A stretch of DNA of 64,000 nt from Hansfordia pulvinata (Eukaryota > Ascomycota > Sordariomycetes > Xylariales). This document shows positions 1-64,000 of the stretch, in pieces (positions within the stretch are counted from its first letter, which is position 1; every line of letters begins with the position of its first letter). The stretch lies in the NCBI GenBank assembly GCA_006538405.1, contig BJKQ01000005.1:682001-746000 (forward strand), in the 5' to 3' direction. The translations under genes were made by a program, and so were the position numbers. Below the pieces are notes generated by a model. It made no database searches, was not told the origin of the DNA, and worked only from the letters and a program-made list of their open reading frames with translations.

Positions 1-440
1 GGGGTAGGCGGTACCCAACGGACGGGGGGTGTACATAGGCGTCGAGTAGGTACCTACATATAGCGTGTGCATGCTGTCGAGGGGCAGATATATTTCATGC
101 CACCCGACATCTAGATGTAGGCCGAATCAAAGTACATTATCTCACAAGGCTGATGTGAACCGTAATGCCCAGACGGCCGAGTTTCGTCCGCAACGGTCGC
201 GCTGGGCAGACCGTGTTCTGCGACTCGGAATGCACACAAGTACACACCTAAGTACTTCAGCAGAGAGGACTTCGCGTGTATTGAGTGAGGTCCCGTGAGT
301 GCAGCCTTGAGTGTCTATCTACAATGGTACATGTGAGTTGATCTGATGCCGCGAGGTCTCGCGCCACCACCCCGACGCAACTCCATCACCTCCGGCGTTC
401 CTCTTAGAGGTAAACACCGCACACGCCACTTCTTCGCCAA
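1..440. other. Gene-free left edge, 3' flank of the ZIP gene
   Basis: I see no supportable coding region. The stretch holds a GGTACC/TACCTAC-type motif near 46-57 and is otherwise the 3' flank of the zinc transporter read on the minus strand. Short open frames here have no recognisable protein signal. Confidence 0.6.
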
Positions 441-467
441 TCAGGCCCACTTCCCCAGGACGCTCAT
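441..467 (-). other. Probable terminal coding exon of the ZIP gene (MSVLGKWA-stop)
   Basis: Downstream of the apparent stop (TGA at 535-537), the minus strand has a CACTAAC branch site, an ACAACAG acceptor at 468-469 and then 27 nt encoding MSVLGKWA and a stop. That is the conserved C-terminus of fungal ZIP proteins. Joining it in frame to helix 8 needs a donor at 555 (GTCTCG, non-consensus). The perfect GTGAGT donor at 538 would instead give an immediate stop in the new exon. The exon looks real; the donor choice is unresolved. Confidence 0.65.
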
Positions 468-2702
468 CTGTTGTTTTTTCGTGTTAGTGAGAAAGAGAGA
501 GAGAGAGAGAGACAGAGGGAAGAGAGCGAAAAACTCACAACAACCATCCCGAGACCAGCCCGAGCCCGGCCAGCGAGGCGACCAGCGGCGAGGCGCGGCT
601 CAGCTCGCCGCCGAACATCCAGTCGGCGGCCCACATCTCGACGACGCCGACCCAGACCAGGATCCCCGCGGACAGGGCGTCGAGCGTGCCGATGGCGACC
701 AGCGTGCCCGGGTCGTTGCCGTTGAAGCGCGACAGCGCCCCGATCCCGATCGCCATGCCCGCGGGCGTCGTCACGGCGAAGCCCGCGGCCATGGCCAGCT
801 TGTGCGCCATCGAGAGCGACTTTGACGACGGCGACGGGGCTTCTGTGGCTGCGGCGGGGAGTCGGTTGTCCGCAGAAGTGGCGGTCTTGTCGTGGGAGTC
901 GGACGAGGAGGAGGAGGACTCGGCTGTGGCCGCCGCCGGGGAGGAGGAGGAGGAGGACCGCTGGGTGTGCCCCACCGAGGCGATCCGGCTGCCCAGCGCC
1001 ATGCCCTCAAACATCTGGTGGAACACGATGACGACGTACAGCGTGGCGAAGAAGCTGTCGCCCGCTACGACGACCGTGATGCCGATGACTTTTTGGGGGT
1101 TGTGCTTTTGTTAGCTTTCGAGTGCGCGGGGGGGGGGGGGGGGGGGGGGGAATCAGGGGGTTTTTCCAGAAGTGCAAGAGGAAGCTCGGGAATAACTTTC
1201 AAGGGGAAATGTCTCTTCTTCTCGTGGAGCAGGTGGGACCAAACGTACGGATGGAGTGGAAGATGATGCCGGCCTCGAGGACCAGCACGCTGACGGCCTC
1301 CTCGTTGTAGCGGGTGGCGCCGAACAGGCTGTGCGCCAGGCGGTGGCACACAAACTCGACGACGAACGACAGGAACAGCCCCGCCATCAGGACGGCGGCC
1401 GTCGTCGCCTCGTACTCGAGCTCCCCGAGGCACTCGTTGGTGAACATGAGCGACGCATGAGTGAAGAGCTTTTAGGGAGAGAGAGTCAGTCTCAGCCTTC
1501 AGGCACACAGAGAGAAGAAGAAAAAAAAAAGGGGGGGGGAAGACGGTGGTGGGCAGCTGCCTTGGGGGGGGGGGGGGGGGACCGAGAACTCACGTGGACA
1601 AAGGCGGTCGAGATGATGATGCCGGTGCCAAACTGCTTGACGATGGTGAAGACGACCTTGAAGTGGCCGGGCAGTGCCGGGGCGAGGAAGATGGGGATGA
1701 GGACGCCTGGGTGGGCGCGTCAGTTCAGCTCTGCGCGCCCTCCAGTCTCTTTGGACCAAAACAGAGAGAGAGAGAGTGAGAGAGAAAGACAGAATCAGAA
1801 AGACATACCGATCAGACTGGTGGCCAGCATGACAAACAGCAGCCCGATGCGCAGCCCAATGTTGTAGTCGCGGTTCTGCCGGGAGCACTGCGCGGCGCCG
1901 CCGCTCTCTCCCCCGGCGCCGGGGCAGTGTCTGCAGTCACGCGGAAGAGGCGAGATCCCGTCAGCAAAAAGAAAAAGTGTTGCCCGTGTCTGGCTCTCTG
2001 GACTCGGGTGTCGTCGATGACTTTCTCTCATCTCGAAACACCGAAACAGAGTGCAGGTGGGAGTGTGAGTGGAGTGCTAGTGGAATAGGTAGGAGACTCA
2101 CTCGACGCCGGCGTGGAAGTGGCAGCCCTCCCTGGCGCCCTCGGTCGACGCCGCCTCCTCTTCATCGCCGCCGTGCTCGTGGCCGGCCCCCTCCTCGCCC
2201 TCGGACGAACCGCCCTCGTAGCCGAGGACCTGGACCTCGGACTCGTCGGGGCCGAAACAGAACCTTTTGAGGGGGGAATCCCAGCAATGTCAGCAACAGT
2301 CGAGATTGCGTGGGGAGGGACAGAAAAAAAGAAGAAGAAGAAGAAAAAAACTCGATAAAGAATAGAAAACACTCACGTCTCGCTCCCGTGGCTGTGGCAC
2401 CCCGTGTACGCGGCCGGCTGCTCGCCCGTCGCCGTCGCCGGCACCGAGACCTGGTACTCGCTGGCGCCCGCCACGCAGTACACCGCCGTGCCGTGCGAGT
2501 GGCAGTCCGACAGCGCCGTCAGCTCCGGGGAGGAGGAGGAGGTGGAGGAGGTCGGAGTTGCCGCCGTCGTCGTCGTCGTCTGAGCCTGCCGGCGGTACGC
2601 TGCCCCAGCGGCGGCGGGGTACACGGCCCCGGAGAGCACGAGCTGCGAGCCCAGGCACGCGCAGAGGGCGAGCGCCTGTCTTGTTGTTGTCTGGGAGAGC
2701 AT
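441..2702 (-). CDS. ZIP-family zinc (iron) transporter with an extracellular Cys/His metal-binding N-terminus
   Basis: A plasma-membrane ZIP permease that would import Zn2+ (possibly Fe2+). My exons are 2702-2377, 2263-2102, 1930-1809, 1706-1594, 1468-1249, 1088-about 556 and 467-441, giving about 500 residues. Residues 1-30 are hydrophobic and look like a signal or lead segment. Three motifs follow: C67-H-S-H-x5-C76, C102-H-S-H-x5-C111 and C156-H-F-H-x5-C165, with a HEHGG patch near residue 138. The membrane core carries family hallmarks: IGLLFVMLATSLIG, a STAFVH segment, CLGELEYEATTAA, LEAGIIFHSI (metal-binding helix 4), VFHQMFEGMALG (helix 5) and TTPAGMAIGIG. A Ser-rich loop lies between helices 5 and 6. 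The last exon gives MSVLGKWA, the usual fungal ZIP end; if it is not used, the protein stops at 535. The long motif-bearing N-terminus resembles ZrfC-type alkaline transporters. The neighbouring surface-protein gene shares the motif. Confidence 0.9.
495..512. repeat. (GA)n tract inside the last ZIP intron
   Basis: A short GA dinucleotide run. Read on the coding (minus) strand it is a CT tract in the last intron of the transporter. Confidence 0.9.
1128..1150. repeat. 23-nt G homopolymer in a ZIP intron
   Basis: An uninterrupted run of G on the plus strand, which is poly-C on the coding strand, inside the intron between the two exons encoding helices 4 and 5. A second run of 17 G (1564-1580) lies in the preceding intron, and a third short one near 1532. 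Their true lengths may be misassembled. Confidence 0.9.
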
Positions 2703-3081
2703 GGTGGCGGCTTCGTCCTTCTCGCTGTCGTCGTCGTCGTCGTCGTCGTCTTCTCTCTCTACTTGGAGCTACTACCACCTCTGTCTTCTCTCCGGGTCGA
2801 AAAAGGAAGACTCTCCAGACGGAACTCTTTTCCTTTTTTCTTTTCTTTCTCTCGCTGGTTCCTCTCGTGAGCTGTTTTCTTGTATGCATGTAGGCTTATA
2901 TGATGATCGAGACAAGCTTTTGTCTTATAGCCAAGCCGCCGAAATCAAGGGCGATCAGCCCCGTCGCGGTTCTCTCACTCTCCCTCACCCCCCACACGTT
3001 CACGTACACACCCCCAAGGCGGAAGGCGGCGCGTCGAAGACGAAGAGAACCCGCGTGGACATGAGTGGCCAGCGAGCCGGG

Positions 3082-3104
3082 GTGTGTGTGTGTGTGTGTG
3101 TGTG
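3082..3104. repeat. (GT)n microsatellite
   Basis: A GT dinucleotide run of about 23 nt, followed at 3125-3148 by a (TCAG)n tetranucleotide run. Confidence 0.9.
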
Positions 3105-3626
3105 GGAGAGCACCACAGCAGCCATTCAGTCAGTCAGTCAGTCAGTCAATCAACCCGCCCCTGGTGAATGATGAGTGAGTGAGTGGGTGGGAAAGGGCGA
3201 GCAAGGTTCATCAAGGTTCTCGCTGCTGCGCCGAGAAGTCTTGGCCCTTGGCATCGTGGGTGGGAAAGGAAGAAAAGAGTGCGTGCCGAGAGAGGTTTGT
3301 TCCCAAGTGGCGGCACGTTGCGGCAACCCATGCCGCCCGGGGCGCCAAGAGTGAGAGAGGCTCTTGATCTTGATCTTGTTCTTCTTCCTGCTCGTGGGGT
3401 TTTATAGCCAAGAGATGAGGACCTTGAGGGCTCTTCTGGGCGGTGCGCCTGCTTCCCTTTGCGGATGAACCGCCGTGTCTTCTGCATCCACCACGGCGGC
3501 TTACTACTTACTCGAGTCTATCTGTGTATGTGGGCTATCGTACGCACTCGGCGACTCATCACACATGGCAACTCCGTCAGCACAGCGTCCTTGCGGTCGA
3601 TGCGAGTATCTCCTCACCAGAAGCAT

Positions 3627-3664
<38 letters not shown>
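3627..3664. repeat. (CAG)n trinucleotide repeat, non-coding
   Basis: About twelve CAG units in the intergenic region upstream of the ZIP gene. All frames stay open across it (poly-Q, poly-S, poly-A), but nothing around it supports a protein. Confidence 0.9.
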
Positions 3665-3665
<1 letters not shown>

Positions 3666-4165
3666 TGATCTGACAAGGCTTGCAAGCCGGGGCAAAAAAA
3701 AACTCCAACAATGTCGATTGTCCGGGAACACACAGGCGCCAAGCAACGCCCGACTTGGCAAAGTCTTGGTGATCTCCACCCACATCAACACACACGCACG
3801 CACGAACGCAGCACCTGACACACAGACGACGCTTCCCGCCGGAACGACTGTTCTCCTTATTTTGCTGCTGCTCTGACTAATAGCAATAATACGAGCAAGT
3901 CCACAGTTCCACTTTGGGGGGGGGGGGGTGGTACGAGTACCATGTTACATGAAAGCCGGCGCCTGTTTTTTTTTTGTGGTGGTGGTGGTATTGACGGAAG
4001 AGAGAGAAAGGGAAAGGGTCTGATTTTTTTATCTGATGATGTCCCAAAACCCAACCAACACGCGAGCAACGTGGGAGGAATATTCCGCGCAACTCTTGCC
4101 TTGCCCCTTGTCTGCCCTTTACCGCTCGTCGGTCGGCTCTCCGATTTCCCCCCTCCACGCCTCAC

Positions 4166-4972
4166 TTACAGAAGCAGCCCGGCGGCGGCGGCGGCGGCAG
4201 CAAACACGGCGCCCGCGGCGCTGCCCGCGTTGAGGGCGGCACCGGCGGTCACGGCCGGGGTCTCCTCCTCGCTGCTGCTGCTGCTGCTGCTGGTGGCGTC
4301 GCTGGTCTCGGCGGGCCCGTCGCAGTGCCAGTGGTCGCCGTGGGAGTGGCACCCGGTAGACTCGGTCGGGCTGGGGGCCAGCGACTCGCTGCCGCTGCCG
4401 CTGCCGCTGCCGCTGTCGCTGGTTCCGGTGGAGGTGGCGGCGGCGGAGACGGGGCCGTCGCAGTGCCAGTGGTCGCCGTGCGAGTGGCAGCCCGTGGACT
4501 CGGTCGGGCTGGGGGCCAGCGACTCCTCGCCGGCCTCGGACTCGTGCTCGTGCTCCTCGTCCTCCTCGCCGCTGGTGGCCGTCGCCGTAGCGGTGGTCGA
4601 CGTCAGCGTCGTGGTGGTGCCGGCGCCGGCGCTCGTGGACGCGGGTCCGTCGCAGTGCCTGAGGGTCGTGCCCGCCAAGATGCAGTCAGTTTTTTCGGAT
4701 CGGAAACGGGTCGGACAACGACAACAACAAGAAGAGGTGCCCTTCAACTTTCTTCGAGTAGGGCGCCTTGGGTTGCGCAGTGTGTGACTTACCAGTGGTC
4801 TCCCTGTTCGATCGGAACTTCAGTCAGCACGCGCTTCTTCTTCTAAGGGGGGGGGGGACTTGTTACTCACGTGGGACTCGCAGCCGACAGACTCGGTCGG
4901 CGAGGGAGCAAGAGTCTCCTGCGCCATGGCGATGGCGCCGAGGAGGAGGGCGAGGGCGGCAAAGGACTTCAT
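4166..4972 (-). CDS. GPI-anchored surface protein with three CHSHGDHWHC metal-binding repeats
   Basis: Exons 4972-4871 (102 nt), 4803-4793 (11 nt) and 4658-4166 (493 nt) join in frame to 201 residues. Residues 1-18 (MKSFAALALLLGAIAMAQ) are a clear signal peptide. Three repeat units follow, each reading LAPSPTES, V or T, GC, E or H, then SHGDHWHC and DGP. Ser/Thr-rich, Glu/His-rich and Gly-Ser linkers separate them. The C-terminus is a small-residue region followed by an Ala/Leu tail, as in GPI attachment signals. I infer a wall- or membrane-tethered zinc- or copper-binding protein. The same C-H-x-H-x5-C pattern occurs three times in the adjacent ZIP transporter, which lies downstream on the same strand. 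No catalytic domain is visible and I know no named family for it. Both introns have GTRAGT donors and CTGAC branch sites. Confidence 0.85.
4316..4525 (-). repeat. Two near-identical direct repeats of about 72 bp in the GPI-protein gene
   Basis: Copies at about 4316-4387 and 4454-4525 encode the second and third LAPSPTES...DGP units and differ at only a few bases, so the duplication is recent or homogenised. The first copy is partly interrupted by introns. Between them a CCGCTG hexamer run encodes Gly-Ser. Confidence 0.85.
4793..4803 (-). other. 11-nt micro-exon encoding G-D-H-W of the first metal motif
   Basis: The sequence GGAGACCACTG lies between a perfect acceptor (GAACAG, branch GCTGAC) and a perfect donor (GTAAGT). 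It supplies GDH plus two bases of W, completing C-E-S-H / GDHW / HC in phase. Without it the motif is lost and the frame shifts. Confidence 0.85.
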
Positions 4973-5196
4973 CTTGTTATTGGAGTCTTGTTGGAAGAGA
5001 TAGGTCTGAGAAGAATCGAGCAAAGAGGAGAATGTAGAACTGGGGACACAGAGTTGTTTCTTGGTCCCTTAGACAAACAGCCAGACGGACAGACAGACAG
5101 ACAGGCAGACAGACAGACAAGGCTGCTCTTCGCCTGCACTTGCCTCCGGCCCCTTTACCCTTATATACGTGCCGTTTCTCGCTTTACACACACAAA

Positions 5197-5258
<62 letters not shown>

Positions 5259-8227
5259 TACATACACACAGCCGTGGACAGGACGCAACGTCGGAAGCAG
5301 AGCTGGACCAGCCAGCCAAGAGGCGCGCCGCTCTTGGCAGCCGGGGCGCCTTTCTCTTTACCCCACGCCCCACGGAACGGCTTCCCTCCCCCTCCCCCTC
5401 CCCCCTCCCTACCTCCCAATGTCATTACGAGATGTACTCCGTACGAGCTGTGGTGAACGAACCCTGGTCGTCTGTCCTTTCGAGGCGCTGCCCATCCATT
5501 CTTGGCGATTCCCATTCCCATCCGCGCGTCCCACTCACTCGCTCACTCACTCACACCCCCCTTCCAATCAGCTCGCCGGGAGGACGTTTCCGAGGGGCCA
5601 AGAGCCCCGTCATGTTATGGCCATCAAGGTATATCCGTAATAAACAAGCCATCTTGGTTTTGATGCCAAGTTCTGCCCTCGGTGAGTTCTGGGCCGGCGG
5701 ACATCGGGGCCAGTGCTGGTCTTTCTGACGGTGGGCTCTTTTTTTGTGTGTGTTTGCAAGCAAACGAGGGCCCCCGCCGGCACCGAGTACGCAGGCAGTT
5801 CATCAGGGTCCGTAATTAGTTCAAGTGACTAAAAGCCCGCGTGTTGCCAAGTCGCGCACGGCTGGTGGTGAGGTGCGAGCTGCCCGCTGGATCATTGCTA
5901 TGGCCGCCCGCCAGGCGCGGCTGGTAGGTTCCAGACCGAGAGAGGCGGGGAGGAGGCGGAGGTTCAGTATCGACTACGACCTGCGTGCCAGAGTCTTCAG
6001 CGCGAGCACGAGGGTTCTCTTCGGCCAACTCACATCGAGTCCATGCCTTTTCCTTCCCACAGCTGCTGGACTGAATCTGAACGGGACTACGCCCCACAAG
6101 GGGAGGGCCGTCCTTGGGCTACCCATACATTACTTCGATGGGCCGCCACACAGAGTGTCAAGCGCGACGACGGGTTTTCGTGACTCAACCCCGGAGATTT
6201 CAGTAGTCTGAGGGCAAAGACTCCAGGGACGGGAGGCGCTCTTGGCGGCGACATCAAGGTATCGAGTGCCGTTTTCCGTGGGAGTGGATGGCGTCTTTCT
6301 CGCTCAACCTTTTTTTGGCGCAGATGAGGACTGTTCTCTTCTCCTCTTGTCTCTGCTTGGATAAGTGCGAGAGAAACAGAGAACGACGGCGAGGTTACCC
6401 CTCCTCAAGTGTGTGCAGATGTAAGCACTGCACTCTATTGTTCGCGCCACATGGACAATCGTCTTCTCTTTCCCCCCAAAAGAACCTTCATCAACCAAGA
6501 TGAAAGTCGGCTCGAACTCTGCGATAGACTCGTTCTGAAGCCCGCGGGTTAGACACGACCGCCACGATAGACTGGTCCCCTTATTCCCGGCTCCGAGCGA
6601 CGCCAGCAAGGCAGACCAAGCTTCTCAGAGCAGACGGGCATGTCGCCGCCTACAGCACTCGCCTGCCGGTCCGCCGAGTTGCCAGCCTGATCTCTTGCAG
6701 TGTCTCGCCGGGCTGTATTGTACAGGTCACAGGTGGCCAGCCAGGCCGCCATCAGCCCCGGCGCAAGCGAATAGACCACGCAGACACTTGCACTCAAAAG
6801 ACGGCTCGTGTAGTAAGCGGCGGTTCCCAAGGCGGGCTCCCAGACGGCTCGCGACTTGACCAACTTCCCCGCTGGTCCCACCGCCCGGGTCGCCCGTCAT
6901 TATGCGACTACGAGTACAGCGCCGGCGTGAGGCGCCACAGCCCCTGCCTGGCTTGCCGTCCGAAAGGCTTTCTTCAAACTTTGCCACGCCCAATGATCCA
7001 GGACTACCCAGGGTGCAAGGAGCGCATCCTGAAGCACGCCTGGCGAGCGCACCCCGGCGGCGGCCCGGGACTGCGCTTCCTCGACCGCGGGATAGACCAT
7101 CGGGACGGACCTGTGCCAGGTCCCGAGGGACGGCGGCGCGGGCCGCGCTCCAACCAGGCCGGCTCCCACCTGTTTGACGATCAAGGGCCGCACGGCGGCA
7201 ACAGGCTGACGGCCGGCTCCTTCCATCGCGGGCTGCCCCTCGCGGGACGTCGAGGGCACCGTCGGGGAGGGGCCTCGCGCCTGCTGAGCGACCTCCACGG
7301 CTGGGATACCAACCAACACGAGGGACCAGTTCCTCCGGGACCCGGGCATGGCATTCCGTCCGGAGTGGGGTCGACATCGCCGTCGGGATCCACGAGCCTG
7401 GACGGGGCTCCCGGGCATGGCGCGGGGTGGTGGTTGTCTTTGGCATCGAGAGGCCGGGAAGTCAACGATCCGTATAGCGTGGCGGGCACGTCGACAAGAC
7501 GACTGAGGCGAGGGGATGCTGCATGTCTGTGATTTGAGTGTAGAGAGTCTTGCATGTGGTGTGTTCGAAGACCAGAAAATGGAACATGAACACATCAATG
7601 CATACCTAAGGTGGTAGGTACGTACGGCTGGGAGTGATCAGTGTGATGCTGGTTGATGCCAGAGTTCAATTGATGCATACTGGTACACAGAATGCAAATG
7701 CAAATGTGCATTCAGCGGGGCGCGCGGATGGTAGATCGGATCTAACCCAGAGCGGGACCTCGGAGTAAACAAGACGCGTGCAACTGGCCAATGACCTGCG
7801 AGGATGCGACCTGCCACCGGCAAGTACCCGCCCGTGTCCTAGGTACATCTGCCCGTACCCTCCTCAATGCCTGCACCTCACTCAACCAAAGGTACCGCCG
7901 TGCTGACCTACTCGTACATCCGCACCTTACCTTATGTAATGTTATTATTGCTACCCGTACTTACCTCATACCCGGATTCTCCCCAGTCGACACTCATCCC
8001 ACCCAGGAGCTGGCTTCTTCTTCTACTTTCCCCATCCTCCGACTTGGCCGTTCGCCCTCTGGTCAGCATCCCGACACAGCGCCTTTCTGCTTTGCGCGCC
8101 CATCCCTCAGGACCCGAGCTCGTGCGACACTCGCCGCGGGCATCCTCGCCCCCTTCGCGACGCGCCAGCACCACCGCCCACAGCACCACCCACGCCCATC
8201 GCGCCCGCGTCGAGCAAGCCAGCAACC
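4973..8227. other. Intergenic: upstream of the GPI-protein gene and of bir1
   Basis: No gene is supported. It contains a (CAGA)n run (5081-5119), a long CA microsatellite (5200-5270), six GCCAAG/CTTGGC hexamers (5315, 5333, 5597, 5665, 5846, 6241) and two CAAGGT hexamers (5625, 6255). GC-rich open frames on both strands at 6727-7532 have no recognisable domain, signal peptide or splice structure. The last few hundred bases are the bir1 leader. Confidence 0.55.
5200..5270. repeat. (CA)n microsatellite with a CATA tail
   Basis: An almost pure CA dinucleotide run to about 5254, followed by CATA units. It lies about 230 bp upstream of the start of the GPI-protein gene. Confidence 0.95.
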
Positions 8228-10965
8228 ATGGCGTCTTCCGAGCCCACCGAGGACGTCTTCACTCTCGAGGGACGCCTGGCCTCCTTCCAGCTCCTCGCCA
8301 AGCCCGCTGCCAAGCGCAAGTCCACGGCCAAACCCAAGGCGGCCTCGGCCAAAACACTGGCATGGCCGCACAAACATCTGCATCCCGAGACGGTGTGTAC
8401 AAGACGCCGAGACGCTCCCCCAGGCGTCGCCATTCCAAGCGCGCACGCCTCCGGGATCACAACCAGCTAACTGACCCCCCCCAGCTTGCACGCGCCGGCT
8501 TCTACTTCAGCCCGACACCCGAATACCCCGACAACTCGATCTGCTTCCTCTGCTCTAGAAACGTAGGGGGGTGGGAAGAGGACGACAGCCCCCTAGCCGA
8601 GCACCTGCGCCTGTCTCCCGACTGTGGCTGGGCCATTGTGTCCGCCATCGAGTCCGGCCTCGGCGATTACGGCCAGGACGACCCCACGGCCGCCCCGATG
8701 GCCGAAGCTCGCAAGGCCACCTTTGGCGCGCGCTGGCCCCACGAATCCAAGAAGGGCTGGAAATGCAAGACGAAGCAGCTCGTCGAGGCCGGCTGGAAAT
8801 ACACCCCGACGTCCGAGTCCGACGACATGGCCACCTGCACCTACTGCCAGCTCGCTCTCGACGGCTGGGAGCCCAAGGACAACCCCATGTATGCCCCCAT
8901 CCGTTCGCCCCGTGTGCCGCCTCGCACAACGACACTGACACTGCTTTTCCAGGAACGAGCACTACAGACGGTCTCCCGACTGCCAGTTCTTCACCCTCAT
9001 GAACCAGTACCAGCAAGCATCCACCAAGAAGACCGCCGCCGCCCGCTCCAAGACCGCCAGGGCGTCCAAGGCTTCGCGCCTATCGGTCCAGTCCGAGACC
9101 ACCCTGCCCGCAGACTCGACCCTGGCCGACCAGTCCGTCAACCCCGATGACACCGTCATGACCACCACCTCCGTCATGTCCAAAGGCGGCACCAAGCGCG
9201 CCAAGGCCAAGAAGCCCGCCGCCGCATCCAAGGCCAAGAAGACGAGGGCCAAGAAGGATGAGGTTGTCGAGGTGTTGGAGGATCCTCCCGAAGTTGTCGA
9301 AGAACCCGCCGCCGCCGCGGCCAAGCCGACGCGAGGACGCAAGCGGGCCAGTGATGCCGTCGATGACTCTGTCCTGACCAATGCCGAGGCTCCCGCGCCG
9401 AAGAAAAGGGCCACCCGTGGTCACCGCAGCACCACTGCAGATATCTCGGCCGTCGAGCCCCGCCGGACGTGGACATGTCCGACGCCGAACCCGCAGCTCC
9501 TGCTGCCAAGGCCAAATCCAGTGCGAAAGAAAAGAAGCCCAAGGCGACCAAGGCTCGCCAGCCACGGAAGGGCTCCACTGCGTCTAACATGTCGCAACAG
9601 GAGGCTGACAGCCATGTGCTGGACGAGGAGGAGCTGAACCGGCAACTCGAGGCGGACTTTGATCGGCCGCTCTCCGACGACGAGAACATCGCTGCCGACT
9701 CGGACTCGGAGCGGCGAAAGGCACCTCCCAAGACCAAGGGCAGGAAGGCCGCCCCGAAAAAGGCAGCAGCTGCCGCCCAGGACGAACCATCCACGAATCA
9801 TGCCATGTTCGACCCGGAACCCCAGCCTATAGACGAGGCCGAGATCTCCGCCGAGCTGAAGGAGCTCGAAGCGGCGATGAGAGACGAACAACCCGAAGCT
9901 TTGGAGGTTCCTAAGAAGGGCCGGAAGGCTGGCCCGAGGAAGGTTTCGAAACAAGCCACCAAGAAGGCGCAGAAACAGCCCTCGCCTGTTGTCGAGCCGG
10001 AACCCGAGCCCGAGCCGGAGGTTGAGGCCCACCCCGAGCCTGAGCCCGAAATAGCGACGGAGGCCGAACCAGAGGTCGACGCGGAATCCGAGCACGAAGC
10101 CGAACCCCCGGCAGGGCCCGCGATCCCTGAAGATATGGACGAGCTGGCGGATGATCACGAAGACAGCATCCTCAGTAATGCCACGGTTGTGAACAAGCGG
10201 AGCTCTTCGGCGGCGCCGCGTGCTTCTTCCGTTGCCCCACGCGCGTCGTCTGCTGCGCCCGCAGCGCCGCCTAAGAAGCGCGGCCGCCCAAGCAAGAAAG
10301 AAGCCGCGGCCAAGGCGGCCGCCAAAGCTGCCGAGGCCTCCAGAGCGGCTCCCATTGAAGAGGAGCAAGAGGACGAGTTGCTCAGGTCAAGCGAGCCCCC
10401 TCGGCCCAAGACGGCATCGTCTGCCAGAGAAAAGTCTGTGCCCCCGCCGGTCGTGGAGAGGGATGAGCTTGATTCTCCTTCTACGCCGAAGACCAGGGCC
10501 TCCTTGACGGCCGCTGCTAAGCAGGCCACCATCTCGCCGTCCCAGTCGCCTCAGTCGTCCGATGCCGAGAACCAGCCTCCGTCATCGCGCCCATCCACCA
10601 CCACGGCAAGCCAGCGCATAGCTCTCGCCCCCGTGGCCGCGACCCCGGCGCGGACTGGGGCCTCTTCGCCGTCGAAGCGCAACATACTGTCCAACTTGCA
10701 GACCAGTCACCCTTGGGATTCTTTGGACCTCGACATGGTGTTTGAGGACCTGGACAAGGAAAACGCCATCGGCTCGGCCAAGTACCTGAAAGGCCATGGC
10801 GACCTCTCGAGCCCGGAAAAGCGCATGAGCGTCGAGGAGTGGATCTACTACAACGCCGGGCAAGCGGAGCAGAAGCTGAAACACGAGTGCGAGGCCGCCG
10901 TAAGTGCCTTTGAGCGCCAGGGCGCCCAGGCCATGCAGGCGCTGGAGGGGTTGATGGTAGAATGA
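8228..10965 (+). CDS. bir1: Bir1/survivin-family chromosomal passenger protein (one-base frame break)
   Basis: Two N-terminal BIR zinc-binding repeats identify it. The first has GFYF, CFLC, a Trp, then H and C in EHLRLSPDC. The second has CTYCQLALDGW and HYRRSPDC. Bir1/survivin is a subunit of the chromosomal passenger complex with Aurora kinase and INCENP, acting at centromeres and the spindle midzone. A long basic/acidic disordered middle follows, including an AT-hook-like KKRGRPSKK. The conserved end reads WDSLDLDMVFEDL and EEWIYYNAGQAEQKLK. Exons are 8228-8392, 8485-8888 and 8953-10965, with CTAAC/CTGAC branch sites. The start ATG sits in AACCATGG. About 860 residues result if one base is restored near 9458-9461, where the frame changes with no credible intron. 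Confidence 0.9.
9458..9461 (+). other. Single-base frame break in bir1 at a CCCC run
   Basis: Frame 2 runs through TADISAVEP and frame 1 resumes at DVDMSDAEPAAP. One extra C in the CCCC run joins them seamlessly. Confidence 0.75.
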
Positions 10966-13900
10966 GCCGACGGCTTGAAGGAGGTCGGGGTGGCAGAGGG
11001 ACATTTCCTGTGGAATCCTACTGCGGTACAGCCTGTATTCGAGATGACATTGCTGAAGAGCGCTTTGGGCTGGTCAGTTGGCGGGAAAAGTGAGAGCGCG
11101 CGGTCTTGGGTTCTGGCGTTGGGTCACGAGATAGATCTGGAGTTAGTGATGGCCTTTGCATTCTGGTTCTAGTTTCGGTCTTTTCTTGAGAGATTGGGTC
11201 TGCGGGCGCCGTGTCTGGGTACCTTGTTGAATGAATCAGACGCGACTCTGGGCTTTGTTCTAATGGTGGCGACTTGAGAGTGAAGTATGCGAATCATGCG
11301 GTTTTTCCTGCCACTGCGTTCAGTCGTGGCCAGAGGCGGCGGGATGCAGGAACGAATGGCCCACGCGAGGGTATTGGCGAGATTCTGCTGCTTTTTCGGA
11401 ATAGCAGCAAGCGGAATAGCAGCAAGAGGGAGATAGACTCGTGCAGCGACGCCTTTGGCAACGATACGACTCGACGCCGCGGACTTGAAGAGCTATTCGG
11501 CTCTTCTAGGACCTACCAACCGAAAGAACCGCCCCGTCACTCAAGGTGGTTGGACAGACAGCTCGGCCAACTTGGAACATGGAATTGCTTCACCGCCGCA
11601 AAAAGAAACACACACCTTTGTTCGAGCCCTGAGCCCTGAGCCCTAAGGGGCAGCTAACCCGAGTCTCTTCCGTTTCCACGATGCAAGCAAGTGGCCTAGG
11701 GTTTCTGCCCTTTCACATCATCCAACCAAGCAACAACAGCTTCGCGCGTTTGCAGACTTCAGACAAATCAGCAAGCTTCCCTTCTCTCCACAGCCCGGGG
11801 CTGGACAGACACACAACCGAGACAGAGTTTGGTCGTCTAGGCACTCGACCCAGGCAGGGCGGCACCTTTGCCGCCACCGCCGACCACCATTCACACCAAA
11901 GCCCCCCCTCCGCCCGGTTCAAGCTGTCCTCTCACCCCGCGTGGTCTCCAAGGGAGGGGGGTGGTTGCCACGCACACGCTCGTCTTGCGCGGTCGCGTCT
12001 GATCCGCCATCCGGAATCCCGGGACGTCAAGGCCACCTCACGAGATGGAAATCCCAGGTGAAGAAAAAAAATAACGAGGCGGGGGGAGTAGAAGGGCGGG
12101 TGACAGAGACAGACACACACGCACCGGTCATGGGTTCCCAGAAAACACTACGCAGCAGTGCGCAACAAGCACAGGCCCATACGGACCGGACCCCAGGGGA
12201 CCCGACGACGGACATCTTCATGCCTGTCTGCAGGAATACGAGCTCTCTGCTCGGGCTAATCAAGGAGGAAATGGCCTTGCTTGGTGGTGGTGGTACCACA
12301 AAGTTTTTCTTTTCCTAAGGAAAAAAAAAAACAAGAAGAACATCTAACGCAGGTCCTTGTCTTTGAACCCCTTAGCCTGGCCTGGCCTTGTGTCTCTTCT
12401 CTGTGTGCGTCTCTGTCTTCCTCTCTTTTCAACTCATAAAGCCCGCCTCCTGGCCCCTTGCAAGTCCGTCCGGCCGTCCAGCCGAGTCGGTCAGACGACG
12501 TGAGGGAGTAGAGAGACAGCCGGAAAGGGGCCATGGGGGGGGGGGCGTCTCCTGACCGGCATGACCGCCCACGCATGGCAGATACGTGCACACCGCCAGC
12601 AGGGATGGTGCGGGACAAGGGGCTGAGATAGGTAGGTATAGAGGCGGAGAGCATTGGAGGCGCCGCGGGGATTCGAAGTGCCCCGGATCCGAGCGTCTCG
12701 AGGGTTCCGGGGAGAGATTATTGGTGGCTTCCCTTGGGATTTGGGTTGTCTCCGGGCCTTGGGGTGTCGTCAAGGATTACATGTAAGCAGACATACCGGG
12801 CCTGGACAGTCAGCTCGTATCTACGGACCCCCCCCATTCCGATGAGGCAGATGGAGGAAGAGAGACTGAGGGCAGGGTCTACTTGGTCTCGAGGCATGAT
12901 CGTTTGCCGAGGGTGCGCGTGCGTGGACGAGTCCGAGAGTAGTCCTACACACCTCTATGAACAGGACGTGGTGACTTGGCAGATGTGGTAGTCAGTACCC
13001 CCCCCCCCCCTTTCTTGCCCCCCCCCGCCCCCATTTTCCCCTTCTTCTCTATCCACACGAGGGGTAGACATCCCTTGGATCCTGGCGTGTGGAGTGTAGA
13101 TGAGCCGGCGTGACGGCGTCCTTCTCCTCCCAGCAGCCCTGCCGCGCCCCAGAGTCGGGTCCCTGTGGTTCTCGCCTGCGGGAACTCACGCTTAGCCGGC
13201 AGCATGACCTGGCTTCCAGGAGGCGGATACCTCTCGAGCAGCGGCCGGAGGCGAGCGGGTCTTCGCCGTTGGCTGCTCGCGGGTGTGGCGTGTGCTCCTA
13301 GTCCTCTCGTCTCGACTGTAATTCCCCTTCCCCTTCTCCTGGGGGCCGCCCCCCGTCCCGTCTGTCTGTGATTCTTCAGGTAGAAAAACACATCAGCATC
13401 CCATGTCCAGCAGACAAGCCCACTCACTCCTGAAATCAAGACCACGCCGCTGCCCAGGAGGCAGGGGGGTTAAAGAAATCACCTCCCCGTTTCGAGGTGG
13501 CAGTAGGGAACACCTACCTTACTCAGCGTCTCGAGCAGACAGACCAGCCGCGCAGCCCGGCGCCGCAGAACGGGAGTTACCGAGCAGAGAGCGCGGGCGG
13601 TGCGCGGCGGGGGCGAGTATAGCCCCCCTCGCCGGTGCGTCGTGACCTATACTCGGTCGTATAGTCCCTGCCCACCCCTCCCTCCCTGCGCAAACCAAAC
13701 CGGATACCGAGCATTGACGTATGAAATCACTAATCCACCCTGGAAAAAGCCAGACCGCTCGCAGATCTCGGCCGTCTCGTGACACCACACCTGCCCTGCC
13801 CCGAAATGGCCGCAGAGACTACTCGTACCCCAGGGGACCATCCCATCCCTCCCCACCCGGACTCGGTCTGAAGAGGCGGGTTGGCCACAGCGACGACGAA

Positions 13901-15499
13901 GCGTGCGAAGTGCGGATACGCAGGCAGAGGGGGGGATCGCTTGCATTTACCTAATCCGCCAGGCCAGGGCCCCCATGTCCCGGCCGCCGCGAGACGGCTC
14001 TGGGAGACTGGGGGACTCGGGGAGGGAAGGGGGAGGAGCAGGGGGTCAGGGAGGCGTACTCGTAACAACAGGACCCTTGGTTGATGAGCTGTTGTCTCGA
14101 GGGTCAGCTCGGTGGGCAGATGAGGGATCCCGGGCCGCAGCATGTATAGTATACTGATGACACAGAGAGAGAGAGAGCGGAATGGAGGCAGGGACACGGA
14201 CAACAATAAAACAAAGTTCGTCGTTGCATACCGGCATACCGGCATACCCTGCTCATCGTTCTCCACTTTCATGCCCCGGGGAAGAGAGAGAGAGAGAGAG
14301 GAGCATAGTCTACTCCGTGACCTGCTGGCCACAACAAAGACTCAAGCAGCCCCCCTGTATAGTGATTAGGACCTAGTTAGCCGACAGCCCTGCCAGGTGA
14401 GAGGGCGAGTGTAGTGTTGATCACCCAGAGCCCATTGGTTGTGTCCTGCATCGTCTGCCTCTCCCATCGCTCAACTTACATACGAGTATCCCGCCCCTGC
14501 GAGCAACCATGCCGCGTACGGGCAAGTAGAAAAAAAACGCCCCAGGGCCCGGCCTGGCCTGTGCGCCGTGGTCAGCCCCCTGCTGCTCCCCTCCCTTCCT
14601 CAACTGCCGGGCGACCTAGGGATCGGATAGAGTGCCCTCAGACCCGAAGGAGCGGATGGGCGGGCGGCCCCCACATCCACGCGCCAAGGAGGGCGAACAA
14701 GCGTTGCACTCGTCCTCGACGACAGAAGAAAGAGAGGCAAAGGAGTCAATGTCTCCCTCTTTCCCGCCCTGCCTTGTACGAGTATCATCCGTCTCTCCCC
14801 CCCTCTCTCTCTCCCAACAAGCCAAGACGTGGGCCACGGTTTACTTCCAGGGTTCCGGGGTAAGGCCACAAATAGATACGACCACTAGTTCAAGTAGTTC
14901 GCCAAGCTTCTCTGGGCCAAAGCGCCCATCATCTCATCTCACCCAAGGTCAAGTGAGTCCCCTTGCTTAACAGCCGATGGGCGTCGAAATCCACCCGTGT
15001 CAGCTAGGCAGACGACGCGGGCCAAGACGGGTCCCAGCCCTATGAGCCGACGAGCGTCGAGCGCCCTCCACTACGGCCAGGAACCCCTGCGCCTGCTGTT
15101 CGTTGCCTGCCTGCCTGCTTGCTTGCAAGCAAAGTAAGCAAGCCCGGGCGGGCGTGCTGTGTCTTCCTGCGAACCCAAACGACCCCGGCTTGCGTGAGTT
15201 GAATTCTCGTCCTTGGCACACCTTGCCGGCGGCGGGTGTACAGACCATGCACCACCGACAGTGCTCCAGTCCGATGGCCTCGCGAGCGACGCACTCGTCC
15301 GCCAGGGGTATGGCGAGAGGCCACTGGCCGGAGCTACCCGCAGCCGCCTACGTGTCGTCCGTCGCAATATGCCAGCGACAGACATGACAGCGAGTAATAG
15401 AAGCAGCGCCCGGCCCCTAGTTGAGCCAGGCGGCGAAAGAGGGCTCCCATGCCTTGCGCATAGTCGCGTCACGCCATCACTCCCCCTTCCCCTCCTCCC
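10966..15499. other. Gene-free 4.5 kb
   Basis: No open frame has a recognisable domain, signal peptide or intron pattern. I see GAGCCCT triplicates (about 11627-11645), GA runs (about 14163 and 14287), several poly-C/G tracts and four TACTCGTA/TACGAGTA motifs (13820, 14057, 14481, 14777). Confidence 0.55.
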
Positions 15500-17076
15500 T
15501 CATTCCAGGATCAGGGTGTCGCCCGACCCAAGCTCGACGAACCGCGTCGTCTGGTCCAGCACGGCAATCCTCCTGCGCGACGCAGCTTCAGGCGTGACGG
15601 TAGCTGCGCCCTCCCCGTCGCCGTTCTCCGCAGCCTCGCCGAGCAGCGAGTACCGCGTCCGCCGCAGCAGCGGCGCGATGATCCCGCCGCCCTTCTTGTC
15701 CTCGTCGTGCGTCGCGACCCAGTACCGCGCGGCGCACGCCCTCGCCGCCTCCCGCCCGTTGGCGCCCCCAGGTTGAGCTGCTTGAGCGTGCCCAGCGAGG
15801 CCAGCAGGCTCTTGCCGGTGGCCGCCGCCCCGCCGAGCCATGACATGCGCACGTCGTCCAGCCCGTGCAGCAGCGCCACCGTCTCGATGGACCCGACCCC
15901 CGCCGCCGCCCCTGTCGCGGCTGCGTCTGCTGCGTCTGCGGCCCCCGAGCCGCGGCGCATCGCGGCCAGGTCCGAGCTGCGGATCCCGTGGGGCGAGTAC
16001 AGAGCCGCCTTGGTCCGCGGGGTGCGAGCTTGGTGACCGAGTGGCCGCCCTGTCGCTGTCACGCCGTCGCCATCGGTAGCGGCATTGGCCCCTTGCTCGC
16101 CCCCCTCCCCGTCGTCCTCGCCTCCGTCGTCCCAAGCCACCATGATGGCCGAGTGGTAGTACAGCGAGTTGCCGGGCGAGACGACACGCCCGACCCGCAG
16201 CCAGGCCGGGAGCCCTGCATCCCGCGCGCCGCGGCCCAGCTCCTCGCGCCAGCTCCCCGTCGCCGCGGTGCTCGGGTCGAACGGCGGCGTGTCGACGACA
16301 GTCTCGAAGTGGCGCCACCCGCGCACCAGCCTCGCCGCCTTGTCCGGCGCCACCACGGGCGTCGAGGGGGGCAGCTGGCACAGCGTCGCCTTGTGGCAGT
16401 GGTCCGTGAACTCGTGCGAGAGGGCCACGGCGTCGATGAACCACCGCCGGGGATGCTCCTGGGGGTCGGAGTTACCCCGTGGGCCGCCCCTGACATCGCG
16501 CTCGGCGGGGCTCGCTGCGGCAGGGGGGGTCGTTGTCGCAGGCGAAGAGCCCTCGCCGGCGGCCTCAGCCTCCCGCAGACGCTCGTTGAGCTCGGCGACG
16601 GAGGCCACGCTGGGCGCCACGACGTGCCACTGGGTCGAAAACCAGCCGGCAACGTCGGACTGGGGGCCCTGCAACCAGGGATCGATGAGGATGTTGAAGC
16701 GCCGGCGACCAGGCTTGGGATCGCAATCACTCGTCATCCCCCTGCTGGCCCTATTTGCTGGCATGGGCTGGGTCTCCGGCGATCCTTGCTGGGCTGCACC
16801 AGCATCGTCAGCTTCCTCTTCTTCTCCTGCTTCTTCTTGTTCCCCCAGACGCGCCTGCTCCACCCGCCGGGGGAGCGATAGCAACCATGTAGTGTCGGCA
16901 TTCAGATGCATGAGGACCGGGTGGCGGGAGTGGAAGGCTGTGCTGAGGGCCTCTCGGTTGTCAATGTGAAGGATCTGCGGTGTTGCGGTCGCCGCCGTCG
17001 CCTGCGACTGCTCGCCGTCTTTCGGGGCCCCTTCTGACTTCATTTCAGCGGAAGGCATAGCCGCGTGATTGTCCAT
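15500..17076 (-). CDS. Metallo-beta-lactamase-fold protein of filamentous fungi (one-base frame break)
   Basis: The start is ATG at 17076; the frame opens a little upstream but without ATG. No intron is seen. Recognisable elements in order: LHIDNREAL, HLNADTTWLL, RRFNILIDPWLQGPQSD, WFSTQWHVV, FIDAVALSHEFTDHCH, TPVVAPDKAA, GRVVSPGNSLYYHSAIM, ALYSPHGI, ALLHGLDDVRM, then RYWVATHDEDKKGGGIIAPLLRR. This is the pattern of a fungal lineage of the metallo-hydrolase (MBL-fold) superfamily. The metal motif reads H-E-F-T-D-H where HxHxDH is usual, so one metal-ligand His is replaced. The substrate is unknown. The frame changes at 15765-15769, just after KQLNLG; restoring one base gives about 525 residues. 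The TF gene next door is on the same strand but 1.5 kb away, so no operon-like link is implied. Confidence 0.75.
15765..15769 (-). other. Single-base frame break in the MBL-like gene at a 5-base G/C run
   Basis: The upstream frame ends in KQLNLGAP and the downstream frame begins GANGREAARACAARYW. One additional base in the run (or in the neighbouring CC) restores a continuous conserved protein. Confidence 0.75.
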
Positions 17077-18610
17077 GGTGATGCCCAAGTTTCGCACTCG
17101 CTGCTTTGTTTTGGATACCGCTGCAGTGTTCTCCCGCTAGTGTCTCGATGGTGCGGACTCTCACCTGCCTGGTGGTGTGTGTGACTCGAACACAATGGTG
17201 CGCGAGGCTGGTGGGAGAGTCGCAGATGGCGCGAGGTGGCCAGCGTCTGTCCAGTGCGTCACCCCAGGCTGATTGTGACAAGGATCATGACGAGTCCAAG
17301 CTTTGGCCCGCGGCCATTCATCAGCTACCAGTATAACAACAGGGTAACGGGCCACTAGTAGGCTGGGATGGAGAAATGAGACTAGCCCCGGCGAAGCCAA
17401 TGACAACTCGGCCTAATCTGAGGAATATGCCCTGCTGCTTAAGCGACCCGGTAGCGCGAATTGGTCATCGGCAAGGCGGCCATCTTCGGGCCCGGCGGAA
17501 ACGTCTAGAGGGCCGGCCAGGGGGGGGGAGGGGGGGTTGGCGAACGGAGAATGGTCGGTTGACTGGTGCGAACTGGCGCTGGCCGGCGCAAGCTTGGATG
17601 ATTGCCGCCCATACTCGTAGGAACCGGTTGGCCGCGCAAGATCCTGGAATGCCTGCGTGTCGGTAGTGAACTGGGCTGCGAGCCGATCTAAGAGGGCGCG
17701 AGGCGAGGCGGGGAGGCCGAGGACGAACCCACGATGGCAAAGACCCTGACACCGACATTGACATTGACACTGACACTGACATTAGCACGCGCCAGTCATC
17801 ACAAGGGCATGTCCAGCCGCACGCACAGATGCCCGCCCGCCTCGCTCAATCCTCGTCAACACGAAACGCGTCATGGCCAGTGTCGGTGATGCCGTGGCAG
17901 AGACGGTCGGGCGGTGACAGCGGGAGTGGCCCCCGCACGCACCGGCCGCTGCGGCTTGACAGGCGCGGCACCGTGACAACAACCCAGCGAGCCAGCGTCA
18001 CCCCGCGAGTCCTGCCTGCCTTTGCTTGCTTTTCTGGCTGTCAGCCATGGTCGACCCGCGATAGTCCCCACTCGGGCAGCAACTTCGAGAAAGGTCGCCG
18101 GCCCAAGACATGCCCCTGAATGGGTGGGCTGCATGTGTCCGCAGCCACCACCGCGCGGCGCACACCGGCGTCGTCGAAACCAGCCCGCCCCCCGGGTGCA
18201 CGCTACCACGGCTACCTACGCAGCTGGGCGACTGTGCCCCTCCACTGTGCCACCCTCCGTTCGCCCCGCACTCAAGAATTCTTTAGAAGACAACGGCCCA
18301 ATCTGAGACCCTGGGGGCCGACTAGCCCGGGCCTTGGCGGGGGCTATGCCGGCCACGGTCTGGTCTTGTGCTATGGTGTGGCAGTCGAGTCTGGCTTGCC
18401 ACACTTGCACACATTGTGTCCCCGCCGCCAGGTGCGAATCCGCTGCTCGTATCGCTTCAAGGTTCGATCAACACTCAGCCAGGATGTCGCGGGTATCACG
18501 CTCAAGCGACGGCGACTAGGGTATCTGGTCGTCGCGCGGAATGGGGAAAGGCTCGGATCATGTTGTGCTCGAAAATTAGTCGTGAATTATCTGTCTCATC
18601 TCGCTTCGTC
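17077..18610. other. Intergenic, no gene seen
   Basis: Upstream region of the MBL-like gene and 3' flank of the transcription factor. It holds a short GACATT/GACACT hexamer array at about 17750-17783 and one TACTCGTA at 17612. A tRNA-like T-arm near 17186 lacks the other arms. Confidence 0.55.
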
Positions 18611-20549
18611 TCACCATTGCAGGATCTCGCTCTCATTATACCACGCCCCGGTGACGATGTTTTTGCGTGGTGCGTGTACGAAGATCCGGGGCCCCTCGTT
18701 ATGCTCTATCGTCGCGTTTCTTTCCTTCAGCTTGTTCCAGTGCTCATCGTTCGTGACCCCCGACTCGTCCCATTTGCGTTCGAGTTTGTTATTCCACTCC
18801 CCAATAGCCAGCACGGCGCGGCTGTCCCAGAGGCCGTCGCGGCGAGGGAATTGGCGCAGCAGTTCCACGGCACGAGCGCGCGTGGCGTGGTATCTAGACT
18901 TGGTGGTGACAATGAAGAGCGCGACCACGGGTCCGTTATTCAGGGTGAAGGGTTCCGCGTCGGTCTTGGGCGTGTCCCTCAGGACGTCCTCGCAAAGATC
19001 CAGCATTTCGACGAACCGGGGCTCCTCGTTCCTCATGGCTGGGTAGTCGGAAAAGAAGGCGCACGAAATAGCAACGTAGGTAAATAGGTACATGATCTGC
19101 ATGTGCGTGACCTGTAGATAGGCTGTGATGTTTGTCGTTTTCTCTTGGCGTGTTTTCTTGTATATCGTCTGGAAGGCACCGCTCCAGCGCGTCAATGCTC
19201 CCGCATAGGGAACTGAGAGTTCATGCCAGTTGGGCACGTCGCTGAGGACAGGCAGCTGGGTTCCATTCTTGCGTGCTTTCTTGGTGAGGGGCACGCGCAG
19301 CTCTGCCAAGTGGCGGCTGAAGTGCGCGGCGTAGAGCTGTACCATCCCGAGCCAGTTGCGGGCTTCCTCGGTGCTGCTAAATGCGATCGGCATGTCGTCC
19401 GACGGGTCCTGAACATCCATGAAGCCACTCATGAGGCCTCGCGTAGGCTCTTGCGGTTGCATCATGCTCCTGAGCCACACGTGTACATCGAGATGGTAGA
19501 AGAACTGTATCACGTCGTGGGTGATGACTCGAGGGACCGGTGAGCTCTCAGTCGCGAGAGGTGGCGAGCCTTCCTTGGTGGCTGGCGTCGCTTCCACAGG
19601 GGAGACCTCCTCGGAGATTGGCGAGCATGGCTTGCCGGCTTTGGTGGGTTTGCGAAGAGATTCTTGGGCTTGGGCAATGTAGTGGCGAAGGATGGACTGG
19701 CCATGGTGAAAATGCTGCATGGCCGAGGCGTGATTATGGTTGAGAGCCTCGAAAGCGATGAAGAGGATGCAGCAAAGAATGGCATTGCGGGTCCCGCGCT
19801 CGTCGTTGGTTAGCGAATAGACCAGGCGCATGGCTCGAGCATAGTTGGACACAGCGTTCCGGTAATGGGGGCTCTGTTTCACGACGGAGCCGAACGCCTC
19901 CTGCGACAAGTCGGTGCTCTGCAGAGCCATCCTCATGGACCCGAGCGCGACAATGGCGTGGCGCAGACACGGCTCCTGGTGGGCGATTTGGTACATGTAG
20001 GTAGAGTATAGATCAGGAGAGAACAGCCCGCCATCGAGGACGGTCGACATGCGACCCCAAATGCTGAACGATTCCTGATCGGCCTGGTTGCTGAATAAGA
20101 TTTCCGAGGGGTTTTTGGGCAAAGAAGGGCGTCTGCCTTTGACCACAAGTTCACCCGCGCTCTGGGCTCCGTCCTCCTTGGTAGGGGACGACGAGTCCTG
20201 GCTGTAGCCTTCGCAGTAGCCATGCCGCTTGAGGCATCTCTGGCAAGAAGGTTTAGCCTCGTCGCATTTGACGTGACGTTTCCTATGGAGGGGTCAGTTC
20301 AGATCCTGGAAGGATCTTTGCTTTCTCGTGTCGAAAACAGGAAATGGAGATGTTTCTTTTACCTGCCTACATATTGGAGGTCAGCGGGCCTGGCAAGGCC
20401 AGTGGCAGGAAAATAACGAGGCGCGTCTTTGACTCACAGGTGATGCATCCAGTGCGGACTCGGCGGGTGCTCGTCCGGCGGGCCTTTGGGCGATGTGTGA
20501 CGGGAAAGGAGAAGGCCAGCCCCCAGTTGCCGCCTTTTTGGTCTGGCAT
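18611..20549 (-). CDS. Zn2Cys6 (fungal C6 zinc cluster) transcription factor with a 4-nt micro-exon
   Basis: Exons 20549-20438, 20366-20363 and 20282-18611 join in frame to 595 residues. The zinc cluster reads [29 protein letters not shown], perfect CX2CX6CX6CX2CX6C spacing, followed by EGY. The body (SIWGRMSTVLDGGLFS, HQEPCLRHAIVALG, NAILCCILFIAFEAL, HFHHGQSILR) is the effector/dimer region typical of fungal C6 regulators with a Fungal_trans_2-like domain. It would act in the nucleus, binding CGG-type DNA; the regulated pathway is not evident from neighbours. Both introns have CTGAC branch sites 11-14 nt before TAG acceptors. An upstream mini-exon at 20669-20653 (MPPTA...) with a GTGAGT donor could extend the N-terminus in frame. 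Confidence 0.85.
20363..20366 (-). other. 4-nt micro-exon (GCAG) in the zinc-cluster codons
   Basis: Exon 1 ends T after GCIT; exon 3 starts G before AAA CGT CAC. Only the GCAG between a GTAG acceptor (20367-20370) and a GTAAAA donor (20362) yields TGC (Cys) and AGG (Arg) in phase. Both flanking introns have good branch sites (GCTGACC, ACTGACC). Confidence 0.8.
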
Positions 20550-20669
20550 AGCCTTACTGCGACTGCAGGGGCGCGGCGACGAAGCGAAGCGCCATGTCAG
20601 AGGAGCTCTATGCGTGCACCAGGGGGGCGACCAGGGGTCGGCGAGAACTCACTTTGCGGTTGGGGGCAT

Positions 20670-23600
20670 TCTGAGGTTGGCCGAGGCCGCGCAGGGTCAA
20701 AGGCGGAAGCCGGACTGCAGCACGGTGGGCGGGTGCGGAAGACAGAGCAGGCGGGGCGGGGTGAGGTGTCGAGATGCGTGCCGGCTCATACACACAGATA
20801 CATGATATAGGGTCTCCCGTGAGGTCGGAAAGCGACTCGCGGGGCAGGGGGCGGCAGCAAGGTGGCGGCGAGGGATCCGGCGGCGAGGTTGTGGGATGTC
20901 GTTAGAAGTCAAGGTCCAGTCGGGAAATGTAGGTAGGTAGTGGAGGCTCGGTAAAGCGAGGTACGGGACCTGGGGCATGCGAGGAATCTCGGGGAACCAC
21001 CGCACTGGGTTTCGTGGTAGGCGGTGTTGGTTAAATACAGGCCAGGCCAGAGCACGGCGCCTCCAGGGAGAGGAGGGCCTGGGAGCCAGAGCCGTGGGCC
21101 CTGGAGGTTCAGTAGCCGGCAGGCGGCGCAGCGCCCGAGGCAGGCTGAGGTCAGGGCTGAAGGTGAGCAGGGGCGAGTGGAGGTCTTCCATCCATCGACA
21201 TCCACGAGATGTATTGGCTGTTCGAGAGGCACCTCCGGCTTCGGTACCTTACCTTGCCCAGAATAGCCCGCCCCGCTCTGGCTGAGAGTTCCAATCCAAT
21301 GCAATAACCTCCATTGGATGGCCGCATGTACCCGGACCTGCCCGTCCATGACAGTGCCGTACTCGCACCGGGCTGTGGCTGGGACGTCCCTCAACCGCGG
21401 GCCCGGCGCGTGCACCAGCGCTCACACTGGAAATCGGACGTGCCTCTGACAGTACGGGGTGTCCGTCAAGACGCCCTCGAATCACGACCCTCGCACGCCT
21501 GTATGGAACGCAGACAGGGAAGGCATCTGCCGGGGCCGGCCCTGCGCGCCCCGGCGGTGCATAGGCACGTCCCCAGAATCCCACCTGACCGAGAGAGTTC
21601 ATTAGAGTTTGGTGGGTATTGGATGGCAAAGGCCCGGGATCGGGTCCCCCCCCCCCCATGTCTCGTACACCAACAACCCGCAGGCCTACATCCGATGTAA
21701 TTGCATCCATGTGGACGCTGTACGGAGCGACCGGGTACATCGATACCTACTAGAGTACACCTCCATCCAATACCACATGAAGCCGTCGCAGTGGGCACGA
21801 ACTGGAACCTGGGAACTGCTCGAGGGGGTTGTATCCACCAGCCGAGATGATCGGGTACGAGTAGTGGATGTACCGTGCCCCATCCATGCACGCCACGCTA
21901 CCTCGACGCGCAAGTAGCACATTCAACTGGAGGTACACCAGAGCATTTCCATCCACTGCTTCCACGAGCTTGCACCTAACCCAGGTGGATTGGATGTATA
22001 TGAGCTCCACTAACGCCTAGCGCCGAAGGTTCCATTTCGCGTACCAGACCCTCATCCACCTGGGCATTTCCCTTTCAACGTTGGCTCCGATCCTGGCACA
22101 GGACTGCCGGTGGTACGGATACCTCTTGCGCGGGAGTGCTAACCGGGAGTACGAGTATCTCATCCGACGGCTGTCGCTCAAATAGACGCCTACATCGTGC
22201 GCTTCTCACCAAGCATTTCAAGTCCATGGCAGTAGGTACCTGGCATCCATGGGCGACGGGACTGGGCGTTGGGCCAAGATATCTCCGGTATCATCAAACT
22301 GCCGCCAGCCGCGACCGTTATGCGAATTCTGGCTGTTTGGTTTGAGCTCTTCAAGGGGTTACTCGTACTCGTGTCATCATGTTGCCCCGTCTCCCGTTCT
22401 CGTCCCTGGGCTTGGATTGACGATGACATGGATGACAGGTGGGGGGTCTGCGGCGGCTGAGGGACCCAACACGAACGAACGCGCTTGTCTCGCCCCGTCG
22501 GTGGCAGACTCCGTATCCCCGATCTCGCCCCCGAGATCCACGAGATCCAATGGATGCTTTCTTTGCCTGCCCCGCCACTGGGGAATTTGCCAGCCTGGGC
22601 TCTGGGCCGACACGTCAGGCCCGTACTGACGGAGCAGCAGGTGTGTTGACGCCGCCACTGTTATGCCGCCGAATCACAGCGGGCGCACGGCGGACCGGGC
22701 AGATCCAATGCCAGCAGCAGTGCCTTGGGTACATCCCACCTCCAGTGCGATACACGTACGCGCACTGGATGCTCTCTATGGCGGAGGAGGTGCGGGCCGC
22801 CCGGCTTTGCCGTTCTGCTTGCGCTGATGTAAAGCCGCCGGTTCGATGTACGAGACTCGGTATGTAGGTCATCATGTCTGGTCTGTTAATGGATGTCGGG
22901 TACGCGACTGGAGTATGCTGCGTGTCTGCGGTGGGTGAGTGGCTGGCCCGGGTACTGCACACGTAGGGAGTACCTTTTCGGATTACTGGACATTAAGCGT
23001 GGTATGCAGAAGAGGGCCACAATATGGATGTTGCACCTGCAAGGCCTGTCCAAGGTGCCTGACCTGGCGGTACCTAATAAGTTGCCCTCCAGCTCCTTAA
23101 TGTACGGGCATCCAGTAGTTGACATTGATGTGTTCATATCACTGAAATATGAGTGGCCGTTCGACATGCGTACACTGGGCCGGACGCGCCCGCTATGACA
23201 TCGATGATGCCGCTGGGGCTACATGTATTGTTCCGGCCCGATTGAGCGTGTTGGTTCTGCCTTCCCATGTGCCTCGCAGAACAGTGTCGCTGCATGTGGC
23301 ATTATGAAGGGAGGTACCTCATGCAGGCATGCGTTGAATACCTGCCCGGTTCCCTTCCAATATTCGGCGCCAAATGCGTCAACATTGTTGCTCTCGATCG
23401 TCTGGTCAATGCAGCGACTTGGGTTGCATCAAATTCATGTTGGATGCCATAGATGCAGCTCTTGGGCGTTGATTGAGACATGACACTGCATGTGGCAGGC
23501 GCCGGCGAGCCAAAACCGCCCGCATCGTCCCTGCCTCCGAATCCAGGCCTGCTGACACCAGTTTCTAGTCCGAGCCATTCCAATCCGGTCGAGGCAATAA

Positions 23601-26600
23601 AGCCCCCATCCACTGCCACCATTTGCCCTCTCTACATGTATGTACAGTCAAATGCATCGCCATCCATGATACCTTCTCGCCTCAGATCTGAACGGGCCCG
23701 TCGGCGCCCCGCACAAGCACCTGCGTGGGCGTCACCCTGCCCGTCAACACCCCGCCAAGGTGGTCGGCCCATCATATCCGGCTGCTGAGGCTCACGCCCT
23801 CGCGATCTTCCCGACTCCTGCCCCGTTGGTTCACGTTAGCCTCGACATGTCCCCTCTCCTCTCCCGCCACCACCAATGTCTGAAGCTGGAGACTCCGAGT
23901 GTCCGTCCAACACCTCCGGCCATATTCCCGACTGGTTAGACCGCGCAATTATATCATTCGACACCCGCATCGTGCTAGGCCAAGAGTCCCCTAGAGCCCG
24001 CCCAAGTCAGCACAATTCTGCCTTGGTTTTGACGCACCCCGCCGACGACTGCCACCAAACCCATTCTCCGAATCAACCGTCCATCCAAGGGTCTATCTCT
24101 GCGGAGACTCTTATCGTCCTTGTCAGTGGACCCTGACGCGGACGAAATTCCGCCAGCCTTGCTTGGCTCGGCCAGCTTGTGGGCGCGGCCATATACGGGT
24201 ATTATGGCGGGCGACATGTTGACGATCCAAGACGCCCTCCGCCACATGTCTCGCCTGTCATCGATGCGGCCACCCTTGACTCGGTTCCAGATCGGCGTGG
24301 CTCGCCGCCCTTGATATGGGTCTGTGGGATACCCCTACACGCCACAAACACGCAGCTGCGTCCGACAACAGGCCGCTCGTGCCATGTGACTCGGGGCCTT
24401 CCAACTACGCGTACGTCACCTCCTGGTGCCCTTGGGTCTGGACTTTTGCTCCGCTCCCTGGTGGTCGACGTTGACGGCACAGACGTGGTGTGCTGCCTGC
24501 GCGACTAGCCGCTCGGTACCTCATTGGCGCTCGCGAGCGGCTGATCAAGGAGCTAACGCACGCTGGGCCAACGACAGGGCCTGTACGAGCGGCCAGGCTC
24601 CGCCAGCCGACGGGAACGTTGCTGCGATTTGCGACAATGATGTTGATGTCCAGAAGCAAAACTGCCTACAGTCTGGGACCGCCTGCAAAAGGAACAACGG
24701 CTAGTGAGGGCTTTGCGCTCTGTGATGATCGGCCCTGCATCCGCGCTCGGCGTGCGTGGTCCAGAGCGCCCAGATGCCCATTGTGCCTTCTTCGGCCACC
24801 TGCATCGGGTTGCAGGATGATCGTTCGATAGTCCCGGTTCCCCGGCGTGTCCTCGCAGTCCTAACACCATTACCGGGCATTGCCCAGCAGCTCAGAAGGG
24901 AAAACAGGCCTGAAAATCCCAACGTGAGGCTGTGTAGTGTCTCGGATTCCATCTCAAGGTTCCTGCCGCCACGTCGCCACTGACGTTTTGCCAGCGCTCT
25001 CGCCTCGAGCTCTGCGTGGCTGGGCGGTTGAAACAAATCAGACGGGCCCAGAGAACACTCATCCCCGAGGGCGGTTGCGAAATGCCTCTTTGAGCAAGTC
25101 GTCATTCAAGCCACAGTATTTCGACGTGTCCGCTATCCCTCCTCGCTCCATCTCCCTGCAGCTTCGCAACGCTCAATCTCTCTCTTTGATTGCCTGTCCC
25201 ATTCACGATCCTCTTCTGCATTTGGCGTTCCATATTCACATTTGGAACCGCCCAATACCGACCTATAATTACTCAGATTATGGCCGGGCATCTGGGCGAG
25301 GCCGCTGAAATGTCCAGTGGCAGTCTCGACACCTCCAAATGGAGACCGATTTCCCACATTAGTTTGTCTTTGTTTCTTCGGCACGGCGCGCTCTCAGCTG
25401 CCGAGCATGCCCAGTCATGGAGCAAGTGCGCCAGGCTATACGATTGTACGCGTAGCGGCCAGATACGTGGATGTCTACTTATTGATAGATGATGCCAGAT
25501 GCACCACAGGTTGATGCTGGGATGGCGTGGCAAATGCGGGCGTAAGAACGCAGCAAGACCGCAATGGGATTCCTGGAGTCCAGATATGCGCAGCAATAGA
25601 AGGGCACCAACACCGCACTGGAACCATTTCTCGTCGCCCATGCGACAAAGACGCCGGTAACTCGTTCATTGTGGGTGAGGAAAGGGCAGCATAACTTGAT
25701 CAATGTGTACATGAACGACCGTTCGCTCAGAAAAGAAGCAGTACTACGTACTTGCATGTCGGTTCTAAGGCAGTCACTATATCGGGGCTGACGATACAGG
25801 CCGCGCAAAGCGACCGGATGTCAGAGTTGTCATCGCGAGAAGATGCATCTCTGTTTAGGTAACGTATTGGTCCCAATAAATCAAAAATATGATCTAAAAA
25901 ACCAAGAAGGGGCCGATCGCGAATCTTTCAGGACGGTGACGGAAGACGGCTGAGGAGAGCGGCGGGGCGCAGAGCGCGGAGCGGGGCGGGGCATCAAAGT
26001 ATTTGATGTCGTTCTCGTTGCATGGCAGCCACCCGAGAGGGGCCGGCGACCGGGGAAAGAGCCAACGCACGCAAACGGAACCCCGGCGCGACTTCCTCCA
26101 ACCCGGCACTTATCGCCTTATGACTAATCGGCGAAACCGCAACGTCCGGGCAGAGTGCGTCGACTCACCCACCCTCCCTCCATGGAACATTTCAACTTGT
26201 GACAAAGTTTTCCCGCTTCGCCTCGTTGCCTGCTGCTATCCCGCCAAGTGTTGCGGGCATCAGACACCGCATTGGCCAGACGCCTGATCGGTCACTGCCG
26301 GGCTCGCCCGCGGACCGCGCGCCTCTCATCCGATCAGGCGCAAATGTAGCATGTGGCTGCCATTTCGTGTCATCCACTCCCACCAACCGCACTCGCCTTC
26401 GTGTTCCCGACCCTGGCGCTTCTCCGACGCCAGCCTACCAGCTTCAGTCTGACTCGACACGACCTAGACGGCCAGCCGCCCCTGAAGGTCCTGACTGGGT
26501 ACTCTATCCGACGTTCGCTTGCCTTATTTCCGTCCAGATTTCCTGATCCGCCCGCTTGCTGCGTAGGTATATTAACACATTAGGAATCTCTCAGCTCTTT

Positions 26601-26820
26601 ACGCAGCTCTTTGTAGTGTCCCCCTCCGGCTACTTCGTCTCAAAACCCATCGCTGCTTGTCTCATCAGCCGGGATCACTGCCCCGGAAGTCGTCCCACAG
26701 TCACTGAACTCTCACCATACTCTACGCCCTTGGTTACTTTTCGATACTGGGTGGACGTTCCCATTTCACCCTGCCCCCACGTTGCGGCCACGCCAATCCG
26801 CCGTGAAGTGAGAAGAGAGA
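20670..26820. other. Gene-free 6.1 kb
   Basis: No protein-coding signal I can defend. Open frames are short, on all strands, and lack domains or splice sites in phase. TACGAGTA/TACTCGTA motifs occur at 21856, 22150 and 22360. The last few hundred bases are the leader of the next gene. Non-coding RNA genes cannot be excluded. Confidence 0.5.
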
Positions 26821-28248
26821 ATGGGCGGGAACGCTTTTGCTTCGGGCTCCGACCCTCTGTACACGCCCCGGATGCCCCCAGACGTCTACAATACTACGCG
26901 CCAGGCCTGCCTCGACACTTTACAGAAGCTGTTCCGGCACGTCGCCATTCCCGTCGAGGGTCCCGCAAAGTTGGACTACGGCGACATTGATATTTTCCTC
27001 TCGCAGGACGAACAGAGCCTCGCGAACGATGGGCCCCGTGAAAATGGGAACACGGATACTGTGCAGACGTCCCTAGAGGTTGCCGCGAGAGAGCTGGGCG
27101 CCGTTCGAACCATCTCTACCAACGCGCATCTCCTAACGGCGGCGATCCCATGGCCCAAAAATCACCCCTACCAGTCCATGGTGGTCTTGGAGAGCATCCC
27201 CCGTCGTCAGGATCCGGTTGACCCATTGACGAGTCACAGCATTAATCCGTACTGGCCTGTGGGGGATGGCGAACTGTGGAACAACGGGTCGCAAGGGGGG
27301 CTAGAGGACAGATATATCCAGGTCGACCTGCACCTCAAGGCCTCATACGAGGAAATGCGATGGATGCTGTTTCGCTACGGGCACGGGGACATGTGGAACA
27401 TCCTCGGCAGCATCATTCGGCCGTTTGGACTGACGGCTGATGAGGTTGGCCTGCACATTCGCATCCCCGAGATTGAGGCCTCGAACCGAAAGAATTGCCG
27501 GGTGCTGCTGACGAAAGACCCGGAGCGAGTGCTAGACTTCTTGGGTTTGGACCACAACGATGGACAGTGGGAGCGGCCTTTCAAGTCAGTCGACGAGGCG
27601 TTTGATTACGCCGCTTGTTGCCGCCTGTTCTTTGTGCGACCATCTGGCGAGGGGCATGACGAGAGCATGCGAGAGGATGAGCTGGCGACAGGGCGGGACC
27701 GGCGTCGCGTCAAGGCTCGACCGCTATATCGCCAGTGGCGGGACGAATATGTGGCGACATGCAGGGCAAAAGGGCACTGCCGGTCCCGAGGTCTCACTCG
27801 AGAGACGGTGCGTGATGAGGCGCTGAGCACGTTTGGGGTACGCCAGGAATGGGAGTCGCGTCTGGCGGCCTTTCGCCGGGAGCAGCAGCGTGTCTCGCTG
27901 GCGCGCGAGGTGATCAAGCCCGCTCTGCCGCAGGGCGACAGCCTGATCGAGACACCCCAGATGCGGGGGCTGGCGGCTGCGACGATGAAGAAGGTCATCA
28001 TGCTGGGGGACACGAGCTTTGGAGACGAGAGGCTAGCAGCCGAGGCCGCGCAATTGAAGGATGATGAGGGCGTCTACGACGAGAAGGCGGTCGGCGACTT
28101 TGTGAGGGCCCACTGGCGCGCCACGCTTGCCGTCGCCAAAGAACGCAACCGCCGACACCAGATGCAGAGAAAAGCGGATGAGGCCAAGCTCAAGGCTATG
28201 CCGGGGGGCGCCGAGTCTGTGCCGGCAAGTGATGGGGTCGAAGGCTGA
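26821..28248 (+). CDS. Fungal protein with a nucleotidyltransferase-like fold
   Basis: A single-exon frame of 475 residues; ATG follows AGAGAGA. The N-terminus has GGNAF then PRMPPDVYNTTRQAC and LDYGDIDIFLS. A Gly-rich start followed by hDhDh, with a third acidic strand IQVDLHL about 100-150 residues later, matches the three-carboxylate layout of nucleotidyltransferase-fold enzymes. The middle (RYGHGDMWNILGSIIRPFGL, NRKNCRVLLTKDPERVLDFLGL) looks conserved-protein-like. The C-terminus is charged and helical (HWRATLAVAKERNRRHQMQRKADE). I recognise the general type as widespread in ascomycetes but know no characterised member. Substrate and partner are unknown; nucleotidyltransferase activity is an inference from the motif layout only. 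No neighbour suggests a pathway. Confidence 0.75.
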   Translation: MGGNAFASGSDPLYTPRMPPDVYNTTRQACLDTLQKLFRHVAIPVEGPAKLDYGDIDIFLSQDEQSLANDGPRENGNTDTVQTSLEVAARELGAVRTISTNAHLLTAAIPWPKNHPYQSMVVLESIPRRQDPVDPLTSHSINPYWPVGDGELWNNGSQGGLEDRYIQVDLHLKASYEEMRWMLFRYGHGDMWNILGSIIRPFGLTADEVGLHIRIPEIEASNRKNCRVLLTKDPERVLDFLGLDHNDGQWERPFKSVDEAFDYAACCRLFFVRPSGEGHDESMREDELATGRDRRRVKARPLYRQWRDEYVATCRAKGHCRSRGLTRETVRDEALSTFGVRQEWESRLAAFRREQQRVSLAREVIKPALPQGDSLIETPQMRGLAAATMKKVIMLGDTSFGDERLAAEAAQLKDDEGVYDEKAVGDFVRAHWRATLAVAKERNRRHQMQRKADEAKLKAMPGGAESVPASDGVEG

Positions 28249-30814
28249 GCCGAGCACCTTGTGGCCAGCTCACTGGGGTGAACAGTCATGGTCCAGTTTC
28301 ATTCCGTTGAAAGCTTGGGAGCATCGGTTACGAGCAGGAAGGGCATGGCATGTGCACGGCTGGTTGAGAAGACGATAGCTTGGAAGCAGCTTGGCTGGAC
28401 GAGGTCAAGACTGAGGTTTGGTTGCGACAAGAGAGAAGGGTGGCCTCGGCGTTTGAAGCGGGAGGCAGGAAGTACGCGACAGCCTTGGTGGACGGCGCGA
28501 GGGACGAGATGGAGGTTATACAATCATGATTGAGCGAGCTGCTGTAGCGATGGATATCTGCCCCAATGCCAAGCGCGTCTACACTTCCAATGACGCAGAC
28601 CAACGGGAGTTTGCCTACCTAGGTTGTCACACAAAAAGAGAATCTCCGACCCGGCTCGGAGCTCAGCGGCGACTCGCCTCGTCGTCATACATGGACGAGG
28701 CGATGCGCGCGAGGGCAGCAGCCCGCACGTCGGTGCAAAGTCGGGGCCGGAGTCGAGGCGAGTCCCAAGGACGGACGGGGTGAAACAAAAGGCAGAGGAG
28801 CGCGAGAAGAAGCCGACGTTTTCCCCTTCTCGCTCGACCCGTATTATACATGTAAGCAGGAAAGTTTTGGGTGCGTGGTGAGTGGACGAATGGGTAGGTA
28901 CGTAGGCATGTATTTGGGTGGGATTCCATTGTGTGTGGGGGGGAGGAGGGGTGGTTGTGATGCGGCAGAGCCCGCCGGGACTCGGACTTCGGGGTCGAAA
29001 TGATGCCGGGCAGGGCTTCGCCGGGGACCCGCCCCGGAGGCAGACGGCGGACCCACGCCGACCTGTTTTCCTTCCACTCTCTCTTATTATGCCATCCAGT
29101 GCCAGTGCCATGTGCCAATGTGCGATTTCCCCGAGCGCTAACTAGAGATTGTTAATAAGAGGTAGTATGTAAGTAGTAGGCAGGCGAGGTAGGCTTGCGC
29201 CCGAGGTACCTTGGCACCGCCTGGTGGTGATGTGAATTCTTTCTTTTTTTTTCTTCTCTGCCCAATCTCGTCGCATGGCCTGCACGATACGATTCTCGCC
29301 GCTCCCCTGGGCGCGCGGGGAGGGCTGGGATCGCGCCCACATATCCCATCCCGGTTGAGCACGTCGGTCCTCTCCGCGCTTGCTGTCGTGTGTGTATGCG
29401 ATGCTTATCCTCTTCTCTGGCGCAGGTTTGGTGATTTGGCTGGCGGCAGAATGACGACGATGATGCCGATGGTGATGCCCCCTCCCCCCGAGAGGAGAAA
29501 ACATGTGCCCGTCATCGCTCGTTGCCCGGCCCGGCCCCGACTGACCGACCGACCGACCTTGGCCGTCTTCTTTGCCACGTCGTCGTAGCTACATCACGAC
29601 TTTTTTTTTTCTTTTTTTAATCTTTATCATTTTTTCTCCTTCTTTTTGGGTGGTCGTCTTGGGAATGGTCTTGGCCCTCGACGATGGAAGAAACACACGC
29701 ACAAAAGTCCCTCCGTTCCATCTTTTCATTGGGGGAACCCCCGAACCCCGGAACCCACCGCCCCATACCGTAAGTCAGTAAAGTACACAGGCACTATCCA
29801 TCGCGCGAACAGACAGCGCACGCAACGCACACGCCGCCACCTCTCGGCAGTCGGCCCCAAGAAACCCTCCAGTCGCCCCAGTAGCGTTCTTTTCCCGCAT
29901 GTCAATGACATCCCATCCACATGTGTTAGGTATGTACGTTACAAAGGGTGCGAGTAGCCTAATAACTTACCTAGTGATATAATTCGTAACCCCGTTTCCA
30001 GCCAACGAACGTGTCGGCGTTCCGGGACGCCGGGGGGCTTTTTCAAAAGTCCCACCTATGACATGTATGCTGCGACTAAGTTAGCATCATTCCCACAATC
30101 TCTGTGTGTGTGTCTGTGCCGAGTGGGGGGAGGGGGTGTGTGCTCGTAATAAAGTTGACAACTTCGGTCCTGTCAGTGAAGAGAGAGAGAGAGAAGAATC
30201 TCGGCCCAATCCGCACTTTTGGCTCGCCTTACGTGCCGTGTCCCCTGAACCGAACCGAACCCCGGTCCGGCTCGCCCCCCGAGCCCCGCTGCAGAGCATC
30301 AGTAGCAGCAGATCAGAGCAATCGCCGACGGCCGACCTTTTTCTTGTTTATTCGGTCCCCCTACCTTAGGGCAATCGTGCACATCTCGTCATGATCGGGC
30401 CCGGCCTTGTCATGCGAATGGACGTGACAAGCCCGCCCCCCCCCTTCCCGTGCCCTGTGGACGCGAACCGTATCATAAATACAACCGCGATAATCAACCC
30501 GACTTTCGAATCAGAAGTTCCCTCTAGTTACCTTACCCAGCTTTGTCACTATCCATTTCTCTAGCAGGCATCACCAGGCTACCCTAGCTACCTACCTTAC
30601 CTACGCTACTAGCATTCCACTTACACGAAGCCTCCACCACTTGGTAACTTACAACACCTGCCAGCAGCTTTCCTACAATATCTCCCATTCCTCGACTCTC
30701 TCATCTCCATTCCCTTTCTTTCCTCTCTCTCTCTCTCTCTCTCTCTATAGTCCTCGTCCTGCCTACCTCTCAAAGACTGGCATACCACTCCCCGACCCCC
30801 GCCCGTCTGCCAAC
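28249..30814. other. Intergenic and P450 leader, no gene seen
   Basis: No coding frame is supported. The region contains poly-T and poly-C tracts near 29236, 29600 and 30437, and a CT run at about 30723-30749 ending in TATAG, which could be a 5'-UTR intron acceptor of the P450 transcript. Confidence 0.5.
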
Positions 30815-32688
30815 ATGATCGAGGCTGTCAAGTCCCAGGCCCTCGGCTTCTACGAGTCCCAGCCTCTCTGGGTCTCCGCCACCACCTCCCTCGCCGTCGT
30901 CGCCGGCGCCACGGTCCGTAAAAGCCCTCCCTCTCCCTGCCGTTCCCCCCTCTGTACATGTGACATGCACGCCCCAGCTTGAAGAGAAAAAGTAGAAGAG
31001 GGGGCGAAGAGGGGAACAAAAAGAAGTGAAGAAGCGAGAGAGACAAGATAGAGAAAAGGAGAGAAAAACACCCCAAAAACACACACACACTGACTTGACC
31101 ATCACTCTCAGTTCCTCTACACAATCCTCACAGACAGAATCAGCCATGTCCCCGGCCCCTGGTACGCCAAATGGACCGGCCTCGTCTTATCCTACTACCA
31201 GTTCGTCGGCACCAGCCAGCAATACATCCTTGGGCTGCATCGGACACATGGTAAGCATCCGCGGCTCGGCAAGTCGACAGTCTCGACTCTCTCTTTTCCT
31301 TTCCTTTCTATCTCTCTCTTCCCTCCCCGAAGCAAACCACACGACGCGGCTGACACCCGTCCCCCCACAGGCCCCGTGGTCCGCATAAGCCCGGACGAGG
31401 TCCACGTGGCCGACGGCGACGCCGCGCAGCAGGTCCACGCCGTCAAGAACGAGTTCCCCAAGACCCGCTGGTACCGCCAGTTCATCCCGGGCGTCGAGAA
31501 CATCTTCAACACCGTCGACATCGACTTCCACCGCCGCCACCGCCGCCTCTTGTCGGCCCCCATGTCCGAGTCCTCCCTCAAGCAGTTCTGGCCCCAGATC
31601 GACGCCAAGGTCCGCCGCGCCATCGCCCAGATCGACGCCGAGATGGCCCCCGCCGCCCGCGGCGCCGCCGACGTCGCAAAGTGGTGGCTCTTCATGGCCA
31701 CCGACATCATCGGCCAGCTGAGCTTCGGCAGCTCCTTCGACATGCTCGAGTCCGACCAGTTCAACCAGTACGCCCGCGACCTCCAGGAGACCGTCCTCAC
31801 CCAGAACGTCCGCCTCGCCGTCCCCAGCATCAGCGGCAGCTGGTACTCCCAGTACATCCCCGCCGCCCGCAAGGCCAAGGAGTGCGCCGAGCGCGTCGTC
31901 GCCTATGCCGCCGAGTCCCTCGGCCGCCACCACGACATGGCCAACAACGACCCCGACAACATGGCTCCCACCCTCCTCTCCAAGCTGTACAAGGCCGAGG
32001 ACACCCTGACCATGCCCGAGATAGTCGCCGAAGCCATGGCGTACATCGTCGCAGGGAGCGACACCACCGCCAACACCCTGACCTATCTGATCTGGGAGAT
32101 CTGCCGACACCCCGAGATGCGAAAGCGCCTGGTGCACGAGGTCGCGGCCCTGCCCGACGACATGACACAGGCCGACCTCAAGGACTGCACATTCCTGACC
32201 CAGTGCATCGAGGAGGTCTTGCGCCTGTACAGCAGCGCCCCCGGCGCTCTGCCGCGCCGAGTCCCGGCCGGGGGCGCTACCTTGGCCGGCGTCTATGTCC
32301 CGGCTGGCCTGACCGTCAACACTTCGGCCTACTGCATGCATCGCGACCCCAGGGTTTTCCCCGACCCTGAGACCTTCGACCCCTCTCGGTGGGAGAACCC
32401 GACCAAGGCCATGAAGAATTCGTTCATGCCATTTGGAGGTGGTTCCCGAGGTGCGTGATCCAAAGAAACCCCCCAGGCTGACGCCTCATCTGCTAATGCG
32501 TTGATACAGTGTGCCTCGGTCTGCACCTGGCCTATCTCGAGGTCCGCCTGGCAACGGCCCGCTTCTTCCGCAAGTTCCCCAACGCCAAGCTCTCGACCCG
32601 CGAGGGCTTCGCCGACGAAGACATGGACCAGTTGATTTGGTTCCTCATGACCCCCAAGGGCCATCGCTGCCTGATCGAGGCATCGTAG
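30815..32688 (+). CDS. Cytochrome P450 monooxygenase
   Basis: Exons 30815-30913, 31112-31250, 31371-32450 and 32510-32688 join to 498 residues. An N-terminal hydrophobic anchor (WVSATTSLAVVAGAT) places it on the ER membrane, followed by the hinge HVPGPWYAKWTG. Hallmarks are complete: oxygen-binding helix AGSDTTANT (about residue 306), ExxR in EEVLR (about 359), FDPSRW and the haem loop FGGGSRVCLG with the cysteine ligand near 442. It would need a NADPH-P450 reductase. The first donor is GTCCGT (unusual); the others are GTAAGC and GTGCGT. No polyketide, peptide or terpene synthase lies nearby, so it is an isolated P450. Family number and substrate cannot be assigned by eye. Its 3' end lies 155 bp from the converging TRAPPC12 gene. 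Confidence 0.92.
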
Positions 32689-32843
32689 CCTAAAACGCAC
32701 AGTCGATGGATCCATTGCCCATGTCGGGAGGAACGGGAGGTGGAACCGAGGTGTACTCCAAAGAGCCGTGTGTTGAACTTGCATGGATGGTCACAGTCGT
32801 CCCTCATATGTCATAATCGTTAGCATTGCGTTTCGTTGAATGA

Positions 32844-34671
32844 TTAGAGCTTAAAGTCAGCGTTCGTCCGTTCCGCCGCCTGCGATTTCGACCCCTTCTC
32901 GGCGACCCGTTCGGTCAACTGGGTCTTGAGGTTCTTGGCCTTGTCTGTACATAACTCATACATGGTAGTCAAGTTGAAAAGCAGAGTGTGCGAAGCGAGC
33001 CCATCGTCCACCAGATCTTCAAGAATGCCCCTTCCCTGTTTGACGGGTTAGAAATAACATAGAACCTGGTCGAGCGGTCGCAAGCACAACTCACCTCCTC
33101 CATTCTGCCCACGTACAGCAGGCAGACCGCCAAATTCACGCCGATCATCTCATCGGTCGTTTCGGCCTCTTCCATTTCCTCATGCAATGCCTGCCACTGA
33201 GGCAGCGCTGCTTCGTATTCGCCGTCTGCCATGCTGGCCAGTGCACTGATGATCTTCTGGGCAGATCCTGTGGCCTCGTCGTCTCGGAAACAGCGCAGGG
33301 CAGCGCCCACATCGCCCAGGTGCAGCCACAGCAGTGCGCGGCTCATAGCCAGCCTTCCGTCTCCCGCATGGTCCTTGAGGGTAGCTAGATGCTCGGCGGC
33401 ACCGGCGAGGTCGTTCATCTCGACCAGGGCGCCGGCGACTTTGATTCCCAGATGGGCGAGGCGGCGCTTCCACAGCTCCGAGGCCGAGTGATCGTGCGCG
33501 CGAGCGGCAGCAGCAGCCCGCGCACGTGATTCGCGGGCCAGCTCGTGGTAGCTCATGACGGCGCGCCGGGGATCGCCAAAGCCGATGGTCTGCAAACGCA
33601 CCACCAACACGCGGAGCTCCCAGGGGGCGAGGTGCGCGCCGGTGACGGCGTCGTGGTAGAAGCCCGAGTTCAAGTCCTCGAGCGCCTTGGACTCCTGCGC
33701 CGCAAGGGTCGTGGCGTCGGCCAGGCACAGACAAGCCAGGCGGATGTAGAGCAGCTCGAAGATCTGGGCAGCGTCGGTGGGGTCAACAGGAGGGTGGGCA
33801 GCAGCCATGGTCGCCGAGGCGGGGTTGCTGGTGAGAGCCTGCGCGGCAGCGATGGCGGCGCCGCGGAAGTGGCCAGCGGCTAGTAGTTCAGACAGAGGCA
33901 TCTCAGGCGAGGGCTGCTTAGCTGGGTTGCGGAAAGGGGCAGGGATGTTCAAGGGGGACAGCTGGTGGTAGATCTCGGGCTTGAGCAGGAAGGCAAAGTC
34001 CTTGGTCACATTGGCGGGCTGCTGCCGCTGCAAGCTGGAGGGCCGAGCCGGCGAAGCGGACGGCGAGTGGCGCAGAGAAGTGCTCGTGCGAGGACTGGCA
34101 TTTCGGCTGGAGATGCTCAGACGCGCGGTCTGGGCCGAGAGGGGGCTGAGCGGGGCATCAACCAGTCAGTGGACGCGAGGGCAGAGAGGTGAGGGATGAG
34201 CAGCAACACACTCATCTGCGTCTAGAGGGTCTGTGGTGGAAGTTCGTGGCCGGGCAACTAATGAGCGGACGAAGTTAGTGAAGGGCATGGCCGGCGGGGT
34301 GGAGGGCGACGACAGTCCCGGGGAGGGGTGGCATATCGAGGCTGTCGAGGGGGAGACATGGGATGTTGAAGCAATGGGCCGCGGGAGCGGGATCGTGGAT
34401 CCGGAAAGCGCGGCATAAGGGACAGCGCTTGAACGTCCCGTGAAGACGAGCAATAGAGAAGGCGCGACTGAGCCGAGGCCGTGATACCATCTCCAGAGGG
34501 GCAATTCCATCTGTAGGTGTCGGCAGGCCAGCACGGCAAGGGTGGGATGCGTCGCTGGAGGTGGCAGGTGGTGGGATAGATGCTCACGGATCTAGTCAAG
34601 AGCCTACCTTTGGGGCCGGGCCTGTTCCTGTCGTGGTCTCTGGCGCTGCCGCTCCTGCGCGGCGCGTCCAT
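32844..34671 (-). CDS. TRAPPC12-type subunit of the TRAPP vesicle-tethering complex
   Basis: Exons 34671-34608, 34257-34212, 34145-33095 and 33035-32844 join exactly in phase to 450 residues. The start MDAPRRSGSARDHDRNR leads to a low-complexity Ser/Thr/Pro segment (residues about 20-80). A helical-repeat (TPR-like) body follows: LLAAGHFRGAAIAAAQAL, IFELLYIRLACLCLAD, ESKALEDLNSGFYHDA, LAPWELRVLVVRLQTIGFGDPRRAVMSYHELARE (quoted in parts), GIKVAGALVEMNDLAGAAEHLATL and ALLWLHLGDVGAALRCF. This matches fungal TRAPPC12, a subunit of the TRAPPIII-type complex found in filamentous fungi and animals, acting in ER-Golgi and autophagy-linked traffic. The C-terminal exon ends in a Lys-rich tail. It shares a roughly 600-bp divergent promoter with mL40. 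Confidence 0.82.
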
Positions 34672-35266
34672 GGTTGCGGTATGATATATGGATGGATGTG
34701 AAGTTGAAATGCAGTGGTGTAGGTAGGTTGCTGCGTTTACGGTGTTAGTGTGGGTGAGGGAGCACAGCACCTGGAAACGGGAACGTGCAGCACTCATCAA
34801 AGCCTGAACGGGAAGTTTACGGTCACGCAAGCCGTATTGCAGCTGACAATGGGGTCCAGCAGTCACTTACGGAATAGAGCCAAGAGCAAGAATAAGTACC
34901 GATGTACCTGCCCCGGAGGCCCAGCCGTGGATCTCAAAGGGCGGGTCCCACATGCTACCTAATGGACATTAGCTGACCCGTCTCTGGACGTGACTGGACC
35001 TACGTACCTGATGAACCCCGGCAGCGATTTTATTTTGTTCGACTGCCGCTCACGACCGCCCCATTCACCCACCCTCTCGCGACGCCCTCGTTTGCCAGGC
35101 CACCACACACGTCTCCGCGCCCCGCGACCGGCATTGCTCACGCGCAGCTTAACCCAATCGACCCGCCCGTCTGCATCGAGCACCAAGCAACGACACCAGA
35201 CACCCACAGCCGCTTTCCCCTCTCCCCCCTGTCCAGGGCCCTTCACAACCCGCCCGAACCGACACA
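34672..35266. promoter_or_regulatory. Divergent promoter between TRAPPC12 and mL40
   Basis: The two start codons face away from each other with 595 bp between them. I see no TATA box or conserved element I can name. The side next to mL40 is CT-rich, as fungal leaders usually are. Confidence 0.6.
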
Positions 35267-35845
35267 ATGGCATCCCTCAACCGCCTCAACGGCCTCTTCT
35301 CCAGCCTCACCCTCGCGCCGCGATCCATAACAACGCCGATTACGACGACGGCGACGACGGCAGCAACAGCATCCAAGGCAGTGGCCTCCGCGGCGGGCCT
35401 CCACACGACGGCCTCGCTGCAGTTCAAGCCGCCGGGCGCCAAGTCGAGCAAGAAGGGCCGGAAGGGCAAGAAGGGCGCCGTGGAGCGCGACCCGCGCATC
35501 GTCAACATCAAGTGGTCGCACCCGCGCGCGGTCCCCGCCCCGCTCCGCTTCGCCCGCAACCGCGCCCTGCGCCACTGGACCATCCACCGCGCCTGGCTCC
35601 TGTGGCGCCGCGCCCAGCGCGAGGCCCGCGAGCTCGAGCTCGAGCGCGTCAGCAACTCCATGTGGCTCGCCGCCGAGGAGCTCCGCAGGACCTCCGGCCC
35701 GGGGACCAGGGAGGAGGGGTACCTGTACCGCGTCAGCCAGGAGAAGAAGGGCCTGTACGGGCACGACGGCCTGCCCATCGAGTACGCCCGCGCCCAGGTC
35801 GAGACGCCCGCCCGCGAGCCTTGGAACCACGGCTGGACGAGATAA
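35267..35845 (+). CDS. mrpl28: Mitochondrial large-ribosomal-subunit protein mL40
   Basis: A single exon of 192 residues; ATG in ACACAATGG. Residues 1-45 are Arg/Ser/Thr/Ala-rich without acids, as expected of a mitochondrial presequence. The mature part is the conserved fungal mL40 (yeast Mrpl28) block: ERDPRIVNIKWSHPRAVPAP, RALRHWTIHRAWLLWRR, SMWLAAEELRRTSGPGTREE, GYLYRVSQEKKGLYG, LPIEYARAQVETPAREPWNH. It is a structural component of the 54S mitochondrial ribosome. A 15-nt A run directly follows the gene (about 35876-35890). Confidence 0.9.
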   Translation: MASLNRLNGLFSSLTLAPRSITTPITTTATTAATASKAVASAAGLHTTASLQFKPPGAKSSKKGRKGKKGAVERDPRIVNIKWSHPRAVPAPLRFARNRALRHWTIHRAWLLWRRAQREARELELERVSNSMWLAAEELRRTSGPGTREEGYLYRVSQEKKGLYGHDGLPIEYARAQVETPAREPWNHGWTR

Positions 35846-37294
35846 GGAACCGGTTCTCGCGGTGGGGAAAGGCCAAAAAAAAAAAAAAAAGGAAGCTCGG
35901 TGGAAAATATAGGGGAGGTCGTGAGGAGAGGAGAGGAGAGGGAGGGATATGCGGTCGGGCATTTGCGTGAGCCTGCGTCGTTCTGCCGAGACCAATTGGC
36001 TCAAGCTTAAAGGTCCTTCTGCTCGTTGATCTACCCCGACGAAGCGAGGAGAGGACGACGGCACTTTCGTCGTCTGCTGATAGAGCCTCGGGGTTGCCCC
36101 CGGAGCGCAGGACGATGGGAAGCCACATCGTCTGTCGCAGGCCGGCCGGCGTCCCGTGTCATCATATTGTCTGTAAACCCACCACGCCATGTACAATACT
36201 TTCAAGAGAACGCTTTCCACACAGGAAGATAGATCAAGAACCTGTTTGCACTGTCTTCTCCTTCTCGTTGCAGCCAGTCCTGTGACGACACGCGTCTCTA
36301 ACGCCGCAGTGGCGGCTTACTCACCCAGTCTCCGCTAGCAACACGTCGCCCTTTGCTCGACACTCTTGTCTCCGTACAGGAGGCGTAGGCGGCATCCAAC
36401 CGGGCTGGTCAAGCCCTCTAGATCAGCCGACCTTTCTTGCCAGAACGATCAGTGATCGGCAATGTCTGGGTGAAGGTTGGCAGCTGATCGGGCCCCGGTA
36501 CAACAAGGTGAAGTAGATGCAAAAGACCCGACAGGATCTTCACGGGCAGCCCGGTTTGCAGACCAAAATCAAGAGCGTCGCCCACTGTTCAATACAAACA
36601 AAGTAAGGTGTGCAAAACGACGGAGAGGCACTTAAGATAGTTCGTCGCTCCCAACAGTTCGTTGGACAGGGCTCTTCAGCAAACACCACATAGACAACAA
36701 GCCGAGGAGCATCTTCGTGACAGGATGAGTATTAGCATGTCCGCAACGACATGCCTTGCAAACACCCGGACGATCTCTCGTAACGTCACTCCCTCTTGCA
36801 TCCCACGGACGGCCAAAAGTCGACGACCAAACAAGAAATGCAGACGTGTACTGTTTCTTCGGAGTGTTTACCATTTTACACACCCGATCTATCTCGGCGA
36901 ATGCCACTTGCCTCTTCCCATTAGTCAACGCCCTCTGTGAATATATCTCCACGGCGTTACCGCTCGCTTGCGTGCGTCCTTTCTCGAGTAGGAAATCCAA
37001 GCACCAGATTCGGGCGGGAAGAGACAGAATATCAAACCAAGCTTCTGTGGCTGTAGTGTCGCCCCCTTGGGCAGATCCTCGCTCTTGATCCATATGGCTG
37101 ATGTGGCTCCAGATCAAGCAAGTTGAAAAACAAAACCGCTAAAATGATTGACTCCATACTACATGTATCCAGCAGCGCAAGACCGTGGCAGGCCAGGGGA
37201 CGCTTGTTCTTCCGGCGTCCGGCCCACGTTTGCGCATTCCGTGCTTTTCGTCCCCTGTTCTTTTTCTTCCGGCAACCCCACGGCGTGGGCCACC
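35846..37294. other. Intergenic between converging mL40 and rho2
   Basis: No gene is confidently supported. A minus-strand frame at about 36632-37100 (from an internal MDQERG) has no recognisable domain and could be chance. The rest is 3' flank for both neighbours. Confidence 0.5.
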
Positions 37295-38561
37295 TTATAA
37301 AATGACGCAGCAGCCCCCGCCCTCGCCCTTCTCGAATGTCAAGAGGGCGGCGCGAGTAGCGGCCTCAAACACGTCGTCAACACCCTCGCCGCTGAGACTG
37401 CTGCACTCGAGGTATTTGCGGGCGCCGACCTCTTGTGCGGCGGCTTCACCCTGGCGCTCTGTGACGAACCGCATGGACTTCTTGCGCATTTCCTCTACGG
37501 CGACTGGGTCGTCACGAAGATCCTTCTTGAGGCCGACCAGGATGATGGGCACTCCGGGACACCTCTCTTGCGCCTCTTCGACCCACTGCGACAACGGACA
37601 GTCAGTTCATGGCCTGCGCAATGATGGAAGAAGAAGTGGCGGCTCGATCATTCTCTGCAGGCGGACGCGCCAAGTTCGTGCTCTTCTGGGGTTGGCTGGG
37701 GGTTCATGGGGGGCCGGCAGGCGTACCTTGTGTTTTACGTTATCTAGCGAGTCGGGGGAATCGACAGAGAAGCCGATCAGGATAATATGGGCTTTCGAAT
37801 AGGCAAGAGGCCTCAGACGCTCGTAGTCTTCTTGGCCTGCCGTATCCCACAGTGCCAACTGTACTGATTTGCCATCTACTCTGCAGTCGGTGACGTAGTT
37901 TTCAAACACTGTCGGGATCTATAGAGTCGAGTATGGTTAGTGGTGTGAAGTTGATCAGTTGGGAAGAAGCGGCAAATATCGATTTCGGCTTCGTGGTAGT
38001 CTTTGGCCGCAGATCGTTCGGTCTTCTCGAATGAAGAAGGATCGCGGGTGGGGGAGGAATAGCAGCGAGCCGCGGCTTACGTAGTTCTGTTGAGGGGTTG
38101 TCAGCATAAAAGTCGGCGATTGGAAGGGGGAGCGCCATAAGAGAGAGGAAGGGAGGGAGGGGCGGGAATACTCACGGCAGGGAAGTATCCCAATGTGAAG
38201 ACGCTCAGCAGCGAGGTCTTGCCGCAGGCTCCATCGCCTATGATGACCAATTTCCTGAGTGCGGTGGACGAGGTCAGCGGGAGATGGTGGCGGGTTCGGG
38301 GCAGCAGAAGCTGGGGGAGCTCGCATCGGTGCTTCGGGATAGAGGGCGAGGACGCCTATGCGCAATCCGGGTCGAATGCGTACATGCATGCATGACGATC
38401 GATTTCGCAGGCGTATTCGAGTGTATACGTGCAGGGTTCGAGCGCAAGGAGGCAGTTGAGGGGATCGATGCTGGGTTGGGCCCTAGACTGTAGAACAGGT
38501 CGGAGGGGAAGGCGGAAGGGGCGTACCTGCGGATGACATTGGGAGCGCTGGGGCTGGCCAT
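37295..38561 (-). CDS. rho2: Rho-family small GTPase, Rho2 type
   Basis: Exons 38561-38527, 38254-38176, 38086-38081 (6 nt), 37918-37727 and 37585-37295 join in phase to 200 residues. Complete GTPase motifs are present: P-loop GDGACGKT (residues 18-25), switch [11 protein letters not shown] (40-49), [17 protein letters not shown], the base-recognition stretch GLKKDLRDD, and SSLSGEG. The end CVIL is a CAAX box, whose Leu favours geranylgeranylation. The N-terminus [13 protein letters not shown] and [20 protein letters not shown] separate it from Rho1, Rho3 and Cdc42 and match fungal Rho2. It acts at the plasma membrane in cell-wall integrity and polarity signalling. All introns have CTGAC or CTAAC branch sites. 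Confidence 0.9.
38081..38086 (-). other. 6-nt micro-exon encoding Asn39-Tyr40 of Rho2
   Basis: AACTAC lies between a CAACAG acceptor (branch GCTGAC) and a GTAAGC donor. It inserts N-Y just before IPTVFENYV. Tyr40 corresponds to the switch I tyrosine of Rho proteins (Tyr34 in RhoA). Skipping it would keep the frame but delete that tyrosine. Confidence 0.8.
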
Positions 38562-41500
38562 GGTCGTCGGTCGGGGCTCCGGTCGGAGGGCGACAAGGTG
38601 CCGATGTAGGGAGAGAAACGGCGGAGGGCGGTTGGGAGATGGAGGTTGTGGCCGGCAGGAAGGAGAGGGAGAGTTGAGGCAGCCCTAGGAGGTAGCGGGA
38701 GGGCGGCCGGCGGAGGCGGCGGCGGCAGCAGCAGCAGCAGCGATGGCGGTTTCGGGGTTGGGAAATGGAGACGGACGAGAGCCTGGGAACGCCGAGATCC
38801 AATGGAAGCAGAATCCGGGGCGCTGCAGCGAGCAGAGGCACAGGTGCAGGCGCAGGCGTGGGTGGCAGCTGGATGGGCGATGCGGTGGTGGTTTGAATAT
38901 GCCGGGAGGGCTGCGCGGCAATATCCAATGCTATGGATGATGGGTTGCAGGCAGATGCCGTGCGGGAGGGAGCGCGGCGAGGCAGGTTGCCCGTTAGTGG
39001 CAGTGAAGGATAACCTTGGCCTGGAGGGTCTGATGTGCAGCCTGGGGCTGGAGGGCCTGGGTGCTCCGTAGGGGTCCACGGGTACAAGTACTCGGTGCAA
39101 TTCAGTGCCGCCCACTTGTACGGGGCGGGCAGGGCGCGACACGACACGACACTGGGGGACACTCAGAGCTGGTGCCGATGACGGGGCCGAGCCGGTCAAT
39201 GCTGCTACCAGGTGCCTTATCAACGGTACCTAGGACCTTAGGTATCACGATAGGTACCTAGGTACAGAGCGGAGGTAGGTGGTAGATCCGGATCAATAGG
39301 TACCACTTTGTTGACCCCTATGCACGAGCAGATAGACGGACGGACAGACAGACAGTCAGACAGACTAACAAACGCGCTCAGCGCCGGGTCGAGTCGGCGG
39401 CGAATGACTCCCACAAGTCTTAAGATGGGCCGTGTCGGTCGGTGGTGGTCCGGTGAGGCGGGCCGCTGGAATGTCAACGGCTCGCGTTAGCAAAGCTGCT
39501 CCTCCGGCGACTGAGTGTGGGCGTGCGTGTGCTGAGACTCTGTCAAGGCTCATGCTCGAGACTCACTTACAAGTATCACAGTCCGGGCGGTATCCGTACT
39601 GGTAATCCAGTCACAGCTGGTGGTGATGGTGGTGGTGGTGGTGGCTGCCAGGTCGCAGATCCTCGCGCGCGCGCTAATAATGTGGATGACCCTGGCGTCG
39701 ATGCGGTACGAGATCCGCAACGCCTTGCAGTGGGTATGCGGGTGAAGAGCAGGTTGGTACAAGCACTCGTATCTCGCCCACAAACGTTTCTGCGCGTTCT
39801 GTCCCTTCCGTGTGTTTGTTCTTCTCCGATCGACTGGCTGGCCTGGTAGCTCGCAACTGGATGACTGGAAAGCGGGTGATCCGAGAGGAACGAAGAGTCA
39901 GTGAGAAAACAGGGCAAGAAGAAGACGAAAAGGGCCCCGGGTCCCGGCTCAGAGGTCCCAGTCAGGCTTGGTAGCTCGGCCCAGCGTCAGCAATTTAGTG
40001 TCTGAGGTCGTGCAAGTTCTGGACCTCGGGCTTATGGGGTCTTGGTGAGCAAGGGGGGAAGGGGACTGAGGTGGCGCGGTGGTGGTTCTTCACGGTGGTG
40101 GAGGGACGGCCGAGTAATCACGGGGTGCATCACCTATTATTATAATAGGTATCCAATATTCCCCTCGCCTCACACGGCCCTCTCTGACATGGCTGGCACG
40201 CCGACGGGGCCACGACGATGGCGCGCTGCTGCGAGGAACGTCACTCGTGGGGCTGTCGTCTGCTCCACGTCCCCTGGGCTGCTTGCTCTTCCGCTTGAGG
40301 GCGCGTGGGCGCCCTCGGACGGACCGCTCTCCTGGCGCAGTCCTGTCCAATCGAGGCCTCCGTGCGGCGACTACCGCCGGCCATGGCGACTGGGCGGCGA
40401 CCACTTGTTGGTTTGGTGCTAGGTAGGCGGCGGCGGCGGCGGCGGCATTCACCTTTCTAAGCGTGCTAAGCTGCACACGAGCCGAATCCGCAGCTGGCGG
40501 TGGCGACAACCGTTACCCATCACCGATCCTCCCACATGTCCACCCTCGTACGAGCACCTCTCCTCTGAAAGTCACTGGCTGCCCTGCTTGCTGCCCCATC
40601 CCATTCGCCTTTGGTCTTCGTATCCGCCAGGCCCCGATGTGACGGCGTTGAACTGTTCTCACGAGTGCACTAGGATACAGTACCTTCCGTCGGGAGTACT
40701 CCGTAATGGATACGAGGGGCATGAAGCATGGGTAGAGCGGCTCATCATCCACTCAAACTGCCCGGAGTCTCTCGAAATCCGACAACCTCCAAACCCGATA
40801 AATCCGGCGCCCCTCCCGCCGGCGGCTGATGATTGCAGGTACGAGTAACCATCGTTCCTGCCGCCCAACACCCGGTCGAGCCCGTAGGGTGCGGTATTCA
40901 GGCTGATGGCGGGTTAGAGGGCAGATACCTATCCGTTCCCGTGAACCGCCCCTTCAAGTACCTGGATTCTGTGCGAGAGCGCACCATGTACCTTACTCAG
41001 GTGGTAGTCACAATGCCGCATATTGAAACGTTTGGAAGCCCACCTATGTACCTGACATGGCATGATAACACCCTCCCTCCAGCCGAAGACTTACATTAGG
41101 CAGGTGATGCACTTACAATGGAACGTGAAGCATTTCCAGACGGTATAGCTGTATGTTCACCCGTACAAATCCAATAAGTGCCTGAACTGTGATCGTATCT
41201 ACCTCACGACGGAACATGCCTTACGAGTACTCAATCTCCATCGACAAGGAGTTTACTATGTAAGTGCATTTCAATACTAATAAGTCCCACAAGCCGCGGT
41301 ATACCCCACCCCCGTTCGTATACGAAGCGGCTATCTTTTTTTTTTTGTTCACTTGTCCTCCTCCCCCCCTTGATGCCTTCTCTCGTCTCCCCTCATCCTC
41401 TTCCTTGTCCGATATCCCGCCCCGTGCCCGTGCCCGTGCCCCGGGACTCGGCATCGTCATCAAAGCTAAGTAATCCAGTAGGTTTTTAGTAGGAGCTGGG

Positions 41501-44500
41501 CAGGGGCAAGGGAGGAAAGGGCCTCGTATGAAATCAGACAAAGCTGCCCCGGCAGAGCAGCCAGCTAATAAGGCCAGCGCCAGCGATGTCCCCAGGCGGC
41601 GGCTGTCCGGGAGCCACCACGCGCCCCACCCGGCGGCCGGTCTGCCTCCTCGTAATAGATCCGGAGATGCAGCTGCTGCCCGGGGGAGGAAGGCCAGCAT
41701 TACCGGACTTGCGGACGGGGGCCACATCCAGTCGGGCAAGGGGTGCCATTCACATCAGCACATCCCAGCGCCAGCTGTGCGGGTGCATAACGTAATCGTA
41801 CAGCTGGTAGGTTGGTCGACTAGACGCTATTGCCCAAGTCCAGTCGTACATCAATACGCGCCACCCGTGGACGGGATCAAAGTCCGGCATACGAGGACAC
41901 CGGGGTCTACTCGTACGCCTTGGAAGAAGCCCCCACCCTTCCCCGTCCTTGATGCGCGTTGTCTGGAGGGAATACGATCTGGCTGCTCGCACACGCGGGC
42001 TATATATAATTAGATGAGAAATGAACAAATGACTGCCGGGCCTCTCCCTGCCCTCACCAAGAGAGTCTCCGAGTCTGGGCCCTTGCGGCTTCGCGCCAGC
42101 GCGCGTCTGGTGCGATTGCTTCCAATGATCTCATTGGAAGTGTCCCACATACCAGGTAAGTAGGTAGGTACCTACATCACGGCTTGTGATTGCTGTGTTG
42201 GCCTCTCCACGGCAGAGGGGTCCGGGGCGCCGGGACGGTCCAGACCTTGCCAGCCTACTTGTACTCGTATCTGCCCTACCCACGGACAGGGGGGGCGTCC
42301 ACCTGCTGGCTTTGTTGACGCTCACCTACGAGTACCCCTTATTCATCCTAGCGAGACCCCTTGGATGATTATGTGAGTGATGATGATGGCGTGGCAATGT
42401 GTCCGGCAACGTGTGCTTCGGCAAGCCTGGCCAGTCTCCGGCTTGACGTGCTGACGCGCTGGACGCGCTGGGCGCGCTGCTCCATACTCGTAATCCCGAT
42501 TTCCTAGATACCGTACGAGTGGTAGTCGTGGTGCCCTGCTCCGTCCAGCAGCCCAGCAGGCCGCGGACCAGCGGTCAAGCCCGAGGTTACGTTGCGGCTT
42601 CGTGGGGCTACTTTGGCTGGCTGGCTGCCGGCCGGATTGTGGCTCAGCATGAGGACCGTGCAGGAGAGGGCTGGCATGGTGGCATGGGGCCTAGCTAATC
42701 GCGGGAACCTCTTGTTCGCCCGCTTCCATTGTTAATCGTCCAAGAGAGAGGCGGACGGACCTCTGGGGCGCCACCATGTCGCGCTCCCGCCAAATCCCAC
42801 CGCCGCCGGCGCCTGTGCCGGGCCCCAGGCAGGCCAGGCACCGCGTACGCCGCCGTGATTCCACGCCCCGTGAGGCTGTGGGGAGATGAGGCTGCGCTGC
42901 TGACCGAGTGGGGCCGTCAGCTATCGTACATACACTACCTTGCTCTGTATACTCGTACTTACCGTTGGTCGGACTGGGGCGCAGATACGGCAGACGCGGC
43001 GCGGAGGGTCCGGTCAGCTCAACATCTGCCCCTTACTCGTGGTGGTCAAGTTGGACTTGACTAACTTATCAGAATTTAAGGGGGTCGGCCTCGAGCCAGC
43101 TTGACTATCGTGCAGTTTGCAACGGCGGGTTGTGCTCGTCGTACCTGGGGAATCTGCTTCCTACCAGCCTTTCTGCGAGAGTGGGGTTGCAGAGCGTCTT
43201 TCAACCTTGCCGGTTCCTCCCTGCACTTCACATAAGAAGGGCATGGCCGTTTTCGTTCTCTCCAGAGCATTCACACATCGAATCGAGAGGTTTGGATCTC
43301 GAAATCTCCCGCTCGCGTTGGCGAACCATGGCCCCAATAGTGGGCTCTGCCTCTTGGTCGTGCCCTGATACAACACATCGCCGCGGGGCAGCTTAATACA
43401 TCCGGTGGACCGCCTCGATTCGCAGATCGGACCTACGAAGCGTCGTTTTCGACAATGATCATGCTGCCAGCTTCGCCACGCTCGTCGGCCGCAAAGTTGC
43501 CTTGAAGGTCGCGCTTCTGCTCATAGAGCTCCACGTTGCCGCCAAGTCTCGGTCACCTGACAGAGAGCCGAAGCGCGCATACGTACCTGACTGTTAAACA
43601 TCATTTTTCTATTGCATGCCAGCAAATCGCTTCTCGGAAGTGTCGCGATCGTGCCGCTTACTTGAATATCGCGCGCTGCGTCGTCTTTTCGAATTAACAG
43701 ACCGCTGTACGCATGCCCATTGGCCCTGTACATGCTGGTCAAGGCGCGGTATGCATATTGCGACTCGCTCTGGGATATTCAGAATGACCTCAGATGCCCA
43801 TCATTGCAGAGTGGCAGGGCGGGAGCAGCCCACGAGTAGGCACACTGTACTGCAGAGTGCACTGTTATTAGCGTCGAGTCGTGCCAGGACCTCAGGGTCC
43901 GCCCAGCGGAGCAACGCCGGTCAGAATGCCGTGAATGCACAAATGACATAATATATGGCAAAATCCATAAGTGGGTCGGCTTTGTCGACGTCTGTCGTTT
44001 CCCAACATTGCGCCTCGACGTTTGCTACAAACCCAGGACCATCCTCGGGACACGGCCTCGCGCCCGGGCCTCAATCGCAATTGGGATCCGGAGCGGCTTG
44101 TGTCCGACTCATCGGCGGGCCCGTACGCGACATGCCTCCAGTCCTGAGCCTGTCTCGCGCGATCAACGGCTTTGTGATCCGCGGAATGAGCTTGCGAGAG
44201 CCCACGGACCCTTGACTCAGACTTGATTGCAACGCTTTCGCCGGGCCTTGACTGCTGGCATCTCGAGGGCATTGCACATGATTGCCGATGGGTTTGCACC
44301 GGCGCGGTTGCAGCTGTTCGCGATCGAATGATGTTTGCGAGAAGACGGCTCTGCGACGGGCGGTCCTTGCTGGCGGACGGCCAGGCTCCACCCATGGCGG
44401 ACGAGGACGGGGATCTGCAGAGTCGCGTCTTGTGGGAGGCGGAATGCCGCAGCTGTAGCCGCAAGAGACTTTGTTCGGAAAGCGGGGTGACCTTGGTGGT

Positions 44501-46740
44501 GGCTGTCCGCCCGGGTGTTCAGGCCCGTGATCCAGGCCCGTGAACCATGCCGGCTCAGTTCTCAATTGATCCCCTTCAGCCGAGGGCTGTTGGTCGGCGA
44601 ATGTCATGCCCCTATGCGAATGGAGTAGATATGTAAGTACCGAACATACTCGTATAGTTTGCTCAGGGTGAGCTGGGTGATGCGTGAGGGAGAAGTTGTC
44701 GAGTGCCGCGTCCCTCGATGTCCACGGCCTGGTCAATAAACCCAAGGCTGCTTCCACCGCTGGAGTTTCCGTCTGAGATGGACGTCTGGGCCGAGCCACG
44801 CCTGCGTGATACCTGAAATGAAGAAACGAGAGATCCATTCTCATTTTCTTGCTCAACTTGGGGCCACCCACCGCCCCCAACGCCGACCCGTGGAAGGCGT
44901 GCGTGTACCAACACGGACCCCGCGTGTGGCTGCACTTCTCTCCATCCGCCCTGCTATTGACTCGGGCTCGCAGTACCTGGCTGCAGCACCTGGCTGCCGT
45001 CAGGTGCCGGGCTGCAGTGCACAAGGTACTCGTATGCCGCTTCGTGGCGGGGCAAGAGGCACGGCGAGAGAGGCGACCCGACGTTGCATGGGGTCATGGC
45101 GATGGGATTCGACTGGGAAGCTGTGGCTGTGAGGGGAGAAAATGAGGGAGGAGGCTTTTCGCAAAGGCACATTGATAAAGTACTAGCTACCATCCATCGA
45201 AGCGAAGTCCATGTTTTAGGTAGTTCCCACACCTGTGCCAACAACCTTCGTCCATGCCCAGTGCTGCATGATGTACCTGTAGGTACTGGTCAGGTCTTCG
45301 AGCCTGTACCTGAGCCCGACCTGCCGGCTTCGAGCTCCCACCAAACCCGACTTAAATTGCAGTTGCACTCGGTCAGTCAGGTACCGTCCGTTCGACGGGT
45401 GATGGTTACGTGTGTGCGACTACATCAACGTGCAGCTGCTACTTGAAGGACGCTGGAGTTGGATCAACCTGGTAAATTGACCCGTGTTCGCGGGCACACG
45501 CAGGTCGCGGTAGGCCGCACGCACGCCGCGTTACCTCTCTTCTATCCGAGCGCACTCAGAAGGAGAGATCTGGAGGTACATTCACTCTGCCCACATACGA
45601 GAGTCTCTGCGCGTAACTACTGTACCTCATGCTCGCCCGGCCAGACATGGGCATGTCGTACCTATATCTACCGTATGTACCTGCCCACCAATGACGGCAC
45701 GGTACCACGGGGAAAACAGTGAAATGCCGAGTACATGGCCGGTACCTGGAGCCGCGCGCACAGCAGCCGGCAGGCGCCGACAGTCGAGGCTTTGGCAGGT
45801 ACTCGTACGCAGGCACGCGGGCGGAGAGCGGGCGCTTCCCCCCCAATAACCATCATTGGATCCAGCATCCGAGCCATGCAGTCCAATCGACCAGCCACGG
45901 CACACACAACGGCTTGTCAACACCACCACCTTCACCACACCACACCACATCACCGCGACAGCCTCGACGCCCACGAACCGCCCTGCGCCGCCCAGACACC
46001 CATCTACACGCCGCTGCCGCCGCTGCCGCCGCTGTCTGCGCGCCCGCACCCGCCCGCTGCCCCCCTCCGCCCCAGGCTTTGGCCGCAATCCCACCCCCAG
46101 CTGCAGCCTCACCTGGCGAGGGGCCAAATTGACATTCCTCCCTCACAGCCGGGCGACTGCCACCGGTGCTGTCCGATCATCAGGTAAGCATATGCTGGAG
46201 AACCCCGCCTCGCTCGCGATAAAGAAGCCCGCCCGCATCGCTCCCGTCAAGGCCCCCGAGCAACACGCACGCAACATGCTCCATTCCACCCTGTCCGACG
46301 CCACGCCACCATCCCGCCCCGCGCTGGCTGCCCAGCCCAGCCCTGTCAGCCTTCCTACCACCGGCCTCTGCCTTTTGTCTGCCTTCTCGCTCTTGCCCAG
46401 CTCTCCCTGCCTTGCCCTCCTTGCCCGGGTTCGGCCATCCGCCTTTCGTTATCCGCCGCCCGCGCCGTCCTGGTGGTCCACTGTCACGCCTTTTGACGCC
46501 CCCCGCCTCTCCGTTATCCGCTCATCCCTTTCGAGCTCGTACCCCCGAGCCGCCTCTCCCTTTGGCTTCCGCCCTGCCAGCTACACGCGACACGTCTGCG
46601 CCCTCCCTTGGATGCTCTTCTGCCTTCCGCCCGTGTCTTGACGCCTTACTGACGGTTACCACTGCAGCAGCCAACGCCGCCCTCTCTACACAACCTCCTT
46701 CATGCCGACCACCAACCGCTGCGCGTGATATGCACCCGGA
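38562..46740. other. Gene-free 8.2 kb and the NST1 leader
   Basis: No defensible coding region. It contains TACCTAGGTA-type motifs (about 39225-39265), a GGTGGT run (about 39622-39642), an AT-rich hairpin (40132-40150), ten TACTCGTA/TACGAGTA motifs (40840-45800) and CT-rich sequence from about 45850 that is probably NST1 leader. A GTAAGC at about 46183 and an ACTGCAG near 46665 could bound a 5'-UTR intron. Confidence 0.5.
40132..40150. repeat. Perfect 8-bp inverted repeat with a 3-nt loop
   Basis: ACCTATTA and TAATAGGT flank TTA, a small AT-rich hairpin within GC-rich intergenic DNA. No coding context; function unknown. Confidence 0.6.
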
Positions 46741-49700
46741 ATGCCATCCCACAATAAGAATCGTCGCCAGGCCCAGCCGCCTCCGGCAACCGTTCCCGCT
46801 CCGGCTCCGGCATCGACACCGGTCGCCGCCCCGCCAACCCCAAAGGTCACAGCCAAGTACACCAACAAGGACGGCACCAAGTATATCTCGGTCCCCAAGT
46901 CTTCTGCCTCGACCACGCCAACCCAAACGTCACCCGCTCCTCCCGCCGAGCCCCAACCGACTGTCAACCACAAGAAGCAAAAGCGACGCGCCAAGGCTGC
47001 CGCCAAAGCTGCCGCAAAGCAGCTCGAAGATGCCGCCAACGGTGCCGCCAGTCCAGTCTCGACCAGTAGTGCCGACGTTGATGCTACGCCGACGCCATCT
47101 GCCACCGCCGTAGCGCGTACCTTCTCAGGCCAATCCCATCCTCGCTCAGCAGCGTCCATCGCGCATTCGCACGGCGAGCAAGGTGACTGGGGGGACGACA
47201 CCGAAAGCGACGATGATGCTCACTACGATCCTTCCTCGGCGGGCCAGCCGTCAGCCAACGGCTCCACAGCCAAGTCCAAGAAGTCCAAGAAGAAGAAGAA
47301 GAAGGGTGCGGCGGTCAATCTGGAAGCCTCCCCATCTGCCGCCGGCGGCATCATCGACTACACTACCACCCAATCGGCGCCTAATCCCACTAATGGTCTT
47401 ACCAAGGAAAAGATATGGAATACGTCAGTCCCTGAGGAGCGGGAGCGGATCAAACAATTCTGGCTTGGCCTCGGCGACAAGGAGCGCAAGTCCTTGGTCA
47501 AGGTCGAGAAGGATGCTGTGCTCAAGAAGATGAAGGAGCAACAGAAGCACACCTGTAGCTGCTCCGTTTGCGGCCGCAAGCGTACGGCTATCGAAGAGGA
47601 ACTCGAAGGACTTTATGATGCGTACTATGAGGAGCTCGAGTCGTTCGCCAACCAGCCCCATCACCCGCCAGAGGGCACCTCCATGTTTGGAGCCCCGGGC
47701 CCGAAGAAGTTTGGAACCATGACTGGCCTCCACCCGCCACCGTCTTTACCATCACGCTACGCCCACCATCACCCGCCTCGGGGTCGCATGGTAGAGCATG
47801 TCGACAACGATGAAGAGGTGGACGAGGAGGATGACGACGATCTCGCCGACGAGGACGACGAAGCCGACGACTATAGTGAAGAGGACGAAGACGATCTCGA
47901 CGACGAGGAGGACGACGAAGACGAGCCCGAGGAGATACCGCGAGAGCCCTTCCAAAACGATTTCTTTCATTTCGGACAAAGTCTGACTGTCAAAGGTGAG
48001 CCCGACCTGGTTTTGCGCAGTGGGAGGAGGGTCGCGGTTCGTTGGTTCATTGGGGCACTAACTCTCTCTCTCAGGGGGCATTCTCACTGTCGCCGATGAT
48101 CTGTTGAAGAACGATGGAAAGAAGTTTATCGAGATGATGGAACAGCTCGCCGAGAGACGCATGGCGCGCGAGGAAGACTCGGCCAAAGACCACTACGCCC
48201 GCTACGGTCATTCCGTTAATGACGCTCCTCTTCCCCCTCACAACCATCCGCCACCCGAAGAAGACGACTATGACGAAGAGGACGAGGGCGAGGACGAGTA
48301 CGACAGCCAGGAGGATGAGTACGAGGACGAAGAGGTATTGGGCTTTTCCCCATGTCGCCATGGTGACATGGCCTTTGCGTGACGAATTGCAGACTGACAG
48401 CATGACAACAGGAGACAATGACCGAGGAGCAGCGTATGGAGGAGGGTCGTCGGATGTTCCAGATCTTCGCCGCCCGCATGTTTGAGCAGAGAGTGTTGAC
48501 GGCGTATCGCGAAAAGGTCGCCAACGAACGCCAACAACAACTGCTGGAAGAGCTGGCACTCGAAGACGACAAGAAACTCCAGCAAGCCGCCAAGAAAGCC
48601 ACGGCCGCACAGAGGAAGAAAGACCGGGCCGCGCAGAAGAAGCAAGCACAGCTTGAAGAGAAGGCTCGGAAGGAAAGCGAGAAGGCTGCCGAGGAAGCTG
48701 CGCGGGCTGCTGAGGAGGTCAAGAGGGTGGAGGAGGCCAAGCGCAAGGCGGAGGAGAAGCGGAAGAAGAAGGACGCGCAGAAGAAGGCAGAAGAGGACGA
48801 ACGGCTACGCAAGGAGTCGGAGAGACAGCGACGCGCCCACGAGCAGAAGGAGCGACAGGCCGAACAAGAGCGCAAAGCCCGCGAAGCCAAAGAACGCGAG
48901 AAGAAGGCCAAGGAAGAGCAGCGGCGTAAGGAGCAAGAGGCCCGCGATCTTAAGGAGCGCGAGACTCGTGAGCGACGCGAAAAGCACGAGAAGGACAAGC
49001 GAGAAAAGGAGCTCCGGGCTGCTCAGGCAAAGGCGGACCGCGACGCCAAAGAGAAGCAGAAACAGGAGGACAAGGCCCAAAAGGCGGCTGCTCTTGCGGC
49101 GACCGCAACCGCAACTGCACCTACGTCGGGTCCGGGTGCCGCCGCGTCTGCGCCAATTCCGGCTCCCAGCCAGCCAGCAAAGAAGCCAGCCCCCGTGTCC
49201 GCTACGACTACGCTGCCTTATCATCACGCCTCGCCACAAATCCCAGTCGCCACGCCCGCGTTGCCAAAGGCGCCGACGCCCATGAAGCCGAGAGCTGTAT
49301 CCCACGAGGTGATACGCTCGGTTTCTCAAGCCTCCCACTCGGCGTCTGGGCCCAGCCAAAATGCCTCACCTCTTCCACTCACACCTGCTCACTCGAGTCC
49401 AGGCCCGGGGGGTCCCCCGAGCCAAACACCTTCAGTGGGTCCCATGAGTGCCGGCATTCCCGTTCAGCGAAACTCGCCCCTGCACTCGACGATGAAGAGT
49501 CCGCCAGGCCTAGGCCACGGGCCTTTCAGCTCCAGCCTGCCGCCCATGAACATGCCGTTTGGGCCGGGCCATACGATACCGCCGCCCGGTTTCGCCGGCC
49601 CTCAGGGACACATGTTCCCGCCCGCTCCCAACTTCCGCTCAGGGGGCATACCAGGGGCTCCTCCCGGCCTGGGCGGTCCAATGCCGATGGGTTCCAACCG

Positions 49701-50616
49701 ACACTTCCCGCCGCCCGGCCCCCCGGGGTATTCTTTCCCGCCAGCGGAGATATTGGGTTCCTTCTCGCCCCCGGACAGCGTGCCTCCCGCGAGGCCGTCG
49801 CCACACTCCCGCCAAGGATCTGCCTCGTATGATGCCCACGGGGAGCTTCCCGGCTCGGGGGCTGGCATCATCCATCCAGTGTCAAAGCCTGCGCCCATCG
49901 GGCGGCCCAGTAGTGTTGTGCATGGTCAACGAGGCAAGAACGCGCCGGCAGACATCGACGATGTTAACAAGCACCTCGGAAGCAGTGCCCTGCTCGATGA
50001 CTCGGATGAGCCACTGGGCAATATGCCACAGTTCTCGCGGACGCCGGGCACGGCCGTCCCCGGTTCTCGACCTCCTGGGCTGCCCTTCATGGATCCTGTG
50101 TTTGGCTCGCCTTTGGGGGGTGGTTGGGGCGGACCTCAAGGGGCTTTTTCCCCCACCCCTCCCGGGTTCGGCAACGCGTGGCCAACCCAGCAATCTGCCT
50201 TCAACGTGGGGCCGCCGCCGGGTCTACGGAGCTCACAACCCCGCTCGGTGTTGCTGAGGCAGCTGCTTGTTCGCGCCTGCAAGGATCTCAGCCCGATCGG
50301 GGCGGACGGCTTCGTCGAGCTGTCGACGCTCAAGCGCCACGTGGATGCCAACCTACCTGCTGGGGCTGAGCCCGCCTCGGAGCATTCTTTGAAGCAGATT
50401 CTCGACACGGAGGGCAGCATGCAGAATGGCGGGGGCAACTTCTCCACCGGGCAGAATGAGCACGGCGAGACGACTGTGAGGCACGACCCGGATGTGAGCA
50501 CGCCTGCCGCGGGCTTCGCTCGTCCGGTTGGCGCGCCTGGGGCCCCTGGAGCCCCTGGCCAGATTGGCAGCCCCGGAGCGGCCGCTCGTGGGAGTCTGTT
50601 TCATCGTGGTTTCTGA
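46741..50616 (+). CDS. nst1: NST1-type stress response protein
   Basis: Exons 46741-47995, 48075-48334 and 48412-50616 join to 1239 residues. The layout matches fungal NST1: a Pro/Ala-rich N-terminus, a Lys-rich patch ([12 protein letters not shown]), a conserved core ([51 protein letters not shown]), a long acidic stretch, then [20 protein letters not shown] and [21 protein letters not shown] very long charged coiled coil (about residues 540-725, rich in E, K, R and Q) follows, and a Pro/Gly-rich C-terminus ending [11 protein letters not shown] and SLFHRGF. Yeast Nst1 is a cytoplasmic protein that negatively affects salt tolerance and associates with mRNP/P-body factors; I infer a similar role. 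CSCSVC could bind metal. Both introns have plausible sites, although the second donor is GTATTG. Confidence 0.92.
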
Positions 50617-51247
50617 GCGAGCCGAGGCAAATTGTTGGTGTTGAAGATGGGCGAGGGCTGTGTTGTGCTCTGCGCGACGGCATCCACAGACGGGCACACT
50701 ATCGACCAGAACAGATGTAGTGGGGTATTGGTAGTCTATTCTCTGGAGATATTAATATTGCTGGGACCTGCGCTGGGTGAGCAGGCTCTGGTTCCACAAT
50801 ACTATTCTATCCCCAACGCCCAAGCCGTCGCCATTTACGTGCATGATGATGTTGATGATGATGTCTAGTCAGGCTCTGTGTGAAGGGGCCATGCACATAT
50901 TACATCAAGGCCATGTTGCTGCGGCACGAGGGTCAAGGCGGGAGCGGACCCCTTTTCTGTCGATTTGCACGCTCTCCGGGACATTGACTGTGCGACTTGC
51001 TAGATGTGGCGTGCTCAAGCCAAAGGCCAGAGGAGCTGGCTGGAAAACAACAGTGTTGCATTATTCTATTCTAGTTGCAATTCATCATGATGCCGGTCTC
51101 GGATAATGTAGAGGTCCCGAATCTGCCCCCCGAACCCCGTGTCGTCGCGTGTGCTCCCAAGCTGCTCTCTCCCGAGTCACCCCCCGACGGGGCAGCGAGG
51201 GTCCAGCTGGCAGCAGGGCCCTATCCCGAAATAACCCTCGCGCTGCT
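50617..51247. other. Intergenic between converging nst1 and a small secreted-protein gene
   Basis: Only 3' flanks; no coding signal. A GATGATGTTGATGATGATG run lies at about 50843-50862. Confidence 0.6.
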
Positions 51248-51631
51248 TCAGAGGTAGCCGTCGGCTCTGCACTCCAGCCTCCAGGCGATGGGCGCCGACA
51301 GGACCCCGATCGTGCTGGAGCATTTGTCCAGCGCGCTCGAGGGGAAGATGCGCATGACCTGCGCGTAGAGGCCGATCTCGTCGGAGCAGGCCGTGTTGCC
51401 GTAGAAGACCACCTTGCAGCCGGGCTCCGGCGCCTTGTGCACCTCGTACTTGCGGATCTCGGCGTGCTTCGTGTGGCACTCCCCCTTGTCGGTCACCTCG
51501 ACGCGGGCGATGAGGTCCTTGCAGTCGTTGTCGAAGCCCCGGTTGCTGTAGATGGAGAACTCGGCCAGGCTCTCGGATACGGCCGCGCCTGCCAGGCTTA
51601 CTAGGCACAGGGCGAGTCCGGGAACGCGCAT
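51248..51631 (-). CDS. Small secreted cysteine-rich protein (SSP-A)
   Basis: A single exon of 127 residues; ATG at 51631. Residues 1-21 (MRVPGLALCLVSLAGAAVSE) form a signal peptide. The mature part has six cysteines (DC, EC, GC, AC, KC, EC), which could make three disulfides. The pattern FSIYSNRG, KGECHTKHAEIRKYEV, GCKVVFYGNTACSDEIGLYA, DKCSS belongs to small secreted fungal proteins of unknown function. A similar spacing occurs in the protein at 55718-56214. The sites look beta-strand rich, and the CxVxFYxxxxC block is reminiscent of crystallin-like folds, but that is a guess. A (GGAGAA)n tract lies about 140 bp upstream. It may be an effector, antimicrobial or wall-associated protein; no evidence decides among these. 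Confidence 0.8.
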   Translation of the reverse strand: MRVPGLALCLVSLAGAAVSESLAEFSIYSNRGFDNDCKDLIARVEVTDKGECHTKHAEIRKYEVHKAPEPGCKVVFYGNTACSDEIGLYAQVMRIFPSSALDKCSSTIGVLSAPIAWRLECRADGYL

Positions 51632-53383
51632 CTTTTCTTCAACCCTTTTTTTCTTTCTTTCAAAGTTGAGGAGAGCTATCAAAGAAGTTTACAAAGTCTT
51701 ATTCTTTCTCCAGGGGCTGCGGTAAATAGATTGGATAGGAGACTGTCGGAGATGCGGCAAATATAAGGGAGAAGGAGAGGGAGAAGGAGAAGGAGAAGGA
51801 GAAGGAGAAGGAGAAGGAGAAAAGATGCACTCAGAACGATGGAGGTTGGAGGGTATCGAATGCACCGAAGGTGAGGATGGTCCCCGGCTTTTCTTTATAG
51901 ACGGCGAGTGACGTCGGGACCTCGGCCGGTATGGAACCTTGGAAGGGCCTTGCTGCGGTAGGTAGTACACATTTACGACAGTGTCTCGCTCAGTCTTCCA
52001 TTTCAGCTGTTGTGGATGTTTGGCTGGTTTGGGAAGTTGCAGAGCCGCCAGGAGGGCATCACTAATTAGTGCGATGTGGCGCTGGCACTATTAGTGCAAT
52101 GTGGCGATGGTAGTTATGTGGCATCCGGCAGGCGATGTGCACCTCACATCATGGACAGATTAAATAAGGTACCCAAGTTGTACGATATATGCAGCTGGCA
52201 GCATCCATTGATGGATGCGCGTGGCAAAGGCGGCAGGTGTACTCCAGTATCTACCTAAAGAGCACTGATGTAGATTGGGGTCCAGACTCAGGTGGACATC
52301 CATTTGGCTGGTGTGCTCGCATGTGGTATCTTAGTCCGTGGAGCATTTGGATAGGGCAACATGGAAGTATGCATAAGGCAACGCGCGAGTGGCAAGTGGC
52401 ATCACTGATCAGGAGTGAATAGGGATCCGCAGCAGCGGGACTCGAAGAGCGTGCTGCTCTGGGCTCCAGTTTGGTGTGGCTGGTCAGCTTAGCTTTGCCC
52501 ACTTTGATGATTCCGCAGACCTTGTATGCCCGCGGTCGGCCGACTCGGGAGTCGTAGCCATGGCCCGACTTCCTTGGCCCGTAAGGGTGAGGTACGATAC
52601 CTGGAACCTACGCGTACCCCCGTGTAAGAAGCACACCTGGAAGGAGGCACTTTCGAGGCATTCCGTCTATTGGAAGTCGGTGGGGATGCACCGGTGCCGG
52701 TGGGCGATGGTGAGTTCTCATTGTCGGGCTTAAATCATCTCGAACGGGAAGCCAGTTGATGGAAATTGAGGACGACCTCGTTTTACGAGTACTCGTTAAG
52801 GCCGGAACAGACAGGCTCAGACCAGACCTACAGACGCATCAAGTTGTAAATTGTTGAAAGAAGCCAATCGGGGGATTCCCATGGCATACCCTTGTGTACT
52901 GAATATATACACCTATCCGCCCTCGATACACCCGTAAGCGTGATATCGACTTCACGGAATGGATAGGTAGGTAAGGTCAGGTATGTAGGTAAGATGGGTT
53001 CATGTATAAGTTGAAGGTACTCGTAAATGCCACCATCAATGTATTGCATGTTGTAGACAGCAGTGTACCTATGGGAGCATCGTCGCGCAGTGGACCTCGA
53101 ATCGAGACTCGCGCAGACATTTCCCATTTCCATCGTCTTCATCCATCCACCTTGCACGCCATCGCCCTCGTCCACCTACGTCCGTCGACCTTCGCCGTTC
53201 GCCGTTCGCCTTTCGCCGGTCACTCGTAGACACAGACGTCGCCGGTCCATCAGCACCACAGAGGCGAGGCGCTTCCAAGCTGCAACCTACTTGCAACTGC
53301 AACTACACTGCCTCAAGACTCTAGTACCCAATGTTCGTACTCGCCGGAATCCGCACCCTCACGTGCTCCACGCTGCTCCTCAC
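51632..53383. other. Intergenic, no gene seen
   Basis: Upstream region of SSP-A with the hexamer repeat listed separately. Two 8-mer motifs occur, TACGAGTA at 52784 (within a TACGAGTACTCGT palindrome) and TACTCGTA at 53018. No coding frame is supported. Confidence 0.5.
51768..51824. repeat. (GGAGAA)n hexamer repeat
   Basis: About nine imperfect units. On the minus strand this is a CT-rich tract in the likely promoter or leader of the small secreted-protein gene that starts at 51631. Confidence 0.9.
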
Positions 53384-54524
53384 CTATCTCGGCCTACGCG
53401 AGTACGAAAGGTACAGGTGAGGAGCGAGGTGCTGGACCACGTGGATGTCGTCGCAGTCCACCATGGCCGCCGCGGCCTCGAAGGCCTCTTCGCTGGGACC
53501 CGCCGTCGCGAATGGCTTCGGGTCGACCCGCAAGGGTTTACCGTCGAGCCCGTCTTCCTCGTCACAGACCATGGACCAGGCCAGCTCGGTCAGGAAAACT
53601 TCCCAGCTATTGGCCGTGAACAGGGCCAGCCCCGGGTCTTCCTTTAGCAAGTCCCTCGCGCCTTGCTGGCCGTAGGACCCGCGATCACCGATATGTCCCC
53701 CTACGATCTCCTTGGTGAGGTGATCCCCCCAGTGTCTGTAGGTATTCAGTCAGTTAGAATCCCAGGCCGTGCCAGAGGAGGGCAACTCCCTCCTTCCCAA
53801 CCTCTCTCTTTATCAACAAGGAAAACTCACAGATACTCATGGACCAGCTTCGCGGCGCCAGGCACAAGGTCGGCCAAGAGGCCCCTTTTCTTTTGTTGGA
53901 GACAAATGTCGCTCAACACGTCCGGCTTCCGAGCTCCATAGGGAGGATCTGGCTGATCAAGGGGAGTTTGAAGGCCTTTCTACTCATTCTCAGACGTGCG
54001 GTGTCAGATTTGGGACCCGAACGAGCAGTCGTTATGTCGAGGTGATAGTCCTTTCCGGGCTCATCGTCAACCTCGTCCAACGATATACGGGAGAGCGCCT
54101 CGTGCCCGCGGTTGTTCTCCCCGAGCAGCTTCTTGAACGTCTTGATGACCTTGCTTTTGTCCTTCAACTGGAAGTATTTCTTGAAGATGGCCATGCCCAT
54201 CTTGGTTTCCTTCTCGAGAGCCTCTTTCCCCCAGAAAAGCAAGGCGAGCGCGTCGGTAAACATGCCGGGCGAGGGCTTGCGGATCTTGAGGCACAGGACC
54301 GCTTTGGTCGTGAGGGCTTCGTCCGGGCTCTTCCGGATGTCGAGGAGTCTCATCCCACCGTCAATGGCCAAGGGATCAAGCATCTGGGGCCTCGGTGCCG
54401 CATTGGCCCCATCCCCCCATAGGATAGGGTATTCGATCTCGGGGAAGCTTCTCTTGGCCACCGCTGCCCCGGCGCCGAAGCGTCACAACACCGCCAGGGT
54501 CAACAGAGCACGTGAAATCTGCAT
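53384..54524 (-). pseudogene. Unknown fungal protein, possibly secreted; frame-broken in this sequence
   Basis: Exon A runs from about 54524 to 53831 and exon B from 53735 to 53384, across a GTGAGT donor and a TACAG acceptor (phase 2; joins ...VHEY-L-HWGDHLTKE). About 350 residues would result. Visible stretches: GGMRLLDIRKSPDEALTTKA, PGMFTDALALLFWGKEALEK, MAIFKKYFQLKDKSKVIKTF, DDEPGKDYHLDITTARSG, then ARKPDVLSDICLQQKKRGLL, GDRGSYGQQGARDLLKEDPG, and LFTANSWEVFLTELAWSMVC. I do not recognise the family. Two lesions occur: a frame change at the GGGG run 53961-53964 (one missing base restores KLPLDQPDPPYGARKP), and an in-frame TGA about 40 nt after ATG 54524. That TGA interrupts what looks like a signal peptide (MQISRALLTLAVL / AAVAKR). 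A real pseudogene, an assembly error or an unrecognised 5' intron are all possible. Confidence 0.6.
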
Positions 54525-55717
54525 TTCGTGAGATGCAAGGAGAGGGCGTGGGAAGATGATGGTGAGATGGAACAGCTGGTTGTTTCCGATGAGGAGAGCA
54601 TCCGTACCTATAAGTTTTGAGCGGCAACTATAAGGCAGTGCGAGTTGTCTCTCTCATTCGCCTCAACCTATTGAATCTTGCAAGTGTAGACACCTTGACC
54701 TGGCAAGTACAGGGATGTTTTGCTCCTAACGCCGCTGCTCCGCCCTTCGGCGCCTTCAGGCTTCTGGATGTTACCCGCTCGCCGATGCAGTTTGCCGCCG
54801 ACTCGGCCCGTTCGTATGCGCCACCTTTGCACTGCAAGCAGGGAAGGTTTCGCCAGGACCCGAGGTCAATGGGCAAAACACACGCCACGTTTCCTCCTCG
54901 TAGAGAGCCAGAGGGGCTTCGCCGGCTCTCGCTGGCCTTGCTGGGTGCCCCTTGAACCAGATGCTTTCTTCTCTTTCACAGTCGCCACCGGACAAATCTC
55001 CCTTTCCCTTGATTAGTGCGAAGCCCAGGGATCCGGCGGGTGGGTGCACCGTGCTACTCTCAAGCCCGGAGGCCGAGCCCAGAGATCTGCAACGCATTAG
55101 CCGCGGTACTGCACATGGAAAACTGGCTGGTCCTGCGTTGGCACAAGGGGTTAGAGCCGTGACCATTCAAGGACGAAAGCTCTGTTCTAAACACGAGGTA
55201 CCCGGGACTCATGGCTGGTAAGCAAGTAGGGCTTCAAGCAGGATTCGCATGGCAATCTACGAGATGGTGGCTGGCAGCTTCGGAGCGGTGTGTTCAAGTC
55301 CCGGTGTGATCCTCAGCCCATGTAGCGACCAACGCGAGGCGACGACCGGGAAATGCCGTTATAGCTGAACGAGTATTGTGATGAGGTATCTGTCTCTGGC
55401 CAGGAGTACCTTGATCCATTTAGCAAACGTTCTTCACCCACGCTGCCCTACTCTATGGGCAGCCAAAATATGTTGCAACGCCTTCCTGATCGAGGATTCG
55501 AGGGAAGCCTTCTTCTTGCTAAATCGCTGAGAGATGTAGTATAGCATTTTACTTGAATTTACAGAAAGATATACGGGGGTGTATAGAGGTCAAAGGTGCT
55601 TGACAAGTGGCCTATGGCGATGAAACCTCGGGATAAGTTATTCCTGGTTATTGTTTAATCACCGCGCTGCCCGTAGAAGAAATCCCTCTTAAAACCGTTA
55701 TCAAAAACAAACATGAA
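54525..55717. other. Intergenic, no gene seen
   Basis: Upstream of the unknown gene and 3' flank of SSP-B. The part at about 55400-55720 is noticeably AT-richer than the rest of the window. A GTTCAAGTC near 55290 looks like a tRNA T-loop, but the flanking stem does not pair. Confidence 0.5.
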
Positions 55718-56214
55718 TTATTCGATCGATCGGCGTTCGAGACCAACCCCGATTCGAGAGCGCCGTGTCAGTGTGAGCCTCCTAACCTCGTATCCGCGCC
55801 CGCTGCTCATGGAAGTGCTCTCGCAGCGCCCGACGTCATCGTAGGAGCTGGCGGAATCGTCCGGATTCTCCCCCGTAAACAAGCTGCTTCTATCGTCTTT
55901 GCACTCATCGTTGGCGAAGATAGCCAGCCGGCAGCCGTCGGAGATCTGCTCCAGCACCTTGCGGGAGTGCATGTGCCCGTCGCGCCTGTGGACGTAGGAC
56001 TCCGCCTCGACGACCCGGAACCGGGCTGGTGGCAGCCCTTGAGCTCGGACAGGTCCACGTCGACGTAGTCGTCCCCGGCGCACCTGCGCGCCGAGTACAG
56101 CCTGACCTTGCCGGAGCAGCCTTCCGGGTTCCTCTCGTCCCCGGGCACGGCCGCGGCCACCGCGGCGAGCCCGATGAGGAGGGAAGCGGTTCTTAGAAGC
56201 AGCGGATAGTGCAT
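55718..56214 (-). CDS. Small secreted cysteine-rich protein (SSP-B), diverged relative of SSP-A; one-base frame break
   Basis: The start is ATG at 56214 with signal peptide MHYPLLLRTASLLIGLAAVA. Mature sequence: GCSGKVRLYSARRCAGDD, VDLSELKGCHQP, then in the second frame RFRVVEAESYVHRR, KVLEQISDGCRLAIFANDEC, SSYDDVGRCES. The order YS..., KGxCH, xGCxxxxFxxxxC, C matches SSP-A at 51248-51631, so the two are distant paralogues. The frames meet at GGG 56023-56025; one more base there gives H-Q-P-R-F-R and about 165 residues. The C-terminal 20 residues after GRGYEV are basic and may be intron read-through (a GTTAGG lies there). Function unknown; secreted. Confidence 0.65.
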
Positions 56215-57189
56215 TGTCGGAGAAGCGCTGGGCGACACGTGTGTGACCGGAGCTGGCTGGCAATTCCGCGCGAGGGGGTGGGTGGGTTTATCTGGGAATG
56301 GAACTGAACTCGGTATCCCCAAGTGTGAATGGATTGAGGAGCCGACAGAATGACTTTTCCAAAGGTTGGTGTTCAGGCAAGTACGGCTAACTCCATCAGA
56401 CGGGGAATCGCGGCCCTTTAACTCCTTCTCCCCCGGCAGTGCTTTGTGCCCCGAGCCTGTGAAAAGAATCTCAAGCAGAGGAGTCGGCTTCACACCCAAG
56501 CTGCCCCCCCGCCAATAGTTGTAGCGATGTTATTATTAGTCCAGGTCGGCGATGTTGCGGAAAAGGGCGGATGAGAGGTGGCGGGTGCGGTCGCCGAGAG
56601 TGCACATCACCGAGCAATCGTGCTCCGTAGAGGCCTGGAGGCGTGAACCACCACCGAAGCGGGGTTTCACGGGGTTGGCCGCGCGGGTTGGGAGTGGCGG
56701 CGACGGCAGGGCCTTTTCTCTTTTTATTTCTTTTTTCTTTGGGGTGGATGGACTTCATCGTCGACAGCCATCGACTACAGCGTACATTTACATGCGGAAC
56801 GCGCGATCCAAGAAGGGAGGGGGGGATGGCGGTATCGTTTGCGGTCCACCTGGCTTGGGACAGAACAACTGTCTACACGTTTCTTTCCCTTTTTGAGACG
56901 ACCACCACTGCCACCATCAGCTCCCGGCCCAGATCAATCGCACATCACGCGAGATAGGTGGCAGGCACCCCGAGAGGAGTTGTCCGGTGGGCGCTTGGGC
57001 CCCCGGAGTCGCTGTTGGCGACAGTGCCAGCCAGGCAAGCTCGGTGACTTTCACGTCGGCGAGAGGCGATGGAACCAATGGAGATCCGAGTTCGGCGTCC
57101 ACGGGAATCCGAACCTGTTCTCAAGTTCGTTCACGGTGTCCTTGACTCAAACAGTTGCCAGATGTCAGTCAGCCCTCCGACGTAGCCGT

Positions 57190-57257
<68 letters not shown>

Positions 57258-58169
57258 CCGCCGAAGGCCTCGTGGAGGGCACGAGTCTGGCCAGTGACTG
57301 TTTGCCATTACTTGAAATGGTAATTAAATTGCACTCTTTCGTCAACGACATTGCTGACATGAACGCTTCTCCTGGCTTGAAAGAGGACTGCCAACGGCTC
57401 TTTATGATGGCCGCCTTGTAATCGTGCAGAATTCAGTTGCCCTTCCTTAATTGCGTGGGCTTATCGCGAATCCAAGTGCTCGAGAGGGTCGGCGCTGCCT
57501 ATGGCCGGCGCTGCTGCATGATGGATAGTGAGGTTTTAGTATTCGACGAGGGTTCTATCATTTCTCTCGCACGTCCCTGAGACCAGAGATCAAAACAAAA
57601 CTCTCGGCTCGCCTTCTTGCGCGCCCTTGTTCCTCGCTTCGCTTTCCCATAGCTCGACCCCGAATTCTTTATCCTACGTGATGACATGATAAGTAACAAG
57701 GAATAAGTTAAAATAGTGTAGACAAGAGACATTGGTGCCGAACGCATCGTAACAAAAATCGACACAGGCCACACGGAAATGGGTCCAAAATCGTGTTGGC
57801 CCGGATGTGACGTGGGTGAGACGGGCGACTCCTGTGCCCTCCTCGACACCATGGTGTTCTTTTTTATTCCCACCCCTGCTGCGCATTGCCTTCCTGGTCA
57901 AGCGAGAAATGAGGCCGATGGCGGGACAATACGCAGAGACTGTCACAATGGTACCGGCCCGACGAACCGCATGGTCTTCTATAGGACGAGCCGTACGCCG
58001 TCCCGCCACTCCGCTTGACCACCGTGCCTGCTTGCGACGCCGCTCGAAAAGGCAAAGCATGCGCGCAACAGTGTCCTGCCGGCCGTCTCCTGCGCGATCG
58101 GACTGGCTAGTGGGTTTGAGGCCGACTTGCACGTCTGCCTCGCAGCAAACCGCCGGGATCAAAAGCCCC
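56215..58169. other. Intergenic, no gene seen
   Basis: Upstream of SSP-B and 3' flank of the membrane-protein gene. It contains the GA microsatellite listed separately. Open frames across the GA run are repeat artefacts. Confidence 0.5.
57196..57256. repeat. (GA)n microsatellite
   Basis: About 30 GA units, the longest dinucleotide run in this part of the window. Confidence 0.95.
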
Positions 58170-59125
58170 TTACAGCTGGGGGGCGCGGGAGCCCGGGTCG
58201 TGGAAGGGGTCCTGAGGGGCGCCGTACGAGCTGGCCGAGGCAGAGCGGGCCATGCTGGGCTGTCTCTGGGCGGCGGGGGGTGCGGGGGCGGGAGCGGCGG
58301 CAGACTTCGCGATGCTTTCGGCCTCCTTCTTCTGCATGGCCTTCTTCTGGTTCTTCTTGTCCTGGCAGCACAGGAAAATGATGAAGCCAATGCCGCCGGC
58401 GAGGGCGAGAGCGAGGATGGCGGTGACGATGGCGCCGTCGGTGGTAAGGCCGTCGTTGCGGACCATGCAGACGGTCTGGCCGGTCGATTCGTTCTCCTTG
58501 CACACGTATTCGGCCTTGCAGACCTGGGTGGGGACGGCCGTGTCGGAGCACGAGGCCTCGTTGTTGATGGTGGTGCAGGCAGAGGTGGTCGTCTGGGTTT
58601 CGCTGCTGCAGTCGGAGCCGCTCATGGGGGTGTTGGTGTCGGCGTCGGCACGCTTGAAGCGGAACAGGGGGCTTCGGTGATCACTGTGGCAGTCGCGAGT
58701 CAGCAAGTCATGTCTCGTCATGGAGGGCAAGCAGGGTCGTGGAGCGCCAGCAAGGAAGGCCGTGGCTGGGACGTACTGGGCATGGCGTCGAGGCCGCGTT
58801 TCCGCAGATCGCCCTGGGGGTCGAAGTTGTCGCACTGCTCGACCAGCTGGTTGGCCTCGAAGGGGACGGCGGCGCTGTCACAACCGGCTTTGAGGAAGCA
58901 GCGCTCGATGTCGGATCGCAGGACGGCATTGGGGGCGTTGGAAAAGCAGCTGAAGAGGGCGTCCTTGTCGCCGCAAGAGGCAGTGTAGGCGAACTCATGG
59001 CTGCGGTGGCGAATGCAGGCGGACTGGGAGGTTTGGGCGGCGGAGGAGAGGGCGGGAGACAGGCTCAGCAGCAGGGTGAGCAGAGCGGCCGGGGAGGCGG
59101 CCGAGGCGGGGGCGGCGATATGCAT
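58170..59125 (-). CDS. Single-pass membrane protein with a cysteine-rich extracellular domain
   Basis: Exon 1 is 59125-58777 and exon 2 is 58683-58170, with a GTACGT donor, a GCTGAC branch site and a CACAG acceptor. Signal peptide: MHIAAPASAASPAALLTLLL. The extracellular part has six cysteines in SACIRHRSHEFAYTASC, FSCFSNAP, IERCFLKAGCDS, LVEQCDNFD, and more in GSDCSSETQTTTSAC, NEASC, QVCKAEYVCKEN, TVCMV. The membrane helix AIVTAILALALAGGIGFIIF is followed by a basic stop-transfer and a cytoplasmic tail rich in Lys, Ala and Pro. Total about 290 residues. The type resembles fungal plasma-membrane proteins with an outer Cys-rich domain (CFEM-like in style, but the CFEM cysteine pattern is not evident). 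With the GTACGT donor the frame fits only if one base is missing at 58665-58669; a weak GTCCCA donor at 58772 would avoid that. Confidence 0.7.
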
Positions 59126-62100
59126 GGCGACGGCGGCAGCGCAACAACGGCGGATGGCTGGATGGCAGTCGGGGTCGGGGTCGGGGTCGGATGGGAAGGA
59201 GGAGGGTTGAAGAGGTGGTGATGTCGGATGGACAGGCTGACAGGGTGGAGGATCGGGAGGAAAGAGGGAGGCGAGGCGCGTCGGCGGTGGTGCCCCTGGA
59301 TGGAAGTCGGGGTGCAAGTCGATCGTCCTTGAGAAGTGGCAGAAGGTACTTCCAGGTAGGTCCGCGTACGAGTAGGGGGAGAGGTAGCCCGGGCTCCCGT
59401 TGTCTCGTATTTTCCCAAGCGCCCAGTCCCAGTCGGGCTGTTCCGGTAGGCCGCTAATAAGAATCTGTTACCCGTTCGAGTGGACGAGTACCTCGGAGTA
59501 GGCCAGGGCGGTACCTGTGGATACCTGACGGGCAGCTGGGGTCGATTATTATTAGGGGTCTGTTTCGAGGCGGCAGGAGCGACGACTGGTCGGGCAGGTG
59601 CTGGTTGGTACCTAATAGGGGCTTGCTTGTATGTACATAAGTAAGGTAGGTAGGTATCCAGTAGACTCCGTCAAAGTCAGAGCAAGCCGAACTGTGAGAT
59701 CAGAGAGGATGTTTCTGCGGGAGGACGGTGAGGGGAAAAGGATGAGAAACAGGTAAGCAACCACTTTAACAGGCGAGGACTGCAGCAGATACTCGCAGAC
59801 AAAGAAGAGACGAGACGAGACGAGACGACCGGCGGGACCCTGAACCAGATGATGGGCTGGCTGGTGAGAACGAGGACACTGGTGCTTACTCGTGCTCGCT
59901 CGCTCGCTCGCCGCCGGGCCTCCGCACACGCGCGGCCCAAGACGGTGGGTTCCTCGTAACTGGAATTCCAGCTTACCTGGCCGGCTAGTCTGGCTGCGGA
60001 TTAGCGGTCGTCGCGTGAGCCAATGGCCGACGTGGCAGGGCCAGCTGGGAGCCGGGGTGGTGCTGGCGCAGCAAACGGGCTACGGGAGAAGCGGGCAGCG
60101 TGGGTGGCAGGGCTGCTGATGAGCCGGGCTCAGAACACGCCGCGCAGCCCAGCTCAGCACCGCCCTCTCACGGCAGAGAGAGAAGAACAGGGGCCGTGGC
60201 TGTCGAGTGGGCAGGGGCCGAGACGAGCCGGGGGGCTCTGCGGACGAGACGGCCTGGCTTGAGCGGACGAGATGAGCACGCACGGCGCATTGCCGACATA
60301 ATAACAGCAGGGTCTAATAATAACCACGCCAATATACGAGCAACACCAGTGCCTGAGTGCAAAGTTCGTGGCCTCTCACCCTTCTCAACGGGGACGCTGG
60401 TGGACAAGCCGCCCATCGGCCTGACCTTTGCCGGCTCCGGTTTCCCAATATCGCATATGAGTACCTACGTACATGTAGACCATTAGCTGACCATGTCAAG
60501 TACTCGTACTCCGTGAGGTAGAGTCTGGTGCAGGCTCGGTAGGTTCACGGCAGGACAGGAAATGAAGCCGTTGCGGGCAGAGGCAATGTGTCAGCTGAAG
60601 ATATCCATTCGTACGACGGGAGTCCTGATGCTGATGCCGCACTTCGGGCCTACGAGTAGGTACCTCGGGAAACTCATCAAAGGCACAAGGGAGTACAGCA
60701 AGATCTGGATCTGTTGGTGTTGCGCATGGGGCGCTTAGATCCGGTTGCAGGTATCTCAGGGCAAGGCCGATGTACATATTGCAGCGGGACGGCTTTCCTG
60801 GCTGCCTGGTCGCGACATGCGGGAACATCTAACGTGCAAGGTACGTGCAGCTGCACCGCCCCGCAGACCCGCTCCAGTCGTGTGTGCTTGCGCTACGAGT
60901 ACCGCTACTGATAAACAAGCCAACGAGCTCACCAGACGCACCTAGAAAGATGCAGAACGGGGTAGAGGTACTCTGTCGTTTGCGTGGCTGTGTAAAGGCT
61001 CTTCTCTCCTCCACTGCCTTCAACATGCACGTGGAACCTCCAGCGACTTTTGCAGCCGTAGCAGCTAGATACCTTAGGTACCAGTCTCGGTAGGCACGAG
61101 TACCTACACAAGGTACCTCTGGATGTGCCTACTGGACGTGGATGGGTTCGTGATCAGCCGTAGGGCTGCGGTAATCGCTGTCTGCTCATCAGGGCTGCGC
61201 AGTCTGGCCAGCGCGTGAATATCCCTAGCGAGGATACTCGCATGTGGGATGGTAGGCATCAAGATGGATGCTGCGAGGAGACCCGATTCAAAGTATCGGA
61301 CTCTGATGCCTCATGTCTGACAATTCGAGCGCCGCCATTCCAGCCATCACTTTACGCGTCTCCTCTCCAAACGGGGGACCCGCCCAGGCGCCACACCACA
61401 CGCATGGTAAAAACCCTAGAATGCTGTTCCCAGCGCCCGTGCCTGGCGTGATAGCCACACAGCTTCGGAGATGGCAGGATTGTGGATGAGGCTGCAGGTT
61501 AGGTAGGTAGGAACCCACGTTCTACCTACATGCACAGACTCTGTGCTGATGAATGGACTGCGGGCTGCACACTGGGGCTGGAGGCCGGCGCGCTGCCGTA
61601 GCTGCCCCTGCGAAGCGGCCGCTATGCCGCGTCTCGTGCAATTAGGTAGCACTCGGTAGGTACACAGTAGACCGGGGGGGCGGCCAGCAACCTTGGAGGC
61701 ACGTGACGGATCTTGTGATCCTCCTCGCGACGGCGTTTGTTGCTCGCTTTTGTTCTTGTTCTCCCTGAACAACCCGCACCAGTCCGAGTGCCATTGCAGG
61801 CAGGTCTCGTCCTGCCGGCAGTTGGCGCCAACAATTGGTCATTGAGGAGCGACGATAGTAATCCCGAGAGATGTCGGTACAGTCGCACAGCAGTCTCAGA
61901 GGGGTAGTCCTCGTAGTTGGATCGGGTCAAGTACTCAGCCTGCACACGGGACAAGGTCCGGGATGATGGGTTCTGGTACGCCTGATGTTGGTACAATTTA
62001 CGTACAGGCATCAAAGTTCAGATGCTGCTCGACACTCAAGAGTCGCCCGCATCGCTCATCACGCAGGGCCGAGGGCTCACCCTCGTCGGTGCGGACCGGG

Positions 62101-62592
62101 CCGCGTCTCATGATCTATGGAAATCTGACGACTGCTCCGGGGGGGGGGGGGCTGACGACACTCTCACTCATAGGGCACGCAGAGTACCACTGTCACATTC
62201 ACATCTGAGCCAGCTGAAACACAAAAGGGACTCTAGCAAGTAGGCTCCATTGTCGTGTATATTCAAGAAAATTGCAAAAGGCTATGTAAGAATGAAAGAA
62301 AAAAAGGATAAGAAAGAAGAAGAAATGTCCCCTATATCGTCGACCATCCCCAGCCGGATTTGCGCGCGAGGTCTCGGCCTCGGCATCAACCCCTGCCCGA
62401 GTGGAGAGTGAAAGAGAAGTAGAAGGAATAGAAGAAGAAGAAGAAAAAAGCAAAACGCAAGAAATATTAGGAGCTTCCGCGGCGGGTGCCATGCATGCAT
62501 GTCATGTCAATGACGCCGTGTCGTGAGCAGAACAGGAGAAAGGGGAAGATGACTCGCATGAGTCTGGTCTGAAAGCCACCATCGTCTTTCTC

Positions 62593-62627
<35 letters not shown>

Positions 62628-62655
62628 CCTTTTTTCCCGGCTAAACTACATGCCC
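59126..62655. other. Gene-free 3.5 kb
   Basis: No coding region I can support. It holds a GAGAC pentamer run (about 59806-59827), a CT run (62596-62622), GGTACCTA-type motifs, and TACTCGTA/TACGAGTA at 59367, 60501, 60651 and 60894. The A/G-rich block at 62290-62460 is probably the 3' flank of the next gene. Confidence 0.5.
62596..62622. repeat. (TC)n microsatellite
   Basis: A CT dinucleotide run close downstream of the beta-propeller gene's stop codon. Confidence 0.9.
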
Positions 62656-64000
62656 TTACATGCCAATGCCGCTGGACGAGGCGAGGCCGACCCAGAAGTC
62701 GCGGACGCCGAAGCTGGTCAGGTCGAGCTTCTGGACGATCTTGGCGTCGGCCGGGTTGGGGCCGGCCAGCTTGTAGACGGTCAGGGAGTCGGAGCCGTCG
62801 AGGGTGTAGACCATGTGGCCGGCGACGACAATGTCGTACTTGCCCATGTCGCCCTTGCCGCCGGGGATGCGGCCGGTCTGCTTCATGGTCTCGGCGTCGG
62901 CGACGACCATGTCGGCGATGCCCGCGTCGCCGATGATGACGCCGCCCAGGACGGACGAGTACTCGCTCCAGCAGGCGGCGCTCTGGTCCGGGTAGGCCAC
63001 CTTGGCGTCGGCGCCCGCGGCCAGGGTCACCTTGAAGTCCGGCGAGACGTCGAGGAAGGCGCCGCCGAAGCCCGGGTCGGTGACGAAGGCGCGGGAGCCG
63101 TCGGCGCTCCCGGGCAGGAAGGTCAGGGAGAACTCGTGGCCCGCCGGGTAGGGGGTGGACACGACGGGCTCGGCGGCGACGGCGCCGTCGGCGCCGACGG
63201 GGTACGCGTAGACGTAGCCCTGGGTGTGGTTGCCGTCGCCCTTGCGGGTGACGAACAGGGCGGTCTGGGGCGGGTTGAAGACGGCGTCGGACAGGGTGTT
63301 CATCGGGCCCTCGGGCGGGTTGGACTGGTCAAGGCCCTCGACCGGCCTCCAGGGGCCCTTGGGCTCCAGCCCCGGGCCCCGCCGACCGAGAAGCACTGCA
63401 CGCCGGCCCGGGGCCCCGTGTTCTCGACGCACGCCGTCCGGTGCTTGTCCGAGTAGGCGACCGACGTCGGCACGTCGCCGCCGGTGTGGACGGGCTCGCA
63501 GACCATCCGCGGGCGCGACGGGTCGTCGGCCGGGATCTCGAAGAGCGACAGCGAGCTCGAGCCCGGGTTGACCACGAAGATCCACTTGCCCGAGACGAAG
63601 ACGGCGTCCTGCGACTGCGTCGAGTCTGTTGGGGGTTTGCCTCATGTCAGCCCTCCATGTATGTAGGGAGATGGATACACTTGGGTTTGGGTGCTTCTTC
63701 TCAGTTGCCCCTCCCCCCTTCCCAATTCCTTTTCCCCTTTGTTTTCTCTCTTATAGGAGAGAGAAAAGTATAGAAGGAAGAGTACAAGTGGGGGAGGGAG
63801 AGAGAAGGAGGGAAGAGAAGAGAGAAAGACACACAGAGAGAGAGAGAGAAGAGAGTGAAAGAAACTGCTTACCCGTCACGGCTGGCTTGTTCATAAAGTG
63901 GTTCTGCTGGCCCTTGCCGCCGGTCGGGTGCGGAAGGGATCGCTCAGGGTGCCGTCCATCTCGGAGACCTTGACGGAGACGAGGTTGGCGCCGGCCGGGT
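62656..64000 (-). CDS. Secreted beta-propeller (3-carboxymuconate-cyclase-like/lactonase-type) protein, 5' end outside the window; two frame breaks
   Basis: The part present covers the C-terminal two thirds or more. Exon junction: donor GTAAGC at 63872 and acceptor CAACAG at 63626, with a 247-nt intron holding a GA run. Conserved pieces in order: GANLVSVKVSEMDGTLSDP, HPTGGKGQQNHFMNKPAVT, DAVFVSGKWIFVVNPGSSSL, SLFEIPADDPSRPRMV, GGDVPTSVAYSDKHRTACVE, GVQCFSVGG, GLDQSNPPEGPMNTLSDAVF, ALFVTRKGDGNHTQGYVYAY, SLTFLPGSADGSRAFVTDPG, ACWSEYSSVLGG, GDAGIADM, GHMVYTLDGSDSLTVYKLAG. This is the repeated-strand pattern of fungal secreted seven-bladed propellers often annotated as 3-carboxymuconate cyclase. 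Enzymatic activity in this secreted branch is unproven. The frame breaks at GGG 63374-63376 and GGG 63936-63938; one added base at each gives a continuous protein. Confidence 0.75.

What the first reader, a model, noticed from the sequence alone, without database searches (positions are those of the whole stretch)
441..4972. Adjacent ZIP transporter and GPI-anchored protein share a C-H-x-H-x5-C metal module: a candidate surface zinc-capture system
The ZIP N-terminus has three copies (C67-C76, C102-C111, C156-C165) and the neighbouring GPI protein three copies (CESHGDHWHC once, CHSHGDHWHC twice), all with the same ten-residue spacing. The established parallel is the Aspergillus alkaline zinc system, where a ZrfC-type ZIP with N-terminal zinc motifs is genetically linked to a secreted zincophore (Aspf2/Pra1 family). 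Here the linked gene is not Pra1-like. It encodes a short wall-tethered protein made almost wholly of the transporter's own ligand motif. I infer a relay: wall-anchored repeats concentrate the metal and the transporter's matching motifs accept it.
Basis: partly seen in the sequence, partly recalled or inferred. Interest (0 to 1): 0.9.

Follow-up and report, generated by a model that had tools for sequence, protein, structure and literature searches.

The report
Wall-anchored zinc trap beside zinc transporter
A fungal zinc transporter sits next to a gene for a small cell-wall protein made of repeated metal-binding hairpins; the two genes stay together in many related fungi and carry the same kinds of predicted zinc- and pH-control sites, so they look like a zinc-capture team unlike the one already known.

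Summary
A ZrfC/Zrt1-type ZIP (minus strand, 2702-535) has three C-H-x-H-x5-C motifs; the neighbouring predicted GPI protein (minus strand, 4972-4166) has three of the same ten-residue spacing. New evidence: an intron cuts the module at the same codon position and phase in both genes; all six motifs in two folded relatives are predicted beta-hairpins turning at positions 5-6; ZafA-like zinc sites and PacC-like pH sites are enriched before both genes. One correction: across the family the wall-protein motif is C-E-P-H-G-D-H-W-H-C; His at position 2 occurs in 25 of 333 copies. The conserved core is a histidine triad, HxxHxH, as in streptococcal Pht zinc scavengers. Best reading: a wall-tethered histidine-triad zinc trap serving the adjacent ZIP, in the place that Pra1/Aspf2 holds elsewhere. 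Metal binding and transfer are untested. New variant of a known kind.

The parts
535..2702 (-). ZIP (ZrfC/Zrt1-type) transporter gene, 498 aa; exons 2702-2377, 2263-2102, 1930-1809, 1706-1594, 1468-1249, 1088-535
   Evidence: Pfam PF02535 5.7e-31; 56-57% identical to ZIPs of Monosporascus and Hypomontagnella; model; fold of relative P0122 matches BbZIP
441..467 (-). candidate last ZIP exon (MSVLGKWA*), out of frame with the canonical splice
2475..2504 (-). ZIP motif 1 CHSHGTAVYC (C67), uninterrupted
2257..2399 (-). ZIP motif 2 CHSHGSETFC (C102), cut by intron 1 in codon 8, phase 2
1924..2124 (-). ZIP motif 3 CHFHAGVEHC (C156), cut by intron 2 in codon 8, phase 2; the form CHxHAGxxHC is in 179 of 181 ZIP relatives
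4166..4972 (-). secreted, predicted GPI-anchored wall protein, 201 aa; exons 4972-4871, 4803-4793 (11 nt), 4658-4166
   Evidence: 214 homologues at E<=0.01, of which 120 were listed, those with Pfam label PF28209
4652..4882 (-). wall-protein motif 1 CESHGDHWHC, spread over three exons; second cut in codon 8, phase 2, as in the ZIP
4460..4489 (-). wall-protein motif 2 CHSHGDHWHC (residue 95)
4322..4351 (-). wall-protein motif 3 CHSHGDHWHC (residue 141)
3207..3221 (+). ZafA-like (ZR) site TTCATCAAGGTTCTC in the ZIP promoter, score 16.8
3417..3431 (-). ZafA-like (ZR) site GCCCTCAAGGTCCTC in the ZIP promoter, score 17.9, exact match to the published ZR consensus
5620..5634 (+). ZafA-like site GCCATCAAGGTATAT upstream of the wall-protein gene, score 14.8
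5799..5813 (+). weaker ZafA-like site TTCATCAGGGTCCGT, score 12.7
2930..3759 (.). seven PacC-type GCCAAG sites upstream of the ZIP (2930, 3240, 3247, 3344, 3407, 3738, 3754)
5315..5851 (.). six PacC-type GCCAAG sites upstream of the wall-protein gene (5315, 5333, 5501, 5597, 5665, 5846)

Best explanation
The two genes form a zinc-uptake locus induced by zinc starvation and alkaline pH. The small protein is secreted and tethered by a GPI anchor to membrane and wall. Its repeated ten-residue beta-hairpins, each probably closed by C1-C10, carry H4, H7, H9 and E/H2 on one face and hold zinc as histidine-triad sites. The array concentrates zinc in the wall next to the neighbouring ZIP, whose extracellular N-terminal domain carries similar hairpins (H2, H4 and partners) that accept zinc and feed it to the eight-helix pore. 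Shown here: conserved linkage, shared motif spacing, shared intron position (on splice models), architecture, promoter-site enrichment. Inferred or predicted: hairpin fold, metal identity, Cys role, wall location, hand-over, induction.
For: Linkage: 29 of 33 organisms on contigs of identical length, 19 of these contigs under 600 kb (chance expectation for those 19 about 0.08), 10 pairs with consecutive tags. Shared module: intron at codon 8, phase 2 of the motif in ZIP motifs 2 and 3 and wall motif 1; all six motifs of the two folded relatives are hairpins turning at positions 5-6; profile comparison E=5e-4, probability 32%. Conservation in 333 flank-anchored copies: C1 327, H4 328, H7 327, H9 312, C10 322. 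Regulation: two ZR hits >=16.8 in the ZIP promoter, none >=16.5 in 140 kb of arbitrary loci and the other 61.6 kb of the window; pattern YCMTCAAGGTYCTC, drawn from these two sites, has 17 hits in 46.8 Mb (reversed control 2), three of them in the 4.1 kb before another ZIP of the genome; GCCAAG 7 and 6 per 1.2 kb against about 1 expected, 0 of 500 shuffles each. Precedents: Pra1-Zrt1 locus (PMC3386192, passages); PhtD HxxHxH to AdcAII zinc transfer (PMC3842936, abstract and passages).
Against: No metal binding, expression or knock-out data. Cysteines in an oxidising wall may not be ligands. The wall-protein ligand set (E2/H4/H7/H9) differs from the transporter's (H2/H4), so motif likeness does not prove hand-over. 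The wall gene's own ZR hits are moderate (14.8 and 12.7; chance of two such hits about 0.001 to 0.01). A strong ZR hit (16.8) also lies about 2.8 kb from another ZIP gene, in L013, so single strong hits occur elsewhere. With the full PacC consensus GCCARG the enrichment is weaker (7 and 7; 3 of 500 shuffles each; 3 of 308 random windows and 7 of 140 windows elsewhere in the window reach seven), and I saw the GCCAAG sites by eye before I counted them. The genes lie in tandem, without the shared divergent promoter of aspf2-zrfC. Four of 33 organisms did not show linkage. The AlphaFold model of the wall protein is weak overall (pTM 0.22).
Confidence: 0.66

Rival explanations
1. The wall protein is a zinc (or general metal) sink: it stores or buffers metal in the wall, or blunts metal toxicity, and passes nothing specifically to the ZIP. 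Linkage reflects shared regulation only.
For: Disordered Ser/Thr-rich linkers with His/Asp/Glu clusters look like a buffer; the ligand sets of the two proteins differ.
Against: ZafA-type sites, through which zrfC and aspf2 are induced in zinc starvation (PMC6070888, passages and one table), fit uptake better than storage of excess; the intron position and the predicted hairpin are shared with the transporter's acceptor region.
Confidence: 0.2
2. The metal is copper or another ion; the ZIP and the Cys/His hairpins serve that ion.
For: Cys/His hairpins can bind Cu(I); ZIPs can be broad in specificity (recalled).
Against: The promoter sites are of the zinc-regulator type and are shared with another ZIP of the genome.
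Confidence: 0.07
3. The hairpins are disulfide-closed structural or adhesive repeats, with metal binding incidental.
For: C1 and C10 are cross-strand partners in the predicted hairpin (inference); short GPI wall proteins are often adhesins (recalled).
Against: Near-invariance of three histidines (328, 327, 312 of 333) and linkage to a zinc importer are hard to explain by structure alone.
Confidence: 0.07

Closest known systems
Pra1-Zrt1 (Candida albicans) / Aspf2-ZrfC (Aspergillus fumigatus) zincophore locus
   Same: ZIP linked to a secreted zinc-binding protein; zinc and pH control; Pra1 bears a C-terminal CHTHxxGxxHC motif that resembles the ZIP motif CHFHAGVEHC (PMC12663325 passages; PMC3386192 passages; PMC5812535 passages)
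   Different: partner here has no HRXXH (PF13933) domain, is predicted wall-anchored and repetitive, and lies in tandem with no shared promoter; motif is ten residues, not eleven
Streptococcal polyhistidine triad proteins (PhtD) with AdcAII
   Same: surface protein with repeated HxxHxH zinc sites in short beta units, gene in one operon with the importer's binding protein, zinc transfer shown in vitro (PMC3842936 abstract and passages)
   Different: bacterial, ABC importer; flanking cysteines are not part of the HxxHxH motif described there; Strep_his_triad is only a sub-threshold Pfam hit (12 of 23 members, best E 0.077), so convergence is likelier than descent
Pfam PF28209 proteins (several named 'GPI anchored protein' in Pezizomycotina)
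   Same: the wall protein belongs with these homologues by sequence (214 at E<=0.01, 120 listed)
   Different: I found no function for this family; the model is not in the local library

Membership tests
ZrfC/Zrt1-type ZIP transporter | ZIP domain PF02535 above cut-off | tested here: met
   108.4 bits against 35.1
ZrfC/Zrt1-type ZIP transporter | eight helices and invariant TM4/TM5 His-Glu ligands | tested here: met
   eight helices in the model of relative P0122, BbZIP best match; H312, H338, E342 invariant in 16 sequences. That these are the ligands is recalled
ZrfC/Zrt1-type ZIP transporter | long N-terminus with several zinc motifs (four putative ones in A. fumigatus ZrfC, PMC4343018 passage) | tested here: met
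   three C-H-x-H-x5-C copies; two to five in 120 of 120 listed relatives. The letters of ZrfC itself were not compared
ZrfC/Zrt1-type ZIP transporter | linked to a Pra1/Aspf2 gene | tested here: inconclusive
   no PF13933 found in the genome at E<=0.001 or 10, but no control genome rang; the neighbour is not PF13933
Pra1/Aspf2 zincophore | HRXXH domain (PF13933) | tested here: not met
   no hit in the wall protein
Pra1/Aspf2 zincophore | C-terminal CHTHxxGxxHC | tested here: not met
   the Cys/His motifs of the window protein are ten-residue C-x-x-H-G-D-H-W-H-C. Some ascomycete Pra1 also lack this motif (PMC12663325)
Pra1/Aspf2 zincophore | gene linked to a Zrt1-type ZIP | tested here: met
   adjacent here; 29 of 33 organisms
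Polyhistidine triad (Pht) protein | repeated HxxHxH | tested here: met
   three copies in the window protein; H4, H7, H9 in 328, 327, 312 of 333 copies in relatives
Polyhistidine triad (Pht) protein | Strep_his_triad PF04270 above cut-off | tested here: not met
   12 of 23 members hit at E<=10, best E 0.077; the window protein, member 1, not at all
GPI-anchored wall protein | signal peptide and hydrophobic C-terminal tail | tested here: met
   hydropathy at both ends in the window protein and in 105 of 120 relatives; no dedicated predictor was run
GPI-anchored wall protein | actual wall attachment | not testable with these tools
   needs cell fractionation
PF28209 family | model match above cut-off | not tested
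   model absent locally; the 120 listed homologues carry the label

The most novel reading that the evidence does not exclude
Filamentous ascomycetes have a second kind of zincophore system, unrelated to Pra1: a wall-fixed array of disulfide-stapled histidine-triad hairpins whose module shares an exon boundary with the transporter's own acceptor hairpins, so that donor and acceptor of a metal relay arose from one module by exon duplication.
Probability: 0.4. Interest if true: 0.86.

Novelty: new variant of a known kind. Interest (0 to 1): 0.68.

Why it matters
[quoted passage not shown] How fungi without it capture zinc at alkaline pH is open. A linked, wall-fixed partner found across several classes of Pezizomycotina would be a concrete answer, convergent with streptococcal Pht proteins, and makes the question testable with two short genes. 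It would also give a function to a family (PF28209) for which I found none.

Tried and rejected
Pra1 in this genome: two PF13933 searches empty, but the control never rang, so absence is not claimed. Afu4g09600, which I recalled as a possible A. fumigatus counterpart, is CweA, a putative GPI-anchored cell wall protein listed with the number 848 beside its name, so it was dropped. PDB sequence search with the wall-protein profile gave only four chance-level viral glycoprotein chains (best E 0.97); with the ZIP profile nothing at E<=0.01, although the fold search finds BbZIP. Weak Pfam hits to the wall proteins (Serglycin, DUF6234; VWC2L_2nd in 5 of 23 members, best E 1.1e-4) were set aside as composition or cysteine effects. 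Paralogues of the wall protein: only its own two pieces in the genome. Linkage outside Sordariomycetes could not be settled: for Orbilia oligospora the two lists hold different strains, and I saw no Eurotiomycete among the 120 ZIPs listed or. Intron positions in relatives could not be tested, as only their proteins were available. My first conservation count used a pattern that fixes C1, H4 and C10; I replaced it by a count anchored on the flank.
Full report
What is there. The window lies in a 46.8 Mb genome of 63 contigs (C5:682001-746000), from a filamentous ascomycete, by protein similarity near Xylariales (inference). On the minus strand, a ZIP gene (2702-535, six exons, 498 aa) is preceded in tandem by a small gene (4972-4166, three exons, 201 aa). 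The ZIP has PF02535 at 5.7e-31. The wall protein has a signal-like start, Ser/Thr-rich linkers and a hydrophobic tail; 105 of 120 listed homologues pass the same crude hydropathy tests at both ends.

The micro-exon and the shared intron position. Wall-protein motif 1 is spread over three exons, CESH | GDHW | HC, with an 11-nt middle exon. Its second intron falls in motif codon 8, phase 2. ZIP introns 1 and 2 cut motifs 2 and 3 in codon 8, phase 2 as well. Under random placement the coincidence of two further introns is about 4e-5 (a rough estimate made after seeing the data). This argues that the module is homologous in the two genes, or that one was seeded from the other. It rests on my splice models; no transcript was available.

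The family and the corrected motif. The wall protein has 214 homologues at E<=0.01, 120 listed, in Sordariomycetes, Eurotiomycetes, Leotiomycetes, Orbiliomycetes, lichen fungi and others, the 120 with the Pfam label PF28209 (classes from genus names, recalled). In them the repeat is (A)PSPTESVG-CEPHGDHWHC-(D/E)GP. A first count used a pattern that fixes C1, H4 and C10 (329 copies, one to four per protein). Counted from the flank instead, 333 copies have C1 327, H4 328, D6 326, H7 327, W8 310, H9 312, C10 322, and at position 2 E 279, H 25, V 11, Q 7, K 4. So C-H-x-H is a minority form, found in two of three copies here. In the ZIPs the 413 copies of C-x-x-H-x5-C found before the last 300 residues all have H2, two to five copies per protein, and 179 of 181 ZIPs carry CHxHAGxxHC.

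Structure. AlphaFold2 models of relatives P0122 (ZIP, mean pLDDT 75.4) and P0013 (wall protein, 61.6, pTM 0.22) show eight transmembrane helices plus a well-predicted beta region before them in the ZIP, and three hairpins in disorder in the wall protein. All six motifs have the turn at positions 5-6. In such a hairpin residues 1/10, 2/9, 3/8 and 4/7 pair, which places C1/C10 with 3/8 on one face and 2, 4, 7, 9 on the other (geometry, inference). So the likeliest site is E/H2-H4-H7-H9 with C1-C10 as staple; the two copies with H2 here would have four histidines. The models hold no metal. The ZIP model matches BbZIP, E 8.9e-6. A profile comparison of the two families aligns motif to motif, E 5e-4, probability 32%, which is suggestive only.

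Linkage. Of the wall-protein list 101 of 120 rows, and of the first ZIP list 109 of 120, were compared; they share 24 organisms, and in 21 both proteins lie on contigs of identical length. Total 29 of 33. Of the four misses two compare different strains (Biscogniauxia mediterranea, Orbilia oligospora); for Rosellinia necatrix and Triangularia verruculosa the listed ZIP lies on another contig, and I could not tell whether it is the right paralogue or assembly. Nineteen of the 29 contigs are under 600 kb, the smallest 46,955 bases. In 17 linked pairs both tags were visible. Ten are consecutive: four Monosporascus strains, Pestalotiopsis fici, Truncatella angustata, Chaetomium sp. MPI-CAGE-AT-0009, Fusarium decemcellulare, Phialemonium thermophilum, Staphylotrichum longicolle. 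Seven are not, all of the 'DRAFT' kind (tags), whose numbers need not follow position (recalled). In Chaetomium sp. MPI-CAGE-AT-0009 and C. tenue a second ZIP lies on another contig, so the link is with one ZIP. Equal contig length is a proxy for identity of contig. Lists were truncated at 120, so presence and absence across fungi were not measured.

Promoters, zinc. From 71 published A. fumigatus ZafA sites (PMC6070888, table read) I built a score matrix. The ZIP promoter has hits of 16.8 and 17.9 at 505-730 bases before the start codon; the wall gene has 14.8 and 12.7 at 650-840 bases (known sites: median 14.2). Fourteen arbitrary 10-kb stretches gave five hits >=12.5 in 140 kb, the rest of the window eight in 61.6 kb, none of these 13 >=16.5. 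The chance of four hits in 2.4 kb is 2e-6 to 3e-4 by these two rates. Internal control: a ZIP of the same genome in one open frame (L011, ORF 5752-6984), which I call ZrfA/B-like because it lacks the N-terminal motifs (no tree made), has hits of 16.7, 13.6 and 14.3 in the 1.3 kb before its likely start and 17.6 and 14.5 further out. The 10-kb stretches with four other ZIPs have none (L012), one of 16.8 about 2.8 kb from the ZIP (L013), one (L014) and two (L015); their places against the genes were not worked out further, and L010 has none. The pattern YCMTCAAGGTYCTC, drawn from the two window sites, occurs 17 times in the genome (reversed control 2); two are the window sites and three lie in the 4.1 kb before the ZrfA/B-like ZIP. 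The published consensus with AA core is found 230 times against 111 for its control, so it is no rarity by itself.

Promoters, pH. I saw the GCCAAG sites by eye, then counted: 7 and 6 per 1.2 kb, mean about 1 in shuffles, 0 of 500 each; 0 of 308 windows in random loci reach six, 3 of 140 windows elsewhere in the window do; the ZrfA/B-like ZIP has 3. With GCCARG, the published PacC consensus (PMC3618310, passages): 7 and 7, 3 of 500 shuffles each; 3 of 308 random windows and 7 of 140 elsewhere in the window reach seven. A ZIP of Trichoderma virens is discussed among the regulated transcripts of that PacC and pH paper (PMC3618310 passage); I did not establish that it is the orthologue.

How it probably works and what it resembles. 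See best explanation. The locus works like Pra1-Zrt1 (linked secreted zinc binder and ZIP; PMC3386192 passages) and like PhtD-AdcAII (surface HxxHxH array beside an importer, zinc transfer shown in vitro; PMC3842936, abstract and passages), but the wall protein is a member of neither by the tests made. Pra1's C-terminal CHTHxxGxxHC peptide binds zinc (PMC12663325 passage) and looks like the ZIP motif CHFHAGVEHC with one residue more, so the idea of one hairpin shared by scavenger and transporter may be older than this locus (inference).

In print. A search for the repeat's letters and for PF28209 found no paper; two narrow searches on GPI, ZIP and zincophore or Pra1 found none. In wider searches none of the titles and abstract openings that I saw is about this pair (15 of 26 listed; 10 of 19 listed). 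The library holds open-licence papers only, and of papers I read passages or a section, not whole texts. Of the neighbours, a BIR-domain frame on one side and a CDH-cyt-domain frame and an alpha/beta-hydrolase-like frame on the other show no evident link to zinc.

Verdict. Observation confirmed; interpretation partly supported and made more precise; new variant of a known kind.

Noticed in passing
441-560: The last ZIP exon (MSVLGKWA*) is recognisable, but canonical GT-AG splicing leaves it out of frame, so the protein would end ...GWLL where most aligned relatives end ...LGKWA. Real truncation, odd splice or assembly error.
   Followed up: partly
1130-1150, 1565-1581: Introns hold long G/C homopolymer runs, places where sequencing errors are likely.
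   Followed up: no
7867-9150 (+): Open frame with two BIR stretches (survivin/Bir1-like), E 7.3e-34.
   Followed up: partly
L010:8482-9126: Left of the window lies a frame with a CDH-cyt haem domain (E 1.6e-26).
   Followed up: no
46741-48099 (+): NST1 'salt tolerance down-regulator' domain, E 2.4e-51.
   Followed up: no
whole window: CAAGGT occurs 50 times against 29.5 expected; the exact ZR consensus with AA core is about twice its reversed control genome-wide.
   Followed up: partly
L011:1810-5443: The single-frame ZIP on C2 has five ZafA-like hits >=12.5 in the 4.1 kb before it, a candidate for another importer of the same regulon.
   Followed up: partly
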